Shown in pieces: positions 1-40,256 of a stretch of 40,256 nucleotides of DNA. A model generated the notes under the pieces. That model was not told the DNA's origin. It did not search any database and saw only the letters and a list, made by a program, of their open reading frames with translations. The stretch is from an uncultured Rhodospirillales bacterium (GTDB taxonomy: Bacteria; Pseudomonadota; Alphaproteobacteria; Reyranellales; Reyranellaceae): positions 1 through 40,256 of the forward strand of contig CAMFJT010000020.1 in assembly GCA_945957125.1 (NCBI GenBank), read 5' to 3'. The position numbers were made by a program, and so were the translations under genes. The first letter of the stretch is position 1. Each line of letters opens with the position of its first letter.

Positions 1-79
1 GAACGCCCCCCGGGCCCCGGGTGACTATGGCACGCTCACAACCCCCCGGCGCCCGGCGGGTCGTCGTGGCACCTCCACC

Positions 80-95
80 CCCGGCCTGGGCCGGG
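80..95 (-). terminator. GC hairpin downstream of dctM
   Basis: A perfect 7-bp stem (CCCGGCC / GGCCGGG) with a 2-nt loop lies about 47 nt beyond the dctM stop in the direction of transcription. No T-run follows, so it is at best a weak or factor-assisted terminator. The rest of 1-141 holds only GC-rich sequence, including another palindrome near 9-21, and no coding signal I can support. Confidence 0.25.
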
Positions 96-141
96 ATGAG
101 CAGGTCCCTCGACGACGCTCGGGACGACGGAAGATGCGACG

Positions 142-1425
142 TCACTTGATCAGCCCGGCGCTCCTCGGCAGGAACAGCGAGATGTCGGGGAAGACGATGA
201 TCAGGATCAGCCCGACCAGCAGCGCCATCACGTACGGCATGTAGGAGCGCCAGTGCTGGCCGACCGAGAGGTTGGCGAAGCGCAGCGCCATCAGCAGGCC
301 GACGCCCATCGGCGGCAGGAACAGGCCGATGCCGACCGCCGCGGTCTGCACGATGTTGAAGTGGATGGGGTCGATTCCCATCTTTTCCGCGATCGGGAAC
401 ACGACCGGGATCAGCACCACCGCGGCCGGCAGGCCCTCCAGCACCATGCCGAACATCATGGTGATCAGCGCCGTCGCCAGCAGGAACAGCCAGTGCTGCG
501 AACGCAGCGGTTCCAGCACATGGGCGAGCAGCGCGGGCACGCCCGACACGCCCATCAGGTACTGGAACACCGAGGCGACGGCGAGCAGGAACACCACCGA
601 CGCGGTGAGGATCGCGCTGTCGTAGGCGAGGCGGCCCATCGCGGCCCAGCTCACGTTGCGATAGTAGAGCTTGGCGGCGAGGAAGCCGTAGCCCGCCACC
701 ACCGCACCGGCCTCCGTCGCGGTGAAGATGCCGAGGAAGAAGCCGCCCAGGATCACGATCGGGATGACCAGCGGCACCGCGGCGCTCCTGCCTGTCCGGA
801 AGATCAGCTCGAGGCTCGGCTTTCCGTCGGCCGGCCAGTCGTATTTCCGCGCGCGAAACCAGACCAGCACCATCAGGCAGACCATGATGGTCGCCGCCGG
901 CACGAAGCCCGCGAGGAACAGCGCGACGGCCGAGGTGTTGGTCACCTGCGCGATCACGATCATGAAGATGGCCGGCGGCACCAGCATGCCCATCGCCGTG
1001 CCGGCGGCGATCAGCGAGGCGGAGTCCTCGCGCTTGTAGCCGGCCTTGGTGAGCGGCGGCATCAGGGTCGAGCCGAGCGCGGAGACCTCCGCCATCTTCG
1101 AGCCGCAGATGTCGGAGAAGAAATAAGCGACCACGATCACCGACATGCCGAGCCCGCCCTTGACCCAGCCGACCAGGGCGCGGGCGAAATCGACCAGCGC
1201 GTGGCTCATGCCGCATTTCTCCATCAGGCCGCCGGCGAAGACGAAGGCGGGGATGGCGAGCAGCACCCAGCTCTGCGAGCCGGACACCATGCTGGAGGAC
1301 AGGACCTGCAGGTCGTAGCCGCCGAGATAGAGGCCGGCCACGCCCGAGACGCCGAGCGCGAAGACGATCGGCATGGAGAACAGGATCAGGACGACGAACA
1401 GCGCCGCGACGAAGAGCAGAAGCAT
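142..1425 (-). CDS. dctM: TRAP transporter large permease (DctM family)
   Basis: This is the 427-residue large membrane subunit of a tripartite ATP-independent periplasmic transporter, the ion-driven channel for an organic acid or similar small solute in the inner membrane. The protein starts MLLLFVAALFVVLILFSMPI and is hydrophobic throughout, with the usual dozen or so membrane segments. Family-type stretches include FSDICGSKMAEVSALGSTLM and GTAMGMLVPPAIFMIVIAQV. The frame is open further upstream, but those extra residues are Arg/Pro-rich and lie inside dctQ. The chosen ATG shares one base with the dctQ stop (TGATG), typical of coupled TRAP membrane subunits. Length fits the family norm of about 425-430. 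Substrate cannot be read from sequence. Confidence 0.93.
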   Translation of the reverse strand: MLLLFVAALFVVLILFSMPIVFALGVSGVAGLYLGGYDLQVLSSSMVSGSQSWVLLAIPAFVFAGGLMEKCGMSHALVDFARALVGWVKGGLGMSVIVVAYFFSDICGSKMAEVSALGSTLMPPLTKAGYKREDSASLIAAGTAMGMLVPPAIFMIVIAQVTNTSAVALFLAGFVPAATIMVCLMVLVWFRARKYDWPADGKPSLELIFRTGRSAAVPLVIPIVILGGFFLGIFTATEAGAVVAGYGFLAAKLYYRNVSWAAMGRLAYDSAILTASVVFLLAVASVFQYLMGVSGVPALLAHVLEPLRSQHWLFLLATALITMMFGMVLEGLPAAVVLIPVVFPIAEKMGIDPIHFNIVQTAAVGIGLFLPPMGVGLLMALRFANLSVGQHWRSYMPYVMALLVGLILIIVFPDISLFLPRSAGLIK

Positions 1426-1925
1426 CAGTGCACGGCGTCCAGATCGATAGGGGGCGGCGAGACGATCATGGAGATGGCGTAGATCACCAGCAGGACGCCG
1501 CCCACCACCACCGAGGCGTAGAGCACGGCGAGGTTGATCTCCAGTCCCGGCGTGACGAGCGTGCGGTTGAGCAGGCAAAGCTTGACGCCGTACCAGGCCG
1601 CGATCGCGCCGACGCCGGCGATCAGCACGTGATGGATGCGCTCCACCGTCGCCTGCGCCTTGCGCGACCAGTTGTGCGTCAGCACGTGCAGGGTGAAGTG
1701 GTTGCGCTCGCGCACGCCGATCGCCGCGCCGATCAGGGTGAGCCAGGCCAGCATCATCTCGCCGACCTCCTCGACCCAGGTGAAGCGGATCGGGTCCATG
1801 TCGAGCCAGTCGGTGACCTCGATCATGACGTAGCGCAGGAACACGCCGATCAGCAGGTTGACGATCGCCGCGACCAGCAACAGCGCGACGACGACCTTGG
1901 GGATGTTCGCGACGAAGCGGGCCAC
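1425..1925 (-). CDS. dctQ: TRAP transporter small permease (DctQ family)
   Basis: The 166-residue small membrane subunit pairs with DctM in the inner membrane. Four hydrophobic helices are visible at about residues 8-30, 50-70, 90-112 and 130-155. The motif EEVGEMMLAWLTLIGAAIGV followed by R-E-R-N-H-F matches the DctQ core, with the usual polar RxxxH element after the second helix. Translation appears to start at GTG (MARFVANIPKVVVALLLV), 4 nt after the dctP stop, so the three genes form a tight operon dctP-dctQ-dctM. I see no strong Shine-Dalgarno sequence, which fits translational coupling. Confidence 0.9.
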   Translation of the reverse strand: MARFVANIPKVVVALLLVAAIVNLLIGVFLRYVMIEVTDWLDMDPIRFTWVEEVGEMMLAWLTLIGAAIGVRERNHFTLHVLTHNWSRKAQATVERIHHVLIAGVGAIAAWYGVKLCLLNRTLVTPGLEINLAVLYASVVVGGVLLVIYAISMIVSPPPIDLDAVH

Positions 1926-1929
1926 CCCG

Positions 1930-2964
1930 TCAGGCCTTCACGCTCTCGATCTCGTCCCACAGCGCACCGAACTGCGTCTTGTAGGCCGGCCAGATCTTCT
2001 GCTGCGCGATCTTCTTGAAGTCCTCGACCTTGGCCTCGACCACGGTCATGCCCTTGGGCTCGAGTTCCTTCTTCGCCGCGGCGACATTGTCGACCGACTC
2101 GGTGGCCTCGCGGATCTTGCCCTGCGCCTCGCGGCTGGTGTCGAGCAGCAGCTTCTTGTGTCCGTCGGAGAGGCTCTCCCACACGCCGAGATTCATGCAG
2201 CTCAAGGTCGGGCCGTAATTGTGAAAGGTCATCGAGCAGTATTTCGAGACCTCGTAGATCTTGAGCGCGACCATGTTCACGATCGGCAGGTCGCCGCCGT
2301 CGATCACGCCCTGCTTGGCCGCCGAGATCACCTCGCCCCAGGCCATCGGGACGGCATTGCCGCCCAGCCCGTTGATCGTGTCGCCGAACACCTTGGCCTG
2401 CTGCACGCGGATCTTGGCGCCGCGCAGGTCGCGCGGCTCGGCGATCGCCTTCTTCGACGTCCAGAAATGCCGGAAGCCGTAGTCGAAGAAGCACATGGTC
2501 TTGACCTTGTACTTTTCCTGGAACTGCTTATCGAGCTTGTCGCCGATCGCGCCGTTGAACATCTTGTAGGCCTGCTCGTAGCTCTGCACGAGGTACGGCA
2601 CGAGGAAGGCGCCCATCTCGGGGAAGATCGTGGCGGCCGCGCCGGCCGGGCTGCCCATCGCGATGTTGCCCGACTTCACCGCGTTCATGATCTCGAGCTC
2701 CTTGCTGAGCAGGGTCGAGCCGAAGAACTGCATGTCGAGCTCGCCGTTCGAGCGCTTGCGCACCTCCTGCGCCTGCCAGTCGAAGGCGACCGCCGCCGAT
2801 TCGGGCACGGCGTTGATGTGCGCGAAGACCAGCTTCTTGGCCTCGGCGCGCGCGATGGTCGGCGCCACGCCCGATGCGAGGATGGCGGCCATCCCGCCCG
2901 TCACCAGGCTGCGCCGGCGCACGGCCACGAGGTTGCGGCTGCTCGGTCTCATGATCGTCGTCAT
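1930..2964 (-). CDS. dctP: TRAP transporter substrate-binding protein (DctP family)
   Basis: This is the periplasmic solute receptor (344 aa) of the TRAP operon. The N-terminus has an RRRSL twin-arginine-like motif, a hydrophobic stretch and an AxA cleavage site (ARAEA), so export by Tat or Sec is expected. The DctP core is clear: the conserved arginine in LRGAKIRVQQAKVF, then GEVISAAKQGVIDGGDLPI. The start has a good ribosome site (GGGAGG, 5 nt before ATG); an internal ATG four codons on is possible. It lies downstream of the D-aminoacylase and LysE relic on the same strand, so an N-acyl-amino acid or organic acid ligand is a reasonable but untested inference. Confidence 0.92.
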   Translation of the reverse strand: MTTIMRPSSRNLVAVRRRSLVTGGMAAILASGVAPTIARAEAKKLVFAHINAVPESAAVAFDWQAQEVRKRSNGELDMQFFGSTLLSKELEIMNAVKSGNIAMGSPAGAAATIFPEMGAFLVPYLVQSYEQAYKMFNGAIGDKLDKQFQEKYKVKTMCFFDYGFRHFWTSKKAIAEPRDLRGAKIRVQQAKVFGDTINGLGGNAVPMAWGEVISAAKQGVIDGGDLPIVNMVALKIYEVSKYCSMTFHNYGPTLSCMNLGVWESLSDGHKKLLLDTSREAQGKIREATESVDNVAAAKKELEPKGMTVVEAKVEDFKKIAQQKIWPAYKTQFGALWDEIESVKA

Positions 2965-3024
2965 GGCGCCCTCCCAGGCGAATTGTTGGAGGGGAGCCTA
3001 TCGCGGCGGGAGCGCCGCCGGAAG

Positions 3025-3585
3025 CTACGGTCGATAGCGCAGCAGCGCGCAACCGAAGCCGGCGAAGATCACGCCGGTGACCCGGTTGAGCCGCCGTTGC
3101 CATACGGCCTGCTGGAGATAGCGGACGAGACCGCGCGAACTCAGTCCCAAAATCACGTAGGTGCAGGCTTCCACGGCGACGAACGTCGCCATGAGAAGAA
3201 GAAATTGCGGCACCCAGGGTGATTCGGCCGCGATGAATTGCGGGAAGAATGCTGCGGCAAAAACAAGCAGCTTCGGATTGCTGATGCCGACGAGAAAGCC
3301 GCCGCGAAAATGCGCAAAGCGGCTCGCCGTTCCGCCCGCCGATCCAATTGCAGCATATGTGATGTCGGCAACCGGCGCGCGCCACGCCTGGATGCCGAGC
3401 CAGATCAGGTAGGCGGCCCCGGCGTACTTCAACACCTCGAAGGCTGTGGGTACGGCGAGCATGAAGGCGCTGATGCCCGCGACCGAGGCGGTCAGCATCA
3501 TCGCCAGCGCCGACAGGCAGCCGGCCATGCCGGTCATCGCCGCGCCGAAGCCGAAGCGGATGCTGCGTGTGGTGACGTACAGCAC
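3025..3585 (-). CDS. LysE/RhtB family translocator, 5'-truncated
   Basis: The 186-residue product belongs to the LysE/RhtB amino-acid exporter family: the opening VLYVTTRSIRFGFGAAMTG, the core AYLIWLGIQAWRAP and GFLVGISNPKLLVFAAAFFP are diagnostic. It is odd in two ways. The first possible start (GTG) lies inside the conserved motif: codons just upstream still read A-L-G-P-N-V, the family's (P)GPN signature, but beyond that the frame runs out of homology at the end of the amidohydrolase gene with no start codon or ribosome site. About 20 residues of helix 1 are therefore missing. Second, codons in 3150-3350 are visibly AT-richer than neighbours. It may be a decaying transferred gene; expression is doubtful. 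Confidence 0.7.
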   Translation of the reverse strand: MLYVTTRSIRFGFGAAMTGMAGCLSALAMMLTASVAGISAFMLAVPTAFEVLKYAGAAYLIWLGIQAWRAPVADITYAAIGSAGGTASRFAHFRGGFLVGISNPKLLVFAAAFFPQFIAAESPWVPQFLLLMATFVAVEACTYVILGLSSRGLVRYLQQAVWQRRLNRVTGVIFAGFGCALLRYRP

Positions 3586-3604
3586 GTTCGGTCCCAGCGC
3601 AGAG

Positions 3605-5326
3605 TCACTGCGCGGCCATCGCCAGGGTGTGGGCGCCCTGCGAGGTGTTGAAGCGGTCGAGCACGTGGCCGGGGCCCTTGTCGTGCTTGACGTAGTCCTT
3701 GCCGTCGAAGGTCATGACGCCGTTGCAGAACACGCCGTGCACGCCGGTCGGGCGGCGGATGGTGCGGCGGCCGCCGCCCGGCAGGTCGGCGACGCGCTCG
3801 GCCGGCGAGACGCCGACGGTCGCGGCATCGAACAGCAGCAGGTCGGCCTGCGCGCCGACGGCGATACGGCCGCGGTTCTGGATGCCATAGAGGTCGGCGG
3901 GATGCGAGGTCAGGCGGCGGATGCCCTCGGCGATATCGAAGTCGCCGCGCTCGCGCACCCAGCGCGCGAGGAAATGCAGCCCGAAGCCTGCGTCGCACAT
4001 ATAGATCAGGTGCGCGCCGGCATCGGACAGCGCCACGACGCCCGCCTCGTGCTTCAGCAGCCGGGCCACGCCGTCGTCGCCGACGTTGAGGAAGCGGCCG
4101 AGGAAGGCGGTCTCCAGATCCTCGTCGAGCGCCAGGTCGAGCATCACGTCGAGCGGATCGCGGCCCTCGCTCGCGGCGATCTCGGAGACGTAGCGGTTGA
4201 CGTACTTCGCGTTGGCCGGCTTGTGCGCCACCGCCACCATCACGCGATGCCAGTCGCCCTGGAAGATCATGCCGGGCCGCGGGTTGCGCGCATTCTCGCG
4301 GAACTGGGCGCGCCAGGACGCGTCGCGGAACACCGTCTTGAGCTGCTCCGGCGTATAGGCCTTGATCGGATCGAACGCCGGATGGCTGTAGAACGGATAG
4401 GCGTTGGCCATCGTGAAGTCGAAGCTGAGCGGCTGGCAGGGGATCTGGACATAGAGCCCGTTGCCGCGCCGGATCGCCGCCGCGCAGTCGTCGAAGATGC
4501 GCAGCGAGCGCGCCGGATCCTGCTCGTTGTACATCGCCATGCCGGTGCCCTGGAAAAACGGCCGGCCGTACCTGGCGGCCATCGGCTCCAGCTCCTGCGG
4601 CGTCTTCACGCCGGAGGCGATGGCGACCACGCCCTTGCCGCGCGGACCCATCGCGCCGACCAGCGCGTCGAGCTCCTCCATCGGCGCGATGGTCGAAGGC
4701 ATCGGCACGCCGCCGAAGCCCGAATGGTTGAGCGAGTAGGACGCGCCGAGCCCGATCGCGCCGTTGGCCATGGCGTCGGCGACCATCGCCTTCATCCTGG
4801 CGAGTTCCTCGGGCGTGGCGTCCTTGCGCTGCGAGGCGGCTTCGCCCATCACCGCGGTGCGGATGGTCGAATGGCCGGCCAGCACGGCCACGTTGGCGTA
4901 GGGCGCGCGGCGGCGCAGCATCGCCATGTAGTCGCCGAAGCTCTCGAAGTCCCACGCGATGCCGGTGCGCAGCGCGTCGAGGTCCATGCCTTCGACGACA
5001 GACAGGTTGCGGATGACCAGGTCGCGGCCGGCCGGCGTCGCCGGCACGATGCCGAAGCCGCAATTGCCCATCACCGCCGTGGTGACGCCGAGCGACGGCG
5101 AGGGCGAGAGTGTGGAATCCCACGTCACCTGCGCGTCGTAATGGGTGTGCACGTCGACGATGCCGGGCGAGAGCGTCAGCCCGCCGGCGTCGATCGTCTG
5201 CGCACCGCCGCCCTTGATATCCCCGATCGCCTCGATGCGGCCATCCTTGACCGCCACGTCGGCGCGTCGCGGCGCGTTGCCCAGTCCGTCGACGACGGTC
5301 GCGCCGCGGATCACCAGATCGGTCAT
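3605..5326 (-). CDS. N-acyl-D-amino-acid deacylase family amidohydrolase
   Basis: This 573-residue protein belongs to the metal-dependent D-aminoacylase branch of the amidohydrolase superfamily, which hydrolyses N-acyl-D-amino acids and related amides. Visible elements are the HTHYD motif (His60, His62, Asp64), the family-specific cysteine in MGNCGFG (Cys89), GHS at 151-153, NHSG at 200-203 and the C-terminal catalytic aspartate in SDAGAH (Asp435, His439). There is no signal peptide, so it is cytoplasmic. It starts with ATG after a strong GAAGGAGG ribosome site buried in the 3' end of maeB (3-nt gap), so the two are probably cotranscribed. The downstream TRAP operon could import its substrate. 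Exact substrate is unknown; dihydropyrimidinase-like activity is less likely. Confidence 0.85.
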   Translation of the reverse strand: MTDLVIRGATVVDGLGNAPRRADVAVKDGRIEAIGDIKGGGAQTIDAGGLTLSPGIVDVHTHYDAQVTWDSTLSPSPSLGVTTAVMGNCGFGIVPATPAGRDLVIRNLSVVEGMDLDALRTGIAWDFESFGDYMAMLRRRAPYANVAVLAGHSTIRTAVMGEAASQRKDATPEELARMKAMVADAMANGAIGLGASYSLNHSGFGGVPMPSTIAPMEELDALVGAMGPRGKGVVAIASGVKTPQELEPMAARYGRPFFQGTGMAMYNEQDPARSLRIFDDCAAAIRRGNGLYVQIPCQPLSFDFTMANAYPFYSHPAFDPIKAYTPEQLKTVFRDASWRAQFRENARNPRPGMIFQGDWHRVMVAVAHKPANAKYVNRYVSEIAASEGRDPLDVMLDLALDEDLETAFLGRFLNVGDDGVARLLKHEAGVVALSDAGAHLIYMCDAGFGLHFLARWVRERGDFDIAEGIRRLTSHPADLYGIQNRGRIAVGAQADLLLFDAATVGVSPAERVADLPGGGRRTIRRPTGVHGVFCNGVMTFDGKDYVKHDKGPGHVLDRFNTSQGAHTLAMAAQ

Positions 5327-5329
5327 GGC

Positions 5330-7630
5330 CTACCTCCTTCGGGCGAGCGCGCCATAGGCGGCGAGCGCTGCATGGTTGACGAGGTCGCTGACGGTCGCGC
5401 CCATCTGCACGATCTGCACCGGCTTGGCGAGGCCGTCGATCACCGGGCCGATCACCGTCACGCCGCCCAGGCTCTGCATCAGGCGCGAGGAGATGTGGGC
5501 GGAATGCAGGCCCGGCATCACCAGCACGTTGGCCGGCCCGGTAAGGCGGGTGAACGGATAGGTCGATTTCAGCAGCTCGAAATCGAGCGCCATGTCGGCC
5601 TGCATCTCGCCGTCGTATTCGAAGTCGACCTCCTCGGCGTCGAGGATGCGGATCGCCTTGCGGATGCGGTCGATGCGCTCGATCTCGCGGCTGCCGAAGT
5701 TGGAGAACGAGGCGAAGGCGATGCGCGGATCGTGGCCCATGGTGCGGGCGTTCTTGGCCATCTGCTTGGCGATCGCCGCGAGCTGCTCGGGCGACGGCGT
5801 CTCGTTGATCGCTGTGTCGGCCAGGAACACCGTGCCGTGCCGGGCCACGATGATCGAATAGCCCATCGCGACCTTGTTGGGCTCGACGTTGATCACGCGC
5901 TTCACGTCCGCATAGCATTCGGGGAAGCGCCGCGTGATGCCGGTCACCATGCCGTCGGCATCGCCCAGCGCCACCATGCAGGCGCCGAACACGTTGCGGC
6001 CCTGGTTGACCATGCGCTGCACGTCGCGGTGCAGGTAGCCGTCGCGCTGCAGCCGCTTGTAGACCAGCTCGGTATAAGGCGCGTTCTTGGTCGAGAGCCG
6101 CGCATTGTGGATTTCCAGGCCCGAGGTGTCGTTGATGCCGAGCGACTTCATGGTCTCGCGCACCTGCTCCTCGCGGCCGATCAGGATCGGCGTGCCGTAG
6201 CCGTTGTCGCGGAACACGATCGCGGCGCGGATCGTGCGCTCCTCCTCGCCCTCGGCGAAGACGATGCGCTGCGGGTTGGCCTTAACCTGCTCGAACAGGC
6301 TCTGCAGCCAGTGGCTGGTCGGATCGAGGCGGCCCGACAGTGCGCGCCGGTACTCGTCCATGTCCGGGATGTGGCGCCGCGCGACGCCGGAATCCATCGC
6401 CGCCTGCGCCACCGCCGACGACACCGCCGAGATCAACCGCGGGTCGAACGGCACCGGCACGACGTAGTCGGGCCCGTAGCGCAGCCGGCGGCCGGAATAG
6501 GCGCGGTCGACCTCGTCGGGCACGTCCTCGCGCGCGAGCTTGGCCAGCGCCTCGGCGGCGGCGACCTTCATCTCCTCGTTGATGGTGCGGGCGCGCACGT
6601 CGAGCGCGCCGCGGAAGATGTAGGGGAAGCCCAGCACGTTGTTGATCTGGTTGGCGTAGTCGCTGCGCCCGGTGGCCACGATGGCGTCGGAGCGCACCGC
6701 GCGCACGTCCTCGGGCGTGATCTCGGGATCGGGATTGGCCATGGCGAAGATGATCGGCCGGTCGGCCATCGACGCCACCATCGCCTTGGTCACCGCACCC
6801 TTGACCGACAGGCCGAAGAACACGTCGGCGCCCTTCATCGCGTCCTCGAGCGTGCGCGCCTTGGTGCGCACGGCATGGGCGCTCTTCCACTGGTTCATGC
6901 CCTCGGTGCGGCCCTGGTAGATGACGCCCTTGGTGTCGACCAGGATGGCGTTCTCGTGCGGCATGCCCATCGCCTTGACGAGCTCGATGCAGGCGATCGA
7001 CGCGGCACCCGCGCCGTTCACCACCATCTTTATGTCCTTGAAGTTGCGGCCGGTGAGGTGCAGCGCGTTGATCAGGCCGGCGGCGGAGACGATGGCGGTG
7101 CCGTGCTGGTCGTCATGGAAGATCGGGATGTCCATCAGCTCGCGCAGGCGCTGCTCGATGATGAAGCATTCCGGCGCCTTGATGTCCTCGAGGTTGATGC
7201 CGCCGAAGGTCGGTCCGAGATAGCGCACGCAATTGACGAACTGGTCGACATCCTTGGTGTCGACCTCGAGGTCGATGCAGTCGACGTCGGCAAAGCGCTT
7301 GAACAGGACGGCCTTGCCCTCCATCACCGGCTTGCCGGCCAGCGCCCCGATGTCGCCCAGCCCCAGCACCGCGGTGCCGTTGGAGATCACCGCGACCAGG
7401 TTGCCGCGCACGGTGTAGTCGTAGGCGGTGTCGGGATTCTTGTGGATCTCGACGCAGGGCGCGGCCACGCCCGGCGAATAGGCGAGCGCCAGGTCGCGCT
7501 GCGTGACCAGCGGCTTGGAGGCGATGATCTCGATCTTCCCCGGCCGTCCGGTGCGATGCATGATCAGCGAATCGCCGTCGAGGTCGCCCATCTCGCTGTT
7601 GATTGCGGCTTCCGAGCCTTTGCTCGTCAT
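5330..7630 (-). CDS. maeB: NADP-dependent malic enzyme with phosphotransacetylase-like domain
   Basis: The enzyme oxidatively decarboxylates malate to pyruvate, supplying NADPH and pyruvate when cells grow on C4 acids or acetyl-CoA. At 766 residues it has the long bacterial MaeB architecture: malic N-domain ([11 protein letters not shown] near residue 50; [14 protein letters not shown] and [11 protein letters not shown] near 140-165), an NAD(P)-binding domain ([16 protein letters not shown]), and from about residue 430 a phosphate acetyl/butaryl-transferase-like domain ([15 protein letters not shown] onward), which in this family is regulatory rather than catalytic. It heads the minus-strand group leading to the amidohydrolase and TRAP genes, so malate-type substrates may be the link. 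Confidence 0.95.
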
Positions 7631-7669
7631 CGTTTCTCTCCCGATTGGGGGACCATATTGGCGGCAATC

Positions 7670-7693
7670 GACGGCCGGTGCCAGAAGGCCGTC
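7670..7693 (-). terminator. Hairpin between second TRAP locus and maeB
   Basis: GACGGCC and GGCCGTC form a 7-bp stem with a 10-nt loop, about 42 nt past the stop of the second dctM. No T-run follows. The same gap (7631-7734) carries a TAAAAT box at 7715-7720 on the minus strand that could be the maeB -10 element, but no matching -35 is visible. Confidence 0.25.
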
Positions 7694-7734
7694 CCGCGCT
7701 GCAACGTGGCTTCTATTTTACAGCGTGTCCCGCC

Positions 7735-9165
7735 CTATTCCGGCGCGGGAATCTTCAGCATGTCGTTGAATTTCCGGCGCGCCTCGTCGTCGTCGAGCTT
7801 GGTGGCGAGCGGCGGGGCGTCGAAGCCCCTGGGTTGCGCGAGGTGGGCGAGGCCGGGCAGCAGCACGACCAGCACGAGCACGATCGCTTGCGCGCCGAGA
7901 TAGGGTGCCAGCGCGCGGGCGAGCGGCCGTAACGGGGTCTTCTGCTCGGCGGCGCTGCGCGCCATCATCACGGCATAGCCGGTCGGGGGGATCAGGAACG
8001 AGGCCTGCAGGGCGAGCAAGGCCAGCACGGAGATCCAGATCGCGTCGGGCGCGCGGGTCAGCACCGGCGGCATGACGATCGGTACGATGACGAACACGAT
8101 CTCGAAGGCATCGAGAACGACGGCGGCGAGCGCGAACACGACCAGCACGGTGATCGCCGCGCCGGTGGGCCCGCCGGGCACGAGCTTCATCCAGGCATCG
8201 AGCAGCCGGTCCGTCCCGAAGGCGCGGAACAGCAGCGTGAAGGTCGTCGCGGCCACGAACAGGGCGAACAGGGCACCGCTGATCGCCATCGTGTCGCGCA
8301 GCACGGCGCCGAACGCGCCACCCTTGAGGCCGCCGCTCGACCAGCCGAACAGCAGCAGGGCGGTGGCGCCCATCGCGGCGGCCTCGACGGCATAGAAATA
8401 GCCCGCCGCGACGGCGGCCAGCAGGCCGATCACGAACGACGCCGCGAGGAGCGCCGTGGTCCATTCCGTCGCGCCGGGCCGGGCAGCGGTGCGTTGTGCG
8501 GGATGGCTGCGGCCGCTCATCCAGGCGACCAGCAGGCAGAGCAGCAGGAACAGGGCCGCGGGCACGAGGGCACCGCGGAAGATGTCCTGCGTATTGACGA
8601 TACGACCCATCGCCTTGGTGACGTTGGATGCCTCGGTATGGGCGCGCATCATGGCGTCGCCGAGCAGGATCAGCACGAGCGAGGGCGGGATCACGACGCC
8701 GAGCGTCGAGGCGACGCAGACCAGCGCCGTTCCCTCGGCGGGCGGCACGCCGTGCGCGGCGAGCCGGGGCGCGACGCTGCGCGCCAGCATGGCGACGCTG
8801 GCCCCGACCGAGCCGTTCATCGGCGCAAGCAGGGCGCCGAGGCCGAGCGTGGCCATCGCCGGCGCGCCGCCGCTCCTGCCGCCGAGCGCCACGCCGCATC
8901 GGAACAGCCGGTCGGCGAGCGGTAGCCGGTTGAGCAGGGCGCCCATGAAGACATAGAGCGGCAGGGCCTGCAGCAGGTCGGTCTCGAGCAGGCCGACGAT
9001 ACGGCTGGGCAGGGCGGTCAGGAGGCCGTAATCGACGGCGCCGCTGCAGACGCCGATCGCGGCGAACACGCCGGACACGCCCATCAGCACGGCGAAGGCC
9101 GGCAGGCCGGTCGCCAGCAGCGCGATCGCGACGGCGAGCAGCATCCACAGACCGGCCGTCTCCAT
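7735..9165 (-). CDS. TRAP transporter large permease (second locus)
   Basis: This is a 476-residue polytopic membrane protein of the DctM/CitT-like large-permease family. It starts METAGLWMLLAVAIALLATG and contains family elements such as ALPLYVFMGALLNRL, APMNGSVGASVAMLARSVAP and STLGVVIPPSLVLILLGDAM. It is about 45 residues longer than the permease at 142-1425 because of an enlarged loop near residues 175-240, as in the mannitol/chloroaromatic-type TRAP permeases. The ATG overlaps the upstream small-subunit stop by one base. The C-terminal tail after the last helix is charged and cytoplasmic. No substrate-binding gene is adjacent, so the ligand and receptor are unknown. Confidence 0.88.
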   Translation of the reverse strand: METAGLWMLLAVAIALLATGLPAFAVLMGVSGVFAAIGVCSGAVDYGLLTALPSRIVGLLETDLLQALPLYVFMGALLNRLPLADRLFRCGVALGGRSGGAPAMATLGLGALLAPMNGSVGASVAMLARSVAPRLAAHGVPPAEGTALVCVASTLGVVIPPSLVLILLGDAMMRAHTEASNVTKAMGRIVNTQDIFRGALVPAALFLLLCLLVAWMSGRSHPAQRTAARPGATEWTTALLAASFVIGLLAAVAAGYFYAVEAAAMGATALLLFGWSSGGLKGGAFGAVLRDTMAISGALFALFVAATTFTLLFRAFGTDRLLDAWMKLVPGGPTGAAITVLVVFALAAVVLDAFEIVFVIVPIVMPPVLTRAPDAIWISVLALLALQASFLIPPTGYAVMMARSAAEQKTPLRPLARALAPYLGAQAIVLVLVVLLPGLAHLAQPRGFDAPPLATKLDDDEARRKFNDMLKIPAPE

Positions 9166-9638
9166 CACGGCCTTCTCCGCAGATCGAGCAGCGCCTGGAC
9201 CAGCACGAGGACGGCCAGCACGAGTGCTGCCACCTTGATGAGGAAGTAGCCGAAATTCAGCGTGTCGGGGAACCGCTCCAGTCCCAGCACCGAACGCTGC
9301 ACGGTCGGTCCCAGCGTCCAGACCATGAAGACGGCCCACGGCCCGACGCACAGCAGGCCGCCCCAGCGCGCGATCGCGCTCCGCACGGTCGCTGGATAGC
9401 CCTGCGCGATCGCATCGACCGCGAGATGCGCCCGTTCGCGCGTGGCGAAGCTGACGGCAAGGCTGACATAGAGCGCGAAGATCCATTGGCCGAGATCGTT
9501 GGCCTCGCGGCTGTAGGCGCGCGCGAGGTCGCGCAATGGCCATTGCAGGAACAGGATCAGCGCCACCGGCAGCACCAGCCAGCGGCCGGCCGCGATCAGC
9601 CTGCCTGTCGTCCGGTCGACGACGTCGAGCCAGCCCAT
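9165..9638 (-). CDS. TRAP transporter small permease (second locus)
   Basis: This DctQ-family membrane protein is 157 residues from the chosen start (MGWLDVVDRTTGRLIAAGRW). It has four hydrophobic helices and the typical polar segment SFATRERAHLAVDAIA following helix 2. An ATG nine codons upstream is possible, but the chosen ATG has a purine-rich GGGGGGAGCGGGA just before it and leaves room for a promoter in the divergent gap to the nucleotidyltransferase. It is coupled to the large permease through a 1-nt overlap. A dctP partner is missing from the window. Confidence 0.82.
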   Translation of the reverse strand: MGWLDVVDRTTGRLIAAGRWLVLPVALILFLQWPLRDLARAYSREANDLGQWIFALYVSLAVSFATRERAHLAVDAIAQGYPATVRSAIARWGGLLCVGPWAVFMVWTLGPTVQRSVLGLERFPDTLNFGYFLIKVAALVLAVLVLVQALLDLRRRP

Positions 9639-9679
9639 TCCCGCTCCCCCCGCGCGTGCCGCCATGTTACCGGTTCGCG

Positions 9680-10510
9680 ATGGGGGAGCCCAACGACGAT
9701 CTGCTGCTCGGCCGGCTGGTGGGCGCCCTGGGCGGCGTGCCGGGGGTCCGCGCGATCGTGCTGGGGGGCTCGCGGGCGCGCGGTGAGGCGACGGCGCGAT
9801 CGGACTACGACATCGGCCTGTACTACGAGCCGGAACAGCCGATCGACACCGCTCGGCTGGCCAAGGCCGCGATGCTGCTGCCCGGTGCTGCGTCCGCGTC
9901 GGTCACGGCGATCGGCGATTGGGGGCCGTGGATCAATGGCGGCGCCTGGCTGACGGTCGAGGGCACGCGGGTCGACCTGCTCTATCGCGATCTCGGCAAG
10001 GTGCGCGGCGCCATCGAGGCCTGCCACGCCGGGCGGATCGAGCGGGTCTACCAGCCGGGCCATCCGCATGGCTTCGTCTCGGCGATCTATATGGGCGAGG
10101 TGGCGCTCTGCCGGGTGCTGTGGGATCCGGAGAATGCGTTGGCCGAGCTGAAGCGGCGCTGCACGCCCTATCCGCCGGCCCTGGGCGAGGCTCTGATCCG
10201 CACGTTCTTCTGGGAGTCGCGCTTCGCGCTCGAGAACGCCGCCCATGGCCGGGGACGCGACGATCCGGCCTACGTGGCGGGCTGCGGCTTCCGCGCCGTC
10301 GCCTGCCTGTGCCAGACCTTGTTCGCGCTGAACGGCGTGTATCTCCTGAACGAGAAGGGCGCTGTCCTAGGGGTCGGGAAGCTCGCCCGCCACCCGGCCG
10401 GCTTCGCCCGGCGGGTCGGCGAAGCGATCGGCGCGGGTGCCGCAGGCCTGTCGATGCTGTCCGCGCTTGTGGATGAAACGGCCGATCTGCTCCCCGAGCG
10501 CGCATGTTAA
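9680..10510 (+). CDS. Nucleotidyltransferase domain protein
   Basis: This 276-residue protein belongs to the DNA-polymerase-beta-like nucleotidyltransferase superfamily. It carries the GGS signature (Gly29, Gly30, Ser31), the catalytic pair Asp42-x-Asp44 in SDYDIGLYY and the third carboxylate Asp99 in TRVDLLYRD, so the active site looks complete. The rest is helical, resembling the accessory domain of DUF4037/aminoglycoside-nucleotidyltransferase-like proteins. Such enzymes transfer NMP to a small molecule, RNA or protein; the acceptor here is unknown. The ATG follows a short divergent gap from the second TRAP locus. Its stop overlaps the mutS start by 7 nt, implying cotranscription and coupling. 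An antibiotic-resistance role is possible but not supported. Confidence 0.75.
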
Positions 10511-13212
10511 GCCAAGGCGTGCCCGACAGCGTTTCCCCGCCCGCGACTGCGGCTCCTATCCCGGCCGATGCCACGCCGATGATGCGCCAGTACCTGGCGA
10601 TCAAGGGCGCGCATCCCGACCATCTCGTCTTCTACCGCATGGGCGACTTCTACGAGCTGTTCTTCGAGGATGCCGTGAAGGCCTCCGCGGCGCTCGATAT
10701 CGCGCTCACCAAGCGCGGCCAGCATCTCGGCGAAGACATCAAGATGTGCGGCGTGCCGGTGCACAGCCACGAGGCCTACCTGTCGCGCCTGATCCGGCAG
10801 AGCTTCAAGGTCGCGGTCTGCGAGCAGGTCGAGGATCCGGCCGAAGCCAAGAAGCGCGGCGCCAAGTCGGTGGTCGAGCGCGCCGTGGTGCGGGTCATCA
10901 CACCAGGCACCCTGACCGAAGACTCTTTGCTCGATGCGCGCAGCCACAACTACCTCGCCGCGCTCTCCGAGGCGCAGGGCGACCTGGCGCTGGCCTGGCT
11001 CGACCTGTCGACGGCCGATTTTGCGACGCAGCCGCTCCTGCCTGGTCAGCTCGCCGCCGCGCTGGCACGGCTGGCGCCCGGAGAGTTGCTGGTGCCGGAC
11101 CGGCTGCTGGCGCGTGAGCCGCTCAAGGCCGCGCTGGAGGAGTGGAATTCCGTCCTGACGCCGCTGCCCTCGGCGCGGTTCGACAGCGACAATGCCCGCA
11201 AGCGCCTGCTGCAGGCTTTCAACGTCGCGGCGCTCGAGAGCTTCGGCGATTTCTCGCGCGCCGAGGTCGCGGCTTGCGGCGCGCTGCTCGACTATGTCGA
11301 GCTGACCCAGGCCGGCAAGCGCCCGGCGCTGGTGCCGCCGCGCCGCGAGCGCGCCGACGGGACGATGGAGATCGACCCGGCGACGCGGCGCAACCTCGAA
11401 CTGGTGAAGAGCCTCGATGGCCGTCGCGACGGCAGCCTGCTGGCCACCATCGATCGCACCCTGACCGGCCCGGGCGCGCGCCTGCTGGCCGAGCGTATCG
11501 CAGCACCTCTCACCGACCGTGCCGAGATCGAGCGCCGGCTCGACCTGGTGCAGCTCTTCGTCGAACGGCCCGCCGTGCGCGAGCGCGTGCGCGAGGCGCT
11601 GCGGCGCACGCCCGACATCGAGCGCGCCCTGCAGCGCCTGTCGGTCGGCCGTGGCGGCCCGCGCGACCTCGCCGCCCTGCGCGATGGTCTCGAGTCCGGC
11701 GAGGCCCTGGCCCAGTCGCTGCGTGCCGAGCCCGAGGCCCTGTTGCCGCCGCCGGCGCCGCTCGCCGAGATCGTGATGTGCTGCTCCGACCATGGTGCGA
11801 CCGTAGGGGCGCTGGCGGAGGCGCTGGCCGACGAGCCGCCGCTGCTGGTGCGCGACGGCGGCTTCGTGCGCCCGGGCTACCGGCCCGAACTCGACGAGCA
11901 GCGCACGCTGCGCGACGACAGCCGCAAGACCGTCGCGGGTCTCGAAGCGAAGTACCGGGCCGCGACCGGCGTGCCGTCGCTCAAGATCCGGCACAACAAC
12001 ATGATCGGCTACCATATCGAGGTGACGGCGATGCACGCCGACAAGCTCGACCTGGCGGCGCTGGGCTTCACGCGGCGGCAGTCGATGTCGAACGCGACGC
12101 GCTTCAGCACGGCGGAGCTGGCCGATCTCGAGACCCGCATCGGCCGCGCCGCCGACCAGGCGCTGGCGCTGGAACTCGCCGTGTTCGAGGAGCTGGTCGC
12201 CAAGGTCATGGCGGTTTCGGCGTCGATCGCGGCGGCCGGTCGGGCGCTGGCGTGGCTCGACGTCGCCTCGGCCCTGGCCGAGCTGGCGGCCAGCAGCAAC
12301 CATGTGCGGCCCGTGCTCACCGACGATCCGGCCTTCGCGATCGAGGGCGGCCGCCACCCCGTCGTCGAAGCCGCCCTCGCGCGCCAGAACGGCGCGGGCT
12401 TCGTGCCCAACGACTGCTACCTCGGCACCGATCGCCGGCTGTGGCTGCTCACCGGTCCCAACATGGCCGGCAAATCGACCTTCCTGCGCCAGAACGCCCT
12501 GATCGCCGTGATGGCCCAGGCCGGCGCCTTCGTGCCGGCCAAGGCCGCCACCATCGGCATCGTCGATCGCCTGTTCAGCCGGGTCGGCGCCGCCGACGAC
12601 CTGGCGCGCGGCCGCTCGACCTTCATGGTCGAGATGGTCGAGACCGCGGCGATCCTCAACCAGGCGACGGCGCGCAGCCTCGTCATCCTCGACGAGATCG
12701 GCCGCGGCACGGCGACTTTCGACGGCCTGTCGATCGCCTGGGCCGCGCTGGAGCACCTGCACGAGGTCAACCGCTGTCGCGCGCTGTTCGCCACGCACTA
12801 TCACGAGCTGGGCGCGCTCAAGGAGCGGCTGGGCGCGCTCGCGCCCTACACGATGCGCGTGAAGGAATGGCAGAATCAGGTCGTGTTCCTGCACGAGGTT
12901 GCGCCCGGCGCCGCCGACCGTTCCTACGGCATCCATGTCGCCCAGCTCGCGGGCCTGCCGGCCTCGGTCGTGGCGCGCGCCGAGCAGGTGCTGGCCGAGC
13001 TGGAGAAGGGCGAGCAGTCCGGCGCGGTGACGCGGCTCGCCGACGACCTGCCGCTGTTCGCCGCCGCGCCCGCGCGGCCCGCCGGCGGTGCGGTGAAGGC
13101 CAAGGAGTCCGAAGTCGAGAAGGCCCTTGCCCGCATCAACCCCGACGAGCTGACCCCGCGCCAGGCGCTCGACCTGCTCTACGAGCTGCGCCGCCTGCGC
13201 GACCCGGGCTGA
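10504..13212 (+). CDS. mutS: DNA mismatch repair protein MutS
   Basis: MutS binds mismatched bases and small loops after replication and recruits MutL. The 902-residue protein has every domain: mismatch-binding N-domain with the Phe-x-Glu motif (Phe49, Glu51 in GDFYELF), connector, lever and clamp region, and the ABC-type ATPase with Walker [10 protein letters not shown] (about 651-659), the [14 protein letters not shown] signature and Walker [12 protein letters not shown] (about 727-737), followed by a helix-turn-helix tail and a short dimerisation segment. The start overlaps the nucleotidyltransferase gene; ATGs at residues 26-27 would also preserve the core. It converges on the phosphatase gene with a 2-nt gap, leaving no dedicated terminator. 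Confidence 0.97.
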
Positions 13213-13214
13213 GG

Positions 13215-14993
13215 CTATCGCCGAGCGTCGTGCGGCAGGCCGAGGGTGCGGCCGGGATAGCCGGCGGTGTCGAAATAGACGGTGGCATCGGCGCGCTGCG
13301 TGACCAGGACGGTGACGTTGCCGCGCGCGTCGGGCTCGGAGCGCAGGACGCTCGACTGCACCAGCGGCATGGGCCCGGTGCTGCCGGGCAGCGCCTCGGT
13401 CAGCACCCGGCCGACCAGCTTGCCCCTGTCGGCGCCCTTGAGGCCGAGCAGATGCGCGATCGTCCGGCCGAGATCGGCATTGCTCACCGGCGCGCTGCTC
13501 TCGGTCTTCTGGCGGAAGCTCGGGCCCGCCGCGCCCATGGCGTTGCGCGTGTCGGCGCGCGAGAAGCTGCCATGCATGCCCTGGCCCTGCTTGAGGCTGG
13601 TGTCGGCGACCGACACGCCGCAGGTCGTCGGATCGGCGCAGCCGGTCGAGAAGGAGCGGAAGTTCACGACGATCGCCGGCCGCGGCGTGACGGCCGCGCC
13701 CTCCAGCCCGATCGCCGACAAGGGCAGCGTGCCGGGAATACGGCCGAGCGCGTCGGCGACGAAGAGGCCGCTGGTGTAATCCTGCCCGGAAAGGAATTCG
13801 ACGATCCGCGCCGCCAGCGCCTTGTCGGGCGTCGGAAGGTAGATCAGGTTCGACCCGCCATTGCCGACCACCACGACCTTCGGCTGGGCCGGATCGTCGC
13901 CGAGCAGGCTGCCGTTGCGGCTGGGATAGGCGCCGGGCGCGACCGGCGCGTTGCGGGCGCTGGGGTCGTACAGTGTCATGCCCAGCGCCTGGGCGAGGTC
14001 GATCGCCACGAAGCCGGGCGGCACCTGGCCCTCCGGCACGCCCTTGTAGGTCTGGGTCGCGGAAGGGCTCGTGGCGCTTTCCTTGGAGATCGTCGAGAAG
14101 CCGTGATCCGAGGTCAGGATCACGTCGGTCGTGCCGTCGAGCCCCTGCTCCTTCAGGCCGTCGAGCAGGCGCGCCAGGCTGTCGTCGGCATTGCGGATCG
14201 CCGCCAGCGAGCTGGGGCCGTTGATGCCGGGCAGCAGCCGGTTCGGGCCGTCGGTCTGCCCGTGCTGCGAGGTGTCGGGATCGCGCGACCAGAACACCAT
14301 CAGGAACGGCTTGCCGCGTTCCTTGAACATCGGCAGCAGGACCCTGGTGGCGACGGCGGTGAGATAGGCCTGCTGCTCGATGTTGACGACCTTCGCGCGC
14401 GGCGTCTCGAGCGGCAGCTGCGCCGCCGTCAGCCGCTGCCTGACCTCGTCGGACAGCGGGATGCCGGCCGAATGGCCGGTCGCGTCGTCGAACACGATGG
14501 TGCCCGTGCCGGAGCGCTCGGTGTGGTCGAAGATCAAGGCCGGGCCGAGCTTGCCCAGCGCCGCGGTCGAGAAGCCCGCCGCGCGCGCCAGCTTGAGGAT
14601 CGTCTCCTCGTTCAGGAAATCGCCGAGCTTCTCGTTCACCTCGGCCAGCACCTTGTTGTTCTCGAGCGGCGCGATCGGGCTGTCGCCGACGGCTTTCAGC
14701 GGGAAGCCGACATAGATGTTGTTGGAGAAATCGCCGGTGTCGCCGAGATAGTGCCCGGTCGCCATCGCCGAGGCGTTGGCGGTGGTGAAGGTCGGAAACA
14801 GCGAATGGGTGTTGGTGAAGCGTACGCCGCGCTGCATCAGCGCCGTCATCGCCGGTGCGTTCTTCTCGTTCACCATGCCGGCCCGCAGCCCGTCGGCGAC
14901 GAACAGCACGACGTTGTTCGGCCGGCCCGGCGCCTGCTGTGCCAGCGCCGGAACGCTAAGGCATGCGACGATCGCGGCCAGTATCAGGCGCAT
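13215..14993 (-). CDS. Secreted alkaline-phosphatase-superfamily phosphodiesterase/phosphatase
   Basis: The 592-residue protein has a Sec signal peptide (MRLILAAIVACLSVPALAQQ) and an alkaline-phosphatase/nucleotide-pyrophosphatase fold. Metal and catalytic elements in order: Asp34 in LFVADGLRAG, the nucleophilic threonine in FPTFTTANASAMATGH (about 70-71), DPDTSQHGQ and TSDHGFS with paired Asp/His ligands, and a C-terminal histidine segment near GMHGSFSRADTRN. It probably hydrolyses phosphate mono- or diesters in the periplasm, such as extracellular nucleotides or phospholipid headgroups. The gene has its own upstream gap after the 15055-15081 hairpin. No phosphate-regulon box was recognised. 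Confidence 0.85.
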   Translation of the reverse strand: MRLILAAIVACLSVPALAQQAPGRPNNVVLFVADGLRAGMVNEKNAPAMTALMQRGVRFTNTHSLFPTFTTANASAMATGHYLGDTGDFSNNIYVGFPLKAVGDSPIAPLENNKVLAEVNEKLGDFLNEETILKLARAAGFSTAALGKLGPALIFDHTERSGTGTIVFDDATGHSAGIPLSDEVRQRLTAAQLPLETPRAKVVNIEQQAYLTAVATRVLLPMFKERGKPFLMVFWSRDPDTSQHGQTDGPNRLLPGINGPSSLAAIRNADDSLARLLDGLKEQGLDGTTDVILTSDHGFSTISKESATSPSATQTYKGVPEGQVPPGFVAIDLAQALGMTLYDPSARNAPVAPGAYPSRNGSLLGDDPAQPKVVVVGNGGSNLIYLPTPDKALAARIVEFLSGQDYTSGLFVADALGRIPGTLPLSAIGLEGAAVTPRPAIVVNFRSFSTGCADPTTCGVSVADTSLKQGQGMHGSFSRADTRNAMGAAGPSFRQKTESSAPVSNADLGRTIAHLLGLKGADRGKLVGRVLTEALPGSTGPMPLVQSSVLRSEPDARGNVTVLVTQRADATVYFDTAGYPGRTLGLPHDARR

Positions 14994-15054
14994 TCGGCCT
15001 CCCCTTGTTTTGGGAGCATCCTAGCAAGGGTCAGCCGCTGAGTATCATCCTCAC

Positions 15055-15081
15055 TGGACCGCGCGCAGGATGCGCGGTCCA
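15055..15081 (-). terminator. Perfect 10-bp hairpin terminator-like element
   Basis: TGGACCGCGC and GCGCGGTCCA form a perfect 10-bp stem with a 7-nt loop, 7 nt past the stop of the MetE-like gene and 61 nt upstream of the phosphatase start. It is well placed to end the heme-cluster transcript. The T-run of a classical intrinsic terminator is missing. Confidence 0.55.
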
Positions 15082-15088
15082 ATGACGA

Positions 15089-16105
15089 TTACAGGTTCCG
15101 GCGCGCCAGCGCGGCACCCTCGGCGAGGGAGCGGAGCTTGCCGTAGGCGGTGGCCAGCGTCATCGGCGCCATGCCGCAGTTGGTGCAGGCCTGGATGCGC
15201 TCGGGGTCGACGAACTGGCTCGCGAGCTTCAGCGTGGCGGCCACTTCCTCCGGCGTGTCGATGCGGTCGGAGGCGACGTCGATGGCGCCGACCAGCACCG
15301 TCTTGGTCTTGAGCAGCTTCATCAGCTCGGGCGGCACGTGGCTGTTGCGCACCTCGAGCGAGACCTGCTGGATCCTGCTGCGGTCGAGCGCGGGGAAGGT
15401 CTTCTCGTACTGCCGCCAGCTCTCGCCCAGCGTCTCCTTCCACTTGATGTTCGCCTCGATGCCGTAGCCGTAGCAGATGTGCACGGCGGTCTTGCATTTA
15501 AGTCCCTCGGCGGCCTTCTCCAGCGCCGGCACGCCCCACTCGACCGTCTCGTCGAGATAGACGTTGAAGGCGGGCTCGTCGAACTGCACGACATCGACGC
15601 CGAGCGCCTCGAGGTCCTTCGCCTCCTGGTTCAGGAGCTCGGCGAAGGCGAAGGCCATCTTCACGCGATCGCCGTAATAGCCGTCGGCCAGCGTGTCGAT
15701 CAGTGTCATCGGCCCGGGCAGGGTGAACTTGAGCTGGCGCGCGGTCGCGGCGCGCGCCACGCGCGCCTCCTTCTCGTGCACGAACTTGCGGCGCCGGAGC
15801 GCAGCGGTGACGGTCGGGCAGTCGGCATCGTAGCGGTTGTTGCGGATGCCCATGCGGATCTTCCGGTCGAAGTCGACGCCGTCGACCTCGGCCAGGAAGC
15901 CGTGCACGAAATGCTGCCGCGCCTGCTCGCCGTCGCTGACGATGTCGATGCCGGCCTCTTCCTGCCGCTTGATGGCGAGCGCGGTCGCGTCCTCCTTGGC
16001 CTCCTGCAACGGCGCGCCGGTGAGGGTCCACGGCGCCCACAGCACGTTCGGCGTGGCGAGCCACGACGGCTTGGGCAGGCTGCCAGCCAGGGTCGTCTCG
16101 AACAT
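15089..16105 (-). CDS. MetE C-domain-like methionine synthase II family methyltransferase
   Basis: This 338-residue protein is a stand-alone version of the catalytic C-terminal half of cobalamin-independent methionine synthase. Such short proteins transfer methyl groups to a thiol, sometimes from donors other than methyltetrahydrofolate polyglutamate. The zinc-ligand set is intact: His209 and Cys211 in AVHICYGYG, Glu251 in VSLEVRNS and Cys310 in CTNCGM. VVQFDEPAF (about 172-180) is the substrate-binding segment. The ATG directly abuts the hemY stop (TAG then ATG), so the two are cotranscribed. True methionine synthase activity would need a folate-binding N-half or another donor, so the substrate pair stays open. 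Confidence 0.87.
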   Translation of the reverse strand: MFETTLAGSLPKPSWLATPNVLWAPWTLTGAPLQEAKEDATALAIKRQEEAGIDIVSDGEQARQHFVHGFLAEVDGVDFDRKIRMGIRNNRYDADCPTVTAALRRRKFVHEKEARVARAATARQLKFTLPGPMTLIDTLADGYYGDRVKMAFAFAELLNQEAKDLEALGVDVVQFDEPAFNVYLDETVEWGVPALEKAAEGLKCKTAVHICYGYGIEANIKWKETLGESWRQYEKTFPALDRSRIQQVSLEVRNSHVPPELMKLLKTKTVLVGAIDVASDRIDTPEEVAATLKLASQFVDPERIQACTNCGMAPMTLATAYGKLRSLAEGAALARRNL

Positions 16106-17479
16106 CTATCCCCCCGATACGGTGTTCATTGCCGTCATGCCGATGGCCGGCCTGGGCGCGCTGCCGGGCGGCAGGATCTGGCCGTAGGTGCCCGGCGCGC
16201 GCCAGTGCAGCGTGCCGAACGCGCCGCAGCTTTCGCAGACAGAATGCCAGGCCTCGTGATGCGCGCCGCACGCCGTGCAGCGCCATGCCTTGTCGGCCGG
16301 TGCTTCGGCGGCGCGTGCCAGCCAGTCGCGCACCTTGGCCGGGTCGGCGGCCGCGCGCTCCTCGAGCTCGGCCATCATGCGGCAGACGCGGACCGGCGGG
16401 TTGCTGCCGCCGGCGGCCTCCAGATGCCGCCGCGCCTCGCCCCACAGACCGGCTTCGAGAGTGGCCTGGGCGAGCGCCAGATGGCTCTCCATGTCGTCGG
16501 GCTTGCGCGCGGCGAGCCGCTGCATTACGCTGACCCGCTTCAGCGGATCGCTTTCTCCCGATGCCTCGAGATAGAGGGCGGCGAGATCGGGATGCGGCGC
16601 CAGCGTCCAGCCGCGCTCCAGCGTCTTCGTCGCGCGCTTGCGATCGCCCGCCTTGATCTGCAGCGCCGCCAGCCGGCTGGTCACGGCGATGCGCTCGGGG
16701 GCAAGGCCGAAGGCCTCGCGTGCGAGGCCGAGCGCGTCGGCGTCGTGGCCGTCATGCTCGGCGGCACGGCTGCGCTCGACCAGCAGCAGGGCGCGCAAGG
16801 TGCGGCCGCGGTCGGCGCTCACCACCTTGCGGCGCATGCCGGCATCCAGCGTATCCTGCGCGGCGTGCCACTGGCGGAGCTGCGCCTGCATGTCGAACAG
16901 CGAATGCACGACCCACGGCGTCTGCGGCTTGAGCGCGAAGGCGCGCTCGGCATAGTCGAGCGCCTGCGCCTGGTTGCCGTCGCGCAGCGACTGGGCGATC
17001 AGCCCGCGCAGGCCGAGGAAGGCCATCTGCTCGTCCTCGAGCATCGCCTTGAAAGCGCGGTTGGCGCCGTCGCGGTCGCCGTTGAGCTGGGCGGCCTGCG
17101 CTGACAGCAGCAGGGTGAGGGCGGGCTCCGAGAGAAGCTGCTCGGCCTTGCGCGCGTGGCGCTGCGCCTCGGCGCCGTCGCCGGCGGCGACCGCGGCGAG
17201 CCCCTGTGTCAGCTCGCGATAGCCGCGCCGTCGCCGGCTCTCGCCCCAACCTTCGAGGAAGGCGCCCGGCGCGCCGACGATCCAGCGATAGAGCAGCCAC
17301 AGCGCCACGCCGAGCAGGATGAGGAAGACGACCCCGACCAGCAGCACGCCGACGCTGGTGTCGAGCCGCCAGCCGCGCCATTCGACGATGACGTTGCCCG
17401 GCCGTTCGGCGAGCCACACCGCGCCCAGCATCGCGACCGCGGCGACGGCGAACCAGATCAGCGTACGCAGCATGGTCAT
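16106..17479 (-). CDS. hemY: HemY-type TPR membrane protein with C-terminal zinc ribbon
   Basis: The 457-residue protein belongs to the proteobacterial HemY family (HemY_N plus TPR repeats), found in heme-biosynthesis operons and thought to organise the pathway at the inner membrane; it is not protoporphyrinogen oxidase. Two N-terminal helices (about 4-24 and 42-66) precede a long tetratricopeptide-like alpha-helical region facing the periplasm or cytoplasm. The extreme C-terminus carries a Cys4 zinc ribbon: Cys401, Cys404, Cys415 and Cys418. Start ATG lies 6 nt after the hemD/mitofilin stop, and a second ATG two codons on is an alternative. The gene is the middle member of a three-gene unit ending in the MetE-like gene. 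Confidence 0.9.
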   Translation of the reverse strand: MTMLRTLIWFAVAAVAMLGAVWLAERPGNVIVEWRGWRLDTSVGVLLVGVVFLILLGVALWLLYRWIVGAPGAFLEGWGESRRRRGYRELTQGLAAVAAGDGAEAQRHARKAEQLLSEPALTLLLSAQAAQLNGDRDGANRAFKAMLEDEQMAFLGLRGLIAQSLRDGNQAQALDYAERAFALKPQTPWVVHSLFDMQAQLRQWHAAQDTLDAGMRRKVVSADRGRTLRALLLVERSRAAEHDGHDADALGLAREAFGLAPERIAVTSRLAALQIKAGDRKRATKTLERGWTLAPHPDLAALYLEASGESDPLKRVSVMQRLAARKPDDMESHLALAQATLEAGLWGEARRHLEAAGGSNPPVRVCRMMAELEERAAADPAKVRDWLARAAEAPADKAWRCTACGAHHEAWHSVCESCGAFGTLHWRAPGTYGQILPPGSAPRPAIGMTAMNTVSGG

Positions 17480-17485
17480 GGTGGG

Positions 17486-19414
17486 CTACCGCGCGATGCC
17501 CAGCAGGGTGACGGCCTGGGCCGCGAGCTGGTCGACCGCGCGCTGCGCGGCGAGATGGGCCTCGGCGCGGGCCAGCCAGTCGGCGGTGGCGCGCGAGGTC
17601 TGCGGCGGCAGCGATTTCACCAGATCGACGGCGGCCGCGACGTTTCCTGAACCGATCGCGGCCTCGGCGCGCGCCAGCTTCGCCTCGACCGAATCGCCCG
17701 CCACGTCGGCGCCGACGCGGCGCAGCGACACCAGGTTCTTCAGCTTGCCGAGCAACCGCTGCCAAAAGGAATCGTCGGCGAGATCGTCGGCCAGGGCGTT
17801 CCTGGCCATCGGCGGAAAGGACGCGGCGAGGCTCGCGCGCGAGGCGACGCCCTTGGCGGCCAGCGGCTGCAGCGTTGCGATCGGCTCGCCGAGCTTCGCG
17901 TCGCCCTGCGCCAGCGGCGCGAGCAGGGCGAGATCGGTGGCAAAAGGCTGGCCGGACGCGACACCCGCGCTGATCCGCGCGGCGATGCCGATCACCGCCG
18001 AGCCGCGCGCGGCGGCCAATGCCTTCTGCTCGCCCGCGGTGCTGGCATTGGCCGCGGCGGCGGCCTTGTCGAGGGCGGCCTTCTGTCCCGCGACCGCCTG
18101 GTCGAGCGATTGCAGGCCGGCGCGCAGGGCGACGATCTCGGATTTCAGCGACGACGTGTCGGGCTCGGCAGCGGCCGGCCGGCTTTCGAGCGCGTCGATC
18201 TTGCCGCGAAGCTCGGCGATCGCGGGATCGGGCGTTGCCGGCGGCTCGGCCCGCGGCCGGTCGGGCTGGGTCTGGGCTTGGGCTTGGGCGGCTTGGGCTT
18301 GCGCGGCTTGAGCTTGCGCGGCCACCGCGGCGGCGGCGTTCACGCGCTTGTCGAGGGCGTCGAGGCGAGCGCTCAGTTCGCGCCTGGCGGTATCGAGCGC
18401 GGCGGTGTCGATGACCGGCGCTGCCGGTGTCGCGGCCGGCGCCGTCGTCGCGGGCGGGACGACCGCCGGACCGCGCCACAGGCTGCGCGCCTCCTGCGGC
18501 CAATAGGGCAAGGAGATCAGCGCGGCGGCCAGCACGATCACGGCGGCGATCAGCCCGATCACGAAGGCGCCGATCGCGCCCACGCCCCGCGAGACGGGTA
18601 TCGGCGAGGGCGTGGCGGGCGGAGCGACGGCGATGGGGCGCTCGGGCGGTTCGGATGGCGCAGACGCGGGCGTGTCGGTCATGGGGCTCGGGCTTTGTAC
18701 GCCGGGCACGGGCAGCCGGTCGATCTCGTCGAGCACGGCCTGGCGGGTGGGACGCTCTGCCGCGACGGTGCGGGCGAACGGCAGCCCGGCGAGCGGGCTT
18801 GCGGCGGCAGGGCTGATCGCGATCGCGGTGACGGAGCGACAGGCATCGTCGAGCTTCGCCTCGGTGACGAGCCGGACGAACGCCTCCGAGGCGCGCGGCG
18901 AGAAAAAAGTCGCCGCGTCCAGCGCGCGGGCTTCGAGCGCGGCACGCGCCGCGTCGGGCAGCGCTTCCGACTCACGTGCTTCGTAGAGCACCACGCGGCG
19001 GGTCTCGAACCCTTCGGGCCGGAGATCGCCCGCGACCTCGGCGCCGCACACGTGGAGCAGGGGACCGTTCGCCGGGTCGAGGCGCTCGCGCACGAGCTCG
19101 GACAGAGCCGCCGCATCGCCCGAGGCCGAGGCGACGGTGCCGAAGCCCAGCCCCTCGGCGGTCGCGGCGGTGGTGTCGCCGACGGCGAAGACCGGCTTGC
19201 TGCGCTGCTCGCTGGCCTCGGCCAGCGCGCGCGCGCCGTTGGCGCTGGTGAGCAAAACCGCCTGGCAGTCGGCCAGCGACGCGGCGAAGTCGGCGGGCGG
19301 ATGCAGCACCTGCAGCCGGAACAACGGTGCAATGACGGGCGAATGCCCGCGCGCGACAAGCGCTTGGGCCAGCGCCGTCGCCTCGCGTTCCGGCCGAGTG
19401 ATCAATACCCGCAT
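17486..19414 (-). CDS. hemD: Uroporphyrinogen-III synthase fused to mitofilin/Mic60-like membrane protein
   Basis: One uninterrupted frame of 642 residues joins two proteins. Residues 1-235 are uroporphyrinogen-III synthase, which cyclises hydroxymethylbilane: MRVLITRPEREATALAQAL, then TSANGARAL and FAVGDTTAATAEGLG are family hallmarks. A proline-rich linker leads to a membrane helix (about 277-303), an Ala/Gln-rich coiled-coil region and a mitofilin signature domain at the C-terminus (about 540-640, with FWQRLLGKLKNLVSLRRVG). In alphaproteobacteria Mic60-like genes typically follow hemD as a separate gene. Here an internal ATG at 18682 (Met245) could restart translation, but it has no ribosome site, so I favour a true fusion. 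hemC is not adjacent; ogt lies upstream. Confidence 0.88.
   Translation of the reverse strand: MRVLITRPEREATALAQALVARGHSPVIAPLFRLQVLHPPADFAASLADCQAVLLTSANGARALAEASEQRSKPVFAVGDTTAATAEGLGFGTVASASGDAAALSELVRERLDPANGPLLHVCGAEVAGDLRPEGFETRRVVLYEARESEALPDAARAALEARALDAATFFSPRASEAFVRLVTEAKLDDACRSVTAIAISPAAASPLAGLPFARTVAAERPTRQAVLDEIDRLPVPGVQSPSPMTDTPASAPSEPPERPIAVAPPATPSPIPVSRGVGAIGAFVIGLIAAVIVLAAALISLPYWPQEARSLWRGPAVVPPATTAPAATPAAPVIDTAALDTARRELSARLDALDKRVNAAAAVAAQAQAAQAQAAQAQAQTQPDRPRAEPPATPDPAIAELRGKIDALESRPAAAEPDTSSLKSEIVALRAGLQSLDQAVAGQKAALDKAAAAANASTAGEQKALAAARGSAVIGIAARISAGVASGQPFATDLALLAPLAQGDAKLGEPIATLQPLAAKGVASRASLAASFPPMARNALADDLADDSFWQRLLGKLKNLVSLRRVGADVAGDSVEAKLARAEAAIGSGNVAAAVDLVKSLPPQTSRATADWLARAEAHLAAQRAVDQLAAQAVTLLGIAR
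18272..18322 (-). repeat. Ala-Gln low-complexity tandem repeat
   Basis: Imperfect short tandem units (variants of GCTTGGGC and GCTTGCGCG on the plus strand) encode an alternating Ala-Gln tract in the coiled-coil part of the mitofilin-like protein. Such a tract is prone to slippage and length variation between strains. Confidence 0.5.
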
Positions 19415-19439
19415 GACCTCATCTGTCCCTCATTTTCCG

Positions 19440-19459
19440 CCCTCCCGCTAGGGGGAGGG
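19440..19459. repeat. Small CCCTCCC/GGGAGGG hairpin before hemD
   Basis: A 7-bp inverted repeat with a 6-nt loop lies 25 nt upstream of the hemD start. It resembles the arms of the larger dyad next to it and may be a remnant of the same element, or part of the hemD leader. Confidence 0.4.
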
Positions 19460-19474
19460 CCATTGCATATCGAG

Positions 19475-19606
19475 TTTCCCTCCCCCGTCTTCGGGGGAGG
19501 TGGCGCGGTAATCCGCGACGGAGGGCGTCATGGGTCGTGTTGCATGAGCATGACCCCTCCGTCCGCGTAAGACGCGGACACCTCCCCCGAAGACGGGGGA
19601 GGGAAA
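19475..19606. repeat. 132-bp intergenic dyad element with perfect 28-nt inverted termini
   Basis: The left arm 19475-19502 is the exact reverse complement of the right arm 19579-19606. Each arm is itself nearly palindromic (CTCCCCC-GTCTTC-GGGGGAG). The 76 bp between them continues the symmetry imperfectly (CGGAGGG...CATG against CATG...CCCTCCG, and GCGGTAATCCGC against GCGTAAGACGC), so the whole unit could fold into one long cruciform or stem. It fills the gap between ogt and hemD. The structure is that of a REP/MITE-like intergenic repeat that can also act as a transcription barrier. Confidence 0.75.
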
Positions 19607-19621
19607 TGAAGGTCGAGTGGG

Positions 19622-20086
19622 CTACAGCAGCACGACGCCTTCGAGCGCCAGAAGCTGGCGCTTGGTCGGCAGTCCCTTGCCGCCGGAGAAGCCGCCTTCC
19701 TTGCCGCCGCTGCCCAGCACGCGATGGCACGGCACGATGATCGGGATGGGATTGCGACCGCATGCCATGCCGACCGCGCGCGGGCCCGAGCCCAGCGCCA
19801 TCGCCATGCCGCCGTAGGTCGCGGTCTCGCCATAGGGGATCTCGCGCATCATCTTCCAGACGCTCTTCTGAAAGTCGGTGCCGCGGCCGGCAAGCGGCAG
19901 GTCGAACGACCTGAGCTTCCGCGCGAAGTAACGCTCGAGCTGACGGCCCGCCTCGCGGAGAACCGGAGACGGCTTGTCGCGGGTCCGTTCGCCGTCGCTC
20001 GCCCAGTGCACGCCGGTCAGCGCCTCGCCGTCGGCTTCCAGCGCGAGGCGGCCGACGGGACTGTCGACATAACAACAAATCGTCAT
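19622..20086 (-). CDS. ogt: Methylated-DNA--protein-cysteine methyltransferase
   Basis: This suicide DNA-repair protein takes the alkyl group from O6-alkylguanine (and O4-alkylthymine) onto its own cysteine. The 154-residue length is typical of Ogt. The active-site motif IPIIVPCHRVLG places the acceptor at Cys120, with the helix-turn-helix recognition segment before it (Y91-G-G-x-A, and Arg103 as the likely finger arginine). The start MTICCYVDSPVG was chosen because longer in-frame extensions are Arg/His-rich and antisense to the neighbouring hydrolase gene. It is divergent from that hydrolase, with 45 bp between the two start codons. The 3' end abuts the dyad repeat. Confidence 0.93.
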   Translation of the reverse strand: MTICCYVDSPVGRLALEADGEALTGVHWASDGERTRDKPSPVLREAGRQLERYFARKLRSFDLPLAGRGTDFQKSVWKMMREIPYGETATYGGMAMALGSGPRAVGMACGRNPIPIIVPCHRVLGSGGKEGGFSGGKGLPTKRQLLALEGVVLL

Positions 20087-20131
20087 GCCGCGAGCGTAGC
20101 CTTCGCCTCCGCGCTTTGCCAACATGAGGCC

Positions 20132-21514
20132 ATGAACTGGGGGAGAGTGAACCGGCGCCGCCTGCTGGCGGGCGCGACCGCGCTTTGGCCGATGGCCGCG
20201 CTCGGCCAGCAGCCGCAGCAGCCGCGCCGCCAGGCGCCGGCGTCCGAGCCCGGATTGCCGCCGCCGATCGTGTTCGTGCACGGCAACGGCGATTCGGGCG
20301 CGCTGTGGATCAACAACATCTGGCGCTTCGAGGCCAACGGCTTCAGGCGCAATCAGCTTTTCGCCATCGATTTCAGCTATCCGGTGGCGCTGAGCGACGA
20401 TTCGAAGATGCAGCCGTTCCGCTCCTCCACGGCGGAGGCGATGAAGGAGCTGGCGGCGTTCGTCGCGAAGGTGAAGAAGGAGACACGCCGTCGCAAGGTC
20501 GCGCTGGTCGCCTCGTCGCGCGGCGGCAATGCGGTGCGCAACTTCCTGCGCAACGGCGGCGGCGCGGACTCGGTCAGCCACGCCGTGCTGTGCGGCACGC
20601 CGAACAAGGGCATCGTCATCTCCGACACGATGCTGGTCGGCAGCGAGTTCAACGGCGCGGCGCCCTTTCTCAAGGGGCTGAACGGCGGGCCGGACGACCT
20701 GATCGCCGGCGTCGAGCTGATGGCGATCCGCTCGGACAAGGATGACAAATATTCCCAGCCCGACGGACGCTTCATCGGCCAGCCCGGCAAGCCGACCGGC
20801 GTGAGCTTCGATGCCTCGGAGCTGCGCGGCGCGCGCAATGTCGTCCTCGACGGCGTCGATCACCGCGAGACGGCGTTCCACAAGCTGGCCTTCGCCGCGC
20901 AATACCAGTTCATCGCCGGCAAGGCGGCGGGCACGTTGTTCATCGCCCAGGAGCCGAAGCCGACCCTCAACGGCCGGGTCACCGGCATGGCCGACGGGCT
21001 CTACACCAACCTCCCCGTCGCCGATGCCGAGGTCGAGATCTACGAGGTCGATTCCCGCACCGGCGAGCGCCGCACGACGCAGCCGGTACATCGCAGGACG
21101 ACCGGCGCCGACGGCCAGTGGGGACCGTTCGTCGGCAGTTCCGACGCCTGCTACGAGTTCGTGCTGCGCATGGCGAGCCAGCCGGTCACCCATACCTACC
21201 GCTCGCCCTTCCTGCGCTCGAGCGATGTCGTCCATCTGCGGCCCGAGCCGTTCGCCAAGGCCGACGAGAACGCGGCGTCAGTCGTGATCATGAGCCGGCC
21301 GCGCGGCTATTTCGGCGTGGGCCGCGACAAGTTCTCGCTCGACGGCAAGACGCCGCCCGGCATCACCGACGGCGTGCCCGCCGTCTCGACCGGCCGGCTG
21401 GCGTTCGACGCCACCCCGCGCACCGTCGTGGCCATGTTCAACAACGAGACGATCGCCACCCGCACCTGGCCCACGAAGGATAATCACATCGTGGTGGCGG
21501 AGTTCCTGAACTAG
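20132..21514 (+). CDS. Tat-exported alpha/beta hydrolase
   Basis: The 460-residue protein begins with a twin-arginine signal (NRRRLLAGATALWPMAALGQQ) and is likely secreted folded to the periplasm or outside. An alpha/beta-hydrolase core follows: oxyanion-type VFVHGNGDSG (about 47-55), the nucleophile elbow ASSRGG with Ser129 (an A-x-S-x-G variant of GxSxG), then CGTPNKG. Residues after about 290 form a beta-rich accessory region resembling carboxypeptidase-like or carbohydrate-binding folds. Lipase/esterase or polyester depolymerase activity is plausible; the substrate is unknown. Its TAG stop and the stop of the converging selenoprotein gene share the four bases CTAG. Confidence 0.82.
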   Translation: MNWGRVNRRRLLAGATALWPMAALGQQPQQPRRQAPASEPGLPPPIVFVHGNGDSGALWINNIWRFEANGFRRNQLFAIDFSYPVALSDDSKMQPFRSSTAEAMKELAAFVAKVKKETRRRKVALVASSRGGNAVRNFLRNGGGADSVSHAVLCGTPNKGIVISDTMLVGSEFNGAAPFLKGLNGGPDDLIAGVELMAIRSDKDDKYSQPDGRFIGQPGKPTGVSFDASELRGARNVVLDGVDHRETAFHKLAFAAQYQFIAGKAAGTLFIAQEPKPTLNGRVTGMADGLYTNLPVADAEVEIYEVDSRTGERRTTQPVHRRTTGADGQWGPFVGSSDACYEFVLRMASQPVTHTYRSPFLRSSDVVHLRPEPFAKADENAASVVIMSRPRGYFGVGRDKFSLDGKTPPGITDGVPAVSTGRLAFDATPRTVVAMFNNETIATRTWPTKDNHIVVAEFLN

Positions 21515-22728
21515 ATCCGGTGCTGCTGCGTGCGAGGCACGAGAGCGCCGCGCGCGAGCGCACGCAGCGCCCTGTCGGGGCTGGCCGCGCAAACCGGATG
21601 GAGCCGAAGGATCAGGCGGCCGGCTGCCGTCTCGCCCCAGAACCAATCGGCCAGGGCACGCGGGGCGGCGCTGCCGCCGGGACGGGCCGATGCCGCTTCG
21701 AGATACCAGTTGCGCAGATCCTCGGTGGCGAAGCGCACGGTTTGCGCCAGGCTGAGCCCCTGTGCCGGCGGCGCCGCGTCACCGGCCAGCAGCGTGCCGA
21801 GGAAGGCGAGCGCCGCGGGCATGTTGAGCCCGCACAGCCCGACGGTGCTGCCGCCGCGGCCGGTGACGGCGAGCTCGTACCACGGCGCCAGGACGGCCAT
21901 CTCGGCCGCGACCGCCGCGACCGGATCCGACGTGGCATCGACGGGCGGGCGCGGCAGCGGCACGGGACAGGCAAGGCCTTCCATCTCCTCCGGTGCGGAG
22001 GGCGGCGCGTCCTCGCCGAAGTCCTCGAGGATGACGGGGCCGTCCGTGCGCTCCAGCAGCGCCAGAGCCGCGCGCAAGGTGCGCCCTTGCAGGCCCGTGT
22101 CATGCGGCGCGCCGAACGGCCGGCCGAGCTCGAACGACACCCACAGCGCCCGCGGCGGACGCATGGCGAGGGTGTTCTCGCGCACGAGGCTGATGCCGGT
22201 GGTCGGCACGCCTTCTTCCTCGATGTAGTGGGCGACCGCGCTCACGGCGCGGGTGCAGTTCGGTCAAACCGGCACGAGCAGCGCGGCGTCGACCTGATCC
22301 TGCTTCAGGAAGCCGGCGATGGCGCGCGCCGTGGCCTCGATCTCCGGCGGCTCCCACAGCGCGCCCATCAGGGCATAGTGATAGGCGGCGATCGAGCCGA
22401 TCGCGCCTTCGGCTTCGAGCTCGCGCAGCCGATCGATCGGGAAGACGACATTGCTGTCCTGCTGAAAGCCCGTGCGGTCGAAGTTGACCGAGGTGTGGCT
22501 CATCACCAGGTCGCGTCCGGCGACCTCGCCGGGAAGCACACGATAACCGGTGTCGGCGATCTGGAAAGCCGGCTGATCGCGGCGATGAAGGCCGGCCGTG
22601 GTGACGATCGCCACCCGCCGCTCGCGCAGAGGCCGTCCCGTGACGAACGGCTCGCCCGGTAGCGGCACGCATGCCTTGGACAGCAGGTGGCGACGCTCCA
22701 CCTCCGGCAGGTCGAGCAGCCTGACCAT
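21511..22728 (-). CDS. GrdB/PrdB-like reductase selenoprotein with in-frame UGA (Sec155)
   Basis: Read through one TGA at 22264-22266, this is a 405-residue protein of the glycine/sarcosine/betaine/D-proline reductase selenoprotein B family. Upstream of the TGA, SHTSVNFDRTGFQQDSNVV and PIDRLRELEAEGAIG match the GrdB core, and DAALLVPV-U-PNCTRAVSAVAHYIEEEG gives a redox UxxC motif (Sec155, Cys158) where GrdB has its own Sec. Homology continues in the same frame after the TGA without indel. Conventional calling gives two pieces, 22264-22728 and 21511-22245, the second starting at a GTG that lies inside the proposed SECIS loop. ATG at 22728 has GGAG about 11 nt upstream. It lies 34 nt after the ATC-hydrolase-family gene. 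The electron donor and substrate are unknown; a nonsense-mutated pseudogene is the alternative. Confidence 0.83.
22236..22252 (-). promoter_or_regulatory. Candidate bacterial SECIS stem-loop
   Basis: On the transcript, CCGCGC pairs perfectly with GCGCGG (6 bp) around the loop CGUGA. The loop begins 18 nt after the UGA and has G as its second base. This matches the known bacterial SECIS pattern (short apical stem-loop, an early loop G, loop 16-37 nt after UGA, as in fdhF). It is where SelB would dock to deliver Sec-tRNA at position 155. Confidence 0.7.
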
Positions 22729-22762
22729 TCCTTCGATTGCTCCGCGTGGCTCGAAGCCGTTC

Positions 22763-23245
22763 TTATTTCGTGTAGCTGTACTTGAAATCGCAGTGGCTGG
22801 CGCCCTGCATGATCGTCTGCGACCGGTCGAGCTTGAGCTTGGGGTCGTAGCCTTCGCAGAAAGCACCGTCGCGATTGCACGACAGCAGATGGCCGATCTC
22901 GCCCAGCCCCATCGCCTTGTAGGTCTCGGCATAGCGGCAGCGCACGACGTTGAAGGTGAAGCTCGAGTCGGTCTGCTCCTTGACCTCGATCTCCAGCGCG
23001 CCGCCCTTGGTCCACAGCGGCATCACGTCCTGAAACGCCTTGAGCGACGGTCCGCCCGGCGCCGCCGCGGCGAAGGCGCGGGCCTGCTCGATCGCCGAGC
23101 GCCGCACCGATTCGGCGATCGTTCTCTTCGCGACCTCTTCGCCGTGGCTTGCCTTCAGCGTCTCATAGACTTCCTTCAGGATCTCGGCCTCGATCGTGCG
23201 CTTCTCGAGCATGGAGAGGCCCGGAGGATGGGCAGATTCAGTCAT
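22763..23245 (-). CDS. L-2-amino-thiazoline-4-carboxylic acid hydrolase family protein
   Basis: The 160-residue protein matches the ATC-hydrolase family, whose founding member opens the L-2-amino-thiazoline-4-carboxylate ring on the way to L-cysteine in Pseudomonas. The C-terminal half is diagnostic: VVRCRYAETYKAMGLGEIG, LSCNRDGAFCEGYDPKLKL, then SHCDFKYSYTK, with conserved Cys, Glu, Asp and His residues. The N-terminal half is helical. Start ATG (MTESAHPPGLSMLEKRTIEA) is preceded by GAGAGG; longer in-frame extensions run into the divergent lipoprotein gene. It is followed on the same strand by the selenoprotein gene after 34 nt, so the two probably form an operon. Many family members have unknown substrates. 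Confidence 0.8.
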   Translation of the reverse strand: MTESAHPPGLSMLEKRTIEAEILKEVYETLKASHGEEVAKRTIAESVRRSAIEQARAFAAAAPGGPSLKAFQDVMPLWTKGGALEIEVKEQTDSSFTFNVVRCRYAETYKAMGLGEIGHLLSCNRDGAFCEGYDPKLKLDRSQTIMQGASHCDFKYSYTK

Positions 23246-23381
23246 GATGAGCCTCTCGCTTGCACTGTGATGGAACAGGCTGCCCGCTTTCGCTCCCCCG
23301 CGCAATCGACCCGGTGCTCGGCCCTCCGGCGCTTGCGAGCCGCGCTTGCGGCATGCAAGGCTGGACTTTGGGGGACAAGTC

Positions 23382-24215
23382 ATGCGTACCGAAGCGAAGG
23401 CGGTGGTGATCGGCACGATGCTCGCGTCGTTGACGGCCGGCTGTGCGTCGATCACGACCGGGAAGGAACAACGGCTCACCTTCGACACGGATCCGGCGGG
23501 CGCCGACTGTACGGTGACGCAAGCGGGAATCGATATCGGCAGGTTCCAGACGCCCAGGATGCTGTCCGTGCGCCGTGCCAACGGCCCGCTCGTCGTGGCT
23601 TGCCGGAAGGCCGGCTACCATCAGACCCGCGCCATGATCTCCAGCACGATGTCGGATGGGGCGTGGGGCAACCTCGTGGCTGGCGGCGTCATCGGCATCA
23701 TGATCGATCAGTCGAGCGGTGCGGCGTTCCGCTACTACGATCCGCCGAAGCTGCCCATGACCGCGGCGGCAGACGCACCGCCGCCCTCGGGTGAGATTGC
23801 CAAGGGTGTAACGCTGCTGCCCGAAAGCGAGACACCTGCCGCTCAGCCCTCGCCCGTCGCCGCAGCCGCCGCCGGCGGCAGCCCGGACAAAGCGATCGTT
23901 CGGCCAGCGGCAACCAGGGCCGCGGGCAGCTTTCCGGCGGCGGGCATCTGGGAGTGCGGTATCCGCACCAGCAACCGGACCTACAAGCTCCAGTTCGTGG
24001 TGGGATCGAGCGGCTCGATCGTCGTGACGAGCTATGGCAACGCGGCGGCATCCGTCCTCGGCAGCGATCCGCTGACCTTCACGGCGTTGAATCCGAACGG
24101 CGACCGGCTCACCAACTTCGTCTGGAACGGCGATGACACGATGGCGGTCACGGGCCCGTCGATGAGCAGGCCTGGTTCGACCTTTCACGACACGGGCGCC
24201 TGTACGAAGGTTTGA
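23382..24215 (+). CDS. Putative lipoprotein, unknown function
   Basis: The 277-residue product has a lipoprotein signal with lipobox LTAGC (Cys near residue 21), so it should be anchored in the inner or outer membrane. Residues about 30-115 resemble small PEGA-like or YceK-like beta domains (FDTDPAGADCTVTQAG, a segment also seen in other outer-membrane lipoproteins). A Gly-rich hydrophobic stretch (NLVAGGVIGIMIDQSSG) follows, then an Ala/Pro linker and a C-terminal beta domain with paired cysteines (WECGIRT and GACTKV). Start ATG has GGGGGA upstream; an ATG 12 codons earlier is less likely. It is divergent from the ATC-hydrolase/selenoprotein pair. I do not recognise a specific function. Confidence 0.75.
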   Translation: MRTEAKAVVIGTMLASLTAGCASITTGKEQRLTFDTDPAGADCTVTQAGIDIGRFQTPRMLSVRRANGPLVVACRKAGYHQTRAMISSTMSDGAWGNLVAGGVIGIMIDQSSGAAFRYYDPPKLPMTAAADAPPPSGEIAKGVTLLPESETPAAQPSPVAAAAAGGSPDKAIVRPAATRAAGSFPAAGIWECGIRTSNRTYKLQFVVGSSGSIVVTSYGNAAASVLGSDPLTFTALNPNGDRLTNFVWNGDDTMAVTGPSMSRPGSTFHDTGACTKV

Positions 24216-24234
24216 CGACGATCGCCGCGTGCCC

Positions 24235-24263
24235 TTGACAGCGCGCGTGCCGGATGAAATATC
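24235..24263 (+). promoter_or_regulatory. Candidate sigma70-type promoter for argC
   Basis: A perfect TTGACA (24235-24240) is followed after 17 nt by AATATC (24258-24263; with 16-nt spacing AAATAT). It lies just after the lipoprotein stop and would give a leader of about 190 nt before argC. Confidence 0.45.
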
Positions 24264-24304
24264 CCGCCGCGATGACATCGTTCGCCCTCCTCCGGTCGCG
24301 ACGC

Positions 24305-24389
24305 CGCCGCTTCGACAAGCGGCGTGAAGGCGTGCGCGCGTAACGAGCGCGCCGTTCGATGAAGCCGCTGGAGAGGATCGAGCGGCTTC
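24305..24389 (+). promoter_or_regulatory. Three-hairpin leader upstream of argC
   Basis: Three perfect stems follow each other: 24305-24324 (8 bp, loop CGAC), 24334-24352 (6 bp, GCGCGC) and 24361-24389 (9 bp, GAAGCCGCT / AGCGGCTTC). The 3' arm of the first can also pair over 6 bp with the 5' arm of the third (AGCGGC with GCCGCT), so alternative folds are possible. No T-run follows the last stem. No known riboswitch class was recognised. Confidence 0.45.
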
Positions 24390-24458
24390 CGTCATAACCC
24401 TTCCTTCTTCTCCATCGGCCGTAGTTCCAAAGGCCCTGAACCTGCGAGAGAGAAGATC

Positions 24459-25421
24459 ATGACCACCAGCAACAAGACCAAGGTTTTCATCGACGGCCAG
24501 CACGGCACCACCGGGCTGCAGATCCACGACCGGCTGAAGGACCGGCCCGATATCGAGCTGCTCGAGCTGCCGATGGCCGACCGCAAGGACCTCGCCAAGC
24601 GGGCCGAGATCGCGCGCGCCGCCGACATCGCCGTGCTCTGCCTGCCCGATGCGGCGGCCAAGGAGCTGGTCGCCGCGCTGGGCGATTCGGACACCGTGGT
24701 GATCGATGCCAGCACGGCATTCCGCGTTGCCGAGGGCTGGACCTACGGCTTCCCGGAACTGGCCAAGGACCAGCGCCGGAAGCTGCTCGACTCGAAGCGG
24801 ATCAGCAACCCGGGCTGCTATCCCACGGGAACAATCGCGCTGTTGCGGCCGCTGATCGATGCCGGCCTCGTGCGTGCCGATTCGACTCCCGCGGTGTTCG
24901 GCGTCTCGGGTTATACCGGCGGCGGCAAGGAGCTGATCGCGGTGCACGAGAAGCCCGATGTCGAGCCGTTCGGCCTCTACGGCATGGAGCTCACGCACAA
25001 GCACGTGCCGGAGATGAAGAAGTACAGCGGGCTCAAGCACGCGCCGCTGTTCGTGCCGTCGGTCGGCCACTATGCCCAGGGCATGCTGATCGTGCTGCCG
25101 ATCACGCGCGACATCGCGACCAAGGCGCTCGACGCCAAGGACGTGCATCACGTGCTGGCCGAGCGCTACGAGGGCGAGACGTTCGTCACCGTGCGGCCGT
25201 TCGCCGACCGGAGCTGGCTCGAGCGCGACCGTTTCCTGCGGGCCGACCGGCTGGTCGACACCAACTCGATGGAGCTCGCCGTCTACGCCAACCCGGCCGA
25301 GGAGCAGATCCTCGCCGTCGCCTCGCTCGACAATCTCGGCAAGGGTGCGTCGGGCGCGGCGGTGCAGACGATCAACCTCAAGACCGGTGTCGACGAGGCG
25401 ACCGGCCTGACGGTGGCCTGA
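24459..25421 (+). CDS. argC: N-acetyl-gamma-glutamyl-phosphate reductase (type 2)
   Basis: ArgC makes N-acetylglutamate semialdehyde by NADPH-dependent reduction of the acyl phosphate, the third step of arginine synthesis in the cytoplasm. The protein has 320 residues, the short type-2 form. It begins with the nucleotide-binding segment VFIDGQHGTTGLQIHDRL, has the thioester cysteine Cys120 in SNPGCYPTG and the signature GVSGYTGGGKELI. A GAGAGAG ribosome site precedes the ATG. The long structured leader and TTGACA promoter upstream suggest its own regulation. It is monocistronic or cotranscribed with mgtC, 60 nt further on. Confidence 0.95.
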   Translation: MTTSNKTKVFIDGQHGTTGLQIHDRLKDRPDIELLELPMADRKDLAKRAEIARAADIAVLCLPDAAAKELVAALGDSDTVVIDASTAFRVAEGWTYGFPELAKDQRRKLLDSKRISNPGCYPTGTIALLRPLIDAGLVRADSTPAVFGVSGYTGGGKELIAVHEKPDVEPFGLYGMELTHKHVPEMKKYSGLKHAPLFVPSVGHYAQGMLIVLPITRDIATKALDAKDVHHVLAERYEGETFVTVRPFADRSWLERDRFLRADRLVDTNSMELAVYANPAEEQILAVASLDNLGKGASGAAVQTINLKTGVDEATGLTVA

Positions 25422-25463
25422 GCCGCCGTTTCGTCCCGGCCGTCATCAAACTGCAACGCCGGC

Positions 25464-25500
25464 ACGCCAGATCGACTGCCCATGGTCTTCGATCTGGCGT
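25464..25500 (+). promoter_or_regulatory. Start-codon hairpin of the mgtC-family gene
   Basis: ACGCCAGATCG (25464-25474) and CGATCTGGCGT (25490-25500) are perfect 11-bp inverted arms around a 15-nt loop that contains the ATG at 25482. The upstream arm covers the position where a ribosome site should lie and no clear Shine-Dalgarno sequence is seen. The fold could gate translation initiation. Confidence 0.5.
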
Positions 25501-26195
25501 CCTTCGGCGATTCCGCGCTTCGCCTCACCGTCGCGCTCCTGCTCGGCTCGGCGATCGGCTTCGAGCGACAATGGCATCAGAAGATGGCCGGCCTGCGCAC
25601 CAACGCGCTGGTGGCGCTGGGCGCCTGCGGCTTCGTCGTCTTCTCCGGCCTGGTCGGCCAGGGCGATCCGACGCGCGTCGCGGCGCAGGTCGTGAGCGGC
25701 ATCGGATTCCTCGGGGCCGGCATCATCCTGCGCGACGGCATCAACGTGCACGGGCTCAACACCGCCGCGACGCTGTGGTGTTCGGCCATGGTCGGCACCA
25801 TCGCCGGCGCGGGCTACGTGGCGCAGGGCGTGCTCGCGGCGGGCTTCGTGATCGGCACCAACCTGCTGCTCCGGCCGCTGGTCCGGCGGGTCAATCGACT
25901 GTGGCCGACGGAAACCGATGCCGAGACCCACTACACGGTGGAGATCGTGACTCGCGCCGTCGAGGAAGCGCACATCCGCTCGCTGCTGTTGCGCGAGATG
26001 TCGAATGCCGGCCTCGGCCTGCGTCGGCTCGACAGTGAGGACATCGAGGACAGTGCTCGCGTGCGCGTCACGGCGCAGGCGATGGTGCCCCGGCGCAACG
26101 ATGCCGCGCTGGAGCAGATCGTGGGGCGCCTCAGCCTCGAGCCGCAGGTGTCCGGCGCGACGTGGCAGGTCGACCGATCGATCCCGGAGTCCTGA
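25482..26195 (+). CDS. MgtC/SapB family membrane protein
   Basis: This 237-residue inner-membrane protein belongs to the MgtC family, known for modulating F-ATP synthase, membrane potential and growth at low magnesium or within hosts. Five or so helices occupy residues 10-140 with hallmark sequences ALLLGSAIGFERQ, KMAGLRTNALVALGA, SGIGFLGAGIILRDG and NVHGLNTAATLWCSAMVG. A cytoplasmic ACT-like C-terminal domain (about 150-237) follows. The start fits the family N-terminus although its ribosome site is poor. The 3' end converges on the esterase gene with a 9-nt gap. Whether it responds to magnesium cannot be told. Confidence 0.9.
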   Translation: MVFDLASFGDSALRLTVALLLGSAIGFERQWHQKMAGLRTNALVALGACGFVVFSGLVGQGDPTRVAAQVVSGIGFLGAGIILRDGINVHGLNTAATLWCSAMVGTIAGAGYVAQGVLAAGFVIGTNLLLRPLVRRVNRLWPTETDAETHYTVEIVTRAVEEAHIRSLLLREMSNAGLGLRRLDSEDIEDSARVRVTAQAMVPRRNDAALEQIVGRLSLEPQVSGATWQVDRSIPES

Positions 26196-26204
26196 CGGCG
26201 GGCG

Positions 26205-27086
26205 TCATTTCGGCGTGGGACCGGCCTCGCGGAAGAAGCGCCAGACCTCCTCGGCCGCATCGATGTCCTGGCCGCGGCTGCGGGCCGGCGGCTCGTGCTC
26301 GCCGCCGACGATGCGGAACAGCGCGACCGGGCCACCCCGCGCGCAGGTCGTCCAGCCGAGATGGTCGGTGACGGTGGCGTCGCCTCGGCCGCGACGTGGT
26401 ACCCGCTGCGTGATCGGGTCGGTGCAGCCGTGTCGCTGGCGCCAGAATTCCATCGTCTCGGGAATCGAGAGCAGGCGCGGAGGGCCGGGCCGACCGTCAT
26501 AGGGCTGCACGCTGTCGTCGGTGCCTGCGATCGCCAGGATCGGGATGAGCCGCGAGGGGGTGCAGGCAGCGCGGTGCACCTCGCTCATCGCCGAGGACAG
26601 CGCCGCCGCCGCGGCGAAGCGCTCCGGCCGGCGGCACAGCAAGGTCCAGGTCATCAGTGCGCCGCGCGAGATGCCGGCGACGTAGATCCGCGCCGGATCG
26701 GCGATCCCGTCCGCCACCAGCCGCTCGACCAGCGCATCGATGAAGCCCAGATCGTCGATCTTCCCGTCGGGACGCTCGCCGTAGTTCCATCGCCCGTCGA
26801 TCGCATCGGGATAGGCGACGACGAAGCCCTCGCGATCGGCGATCGGGTCTATGGGCAGCCACTCGCGCAGCTCCTGCGGCGGCTGGTGCGAGCCGTGCAG
26901 CACGACGACGAGCGGGCGCGGGCCGGGCGTCGTCGTCGCGGCCGGCGTGTGCAACACGAACCGCCGTTCCAGCCCACGATGCAGGAGCGTGCGGGCAACG
27001 TCCTCCCGCGCGCCTGCGGGCGAGGCGCCGACGAGCGGCAGCGGGAGGGCGAGCAGGGCGACGAGCAGGACGACGAGCGGCTTCAT
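26205..27086 (-). CDS. PHB-depolymerase/feruloyl-esterase-like (LpqC family) secreted esterase
   Basis: The 293-residue protein has a Sec signal peptide (about residues 1-26) and a CE1-type alpha/beta-hydrolase fold related to polyhydroxybutyrate depolymerases and LpqC. Visible are the oxyanion segment LVVVLHGSHQPP (about 59-70), nucleophile Ser140 in VAGISRGALM, the acid in AIAGTDDSVQPYDG (Asp190 or Asp191) and a C-terminal histidine in GGEHEPP. It likely cleaves short polyester or feruloyl/acetyl esters outside the cytoplasm. The frame is open further upstream, but those residues are Arg/Pro-rich and no signal peptide would result. It stands 43 nt downstream of the LLM oxidoreductase gene on the same strand. 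Confidence 0.82.
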   Translation of the reverse strand: MKPLVVLLVALLALPLPLVGASPAGAREDVARTLLHRGLERRFVLHTPAATTTPGPRPLVVVLHGSHQPPQELREWLPIDPIADREGFVVAYPDAIDGRWNYGERPDGKIDDLGFIDALVERLVADGIADPARIYVAGISRGALMTWTLLCRRPERFAAAAALSSAMSEVHRAACTPSRLIPILAIAGTDDSVQPYDGRPGPPRLLSIPETMEFWRQRHGCTDPITQRVPRRGRGDATVTDHLGWTTCARGGPVALFRIVGGEHEPPARSRGQDIDAAEEVWRFFREAGPTPK

Positions 27087-27129
27087 CGTCGCGCGATAGC
27101 GTGGCGCTGCGCGTCCGGTCAATGCACCG

Positions 27130-28281
27130 TCAAGCCGGCGCGAAGATGTCCTCGTTCGACGAGCGGGGGCCGGCTGCCGCGGCGGCGCGTATCGGTTCGG
27201 GCGTGGCATAGGCCGGGTCGTGCTGCAGTGTCGGCAGCACCCGATCGGCGAACAGGCGCATGGCCTTCTCCGACTCGTGGTGCGGCAGGTTGCCGAACGA
27301 GAATTCGGCGACCAGATGGTCGAGGCCGGTGAGCTGCTGGAGATGGCCGAGCTGCTGCAGGCAATCGTCGGGCGTGCCGACGATCTGGATCGAGACGTAG
27401 AAATCGGTCGCCTTCTTGAGGTTCGCGGGATCCTTCAGCTTGGCGTAGGTCTTCGCCGTCTTGCCGTAGGCCTCGTAGCCTTTCACCTCCGCGAGATGGC
27501 CGTCGGAGAAGTGGTAGTGGTCGTCGATCGACTGCCACTTGCGGCCGAGATACTTGAAAGCGCGCTCCTGTGCCTCCTCGCGGCTCTCGGCGCAGGAGAT
27601 GTTGGTCAGGATGATCGGCGGCTTGGGCGCGAAGCCCGCCGCCTCGCTCATCGCGTGGAACTTCAGGATGTCCTCGCGGCACTTGCTCCATTCGTTCTGC
27701 ATGATGAACAGCATGCCGAAGCCGAGCCGGGCGATGATCTCCGCCGATTCCGGGCTGACCGAGCTGGCATAGAAGCGCCGTTCGGGATTGGAGATCGGCC
27801 GTGGGCGGATCGACATGCGCGGGATGCGGAAGAATTCGCCGTCATGCTCGAACGTCTCCTCGCGCAGCGCCTTGACGACGACCTGCGCGGCCTCCGCGAA
27901 GCGCGGCCGCGCCTCACCCATCGGGATGCGGAAGCCTTCGTACTCGGTCGAGGCGGCACCGCGGCCGAAGCCGAACAGGCAGCGCCCGCCGCACATGATG
28001 TCGAGCAGCGCGATCTGCTCGGCGACGCGAACCGGATCGTGCCACGGCAGCACGATCACCGAGGTGCCGAGCTGGATGCGCCTGGTGCGGCCGGCGAAAT
28101 AGGCCAGGAGCTGGGTCGGCGCGGGCGACATGGCGTAGCCGGTGAAATGATGCTCGAGCGCCCACAGCGAGTTGAAGCCGAGCGGCTCGACGAGATCGCC
28201 CAGCGCGAAGTGCTCCTGCACCACGGCGGCATCCGGCTTGCCGTGCTCGTGGAGCATGTTCATGCCCATCCCGACCTTCAT
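27130..28281 (-). CDS. LLM-class flavin-dependent oxidoreductase
   Basis: The 383-residue protein is a luciferase-like TIM-barrel monooxygenase using reduced FMN (or F420). It opens MKVGMGMNMLHEHGKPDAAV and carries family stretches LGFNSLWALEHHFTGYAMSP, IQLGTSVIVLPWHDPVRVAEQIALLD (given here in part), CLFGFGRGAAS and IVGTPDDCLQQL. The His-His pair after WALE is usual at the flavin site. The start is supported by a GGAGGGACGGGCC ribosome site; upstream in-frame residues belong to intergenic or antisense sequence. Substrate is unknown. A paralogous LLM protein lies at 30213-31412 on the other strand. Confidence 0.88.
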   Translation of the reverse strand: MKVGMGMNMLHEHGKPDAAVVQEHFALGDLVEPLGFNSLWALEHHFTGYAMSPAPTQLLAYFAGRTRRIQLGTSVIVLPWHDPVRVAEQIALLDIMCGGRCLFGFGRGAASTEYEGFRIPMGEARPRFAEAAQVVVKALREETFEHDGEFFRIPRMSIRPRPISNPERRFYASSVSPESAEIIARLGFGMLFIMQNEWSKCREDILKFHAMSEAAGFAPKPPIILTNISCAESREEAQERAFKYLGRKWQSIDDHYHFSDGHLAEVKGYEAYGKTAKTYAKLKDPANLKKATDFYVSIQIVGTPDDCLQQLGHLQQLTGLDHLVAEFSFGNLPHHESEKAMRLFADRVLPTLQHDPAYATPEPIRAAAAAGPRSSNEDIFAPA

Positions 28282-28392
28282 GGCCCGTCCCTCCGATTGC
28301 TTTGACGGGATTGTCGGGCCGCTGCTCGCGGATGCGCAAGGGGGCTTTGCGCCGGGCGTACCCATCGGCAAGAGCATGACGCCTGAAGTCAT

Positions 28393-28410
28393 CGGGGCAG
28401 CAGCGCCCCG
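28393..28410 (-). terminator. Short GC hairpin after the metallopeptidase gene
   Basis: CGGGGC and GCCCCG form a 6-bp stem with a 6-nt loop, 16 nt past the metallopeptidase stop. There is no T-run. The remainder of 28282-28426 shows only the ribosome site of the LLM gene and a weak GCGCAA/TTGCGC hairpin at 28334-28352. Confidence 0.25.
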
Positions 28411-28426
28411 GCGGAACTTCAGGAAC

Positions 28427-29623
28427 TCACGAACTTGCAGAACGGCGCCGCGCCTTGGCGACGGGCGGCGAGGCGTAGGCTTCCTGGCCGCGCACCACCA
28501 GGTGGATGAAGTGCAGCTTGCGCAGCACCGGGCGCGGCATCCTGAACGGATAGAAGTCGGCATGTCCCATGCTGCGCGACAGCTCGTTCACCACCGTCGT
28601 CAGCCGGATCCAGGAATTCACCAGCGACAGGAAGCGCCGCGCGCCCGGATGGCGTGGGGCGTAGAGATCGGCGAGGGCGAAGCGATCGACCTCGATCCGG
28701 ATCCTGCGGCCCGTGAAGCCGAAGCCGATCGCGGTGTCGAGGCTGTCGGCCATGTGCAGGTAGTGCGCCCAGCTCTCGGCCCAATCCTCCCACGGGTGGG
28801 TCGAGGCATAGGAGCTGATGAACCGGCTCTGCCAGTCGGCCGGCGGCCCCTTCTCGTAGTTCGCCCGCAAAGCGGCGGCGTAATCCGCCCGCTCGTCGCC
28901 GAACAGCGCCCGGAACGGCTCGTGCCAGACCGTCCCCACGACCAGCCGATCCCAGTAGTAGTGGCCGATCTCGTGGCGGAAATGGCCGACCAGCGTGCGA
29001 TAGGGTTCGTGCAGGTCCTGGCGGATCTTCTCGCGCTTGGCGTCGTCGGCCTCCTCGACGTTCAGGGTGATCAGGCCGCTGGCATGGCCGGTCATCACCG
29101 TCGGCCCTCCCGGCAGGGAGCGCAGGAGGTCGAAGGCCACGCCGTGCTCGGGATCCTCGCCGACCTTTGATTTTACCGGCAGGCCGACGGCCAGGAGCTG
29201 GGAGACCAGACGTCGCTTGGCCTTCTCGATGGCCCACAGATAGCGGCGGTTGTCGCTGTCCGCCGGGTCCGCGACGGTGCGGTTCAGGCGGCAGGAGATG
29301 CATATCGTCGACGGGTCCTCCGGCGGCACCAGCCAGTTGCATCGCGCCGGCGACTCGACGTTGGCGCAGCGGCGATAGAGCCGGGAGGGACTTGTGCTGT
29401 CTGCCAACCGCCAGGTATCGGCCGTGGGGCCGGGCACCAGCGTCCGGACCTCGCCGAGCAGCGGGTCGTAGCCGAGCGGCGCCCCGCACGCCGGACACTT
29501 GCCGTAGCGAAAGGAGACGGCGCGGCCGCACTGGCAATTGTAGGCGCGGCCATGGCGCTCGTGGCCGGGCAACCACCATGATCCCGACAGTTGCCGCAGG
29601 CTGGCTTCGATGGACGACGACAA
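28427..29623 (-). CDS. Zinc-ribbon putative zinc-binding metallopeptidase
   Basis: The 398-residue protein matches the family with an N-terminal zinc ribbon and a putative metallopeptidase domain. Cys30, Cys32, Cys43 and Cys46 form the first knuckle; Cys86, Cys95, Cys108 and Cys111 probably form a second. The catalytic motif HEIGHYYWDR (His217, Glu218, His221) lies in the middle, followed by a conserved acidic/aromatic region (ADYAAALRANYEKGPP and HPWEDWAESWAHYLHM) that could provide the third ligand. No signal peptide, so cytoplasmic. No natural substrate is known for this family. It is divergent from the small SpoIIAA-like gene with a 194-bp gap. Confidence 0.85.
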   Translation of the reverse strand: MSSSIEASLRQLSGSWWLPGHERHGRAYNCQCGRAVSFRYGKCPACGAPLGYDPLLGEVRTLVPGPTADTWRLADSTSPSRLYRRCANVESPARCNWLVPPEDPSTICISCRLNRTVADPADSDNRRYLWAIEKAKRRLVSQLLAVGLPVKSKVGEDPEHGVAFDLLRSLPGGPTVMTGHASGLITLNVEEADDAKREKIRQDLHEPYRTLVGHFRHEIGHYYWDRLVVGTVWHEPFRALFGDERADYAAALRANYEKGPPADWQSRFISSYASTHPWEDWAESWAHYLHMADSLDTAIGFGFTGRRIRIEVDRFALADLYAPRHPGARRFLSLVNSWIRLTTVVNELSRSMGHADFYPFRMPRPVLRKLHFIHLVVRGQEAYASPPVAKARRRSASS

Positions 29624-29775
29624 GAGACCTCTCCCCCCGGCGCCGATGATGCCGGAGATTCGCGCGCCGGCAAATGTGCAATCGCTTGCAGGGGAAGGAC
29701 GCGGCTCGTCTCTCGCCTTTTTCGTTCGCCGCCGAGGCGACGCCCCACGTGCATGCCTGCCTTCTCCGGCTCGGC

Positions 29776-29804
29776 TTGTACGGCAGCAGGGCGGTCAGCA
29801 TACT
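29776..29804 (+). promoter_or_regulatory. Weak promoter candidate for the SpoIIAA-like gene
   Basis: TTGTAC (29776-29781), a 17-nt spacer and CATACT (29799-29804) would start transcription only a few bases before the ATG at 29818, implying a leaderless or near-leaderless message. The match is 3 of 6 and 4 of 6 bases, so this is tentative. The rest of 29624-29817 shows nothing I recognise. Confidence 0.25.
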
Positions 29805-29817
29805 CGCGGCGTCCGCC

Positions 29818-30183
29818 ATGCCCATCACGCTGCAGATATCTCCTCCCGACCGCATGGTCATCGGCATCCTCCGCGGCGCCGTCACGGCGGAGGATCTCGA
29901 CGGCTTCGTCGCCGATATCGCCGCAGCCAAGGCGCTGCGCTATCGCAAGATCATCGACGTGATGGGCGCCTCCGGCCTCACCCCCGAAGGGCTCGCGGCG
30001 TTCCGCGACCGCATCCGCGGCATGGCGCTGCCGCCGAACGAACGCGGCCCGATCGCGCTGGTCGCCGATCGGGAGATCGCCGGTCTCGCGCGGATGTTCG
30101 CCCAGCTCATGGGCGACGAGCGGCCGGTCGAGGTGTTCGCGAGCATCCATGCCGCGCGCCGCTGGCTCGACGCCAATTCCTGA
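29818..30183 (+). CDS. Small SpoIIAA/STAS-like protein
   Basis: The 121-residue cytoplasmic protein has the alternating strand-helix pattern of the SpoIIAA-like (STAS/SEC14-type) family: MPITLQISPPDRMVIGILRG, then AAKALRYRKIIDVMGASGL and RGPIALVADREIAGLARMFA. Such proteins bind small ligands or partner proteins; no specific role is known. The frame is open about 48 codons further upstream, but that part is Arg/Cys-rich and unlike the family, so I chose the ATG before PITLQI. The next gene, an LLM oxidoreductase, begins 29 nt later and may be cotranscribed. Confidence 0.65.
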   Translation: MPITLQISPPDRMVIGILRGAVTAEDLDGFVADIAAAKALRYRKIIDVMGASGLTPEGLAAFRDRIRGMALPPNERGPIALVADREIAGLARMFAQLMGDERPVEVFASIHAARRWLDANS

Positions 30184-30212
30184 ACCGTACTTCCCGAAAG
30201 CAGAGCATCGTC

Positions 30213-31412
30213 ATGAAGGTCTTCGTCTTCGATCTCCTCGCCTATGGCGAGAATCTCGACCACATCAAGGAAGGCACCGAGCTGCCCTATCCGCTGTCGC
30301 AGCGCCATTTCAAGGCGGATGTCGCGGTGCGGACCTACGCCGAGCATCTCGCGGCATGGGAGGAGCTCGACCGGCTGGGCTATGACGGCGTCGGCTTCAA
30401 CGAGCACCATTGCTCGCCCTACGGGCTGATGAACTCGCCCAACCTGATGGCCTCGGCGGCCGCGCAACGCACGAAGAACCTCAAGCTGCTGATCTACGGC
30501 AACCTGCTGCCGCTGCACGAGCCGCTGCGGCTGGCCGAGGAGATCGCCATGCTCGATTGCCTCAGCAACGGGCGGGTGATCTCCGGCTTCGCGCGCGGCA
30601 TCCCGCGCGAGTACCAGGTGCACAACGTGCCGCTGGCCGATTCGCGCGCCCGCTTCGAGGAGGCGTACGAGATCGTCACCCGCGCCTGGACCGAGGACGT
30701 GTTCTCCTATTCCGGCCGGTTCTGGTCCTACAAGGACGTGTCGCTCTGGCCGCGGCCGGTGCAGCGGCCCCATCCGCCGATCATGATCCCCATCGTCGGC
30801 AGCCAGGAATCGATCGAGTTCGCCGGCCGGCACAATATCGGCATCACGCCGGGCCTGGCCGGCGGCGGCCTGCGCGACGACATCATCCGGCACTACGCCC
30901 GCTCGCTCGCCGCGGCCGGCCATCGCATCACGCCCGACCATCTCTCGCTGGCGCTCAACGCCTATGTCGCCGATTCCAAGGCGCAGGCGGTGCGCGAGGT
31001 CGGGCCCTACCATCTCTATTTCAACAAGACGCTGTTCAGCCACGGCAGCTTCACCGAGACCGCCGCGCAGCGGAAGGCGGGCTATGTCGGGGAGCATTCG
31101 ACCGACTACGTGCGGCCCGAGAACCAGCGCGCCGCCGCGCTGCTGCGCGAGGACTTCCGCAGCCTTACCCAGGAGCAGTTCGAGCGCCAGGCCGAGAACC
31201 TGCCCTACGGCACGCCGCAGGAGGTCGCCGAGCGCATCATCGCCCAGGCCGAGCACGCCGGCGCCAACATGGTGCAGATCGGCCTCAACCGCGGGGCGAT
31301 GCCGCACGACATGTTCATCCACCAGATCCGGCGCTTTGCGGCGGAAGTGCTGCCGATCCTGCAGAAGCACGAGGTCCGGCGCGTGCGCGCGGCGGAGGAG
31401 ATCGCGGCGTAA
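30213..31412 (+). CDS. LLM-class flavin-dependent oxidoreductase (second copy)
   Basis: This 399-residue luciferase-like monooxygenase starts MKVFVFDLLAYGENLDHIKE. It has the family segments GYDGVGFNEHHCSPYGLM (His-His near the flavin pocket), LLPLHEPLRLAEEIAMLDCL, SGFARGIPREYQVHNVPL and IVGSQESIEFA. It shares fold and function class with the 27130-28281 protein but differs greatly in sequence, so the two probably act on different compounds. It lies between the SpoIIAA-like gene and the radical SAM gene, with 141 bp to the latter. Alkanesulfonate, nitrilotriacetate or similar xenobiotic substrates are typical of the superfamily. Confidence 0.88.
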   Translation: MKVFVFDLLAYGENLDHIKEGTELPYPLSQRHFKADVAVRTYAEHLAAWEELDRLGYDGVGFNEHHCSPYGLMNSPNLMASAAAQRTKNLKLLIYGNLLPLHEPLRLAEEIAMLDCLSNGRVISGFARGIPREYQVHNVPLADSRARFEEAYEIVTRAWTEDVFSYSGRFWSYKDVSLWPRPVQRPHPPIMIPIVGSQESIEFAGRHNIGITPGLAGGGLRDDIIRHYARSLAAAGHRITPDHLSLALNAYVADSKAQAVREVGPYHLYFNKTLFSHGSFTETAAQRKAGYVGEHSTDYVRPENQRAAALLREDFRSLTQEQFERQAENLPYGTPQEVAERIIAQAEHAGANMVQIGLNRGAMPHDMFIHQIRRFAAEVLPILQKHEVRRVRAAEEIAA

Positions 31413-31553
31413 GCCCGGGCTTCTTCTCGCCCGCGGCGCGGTCCGCGCCCGCTGTGGCCCTTTTGTGATCGCCTTGTCCCGCTTCACAGGCTGTGAGAGC
31501 ATCCGGCCACTGCTGATGCGTGCGGCGATCGGGGGATCCAGAAGGGGCGGCCC

Positions 31554-33257
31554 ATGGATATTCCTGCGAGTCCTGCTGCGACGCTCGAGCCGGCGTCGCG
31601 GCGGGTGCGGCCCAACGTCCTGCTGGTCTTTCCCCGCTTCAACCAGAACTCCTTCTGGAGCCTGCGGGCAGCCTGCGCGCTCTACGGAGTTCGCTGCCCG
31701 GCGCCGCCGCTCGGGCTGATCACCGTGGCGGCCCTCCTGCCGGCGGACTGGACCCTCCGCCTGGTCGACCGCAACGCGGAGGAGCTGAACTCCGCCGACC
31801 TCGCCTGGGCGGACGTGGTCTTCACCGGCGGGATGATTCCGCAACGGCCGGACTGCCAGCAGGTGATCCGGCTCTGCCAGGCGGCGGGCAAGCCGGTCGT
31901 CGTCGGCGGGCCGGACGCCACCTCGAGCCCCGAGCTCTTCGCGCAGGCCGACTTCCTCGTGCTCGGCGAGGCCGAAGGCATCCTCGACCGTTTCGTGGCG
32001 GCCTGGGAGCGGGGCGAGCGGACGGGCCGGTTCGAGGCGGTGCGCTTCAAGGTCGACATGGCCCGCAGCCCGATCCCGCGCTTCGACCTGCTGAAGCGGC
32101 GGCATTATCTGTATCTCGGCGTGCAATTCTCGCGCGGCTGCCCGTTCCTGTGCGAGTTCTGCGACATCATCGAGCTGTACGGCCGCGTGCCGCGCTCGAA
32201 GAGCGATGCGCAGATGCTGGCCGAGCTGCAGGCGCTGTTCGACACCGGCTATCGCGGCCACGTCGATTTCGTCGACGACAACTTCATCGGCAACAAGAAG
32301 GCGATCAAGCGCTTCCTGCCGGTGCTCGAGCAATGGCAGGCCGAGCGCGGCCATCCCTTCATGTTCTCGACCGAGGCCTCGATCAACCTCGCCGACGATC
32401 CCGAGCTGCTCGGCATGATGGCGCGGGCCAACTTCTTCGCGGTGTTCGTCGGCATCGAGAGCCCCGACGCCGATACGCTGGTCGCCGCGCAGAAGAAGCA
32501 GAACACCCGGCGCAGCCTGGCCGACAGCGTGCACCGGATCTACGGCGCGGGGATGATGGTGCTGGCCGGCTTCATCGTCGGCTTCGATACCGAGGAGCGC
32601 GGCGTCGCCGAGGCGATGATCGACTGCATCGCGGCGACCGCCATCCCGGTCTGCATGGTCGGCATGCTGACCGCGCTGCCCGGTACCCAGCTCACGCGCC
32701 GGCTGGCGCGGGAAGGCCGCCTGCTGCCGTTCGAAAGCGAGGCCAGCGGCGACCAGTGCACGGCCGGGCTCAATTTCACGACCTTGCGGCCGCGGCGCGA
32801 GATCCTCGAGGACTACAGGAAGGTGCTGCTGGCGATCTACCGGCCCGCCGCCTTCTTCGAGCGCGTCCGCCATGTCGGCCTGGCGATCCGCAAGCACGCC
32901 CTGCGCGCCGATCCGGCCGGCCGCGCGCCGCCGCTGCCGCGCGTCGCCCGGCGCGACCTCGTCACGCTCCTCAAGCTCATGGCGCACATGACCTTCGTGA
33001 GGATCGACCTCGCCCCGCTCTTCTGGCGGACGTTCGTCGCCACCGCGCGGCGCAACCCCGCGGGGTTGCATGCCGCCGTCAGCCAGATGGTGCTGTTCCT
33101 CCATCTCGGGAGGTTCGCGACGTTCGTCGTGCGCGAGCTCGACCGCCAGATCGCTGCCCTCGACCGCTCCGCCGTTCTTGCCGGAGCGCGGGCGCAAGGC
33201 CGTCGTCAGCCCAGCGCTCCCGCTTGCCGTAGCCGGTCCCGCTCGCCGGCGTCGTAG
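31554..33257 (+). CDS. B12-binding radical SAM protein (HpnP-like architecture)
   Basis: The 567-residue protein has a cobalamin-binding Rossmann domain (about 20-150, with VVVGGPDATSSPELF), a radical SAM core with the cluster motif RGCPFLCEFC (Cys196, Cys200, Cys203) and VDFVDDNFIGNKKAIK, and a DUF4070-type C-terminal region. This layout is that of hopanoid C-2 methyltransferase HpnP and related class B methylases, which transfer methyl from B12 to unreactive carbons. It lacks a hopanoid gene neighbourhood here, so the substrate is open. ATG follows GAAGGGGCGG. The last 17 codons are Arg/Ser-rich and overlap the 3' end of the opposing CoA-transferase by 52 nt, suggesting the stop was extended by drift. 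Confidence 0.88.
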   Translation: MDIPASPAATLEPASRRVRPNVLLVFPRFNQNSFWSLRAACALYGVRCPAPPLGLITVAALLPADWTLRLVDRNAEELNSADLAWADVVFTGGMIPQRPDCQQVIRLCQAAGKPVVVGGPDATSSPELFAQADFLVLGEAEGILDRFVAAWERGERTGRFEAVRFKVDMARSPIPRFDLLKRRHYLYLGVQFSRGCPFLCEFCDIIELYGRVPRSKSDAQMLAELQALFDTGYRGHVDFVDDNFIGNKKAIKRFLPVLEQWQAERGHPFMFSTEASINLADDPELLGMMARANFFAVFVGIESPDADTLVAAQKKQNTRRSLADSVHRIYGAGMMVLAGFIVGFDTEERGVAEAMIDCIAATAIPVCMVGMLTALPGTQLTRRLAREGRLLPFESEASGDQCTAGLNFTTLRPRREILEDYRKVLLAIYRPAAFFERVRHVGLAIRKHALRADPAGRAPPLPRVARRDLVTLLKLMAHMTFVRIDLAPLFWRTFVATARRNPAGLHAAVSQMVLFLHLGRFATFVVRELDRQIAALDRSAVLAGARAQGRRQPSAPACRSRSRSPAS

Positions 33258-34417
33258 CCGAGCTCGGCAAGCAGCGTGTCGGTGTGCTGGCCGTGCGTCG
33301 GGCCGGGACCGGGCGCGACGGTCACGGGCGCGAAGGAAAGCCGGATCGGGGCGGTGATGGTGCGCGGCATCTCGGCCACCGCGCTCGGCACGATCGCGCC
33401 GTTGGCGACGGCCTGCTCGTCGTGCGGCACGTCGCGCAACACGCCCAGCAGCCCGAAGGTGATCTCGTGATGGCGCAGCCGCCTGCGCCATTCGGGCCAT
33501 GGCCGCGCGGCGAAGACGGGATCGAGGATCGCCGCCAGCTCGGTGGCATGGCCGCGCCGCAGGTCGGTGGTGCGGAAGCGCGGATCGTCCAGCAGGTCGG
33601 TGCGCTCGATCGCCTGGCACAGCTCGGGCCACAGCTTGTCCTCGCGCACGACGGTGAGCTGGATCCAGCGGCCGTCGGACGTGCGGTACTGGTTGGCGAG
33701 CGCGCTGCGCGGCGTGGTGCGCGGCGGACGCGGCGCCACGTAGGCGTCGAGCAGGGCGCCCTGCGCCAGCATCGCGTTCGACCACAGGCCGCCGGCATGC
33801 AGCGAGGTCGAGACCTCGCTGCCCTCGCCGGTGCGCTCGCGATGCAGCAGCGCCATCGAGATCGCGGCGAACAGGTTCATGCCCGCCATCTGGTCGCCCT
33901 GCGCGGGCAGGGAGAAGGCGGGCGGGCCGCCCTCGTAGGTCAGCGCGTCGAGCAGGCCGGAGCGGGCGAAGAACGCCGTCGAATCGAAGCCGGGCTGATC
34001 CGCGTCCGGCCCGTGCTCGCCGTAACCGGTCATCGAGGCGTAGATCAGCCGGGGGTTGAGCGGCGCCACATCGGCGTAGCGCATCCGGAGCCGGGCACGG
34101 ACCTTGAGCGGGAAGTTGACCACCATCACGTCGGCGGTCGCGACCAGCCGGTCGAGCACGCCGCGGCCTTCGGCGTGCTTGAGATCGAGCACGATCGCGC
34201 GCTTGTTTCGATTGACCAGATGCCAGCAGAAATTGACCGGATGCTGCGGGATAGAATGGGCCTGGCCGAGCTTGCGCTGCGGGTCGCCCTCGCCCGGCGG
34301 CTCGATCTTGATCACCTCGGCGCCGTAGTCGCCCATCACCGTCGTGGCGATCGGCCCGGCGATGAAGCTCGCCAGGTCGAGCACGCGCAATCCGCTTAAG
34401 GGCAGGGCCCCGGCCAT
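33206..34417 (-). CDS. CaiB/BaiF (class III) CoA-transferase
   Basis: The 403-residue enzyme moves CoA between carboxylic acids without a ping-pong enzyme-thioester on glutamate, as in formyl-CoA or carnitine-CoA transferases. It starts MAGALPLSGLRVLDLASFIA; GPIATTVMGDYGAEVIKIEP and NRNKRAIVLDLK are CoA-binding hallmarks, and the catalytic aspartate is Asp145 in GFDSTAFFARSG after GYGEHGPDAD. Its start region is divergent from the SGNH hydrolase gene (41 bp gap). Its 3' end overlaps the radical SAM gene. Acceptor and donor acids are unknown; the nearby feruloyl-CoA-synthase-like gene hints at aromatic or aliphatic acid catabolism. Confidence 0.92.
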   Translation of the reverse strand: MAGALPLSGLRVLDLASFIAGPIATTVMGDYGAEVIKIEPPGEGDPQRKLGQAHSIPQHPVNFCWHLVNRNKRAIVLDLKHAEGRGVLDRLVATADVMVVNFPLKVRARLRMRYADVAPLNPRLIYASMTGYGEHGPDADQPGFDSTAFFARSGLLDALTYEGGPPAFSLPAQGDQMAGMNLFAAISMALLHRERTGEGSEVSTSLHAGGLWSNAMLAQGALLDAYVAPRPPRTTPRSALANQYRTSDGRWIQLTVVREDKLWPELCQAIERTDLLDDPRFRTTDLRRGHATELAAILDPVFAARPWPEWRRRLRHHEITFGLLGVLRDVPHDEQAVANGAIVPSAVAEMPRTITAPIRLSFAPVTVAPGPGPTHGQHTDTLLAELGYDAGERDRLRQAGALG

Positions 34418-34458
34418 TGAGTTTTTCCTCCCGACGATTTACAGCCCAGCCTAGATCA

Positions 34459-35625
34459 ATGTCCCGGTTCTTGCGAAAGCTTTGGCCGCCGCTCCTGGCG
34501 CTGGCCGTCATCGTCGTCGCCGTGGTCGAGCTGCCCTTTGCCGCAGCGCTCGCCGTCATTGCGCTGGTCTGCCTCGTCGCGATCGTGCGGCTGAAGACGC
34601 CGTTCTGGCGCAATGCATCGCTCGCGACGGCGGCCTTCCTGCTCGGCCTCGCCGGCATCGAGTTCGGTCTTTACCTTCTGGAGCCGAGCGGCCAGGAGGT
34701 CGGTGCGGTCCGCGTCCAGACGCCGGAGCAATGGTATCCCTACGACCCGGTGGTGCAGTTCCGGCCCAGGCCCGACACCGTCGTCACCGCGCGCGCGACG
34801 TGGAAGGACCAGCCGCTCTACGACGTCAAATACACCATCCTGCCGTCTGGCGATCGCGCGGTGCCGGGCTCGGTCGACCAGGCGCCGACCTACCTCTTCT
34901 TCGGCGATTCCTACGCCTTCGCCGAAGGCGTCAACGACGACGAGACGGCGGCGTCGCAGTTCGCGCAGCGGCTGAAGCCGCCGGCCCATGTCGTCAATCT
35001 CGGCGTGCCGGGCTGGGGCGCCACGCACATGGTGCGCGCGATCGAGGCCGGGCTGGTCGACAAGTACGTCATCGGCAAGGTGGCCGCGGTGATCGTCTGG
35101 GTGACGCCGCCGCATCTCGAGCGAGTCACCGGCGAGTCCTCGTGGCTCGACAATGCGCCGCGCTACGATTACGGCGCCGACGGCAAGCTGCACTACACCA
35201 GCACCTTCAACCAGTACCGCTGGACCCATCCGCTCGAGGGGCTGGCCTACCTGGCCCGCACCCGGTTGCAGCTCGTGCGTCGGCTGACCAACGCCGAGCA
35301 GGAACGCAAGCAGGCCAAGCTCTATGTCGATCTCACCCGGCGGCTGCAGGAGCTGGTGCGCGAACGCTTCGACGCGCCGCTGATCCTGCTCAGCAACGGG
35401 CCGGAAGCCGCGCCGCCGGACCAGCCCGATCTCCAGTTCCTGCCGGCGTTCGAGGGGCTGCGATCGATCGGCGCGCCGGTCATCTCCGTACGCAAGATGA
35501 TCGGGCCACGGTCGACCTGGGATCGCTACTTCATCCCGCACGACGGCCATCCGACAGCGCTGCTCAATCGCATGGTCGCCGAAGCGCTGATCGACCACTT
35601 CGCGAAATCGCAACGTCCGAATTGA
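34459..35625 (+). CDS. Membrane-anchored SGNH/GDSL hydrolase family protein
   Basis: The 388-residue protein starts with two hydrophobic segments (about 8-43 and 55-74), which should anchor it in the inner membrane with the catalytic part outside. The SGNH elements are YLFFGDSYAFAEG (Ser151), NLGVPGWGATHM (Gly block) and a C-terminal D-x-H in HDGHPTALLN. The conserved asparagine block is less clear (LLSNGPE). Such enzymes act as esterases or O-acetyl transfer/removal enzymes on cell-envelope glycans. The chosen ATG is within 41 bp of the divergent CoA-transferase; a TTG further upstream lies opposite that gene's start and is unlikely. Function is not assigned further. Confidence 0.78.
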   Translation: MSRFLRKLWPPLLALAVIVVAVVELPFAAALAVIALVCLVAIVRLKTPFWRNASLATAAFLLGLAGIEFGLYLLEPSGQEVGAVRVQTPEQWYPYDPVVQFRPRPDTVVTARATWKDQPLYDVKYTILPSGDRAVPGSVDQAPTYLFFGDSYAFAEGVNDDETAASQFAQRLKPPAHVVNLGVPGWGATHMVRAIEAGLVDKYVIGKVAAVIVWVTPPHLERVTGESSWLDNAPRYDYGADGKLHYTSTFNQYRWTHPLEGLAYLARTRLQLVRRLTNAEQERKQAKLYVDLTRRLQELVRERFDAPLILLSNGPEAAPPDQPDLQFLPAFEGLRSIGAPVISVRKMIGPRSTWDRYFIPHDGHPTALLNRMVAEALIDHFAKSQRPN

Positions 35626-35680
35626 CCTCCTCCGGCATTCCGGTCAGCGTCCCGTCGACGGATCGAGGAGAAGCAGCGTT

Positions 35681-37474
35681 TTGAGTCCCGTGGCGCCCAT
35701 GCGTACGCTCAATCGGCCCAGCCCGACGGTCTCGGTCGAGCGGCGCGCCGACGGCGTCCTCGTGCTGTCGGCGGGCCGTGACCTGCCGGACGACATCCCG
35801 CTGATGATCGACTGGCTGCAGCGCGCCGCCGAGCGTCGGCCGCAGGTCACCTTCCTCGCCGAGCGGCGCGGGCCGCAGCGCGCCTGGCAGCGCCTTTCCT
35901 ATGCCGAGGCCTGGGCATCGACCGGTGCGATCGCGTCGTGGCTGATCGCGCAGGGATTCGGGCCCGGCTCGCCGCCGGCCGCCATCCTGTCGGACAACAG
36001 CCTGGAGAACGCGCTGTTCCTGTTCGGCGCGATGCGGGCAGGCCTGCTGGTGGCGCCGATCTCGCCCAACTATTCGCTGGCGGGCGATTTCGCGCGGCTC
36101 GACCATGCGCTCGGCATCGTCCAGCCGGCACTTGTCTTCGCGCAGGACTCGACCGTCTACGGCCGGGCGCTCGACCGCGTGACGGCGCGCATCGTCACCG
36201 TCGACGGCAAGCGCGGGCTTCCGTTCGGCGCGTTGACCGCCGCGTCGATCGATGCCGCCGTCGCGGAGCGGCGTACGCACATCACCGCCGACACGCCCGC
36301 CAAGATCCTGTTCACGTCGGGCTCGACCGGCACGGCCAAGGGCGTGCTGAACACGCACGGCAATCTCGCTGCGGCCGCCGAGATGATCCGCATGGTCGGC
36401 GAGCCGCTCGACGACCAGCGCGTGGCGCTGTCGCTCGACTGGCTGCCCTGGCACCATACCTGGGGCGGCAATGCCAACCTCAACAGCATCGTGCGGGTGG
36501 CGGGCTCGATGTATATCGACGGCGGCCGGCCGCTGCCGGGCCGTTTCCAGGAGACGCTGGAGAACCTGCGCGAGCTCTCGCCGTCGGGCTTCGGCACGGT
36601 GCCGGCGGCCTATCCGATGCTGCTCGAGGCGCTGGAGCGCGATGCCGACTTGCGCGCCAGGTTCTTCAAGAACATGCGCGGGCTGGGCTACGGCGGCGCG
36701 CTGCTGCCGCAGGAAAGCTTCGACCGCCTGCAGGGCCAGGCCACCGCGCAGCTCGGCGAGCGCCTGCCATTCGGCTGCGGCTGGGGCATGACCGAGACGA
36801 CCAGCACCGGCCTGATGGTCTACTGGAACGTCGAGCGCGCGGGGCTGCTCGGCCTGCCGCAGCCCGGCATGCTGGCCAAGCTGGTGCCGGCCGGCGACCG
36901 CTACGAGCTGCGCGTCAAGGGCCCGAACATCATGCCGGGCTATTATCGCAATCCCGAGGCGACCGCCGAGGCGTTCGACGAGGAAGGCTTCTTCAGGACC
37001 GGCGACGCCGCGCGCTGGGTCGACGAGAGCCGGCCGGAAGCCGGCATCGCCTTCGCCGGCCGCCTGTCGGAGGAATTCAAGCTTTCGTCCGGCACCTGGG
37101 TGCGCGCCACGACCCTGCGCACGCAGTTGATCGACGCGCTGCAGCCCTATGTCCGCGACCTGGTGATCGCCGCGCCCGACCGGCCGTGGCTCGGCGCGCT
37201 GGTGTGGCTCGACGAGACGGCCTGTGCCGAAGCCGGCGGCGAGGCCGCCTGGCGTCCGGCATTGGAGCGCCTGCTGCGGACCTTCAACGCTCGACCCGGC
37301 GGGTCGAGCACGCGCATCGTGCGTCTGCTGCCGCTCGCCGAGCCGCCGCAGGCCGGCGCCGGCGAGGTGACCGACAAGCGTTCGATCAACACGCGGCGCG
37401 TGCTCGAACGGCGTACCGCCGACGTGGCGCGACTCTATGCGGAGTCTGCCGGCGGCGAGGTGATCGCTTCGTGA
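35681..37474 (+). CDS. Feruloyl-CoA synthase-like AMP-forming ligase
   Basis: The 597-residue ANL-superfamily enzyme activates a carboxylic acid as an acyl-adenylate and loads it on CoA. Motifs: phosphate-binding ILFTSGSTGTAKGVLNTHGN (about 210-228), GCGWGMTETTSTGLM, the ribose-binding aspartate in FRTGDAARW and the hinge beyond it, and the C-terminal TDKRSINTRRVLERR that parallels the end of feruloyl-CoA synthases. Ferulate or another phenylpropenoic/aryl acid is the likely substrate. The start appears to be TTG with GAGGAG 10 nt upstream; GTG and ATG codons 3 and 6 residues later are alternatives. A GntR regulator and peptide-type transporter follow on the same strand. Confidence 0.85.
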   Translation: MSPVAPMRTLNRPSPTVSVERRADGVLVLSAGRDLPDDIPLMIDWLQRAAERRPQVTFLAERRGPQRAWQRLSYAEAWASTGAIASWLIAQGFGPGSPPAAILSDNSLENALFLFGAMRAGLLVAPISPNYSLAGDFARLDHALGIVQPALVFAQDSTVYGRALDRVTARIVTVDGKRGLPFGALTAASIDAAVAERRTHITADTPAKILFTSGSTGTAKGVLNTHGNLAAAAEMIRMVGEPLDDQRVALSLDWLPWHHTWGGNANLNSIVRVAGSMYIDGGRPLPGRFQETLENLRELSPSGFGTVPAAYPMLLEALERDADLRARFFKNMRGLGYGGALLPQESFDRLQGQATAQLGERLPFGCGWGMTETTSTGLMVYWNVERAGLLGLPQPGMLAKLVPAGDRYELRVKGPNIMPGYYRNPEATAEAFDEEGFFRTGDAARWVDESRPEAGIAFAGRLSEEFKLSSGTWVRATTLRTQLIDALQPYVRDLVIAAPDRPWLGALVWLDETACAEAGGEAAWRPALERLLRTFNARPGGSSTRIVRLLPLAEPPQAGAGEVTDKRSINTRRVLERRTADVARLYAESAGGEVIAS

Positions 37475-37484
37475 ATCTTGTTTT

Positions 37485-37517
37485 TTGTTGACAATTTTTT
37501 GCTTCGGTTCGCTAAAT
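37485..37517 (+). promoter_or_regulatory. GntR promoter with TTGTnnACAA operator over the -35 box
   Basis: TTGTTGACAA (37485-37494) is a perfect TTGT-nn-ACAA palindrome, the form bound by FadR/FCD-type GntR proteins. It overlaps a perfect TTGACA -35 (37488-37493). CTAAAT at 37512-37517 (18-nt spacer) is a modest -10. The stretch is strikingly AT-rich for this genome and lies 68-78 nt before the GntR start, pointing to autoregulation of the GntR-ABC operon. Confidence 0.5.
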
Positions 37518-37562
37518 CAGCCCGTGTGATGCGCCGAAAAGAGCGCACCTCGGGAGGAAGAC

Positions 37563-38276
37563 GTGGACGAGCAGACGGCCTCGGGACCGATTTGCGCGCT
37601 GCCGCTGCCGCAGCAGATCGCCGACCATCTCGGTCATCGCATCATGCACGGCGAGCTCGTGCCGGGCAGCCGCCTCAAGGAAGAGGAATTCGCCGAACGC
37701 TATGACGTGAGCCGCGGGCCGGTGCGCGAGGCTTTCCGCATTCTCGAGCGCCGCGGCTTCGTCGAGATCGTGCCGCGCCATGGCGCGCGGGTACGCGTGT
37801 TCGACCCGGCCGACCTCGCGGCGCTGTTCAGCATCCGGGCGGTCCTGTTCGGCCTCGCCGCGCGCCAGGCCACGGAGCGGGCGGAGCCGGGCCTGGTGGA
37901 AGCGCTGGCGCTGCGGGTCGCGCGGCTGCGCCGCTCGGCCGAGAAGATGGACATCAGCCCGCGCGAGCATGCCGTCATCGCCGGCGACAACCAGCACCTG
38001 ATCGCTCGTTACAGCGCCAATCGCCCGTTGCTGCGGATGCTGGAGGAGCTGACCGGCCGCGCCCTGTGGCGCATGGCCTGGAGCGACCCGCCGCTCGATT
38101 TCACCACGCGTGTCCGCCGCCAGCAGTCGGCCCGCTTCTGGCGCGACCTCCTGAAGGCGATCAAGGCCGGCGATGCGGGACGCGCCGAGGGCATTGCGCG
38201 GGCGCTTCTCGAAGCCTCGCGCGATCACATGATCGCCGCCATGGCATCCCATCGCGTCCTGTCGGCGGCCGAGTGA
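37563..38276 (+). CDS. GntR family transcriptional regulator (FCD/FadR type)
   Basis: The 237-residue repressor has an N-terminal winged helix-turn-helix (about 15-80: LPQQIADHLGHRIMHGELVP, LKEEEFAERYDVSRGPVREA, then a wing RGFVEIVPRHGARV) and an all-helical C-terminal FCD ligand-binding domain (about 95-230). It starts at GTG with GGGAGGAA a few bases upstream. Its stop is one base away from the ATG of the ABC permease, so it is the first gene of the transporter operon and probably senses the imported compound or a metabolite. The operator-like palindrome upstream supports self-repression. Confidence 0.9.
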   Translation: MDEQTASGPICALPLPQQIADHLGHRIMHGELVPGSRLKEEEFAERYDVSRGPVREAFRILERRGFVEIVPRHGARVRVFDPADLAALFSIRAVLFGLAARQATERAEPGLVEALALRVARLRRSAEKMDISPREHAVIAGDNQHLIARYSANRPLLRMLEELTGRALWRMAWSDPPLDFTTRVRRQQSARFWRDLLKAIKAGDAGRAEGIARALLEASRDHMIAAMASHRVLSAAE

Positions 38277-38277
38277 C

Positions 38278-39234
38278 ATGCAGGCCTATATCGTCCGCCG
38301 TCTCCTGGCGCTGATCCCGACGCTGTTCTTCGCCAGCGTCATCGTGTTCGTCACCGTGCGCATGATCCCGGGCGACGTGATCGACCTGATGCTGAGCCAG
38401 AACGACATCGCCGCCGCCAAGATGGGCCGCGAGCAGCTCGAGAAGGCGCTCGGCTTCGATACGCCGATGTGGATCCAGTACGGCAAGTGGATCGGCGGCA
38501 TCCTGCTGCACGGCGATTTCGGCACGTCGCTGTGGCAGAACACGCCGGTCGGCGAATATCTGAGGGCCCGCCTGCCGATCACCTTCGAGCTCGGGCTGAT
38601 GGCCCTGGTCGTCGGCCTGCTGGTCGCCATCCCGATCGGCGTCTACTCCGCGATGCGCCAGGACACGGCGGGCGACTATGTCGCGCGCTCCTTCTCGATC
38701 CTGATGCTGGCGGTGCCGTCGTTCTGGCTCGGCACGATGGTGATGGTGTTCCCGTCGATCTGGTGGGGCTGGTCGCCGGAGATGAAGTTCGTGCCGTTCA
38801 CCGAGAACCCGCTGCAGAACCTCAGCCAGATGATCATCCCGGCGATCATCCTCGGCTGCTCGCTGTCGGCCATCACCATGCGGCTGACGCGCACCATGAT
38901 GCTCGAGGTGCTGCGGCAGGATTATATCCGCACGGCCTGGGCCAAGGGCCTGGGCGAGAAGCTGGTGGTGTCGCGCCATGCGCTGCGCAACGCGCTGATC
39001 CCGGTCGTCACGCTGATCGGCCTGCAGGCGCCGTTGCTGATCGGCGGCGCGGTGATCATGGAGCAGATCTTCGTCATCCCCGGCATGGGCCTGCTGCTGC
39101 TCGACGCGGTCAGCCAGCGCGACTACCCGGTGATCACCGGCGTGTTCCTGATCGTGGGCGTGGCGGTCATGTGCATCAACCTGGTCGTCGATCTCAGCTA
39201 CGGCCTGCTCGATCCCAAGGTGAGGTATCGCTGA
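38278..39234 (+). CDS. ABC transporter permease (DppB/OppB family)
   Basis: This 318-residue inner-membrane subunit belongs to the dipeptide/oligopeptide/nickel-type importers. It opens MQAYIVRRLLALIPTLFFAS with the typical first helix, then has a periplasmic loop, five further helices and the ATPase-contact EAA loop RQDYIRTAWAKGLGEKLVV, ending in the conserved VDLSYGLLDPKVRYR. The start lies 1 nt after the GntR stop and the stop overlaps the next permease start (TGATG). Substrates of the family range from peptides to opines, nickel and glutathione, so none is assigned. Confidence 0.93.
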   Translation: MQAYIVRRLLALIPTLFFASVIVFVTVRMIPGDVIDLMLSQNDIAAAKMGREQLEKALGFDTPMWIQYGKWIGGILLHGDFGTSLWQNTPVGEYLRARLPITFELGLMALVVGLLVAIPIGVYSAMRQDTAGDYVARSFSILMLAVPSFWLGTMVMVFPSIWWGWSPEMKFVPFTENPLQNLSQMIIPAIILGCSLSAITMRLTRTMMLEVLRQDYIRTAWAKGLGEKLVVSRHALRNALIPVVTLIGLQAPLLIGGAVIMEQIFVIPGMGLLLLDAVSQRDYPVITGVFLIVGVAVMCINLVVDLSYGLLDPKVRYR

Positions 39235-40136
39235 TGGCCACCCTCGCCGATCCCGCCGTCACGGCCGGAGCGCCGCGGCGCCGCCGCAGCCCGCTGCTGC
39301 ACTTCATCGGCCGCCTGTTCCGCGAGAAGCCGCTCGGCGCGGCCGGCGCCGTGGTCTTCATCCTCTTCCTGTTCTGCGGGATCTTCGCCGACGTGCTGGC
39401 GCCGCACGGCATGAACCAGATCGCGCCGCTCAAGCGGCTGCGGCCGCCGTCGCTGGAATTCCCCTTCGGCACCGACAATCTCGGCCGCGACATGCTCTCG
39501 CGCTGCCTGTTCGGCGCGCAGCTCTCGGTGATCATCGGCTTCTGCGGCGCGGGCCTCGCCACGATCGTCTCGACCTTCATCGGCATCGTCTCGGGCTATC
39601 TCGGCGGCCGCTTCGACCTCGTGCTGCAGCGCTTCGTCGATGCCTGGATGAGCTTCCCGACCCTGATCGTGCTGATCGTCGTGGTCTCGGTCGTCGGGCC
39701 GGGCATGCCTCAGATCATCCTGACGCTCGGCCTGCTGTTCGGCATCGGCGGCTCGCGCATCATCCGCAGCGCCGTGGTCTCGGTGCGCGAGAACATGTAC
39801 GTGCACGCCGCGCAATCGACCGGCGCCTCGACCTTCCGGGTGCTGTGGCGCCACATCCTGCCCAACGTGCTGCCGCCGGTGATCGTGCTGTTCACCACCA
39901 ATGTCGGCGGCGTGATCCTGGCTGAATCCGGGCTGGCCTTCCTCGGGCTGGGCGTGCCGCCGCCGGCGCCGACCTGGGGCGGCCTGCTGTCGGGCAGCGG
40001 GCGCACCTACATGCTGCAGGGCCCGTGGCTGGCGCTGGCGCCGGGCCTCTGCCTCACCATCGTGGTCTACGCCACCAACATGTTCGGCGACGCGCTGCGC
40101 GACCTGCTCGATCCGCGCATGCGCGGATCGCGCTGA
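39234..40136 (+). CDS. ABC transporter permease (DppC/OppC family)
   Basis: The 300-residue partner permease begins with a charged cytoplasmic tail (APRRRRSPLLHFIGRLFREK) and the first helix, followed by the family motif FPFGTDNLGRDMLSRCLFGA and the EAA loop ENMYVHAAQSTGASTFRVLWRHILPN (given as positions about 183-208). The end VVYATNMFGDALRDLLDPRM is standard. It is translationally coupled to DppB by a 1-nt overlap. The two permeases form the membrane channel; ATPase genes are not in the window and presumably lie downstream of the binding protein. Confidence 0.93.
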   Translation: MATLADPAVTAGAPRRRRSPLLHFIGRLFREKPLGAAGAVVFILFLFCGIFADVLAPHGMNQIAPLKRLRPPSLEFPFGTDNLGRDMLSRCLFGAQLSVIIGFCGAGLATIVSTFIGIVSGYLGGRFDLVLQRFVDAWMSFPTLIVLIVVVSVVGPGMPQIILTLGLLFGIGGSRIIRSAVVSVRENMYVHAAQSTGASTFRVLWRHILPNVLPPVIVLFTTNVGGVILAESGLAFLGLGVPPPAPTWGGLLSGSGRTYMLQGPWLALAPGLCLTIVVYATNMFGDALRDLLDPRMRGSR

Positions 40137-40170
40137 CACAAACGACAATGACGATCCAAGGGAGGAAACC

Positions 40171-40256
40171 ATGTCGATCAGGAAATGGAGCGCCGGGCTC
40201 GTAGCCGGCGCCGCGAGCCTGGCGCTGATCAGCAGCGCGGGCGCGCAGCAGAAGCC
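40171..40256 (+). CDS. Start of ABC transporter substrate-binding protein (partial)
   Basis: Only the first 28 codons are inside the window: MSIRKWSAGLVAGAASLALI followed by SSAGAQQK, a clear Sec signal peptide with an AxA-type cleavage site. A strong GGGAGGAAACC ribosome site precedes the ATG. Its place right after two Dpp-type permeases (34 nt gap) makes a peptide-type solute-binding protein very likely, but no mature-domain sequence is available to confirm this. Truncated by the window end. Confidence 0.7.
   Translation, partial: MSIRKWSAGLVAGAASLALISSAGAQQK

Follow-up and report, generated by a model that had tools for sequence, protein, structure and literature searches.

An in-frame UGA codon in a gene of an uncultured Rhodospirillales bacterium is, with very high probability, decoded as selenocysteine (Sec), so that the gene encodes a full-length selenoprotein of 405 residues. 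The gene occupies positions 21511-22728 on the minus strand of the window (the whole stretch of DNA that was analysed, 40,256 nucleotides in length), and comparison with its homologues marks it as PrdB-like with a C-terminal extension. The reading frame starts with an ATG at 22728 and comprises 405 codons followed by a TAG (21511-21513), and its sole TGA is codon 155 (22264-22266, minus strand), which is conserved in homologues, corresponds to Sec155 and opens a U-P-N-C motif. The partner cysteine of this UxxC site, Cys158 (22255-22257, minus strand), is invariant in 45 aligned homologues. A preliminary description of the window, made from the sequence alone, had taken two adjacent open frames to be one frame split by a single TGA, with the peptides DAALLVPV before and PNCTRAV after it and 250 further codons to the TAG, and the translation agrees with this, both quoted peptides being exact.

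An open run as long as the 250 codons between the TGA and the TAG has a chance of ~3% by triplet frequency, the sequence being stop-poor, and its length is not decisive by itself; the frame is read through the TGA because the alignment to homologues of ~400 amino acids is unbroken. In comparison with an 86%-identical homologue (locus L078), dN/dS is 0.075/0.49 (~0.15) before the TGA and 0.092/0.58 (~0.16) after it, and these similarly low values indicate equal constraint on the two halves.

The codon itself is conserved well beyond the window. Thirty-six other genomes of the genus (Reyranella/Enhydrobacter) were searched, 24 of which contain a full-length homologue (~52-55% identity), and exactly one TGA was found at the same place in 24/24 of these. 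A wider scan of genome contigs yielded 427 stretches that encode relatives, and the best 80 of the 427 were examined, a sample that includes Reyranella and is skewed to close relatives by the search itself. Within this sample, the position of codon 155 is occupied by TGA in 79 of 80 cases and never by TAA or TAG, and none of the homologues truly ends there. The best 80 include metagenome-assembled genomes labelled Alpha-, Beta-, Gamma- and Deltaproteobacteria, Myxococcota and Chloroflexi, and the wider scan also recovered homologues from the cultured species Reyranella aquatilis and R. soli. The sole non-TGA codon among the best 80 is a CGA (Arg) in L089 (1264-1266), where the frame is otherwise intact; it may represent a sequencing error, an inactive copy or a Sec-less variant. 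Shorter PrdB-like paralogues, from Reyranella as well as from further Alphaproteobacteria, differ at this position: some have TGA, others a Cys codon (TGC or TGT), and such interchange of Sec and Cys is the usual pattern for selenoproteins. The question whether U or Cys stands at position 155, raised in the preliminary description, is answered by TGA in all but one of the full-length homologues examined and by TGA or Cys in the paralogues.

Several genomes carry more than one gene of this kind. A second, shorter PrdB-like gene with a TGA in the motif U-P-V-C-H-Q is present in the same genome as the window (G000 C32:19142-19762; L061, L192). Three Reyranella genomes (L158, L159, L160) have a tandem pair of short PrdB-like genes; the motif is U-P-V-C in one of them and U-P-L-D in the other, which thus has a Sec but no partner cysteine. 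Two full-length copies in tandem, ~15-25 bp apart and with a TGA in both, were observed in four Rhodospirillales-type genomes (L079 4773-5984, L080 4774-5985, L082 4776-5978 and L124 4774-5982); the upstream copies share 44-50% identity with the window protein, and each tandem perhaps encodes a heteromeric pair.

The machinery for Sec incorporation, for which the preliminary description had proposed a search, is present in full in the genome. The genes for selA (C51:17323-18636, 574 bits), SelB (C51:20400-20516) and tRNA-Sec (C51:20604-20695, 71 bits) are neighbours on one contig, selD is found on another (C62, 431 bits), and SelB was detected in 34/37 genomes of the genus, several of which are incomplete. 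Downstream of the UGA, a SECIS-like hairpin with a 6-bp stem (CCGCGC/GCGCGG) and the loop CGUGA is predicted at 22236-22252 on the minus strand. Across an alignment of 40 sequences, the family hairpin has a stem of 6-7 bp and a loop with GU, and begins 11 nt 3' of the UGA, as in the window; its stem cells are paired in 91.3% of cases, and 17 double-sided changes were counted, compared with a shuffle mean of 4.4 (0/500 shuffles reach 17). When the partner strand of the stem is slid by 1-3 columns in the same alignment, the covariation effect is destroyed. The window hairpin alone is ordinary for its composition (folding z 0.20; full stem in 7% of synonymous resamplings), and the case for a SECIS element rests on the family alignment because this single hairpin is not beyond chance.

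The Sec machinery, the conservation of the UGA, the Sec/Cys interchange, the covariation of the hairpin, the dN/dS values and the alignment with PrdB together settle the reading of the UGA as Sec as far as sequence can. The conditions named in the preliminary description as refuting this reading were checked against the genome and the homologues, and they did not overturn it. Were the UGA a genuine stop, a truncated protein of 154 residues would result and the downstream frame would be a remnant, or a separate gene starting from a GTG at 22245; mechanical ORF calling does divide the frame at this codon, but constraint is similarly strong on both sides, no TAA or TAG is substituted for the TGA in the 80 best homologues of the wider scan, Cys occupies the same position in paralogues, and a conserved hairpin as well as the Sec machinery are present, which makes termination highly improbable. 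As the window comes from a draft assembly of 432 contigs, the TGA might be supposed to be an error of sequencing or assembly, or else a nonsense mutation of recent date; with the same TGA present in independent genomes from many projects, the probability of either is negligible.

The preliminary description had called the protein GrdB/PrdB-like with U at the Sec position of the family; the homology was confirmed, and the label can be sharpened in favour of PrdB. The closest curated model is that of PrdB (TIGR04483), which matches residues 14-227 with an E-value of 2.7e-31 and a score of 108.8 bits, below the equivalog cut-off of 300, while the GrdB-type models are weaker (E 5e-16 to 5e-12). 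The model for glycine reductase selenoprotein B (TIGR01917) reaches 45.5 bits against a cut-off of 602, TIGR01918 is narrowly missed (54 against 65.45 bits), and the other GrdB-type NCBIfam cut-offs are missed by far, whereas the broader Pfam family GRDB (PF07355) is matched above its threshold (42.9 bits, cut-off 22). TIGR04483 and PF07355 match all 45 aligned family members. With PrdB of Clostridia and Enterococcus, the window protein shares homology over ~215 residues and a UGA-encoded Sec in a UxxC site; in the alignment, this UGA coincides with that of PrdB from Acetoanaerobium noterae and Enterococcus raffinosus, which places the site at the family position of TIGR04483. However, PrdB has ~241 amino acids and is encoded beside prdA and prdC, whereas the window protein has 405 and includes a helical domain. 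With GrdB/F/H (PF07355), it shares a weaker homology and the UxxC selenocysteine site, but those profiles span ~430 amino acids and the homologous part lies in their C-terminal half. Judged by these comparisons, the window protein is PrdB-like over residues 14-227, yet is neither PrdB nor GrdB.

The AlphaFold2 model divides the protein into two domains. Residues 32-246 (21991-22635, minus strand; mean pLDDT 88.8) are predicted to form an alpha/beta (Rossmann-like) domain, which is the PrdB-homologous part, and in the model U155 sits just past the strand formed by residues 148-152, at the N-end of the helix formed by residues 156-171, with Cys158 three residues further. Residues 256-405 (21514-21963, minus strand; pLDDT 91.9) are predicted to form an all-helical C-terminal domain, which is absent from PrdB, the latter ending in the alignment where this domain begins. 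Structure searches with the model matched the alpha/beta domain no more closely than by a shared fold, and neither the whole model nor the C-terminal domain found a convincing relative in the PDB; this is not proof of a novel fold. The family profile, searched by sequence against the PDB, gave no match, and the C-terminal domain (~150 residues) matches no Pfam family. The residues invariant across the 45 homologues include U155, C158, C254, H117, R193, R203, D236, W283, E344 and W362, so that the C-terminal extension holds conserved positions of its own.

In the clostridial enzymes, the substrate is held by pyruvoyl subunits, namely PrdA, with which PrdB works, and GrdE. The statement in the preliminary description that a partner is absent holds as to the pyruvoyl subunit: PF09338 matched nothing in this genome (~92% complete) and nothing in 398 sampled genomes of the phylum, and a PrdA query likewise found nothing in this genome, whereas the same PF09338 search detected an Enterococcus record that served as positive control. 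In contrast to the clostridial enzyme, in which PrdB has a pyruvoyl PrdA, the window protein was thus found in a genome without a detectable PrdA.

It is about evenly balanced whether the protein acts as a stand-alone reductase of a metabolite, as analogy with its relatives would suggest. The selenolate of U155 would attack the carbon-heteroatom bond of a small metabolite, at a carbon with a leaving group, Cys158 would resolve the intermediate with formation of a Se-S bond, and a cellular thiol system would reduce this bond; the scheme is drawn from the established chemistry of PrdB and GrdB enzymes, whose Sec attacks such bonds. The C-terminal helical domain would probably take part in substrate binding or oligomerisation, because no pyruvoyl subunit (PrdA or GrdE) was found. 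A possible but rather unlikely alternative is that the selenoprotein is not a metabolite reductase at all, but a general Se-thiol oxidoreductase or a peroxide or thiol repair protein, as UxxC is a general redox motif and no substrate-binding pyruvoyl partner was detected; however, the homology is to a reductase subunit and not to thioredoxin-fold proteins, and the extra conserved domain together with the TauD neighbours described below suggests a specific substrate. A genuine D-proline reductase PrdB with an unrecognised partner would fit TIGR04483 as the best curated match and the coinciding Sec position, but the score far below the equivalog cut-off, the lack of a PrdA homologue in the genome and the extra C-terminal domain make this reading improbable. 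With regard to the substrate of a stand-alone metabolite reductase, a GrdB-like operon in Synergistota has been proposed to function in monofluoroacetate dehalogenation, a link based on genomics and transcriptomics (PMC10838667). This is a precedent for GrdB-type proteins tied to other alpha-substituted acids, and the substrate range of the superfamily may therefore be plastic; yet that system is anaerobic and GrdB-like, and its operon is a different one.

Genomic context bears on both function and origin. At 9 loci a TauD/TfdA dioxygenase gene directly neighbours the selenoprotein gene in the same orientation, and at 2 more it lies at ~0.9 kb (within ~2 kb), all in other lineages that represent several separate clades of the tree; the window has no TauD neighbour, and many other loci end too early to tell. 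These recurrent neighbours suggest a role in the aerobic catabolism of small molecules for part of the family. Put forward tentatively, the proteins may constitute a widespread family of two-domain selenoenzymes in aerobic bacteria whose reaction, the reduction of a C-N or C-X bond in a small molecule, needs neither a pyruvoyl nor a GrdA partner and in some lineages runs in series with a TauD-type dioxygenase; they would then be oxygen-tolerant relatives of the Stickland reductases that act alone.

In the window, the selenoprotein gene sits between an upstream gene of the L-2-amino-thiazoline-4-carboxylic acid hydrolase family (PF14196; 22763-23245, minus strand; Pfam E 2.6e-37) and a convergent lipase-like gene. 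The PF14196 gene is kept across the genus at 81-92%; a functional partnership was considered but rejected, since in the other Reyranella studied, except at L078, it lies apart from the selenoprotein gene, and it is probably a mere neighbour. The gap between the PF14196 and lipase-like genes amounts to ~97 bp in G005 (L072) and ~40 bp in G001 (L073), compared with 1248 bp in the window (21515-22762), and L078 has a filled site like that of the window. Comparison of these sites indicates that the window copy was acquired through insertion between a pair of genes adjacent in other Reyranella. In the tree, the window and L078 group together (100/100) inside a clade of Alphaproteobacteria and Myxococcota (98/98), apart from the Reyranella-type clade (100/100), and the assembly of L078 carries both types (L078 and L126). 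Since the site is empty elsewhere, the tree places the window copy apart from the Reyranella type and both types coexist in one assembly, horizontal transfer is the simplest reading of the gain.

Selenoproteins of the PrdB type with a UxxC motif are already known as a kind from marine metagenomes since 2005. In the available portions of the two reports concerned, 'proline reductase PrdB' is represented by 42 sequences from the Sargasso Sea in 2005 (PMC1088965) and 'PrdB' by 235 from GOS in 2008 (PMC2398784), and a survey from 2021 assigned 6.4% of marine selenoprotein genes to 'proline reductase' (PMC9402790). The interpretation as a selenoprotein, supported as it is by the Sec machinery and the conserved codon, does not describe a unique protein but one with hundreds of relatives. 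The two marine sets have the same UxxC motif and family name and likely contain the long subfamily, and the wider scan found members of the long family in SAR116 and Rhodospirillaceae; however, the C-terminal domain, the gene context and the missing PrdA are not described in those portions of the reports (PMC1088965, PMC2398784). In the literature searched, no description was found of the two-domain architecture, the missing pyruvoyl partner, the dioxygenase linkage or the transfer history, and nothing relevant was found on Reyranella selenoproteins or on a link between GrdB and TauD.

PrdB-type UxxC proteins rank among the most frequent marine selenoproteins and carry a name that implies an anaerobic, Stickland-fermenting host. 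The long subfamily, with Sec and a SECIS element, an extra conserved domain, no pyruvoyl partner found and dioxygenase neighbours in several lineages, makes a concrete case for this usual annotation being misleading, and R. aquatilis and R. soli offer cultured carriers of a homologue for the search for the real substrate.
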